Positions 1-6,509 of a stretch of 6,509 bases of DNA are shown in pieces. Below the pieces are notes generated by a model. It ran no database searches. It worked only from the letters and a program-made list of their open reading frames with translations, and had not been told where the DNA came from. How positions within the stretch are numbered: position 1 is the first letter of the stretch; each line of letters opens with the position of its first letter. Source of the DNA: Coriobacteriia bacterium (GTDB lineage: Bacteria; Actinomycetota; Coriobacteriia; Anaerosomatales; JAHIQC01); the NCBI GenBank assembly GCA_030653635.1, contig JAURYZ010000032.1, positions 1-6,509 on the forward strand, read 5' to 3'. The position numbers and the translations under genes are program-made.

Positions 1-3000
1 GCTCACGGAGTGACATGCGCGAGTCAGCGCGCAGCCGGTCGTGTGCACGGTCGTCAGGTCCGGTGTCTCCGTGGTGCCGTGACAGCCAGCGCCCAGTGCG
101 GTGCAGCCGACGTTGGTGGTGCCTACCGCATGGTTGGCGACGTTGGCATGCGCCGTGGCCGCCGAGGTGACATCGGTGTCGGCGTGGCAGTCCGAGCATG
201 CGCTCGTGGTGTTCTTGTTGGCCCAGCTGGCCTTGACAACGGCGGCGATGGTGGCCGAGTCGTTGTGGCACTTGACGCAGTTGTCCGCACCGGCAGCCGT
301 CAGTGTCGAGGTGGTGCGTTCGTGCTCGGTGCCCAGCACGCCGGTGTGGCATGCGGAGCAGGCGGCGGACTTGGAGTTGTAGGTGTAGGTCGCGCTCATC
401 TGGGTCGCACCGGCAGTGTGGTGGTCGGTGTCGATACCGTCAGCCAGACCGGCAGGGCCGTTGTGCAGCGCAGCGGTGTAGAGCGGGGTCAGGTGACAGC
501 CTGTGGCCTGGCCACAGGTCGTGAGTGTGGGCTTGGCGCCTTGAGTGGCGTAGTCGTGGCAACCGGTGATGTCACAGCCGGCCGCGTTCTTGTGCAGCTC
601 GTGCAGGTCGGTGGTGGTATGGCAGCCGATGCCCGATGACGCACAGCCTGCTGCGGAGGATCCGGCAACCGCAGGGGCGTTCGAGGTCGAGTGCTGGACC
701 TCGGTGGCTCCGAGCACGCTGCCCGTGTGGCAAGCGATGCAAGTATCGGTGCGGGTCGCGTCGGTGACGATCGTCTGGATCGCGGCGTTCTTGTTGTGGC
801 AATCGAAGCACGTGAGCGAGCCCGTACGCACACCTTGGTGCTGGGTGTAGAAGCCGTCAGGTGCCGCACTGACACCGTTGTGGCAGTTGGTGCATGTGGC
901 GGACGCGGTGCCGTTGGTGGTACCGCGAACGACGTTACCCATGCCAGTCGCTGTGTGGGTGGTCTCGTTGTAATGACCCGATGCCCCGGTGTCCATAAGG
1001 CCGACCACATCAGGAGCACCATCGTAGAGCGCCGCTCCGGCGCCGTGGCAGTTCTGGCAGGTGTTGGGATCGTTGAACTGCGCGAGGTTGTGGTTGGCGG
1101 CCGCATGGCACGCACCGCTCGTGCAGCCGTTGGCCGGGTGGATGACGGCATAGTCGGCCGGAGCCGGACCATGACAGCCGGCGCCTGCATCGGTGCAGCC
1201 AGTGACGCTCGTGTTGTTGTAGGTCGAGGCGGCAAGCGTGTGTCCGTGCGCCGTCATGCCCGCATGGCAGCCGACCGCAGCGCAGGAAAGCTCGGTGGGC
1301 ACCGTGGTGTTGTTCGCATGGCAGGTCGCGCAATCCGGCGTCATCAAGTTCGTGGTGATTGAGTTGGCGTGGATGACGGAGACATCGACGCTGTGGCATC
1401 CGGCGCCGGTGCAGGCGTTGGCGCTCACATCGTGCTTGGTGGTGGTGTCGGTGTGCTTGGGCGTATGGCACGCGTCACAGGTCTTGTCCCAAGCGCCGAC
1501 CAAAGCGGCGACCTTCACGGTGTGACACTCGACGCACTTGTCACTTGTGGAAAACGCCGAGGATGCCTTGAAGTGCTCGGGCTTCATCTCGGTCTTGTGG
1601 CACTGGGTGCACGCGAAGCCAGATACGGTGCCGGTCTGTGCGCTTGCTGTGTGCGTGGTCTCAGAACCCGTGTAGTGGTTCGGGTCTTTGGGGGTGTAGA
1701 CATGGGTGCCTATGACCGTGGCGTTGTGACAATCGATGCAACGCGCGGTGAAGTTGCCGTTGAGGTAACGCGTGTTGTTCGCGGTCAAGACCGCGTTGCC
1801 GTGACACTTCCAGCACCCGCCGTGGGCCGCCAGATCGGTAAAGTCGGTGTGGCATGCCAGACACTCGGCGTTTTGTGGGTACGCACCAGCGGTCGCTAGG
1901 TGCTTCTGGTCCTTGTTGTGCGGGACCTTAGCAGCCGAGTGGCAACCGACGGTCGTGCACGAGTAGGCGCTCGGAGGGGCGCTCGGTCCGTGACACGACA
2001 GGCAGCTCGCGTTGCCGGGCTTTGAGGAGTCGTGCAAAAGGTCTGCGAAGCTGATCTCGCCTAGAAGCGGGGTCGCGACGGCATTGTGGCAATAAAGTCC
2101 CGCACCCGGACCGCAACTGGCGGCGTTCGTGCCGTAAGGCCGGAAATCGTGCTTGGTGTTGTACTCGGCAGCCTCGTGGGGCTCGCCGGCACCCGTGGCG
2201 CTCGGCATACCTGAGCCGACCGCATGGCACACGATGCAGGTGTTGGTGGTGCCAAGCGTATCGAGCCAGTTCGCGGGCAAGTAGGAGGCGCTGTGGCAGT
2301 TCGAGCAGCGAACAGTGGCGTTACCCGGGCTTGTGAGCGAGCTTGTCTTGGCGTGCTCGCCGGTAAGCTCCATCGTGTGACAGCTCGAACAGCTGTAGCC
2401 GCCGGTGCGAAGCACGGCGGCTTGGCCATTGTTCGTGGCCGGATGTGCGACAGGCACGTGGTTGTCCATCGTGACAGCCGCTCCGGAAAAGCTCGCGTTG
2501 TGACAAAGCGAGCTCGTGCAGTCCTTGGTCGTGGGGAACACAGCCGTGCCGTGGCATGACAGGCAGCTCACCGAGTACGTGTTGGCCGAAAGCTTCGCGT
2601 TGTAGGCTCGCGCACTTCCCTCGGTGTGGATGATCGAAAGTTCGGTGCCGTGGCAGCCCTTGCAGTCTGTGCCGTTGGCGCCGGCACTCGCGTCATGGCT
2701 GGAGTCCACGAAGTCGTGCTTTTGCTGGCCTGCGTTGTTGTGGCAGGGCTGGGCCGCACCGTCGAGCGTGGCTGCGGTACCGCCGCAGGTGAAGTCGTAA
2801 TCGTTCAAGACGAACGGCGCATAGGTGGTGTGACACGCGCCGCAGCTCGAGGCTGTGGTCTTGGAGCTTGTGCGTGCATGCTCGGCGAACATGCTCATCG
2901 AGTGACAGCTCGTGCATGCGAAACCGGACTCTAGGCCCACCGTGTGGGTAGCCTCGTGGCTGAACGTCGCGCCGTGTCCGGTCGACTTGTCACCATGACA

Positions 3001-4110
3001 AGACAGGCATGCGGGCGCTATGGAGTCAGGTACGTTAGCGTAGACGCGGAAACTGTCGATCACGACAAAGGTTGCTCGTGCCGAGGCGTTCCTGGTGTTC
3101 AAGGGACGTACCGAGATCGTGTGCGCGCCGGGTGCCAGAACGTCCGAAGAATACACGATCGCCTGATAGACCGTGGAGGCACTGTATGTGTCGATGGTGG
3201 CGACCTTCGCACCGTCCAGATACACGTCGGCCCGACCGCGATACGGATCCTTGTCGCTCACAAGTTCGATGCGCTTGCCGGTGAAGGCGGCGGTGAGCCG
3301 TGAGCCCGCGACGTTGTTGTAGCTCATGCGCGAACCGGTGTAGATGGAAGAGGCCTTGTAGCGCCATGTGCCCACAAGGGTGATGGCGGAAGACGATCCA
3401 GTCGGGTCATCAGGGTTCTGACCTACGGCGTAGTTGTAGTCCTCGATAATCGCCGGTCGGTTGCCCTTGGTACCCTCGACGTCGTGGCATCCGGTGCTTG
3501 CGCACTGGTTGGTCTCGACGCCGGCGGTGCGCTGTGTCTGGTTACCGCCAACGACCCCATGACCGACAAGCCCGGTCCACGGAGCCCGGGCGGTGTAGTT
3601 CGCATTACCGACGGCAGAGTGATTTGTATGGTTCGCAGAAACCGCGCCTGTGTGACATGCGGAGCATGCCGCCGGAGCGTGACAGCTCGAGCAAGCCGAG
3701 GAACTCGTATCGACGTTCTTGGGCCAACGAGCATCCGAGTGGATGATGTGAAGGATGGCAGGAGAGGTGGCCTTGGAATTGGCAGACGTGAAGCTGGCCC
3801 CGGAGACCGGATCGGTATACGTGGGGACCGCCGTCATAAGAGAGTCGCCCCACCCGGGGTGACAGGCCGATCCGCAGTTGGAGCCGGACTGGTGGTACGG
3901 GTGCGTACCCACAAGGCCGCCGACGTGGCATGACTGACACGCGGTGTCGCGGTTCACGTCAGGCACGGGCATGCTCATGCCAGGACCGTGACACGTGAGA
4001 CAGCCGGTGTTGTCAGCAGCAAAAGCACCCGCCGAGAACGCCAAAGACGCCGCGACAACGATCATCGCGACGACAACTGCTCTGTGCGGGACGCCCAGAC
4101 GCTTGCTCAT
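1..4110 (-). CDS. Giant exported multihaem c-type cytochrome (3' end outside window)
   Basis: Predicted extracytoplasmic electron-transfer protein that binds many covalent c-type haems. Reading leftward from the ATG at 4110, all 1370 codons are open and no stop is reached, so the C-terminus is missing. Residues 1-31 form a Sec signal peptide. I count 42 C...CH motifs between residues 37 and 1367: 27 CXXCH (for example CLTCH at 37, CWKCH at 766, CVKCH at 1278), one CX3CH, seven CX4CH, two CX5CH, three CX6CH, one CX7CH and one CX13CH. Further His residues between them could be distal ligands. Residues about 224-362 are a haem-free beta-rich insert. The composition is rich in Ala, Thr, Ser, Asn and Gly. 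The layout resembles the doubled-CXXCH multihaem family. No lipobox or membrane anchor is visible, but one could lie in the missing part. An in-frame ATG 11 codons upstream (4143) is less likely because it has a weaker Shine-Dalgarno. The partner and substrate are unknown; extracellular electron transfer is an inference. Confidence 0.95.
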   Translation of the reverse strand, partial: MSKRLGVPHRAVVVAMIVVAASLAFSAGAFAADNTGCLTCHGPGMSMPVPDVNRDTACQSCHVGGLVGTHPYHQSGSNCGSACHPGWGDSLMTAVPTYTDPVSGASFTSANSKATSPAILHIIHSDARWPKNVDTSSSACSSCHAPAACSACHTGAVSANHTNHSAVGNANYTARAPWTGLVGHGVVGGNQTQRTAGVETNQCASTGCHDVEGTKGNRPAIIEDYNYAVGQNPDDPTGSSSAITLVGTWRYKASSIYTGSRMSYNNVAGSRLTAAFTGKRIELVSDKDPYRGRADVYLDGAKVATIDTYSASTVYQAIVYSSDVLAPGAHTISVRPLNTRNASARATFVVIDSFRVYANVPDSIAPACLSCHGDKSTGHGATFSHEATHTVGLESGFACTSCHSMSMFAEHARTSSKTTASSCGACHTTYAPFVLNDYDFTCGGTAATLDGAAQPCHNNAGQQKHDFVDSSHDASAGANGTDCKGCHGTELSIIHTEGSARAYNAKLSANTYSVSCLSCHGTAVFPTTKDCTSSLCHNASFSGAAVTMDNHVPVAHPATNNGQAAVLRTGGYSCSSCHTMELTGEHAKTSSLTSPGNATVRCSNCHSASYLPANWLDTLGTTNTCIVCHAVGSGMPSATGAGEPHEAAEYNTKHDFRPYGTNAASCGPGAGLYCHNAVATPLLGEISFADLLHDSSKPGNASCLSCHGPSAPPSAYSCTTVGCHSAAKVPHNKDQKHLATAGAYPQNAECLACHTDFTDLAAHGGCWKCHGNAVLTANNTRYLNGNFTARCIDCHNATVIGTHVYTPKDPNHYTGSETTHTASAQTGTVSGFACTQCHKTEMKPEHFKASSAFSTSDKCVECHTVKVAALVGAWDKTCDACHTPKHTDTTTKHDVSANACTGAGCHSVDVSVIHANSITTNLMTPDCATCHANNTTVPTELSCAAVGCHAGMTAHGHTLAASTYNNTSVTGCTDAGAGCHGPAPADYAVIHPANGCTSGACHAAANHNLAQFNDPNTCQNCHGAGAALYDGAPDVVGLMDTGASGHYNETTHTATGMGNVVRGTTNGTASATCTNCHNGVSAAPDGFYTQHQGVRTGSLTCFDCHNKNAAIQTIVTDATRTDTCIACHTGSVLGATEVQHSTSNAPAVAGSSAAGCASSGIGCHTTTDLHELHKNAAGCDITGCHDYATQGAKPTLTTCGQATGCHLTPLYTAALHNGPAGLADGIDTDHHTAGATQMSATYTYNSKSAACSACHTGVLGTEHERTTSTLTAAGADNCVKCHNDSATIAAVVKASWANKNTTSACSDCHADTDVTSAATAHANVANHAVGTTNVGCTALGAGCHGTTETPDLTTVHTTGCALTRACHSVS
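307..2916 (-). repeat. Four dispersed copies of a CXXCH-x6-EH-x-[KR] haem module
   Basis: The same 18-residue pattern occurs four times in the cytochrome: a CXXCH, exactly six residues, then Glu-His, one residue, Lys/Arg, and a Ser/Thr-rich end. Copies lie at residues 399-416 (bases 2863-2916), 574-591 (2338-2391), 834-851 (1558-1611) and 1251-1268 (307-360). Each is followed within about 6-11 residues by a second CXXCH (at 423, 602, 859 and 1278). In the first three copies a Gly-Phe/Tyr pair precedes the first Cys. The invariant His of EH is a good candidate distal haem ligand. The spread of copies suggests the protein grew by duplication of larger multihaem blocks. Confidence 0.75.
3025..3441 (-). 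other. Haem-free beta-sandwich-like module inside the cytochrome
   Basis: Residues about 224-362 lie between haem motif 6 (CASTGCH, ending at 209) and motif 7 (CLSCH, starting at 368) and contain no Cys. The sequence alternates short beta-like segments with Gly/Asp turns. Landmarks are YTGSRM, AAFTGKRIELV, DVYLDG, TIDTYS, IVYSSD, LAPGAHTISV and VVIDSFRVY. I recognise this pattern from beta-sandwich modules appended to secreted proteins of Gram-positive and actinobacterial type, often next to glycosidase or cell-surface domains. A role in binding carbohydrate or the cell surface is inferred; no binding residues can be assigned by eye. Confidence 0.7.
4018..4110 (-). other. Sec signal peptide of the multihaem cytochrome
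   Basis: Residues 1-31 have a basic n-region (MSKRLGVPHR), then a hydrophobic core of about 20 residues rich in Val and Ala, then an AFA-AD cleavage site after about residue 31. There is no twin-arginine motif and no Cys lipobox at the cleavage site. The mature protein therefore begins about five residues before the first haem motif. Export through Sec fits c-type cytochromes, which receive haem outside the cytoplasmic membrane. Confidence 0.88.
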
Positions 4111-4119
4111 ATTCACTCT

Positions 4120-4127
4120 CTCCCACC
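4120..4127 (-). promoter_or_regulatory. Ribosome-binding site of the cytochrome gene
   Basis: On the minus strand the sequence GGTGGGAG lies upstream of the ATG at 4110, with nine bases between its last G (4120) and the start codon. It supports 4110 as the start rather than the in-frame ATG at 4143, which has only a GGGGCAGG-like sequence before it and would put 11 extra residues ahead of the signal peptide. Confidence 0.7.
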
Positions 4128-4140
4128 AACATCGTCCGAC

Positions 4141-4167
4141 CATGATGGCCTGCCCCGGACCATCATG
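4141..4167. repeat. Perfect inverted repeat CATGATGG-N11-CCATCATG
   Basis: Two perfectly complementary 8-base arms (4141-4148 and 4160-4167) flank an 11-base GC-rich spacer. The element sits 31-57 bases upstream of the cytochrome start codon. It could be a protein operator with half-sites about 1.8 helical turns apart, or a stem-loop in the 5' leader. No T-run follows on either strand, so it is not a typical rho-independent terminator. No known regulator site was recognised. Confidence 0.6.
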
Positions 4168-4236
4168 CCTTCACCGCGTCGCCTGCCACTAAAGGACGTG
4201 CGCGGCCACTTCCTCCCTTACGCTACGAGCCTCCTT

Positions 4237-4264
4237 GAGAAGGATAAGAGGAAAAATCCTTCTC
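4237..4264. repeat. Perfect 9-bp inverted repeat (GAGAAGGAT / ATCCTTCTC)
   Basis: The arms at 4237-4245 and 4256-4264 are perfectly complementary around a 10-base A-rich loop (T-rich when read as leftward RNA). If leftward transcription starts near 4268, this hairpin would lie close to the 5' end of the cytochrome mRNA and could act on stability or regulation. Its right arm overlaps a near-palindrome at 4261-4275 (TCTC-GTTAAC-A-GAGA). No U-tract follows in either direction, which argues against a terminator. Confidence 0.55.
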
Positions 4265-4274
4265 GTTAACAGAG

Positions 4275-4301
4275 ATTATCGGGACGCTTACCACAATCCA
4301 A
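4275..4301 (-). promoter_or_regulatory. Weak candidate promoter for the cytochrome gene
   Basis: Read leftward, GATAAT (4275-4280) matches the -10 consensus at five of six positions. A TTGGAT (4296-4301), a poor -35 with three of six matches, lies upstream at a short 15-base spacing. The start of transcription would fall near 4268, giving a leader of roughly 160 bases that contains both inverted repeats. The match is weak and could be chance. Confidence 0.3.
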
Positions 4302-4400
4302 CAAGGGTTTCGCTCCGCATATCCGACGAGCGGGCACTCTGTACCCATCGCTATTCGACGAACGGTCGTTTTTGGACAAACGGGAGCGATTCAAAGATGA

Positions 4401-6122
<1,722 letters not shown>

Positions 6123-6142
<20 letters not shown>

Positions 6143-6485
6143 CGGGATCACGTAGATGGCTGATGCCCTCGAAGCCAAGCTTTGAGAGGTCGCCGAAGTC
6201 GTATGTGATGTCGGATGTGTCCATGTGGCACAGCGCAATCAGCTCAGGGCTTGGTTCGCCGGGATTCTCGTTCTGCTCGAGGACCCGCTCCCACGATTCC
6301 TGCGTGAGCACGATCCGCGTCGGCACGAAGTACTCGGCTGGGATGGTGTCGAGTGCGCGGAAATGATACTCGAGCGCGTCCTCGATGAGCCGGCTCTTCT
6401 TGACGCCCGTCCGTCGCGAATACGCATCCAGCTTGCGCTTGGTCTCGCGTGAGATGTACGCGGATATTTGCACTTCGTCGCTCAT
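6123..6485 (-). CDS. Ribbon-helix-helix antitoxin of the GNAT toxin
   Basis: Predicted antitoxin and operon repressor, 120 residues. The N-terminus has the beta strand VQISAYIS (5-12) followed by two helices (about residues 14-45, with TGVKKSRLIEDAL), the pattern of DNA-binding ribbon-helix-helix proteins such as the DUF1778/TacA and CopG groups. The segment after residue 47 (AEYFVPTRIVLTQESWERVLE...NP) resembles the toxin-wrapping part of these antitoxins. The acidic tail (DPDDDAGD) may help to bind the basic toxin. It is longer than typical TacA-like antitoxins of about 90 residues. It is the first gene of the operon and overlaps the toxin start by 20 nt. An AGGGGG lies almost against the ATG, an unusually short spacing. 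In this class the antitoxin, often with the toxin, represses its own promoter. Confidence 0.87.
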
Positions 6486-6493
6486 GCCCCCTA

Positions 6494-6501
6494 GCGTACG
6501 C
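6494..6501. promoter_or_regulatory. Palindrome GCGTACGC upstream of the antitoxin
   Basis: A perfect 8-bp palindrome lies 8 bases upstream of the antitoxin ATG. Ribbon-helix-helix antitoxins bind short palindromes in their own promoters, so this is a reasonable candidate operator. Only 24 bases upstream of the gene are in the window, so the promoter itself cannot be judged. Confidence 0.3.
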
Positions 6502-6509
6502 CGTTTCTA

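Follow-up and report, generated by a model that had tools for sequence, protein, structure and literature searches.

What is the role of a protein that strings more than forty haem-binding motifs along a single chain in a bacterium that probably belongs to the Coriobacteriia? The question is raised by a 6,509 bp stretch of DNA (hereafter the window), which is the entire contig C110 of a MAG comprising 1.52 Mb in 304 contigs at 64% completeness. On its minus strand, one frame of 1370 codons runs from base 4110 to base 1 without a stop. The initial annotation had described a single minus-strand cytochrome frame with 42 motifs that is still open at the window edge, and its frame, strand, coordinates and motif count are all borne out. 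The following features are referred to below.

1..4110, minus strand: giant multihaem c-type cytochrome of 1370 codons, with 42 C...CH motifs and a 3' end lost at the contig boundary (Pfam PF14522 and PF22113 exceed their cut-offs)
4118..4124, minus strand: GGGAGAG, likely the ribosome-binding site of the ATG at 4110, from which it is 7 nt away (sequence reading)
4015..4110, minus strand: predicted signal peptide, residues 1–32 (KR..., hydrophobic core, AFA followed by ADN; sequence reading and hydropathy scan)
3484..4002, minus strand: N-terminal haem head of six motifs, residues 37–209, every motif kept in 35/35 or 36/36 covering homologues
3028..3459, minus strand: haem-free insert, a CBM6/35/36-like jelly roll, residues 218–361 (structure matches of an AlphaFold2 model)
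1..3009, minus strand: haem chain of 36 motifs, residues 368–1370, running on past the contig edge
2740..2787, minus strand: long-loop motif CX13CH, residues 442–457 (alignment A1)
466..1158, minus strand: 8-motif repeat module, residues 985–1215, recurring in other giants
4656..5624, plus strand: divergent GDP-mannose 4,6-dehydratase gene, gmd (TIGR01472, 453.5 bits, cut-off 415)

Another in-frame ATG lies upstream at 4143; we favour the one at 4110 because of the GGGAGAG element ahead of it and because the same Met begins the relative P0001, which is 88% identical to the window protein. Since the window is a whole contig, the missing 3' end of the gene is simply the contig edge, and a search of the source assembly for the remainder, with the complete relative P0002 as query, returned only the window contig and paralogues. 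Past their match to the window protein, P0002 and P0003 (59% identity) continue for 847 and 797 residues, respectively, with 17 more motifs each, which leads us to predict a full protein of ~2,200 aa with ~59 motifs; the other nine relatives scanned for a tail carry 12–33 more motifs. By this estimate the available DNA would represent the front two thirds of the gene or so. Frameshifts breaking the frame, which the initial annotation had named as a reason to abandon the claim, were not observed. The frame is conserved among homologues, and its identity to P0001 in 50-residue bins stays at 94–100% up to residue 900 and at 86–98% over residues 901–1150, making a frameshift or other artefact unlikely. 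Identity then falls to 30–60%, which could mean that close strains have exchanged a module or that one of the two short contigs was mis-joined at a repeat. The residues beyond ~1150 are less secure because of this switch; residues 1101–1368 are colinear with P0002 at 61% identity over 268 residues.

The pairing of the cysteines supports the haem motifs more strongly than their mere number. All 84 Cys alternate as exactly 42 C...CH pairs, so that neither an orphan CH nor a free Cys is left. The motifs comprise 27 of the CX2CH type, one CX3CH, seven CX4CH and seven longer ones, whose cysteines are separated by 5, 5, 6, 6, 6, 7 and 13 residues. The 35 motifs that fit CX2-4CH compare with an average of 0.9 and no more than 6 in 500 residue shuffles. 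With its several motifs, its predicted secretion and its matches to curated families (PF14522, 62.4 bits against a cut-off of 24.8; PF22113, the MtrC/MtrF domain II/IV, 54.5 bits against a cut-off of 30), the protein qualifies as a multihaem c-type cytochrome. An alignment of residues 24–1200 with 36 homologues (A1) takes in 36 of the 42 motifs, the other six lying from residue 1199 onward. All 36 alignable motifs are conserved, in an alignment whose aligner rewards Cys and His and which includes eight shorter paralogues of doubtful placement past the jelly roll.

Conservation extends to the motifs with unusual spacing. At the CX13CH site the C...CH residues are kept in 36/36 homologues, but the loop has the same length in only 1/36; the CX7 site is kept in 17/18 covering homologues and two CX6 sites in 28/36 and 20/26, respectively (A1). 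The CX5 site at residue 1199 is nearly invariant (at least 90%) in a 29-row alignment of the module (A3), and the CX6 and CX5 sites at 1336 and 1360, respectively, are readable in P0002 and P0003. The solved structure of Geobacter OmcZ, in which a haem motif has a 14-residue loop, provides a precedent for the CX13CH site (PMC9473688, PMC11208441). Over residues 24–1200, 34 of the 41 non-motif His are conserved at 70% or more, one of them within the jelly roll, as compared with 36 motifs in the same region (A1), a figure close to one distal ligand per haem. We infer that haem is bound at every motif, with bis-histidine ligation, and that the haems would form a single continuous chain. The haem parts of the AlphaFold2 models are too uncertain for placing haems (mean pLDDT 47.6 for residues 24–1200, and 44.7 for the 8-haem module together with 28 other copies).

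How could such a protein be held outside the cell? Hydropathy detects the predicted signal peptide and, after it, no hydrophobic or membrane segment in the window protein as far as residue 1370, where it ends; the same holds for 17 of 18 relatives, and the 18th, a truncated frame from genome G025, has no such segment at all. The giant is predicted to be exported by way of the signal peptide, and is probably secreted. The initial annotation had proposed a search for a surface anchor, and Pfam and hydropathy detect none in the window protein, the C-terminus of which is missing; by Pfam, S-layer and wall-binding domains are absent from this incomplete protein and from two giants scanned. A few LPxTG-like strings inside five relatives have no hydrophobic tail behind them, and we take them for chance occurrences rather than sortase anchors.

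The haem-free insert suggests another mode of attachment. It sits in a confident part of the AlphaFold2 model, matches CBM6/35/36 structures and has, in the predicted structure, the jelly-roll fold of modules of this type. A fold reveals no ligand by itself, but this domain may bind glycan and would probably hold the giant in the wall or capsule. Jelly rolls of this family also occur in tandem in frames with only this domain among the matches listed, for instance those in G040:C21 and G046:C159. A paralogue in the same genome (L048 1721–4684, G000:C46; 987 aa, 18 motifs) shares the haem head and the jelly roll with the window protein at 53% identity and ends in haem-free repeats that appear Ig-like by eye. 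Its body differs from that of the giant, and hence the haem-CBM head has been reused on different bodies. Eighteen of the 105 homologues described below carry PF00754, positioned after the haem region where the ends were printed; this is F5/8 type C, another type of domain that is frequently associated with glycan binding.

Coriobacteriia are held to be monoderm. Omp85 was found in 0/61 genomes of the order searched, the source genome included, in a search whose control was positive in 7/14 named genomes; no outer membrane is therefore expected, and the order is very likely monoderm. The source genome has 69 matches to the wall-binding repeat CWB2, 67 of them over cut-off. It also has two ResB matches and five CcsA-type matches, so that the absence of a cytochrome c maturation system, on which the initial annotation would have withdrawn its claim, does not apply. 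One of the two ResB matches is weak and falls in a frame of 686 aa in which there is a CcsA-type match as well; this frame may represent a CcmF-type (System I) protein rather than a System II one. Attachment of haem would take place on the outside of the membrane, and its likely agent is a System II (ResB/CcsA) synthetase.

The window protein belongs to a populous family. A protein search, in which 7995 candidates were scored and proteins above ~2,400 aa were excluded by a length limit, yielded 105 homologues, and those with a named source come from MAGs of Coriobacteriia, Coriobacteriales or Actinobacteria/Actinomycetota; it is from these names that the class of the window's source is taken. 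Some match is present in 58 of 69 genomes of the same order (the source genome counted), many of these matches covering the jelly roll or one module only. Frames of at least 1300 aa that match beyond the jelly roll number at least 26, in at least 18 genomes of the order. A wider scan of genome contigs with the window protein added two remote loci, in Saprospiraceae and Poribacteria, and a scan of viral contigs gave no match.

Eleven giant frames (longer than 1300 aa) of the order are complete, with both ends inside the stretch: those of loci L038 to L045, the first frame of L046, L047 and L052. Counted from the first possible start codon, they span 1800–3107 aa and contain 43–80 CH. Orphan CH are absent from ten of them, with one in the other, and each has 2–8 free Cys, the last two forming a C-terminal pair in 11/11. 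The longest chain of haem motifs occurs in the frame of G025:C40 (L051 3675–16592), which has 4305 aa and 108 CH although its 5' side is cut by the contig end. Its motifs include 68 strict CXXCH, or 88 if counted as CX2-4CH; it has two orphan CH and two free Cys. No motif precedes residue 852, and the part that is lost may therefore be haem-free as well; the frame also contains an fn3 match. With 108 motifs this frame comes close to the published record of 113. A separate frame of ~4960 aa (L053 8155–19500, G032:C59; 25 CH in the 3781 aa read) combines the haem-CBM region with a haem-free portion of great length.

Among 13 aligned C-termini (A2), most share a block of the form ...PH..WKRPRL...C(x)nC..H...W(P). 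This block includes two Cys that belong to no haem motif and is common to the complete giants and to a shorter, 28-motif cytochrome. It may be a disulfide-capped end that possibly serves in export or docking. In the stretch L049 9496–15926 of the source genome (G000:C228), the 28-motif cytochrome, which has the same ...WP end, adjoins a 1081-aa protein that combines 9 CXXCH and three CWB2 wall-binding repeats with a stretch resembling cytochrome c552 (PF02335). The latter is likely a wall-anchored cytochrome and possibly a partner for the giant, which itself lacks an anchor.

The range of lengths is accompanied by a modular construction. The module of ~230 aa and eight motifs is represented by 40 copies of at least 150 aa among 53 cytochrome ORFs, a count that takes in the copy of the window protein. 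Internal repeats are revealed with cut queries, because in a plain self-BLAST the full-length self match masks them (as seen for the window and G025 proteins); they are found in 9/9 relatives at E 1e-10 and in the window protein at a looser E of 1e-6. Two stretches of the G025 frame, ~998 aa apart, are 92–93% identical, indicating either recent duplication or an assembly error. Wire length could thus have been set in evolution by the duplication and swapping of modules of ~200 aa and ~8 haems.

Genes of haem attachment and of glycan synthesis are found near a number of the giants. For 12 of the 26 listed long frames of the order, a ResB match is located at a distance of 8 kb or less; among the remaining 14, five have their ResB match 11–21 kb away, and the contigs of the other nine contain none. 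By Pfam, a ResB gene adjoins the giants of L038, L039, L051 and L052, with a CcsA-type gene confirmed at L038, L039 and L052. Since atypical haem motifs require a dedicated synthetase in the sulfite reductases of Wolinella and Shewanella (PMC6976685), the adjacent ResB-CcsA pair is an attractive candidate for such a role; the pair found beside many giants may serve their long-loop motifs. Downstream of the giant and on its strand, L040, L041, L042 and L043 encode a TPR protein and an NHL-repeat protein (both by Pfam at L040 and L041, NHL only at L043, and by similar layout only at L042), to which L040, L042 and L043 add a cytochrome with 6–7 CH.

Just as gmd stands divergent beside the window's gene, a glycan gene is found on the upstream side in 6/10 relatives scanned. 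It is ManC-type and divergent at L040, a glycosyltransferase at L042, L043, L045 and L047, and a sugar transferase at L044; L047 has a phosphomannomutase-type gene too, and at L045 and L047 one unscanned gene stands between the giant and the glycan gene. The other four have in its place an aspartyl-tRNA synthetase (L038), the CcsA/ResB pair (L039), an NHL-CWB2 surface protein (L041) and an ORF without a family (L052). Elsewhere in the window, a GNAT acetyltransferase gene (5606–6238, minus strand) overlaps a gene for a ribbon-helix-helix protein with a weak RelB-like match below cut-off (6123–6485, minus strand). Together (5606–6485, minus strand) they look like a GNAT-RHH toxin-antitoxin pair.

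What, then, could be the function of the giant? We consider it fairly probable that it acts as a secreted, glycan-held, one-piece electron conduit across the wall of a likely monoderm, Coriobacteriia-like bacterium, and that its role would be to export respiratory electrons to an outside acceptor. The idea of the initial annotation, a surface-located molecular wire of great length, is the best-supported reading, if still an inference. A functional parallel is offered by the cytochromes ImdcA, PdcA, CwcA and OcwA of Thermincola, likewise a monoderm with multihaem cytochromes through a thick wall, where 4–16 molecules of the six-haem CwcA are modelled across a wall of 20–80 nm (PMC7911101). The Thermincola relay is built from small proteins of 6–10 haems, with CwcA proposed to stack, whereas here one chain would span the distance. 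Under the borrowed geometry of the CwcA model (~5 nm per 6 haems), 42–59 haems would correspond to ~35–49 nm and 43–108 haems to 36–90 nm. If haem spacing is similar, the computed reach of the giants would thus fall in the same range as the wall thickness.

The same abundance of haems could be read differently. The giant could be a charge-storage capacitor, a surface reservoir of electrons that fills and empties with acceptor supply and has no role in end-to-end transport. Many motifs per chain would store many electrons, and the capacitor idea is mentioned for large cytochromes in PMC7399161, but nothing specific in the sequence or the neighbourhood points to it, and dense conserved motifs with distal His suit a chain equally well. 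We hold this reading to be unlikely, while noting that capacitor and wire roles are not exclusive and can coexist.

It is similarly improbable that the giant is a terminal reductase, held in the wall, in which at least one open, five-coordinate haem reduces a soluble or mineral acceptor and the other haems feed it. The seven long loops would fit such a function, given that removal of the long loop of OmcZ suppressed the reduction of soluble acceptors (PMC11208441). The number of conserved non-motif His relative to motifs (34, one of them in the jelly roll, to 36) leaves room for a few open haems. Against this, no catalytic cytochrome family matches over cut-off, and the sole match to a solved structure in a sequence search is a chain of NrfB (E 6e-4), an electron carrier.

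We regard as very unlikely a third possibility, that the giant is a long protomer of a polymeric filament resembling those of OmcS, OmcE or OmcZ. The C-terminal block of the complete relatives could be an assembly or export element; however, a sequence search of solved structures, which does not exclude a filament cytochrome, matched none, and OmcZ, which polymerises, has no detectable sequence match to the window protein. Finally, a store or scaffold for haem or iron, also suggested in the initial annotation and without specific support, is highly improbable, since beyond the high number of haem motifs nothing speaks for it, distal His conservation is unneeded for storage, no haem-degradation family is among the matches of the scanned neighbours, and covalent c-type haem attachment is hard to reverse.

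With the one-piece conduit as the preferred reading, how does the protein compare with known giants? Well-studied cytochromes have far lower counts, with 6 haems in OmcS, 8 in OmcZ and 12 in OmcB. The initial annotation measured the window protein against these three, a comparison that understates the known range, as proteins with 45, 49, 86 and 113 motifs had already been published. In bacteria these include 45 motifs in Geobacter, 49 in a Burkholderiales and 40 and 33 in Ignavibacteria, within a class of 30–53 (PMC7399161); average haem counts for Geobacter are given in PMC2825233. An MHC of Methanoperedens has 113 motifs (PMC7082337), and an MHC of ANME-2c has 86 motifs with S-layer and pectin-lyase-like domains (PMC9012536). 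These archaeal giants are likewise single chains with dozens to more than 100 motifs, likewise embed haem-free surface domains, the carbohydrate-associated pectin-lyase-like domain of MHC-C among them, and have been proposed as electron carriers through the outermost protein layer (PMC9012536, PMC7082337). MHC-A and MHC-B of the archaea have C-terminal membrane helices as well as S-layer domains, and neither feature was found in the window protein or the relatives scanned; the window protein is also unlike the ANME giants in the CBM35-like jelly roll after its sixth motif and in its long-loop motifs. MtrC and OmcA reside in an outer membrane with a porin partner, an arrangement not encountered here, Omp85 (a marker of the outer membrane, not the Mtr porin itself) being absent as noted above. 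The protein is not a member of the DmsE/MtrA family TIGR03508 (54.8 bits against a cut-off of 192.2).

Cytochrome wealth has been documented among the Coriobacteriia/Anaerosomatales (OPB41), probably of the same class as the window's source, with 37 MHCs in an anode Coriobacteriales genome (PMC7399161), 17–18 in two Anaerosomatales isolates (PMC9686372) and large MHCs in Horonobe actinobacteria (PMC5520028). The main-text passages of these papers give no giant family, CBM domain, module series or motif count of the largest protein, and we found no description of a CBM-bearing giant cytochrome family in this order in the open-licence literature, supplements aside. Giant multihaem cytochromes are known already; the combination and the motif range reported here are, as far as we have seen, new. 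Strain M08DHB of the Anaerosomatales, which was cultivated and has 18 multihaems, does not use Fe(III) (PMC9686372), and cytochrome wealth in this group is therefore no guarantee of metal respiration.

As a tentative and rather doubtful extension, we propose that one actinobacterial order may possess through-wall wires of adjustable length, each a single molecule, docked on glycan by the built-in carbohydrate-binding module, built from whole 8-haem modules in numbers matched to wall thickness (43 to more than 108 haems) and provided with a dedicated ResB-CcsA pair next door that would load haem at the variable-loop CXnCH sites. The published model for the passage of electrons through a monoderm wall of tens of nanometres stacks small cytochromes. 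With single chains of 43–108 motifs in module steps, the relation between haem number and wall thickness becomes testable, as does the question of whether one giant molecule spans the wall. The conserved motifs with varying long loops would, in turn, constitute a natural series for what a haem synthetase accepts.
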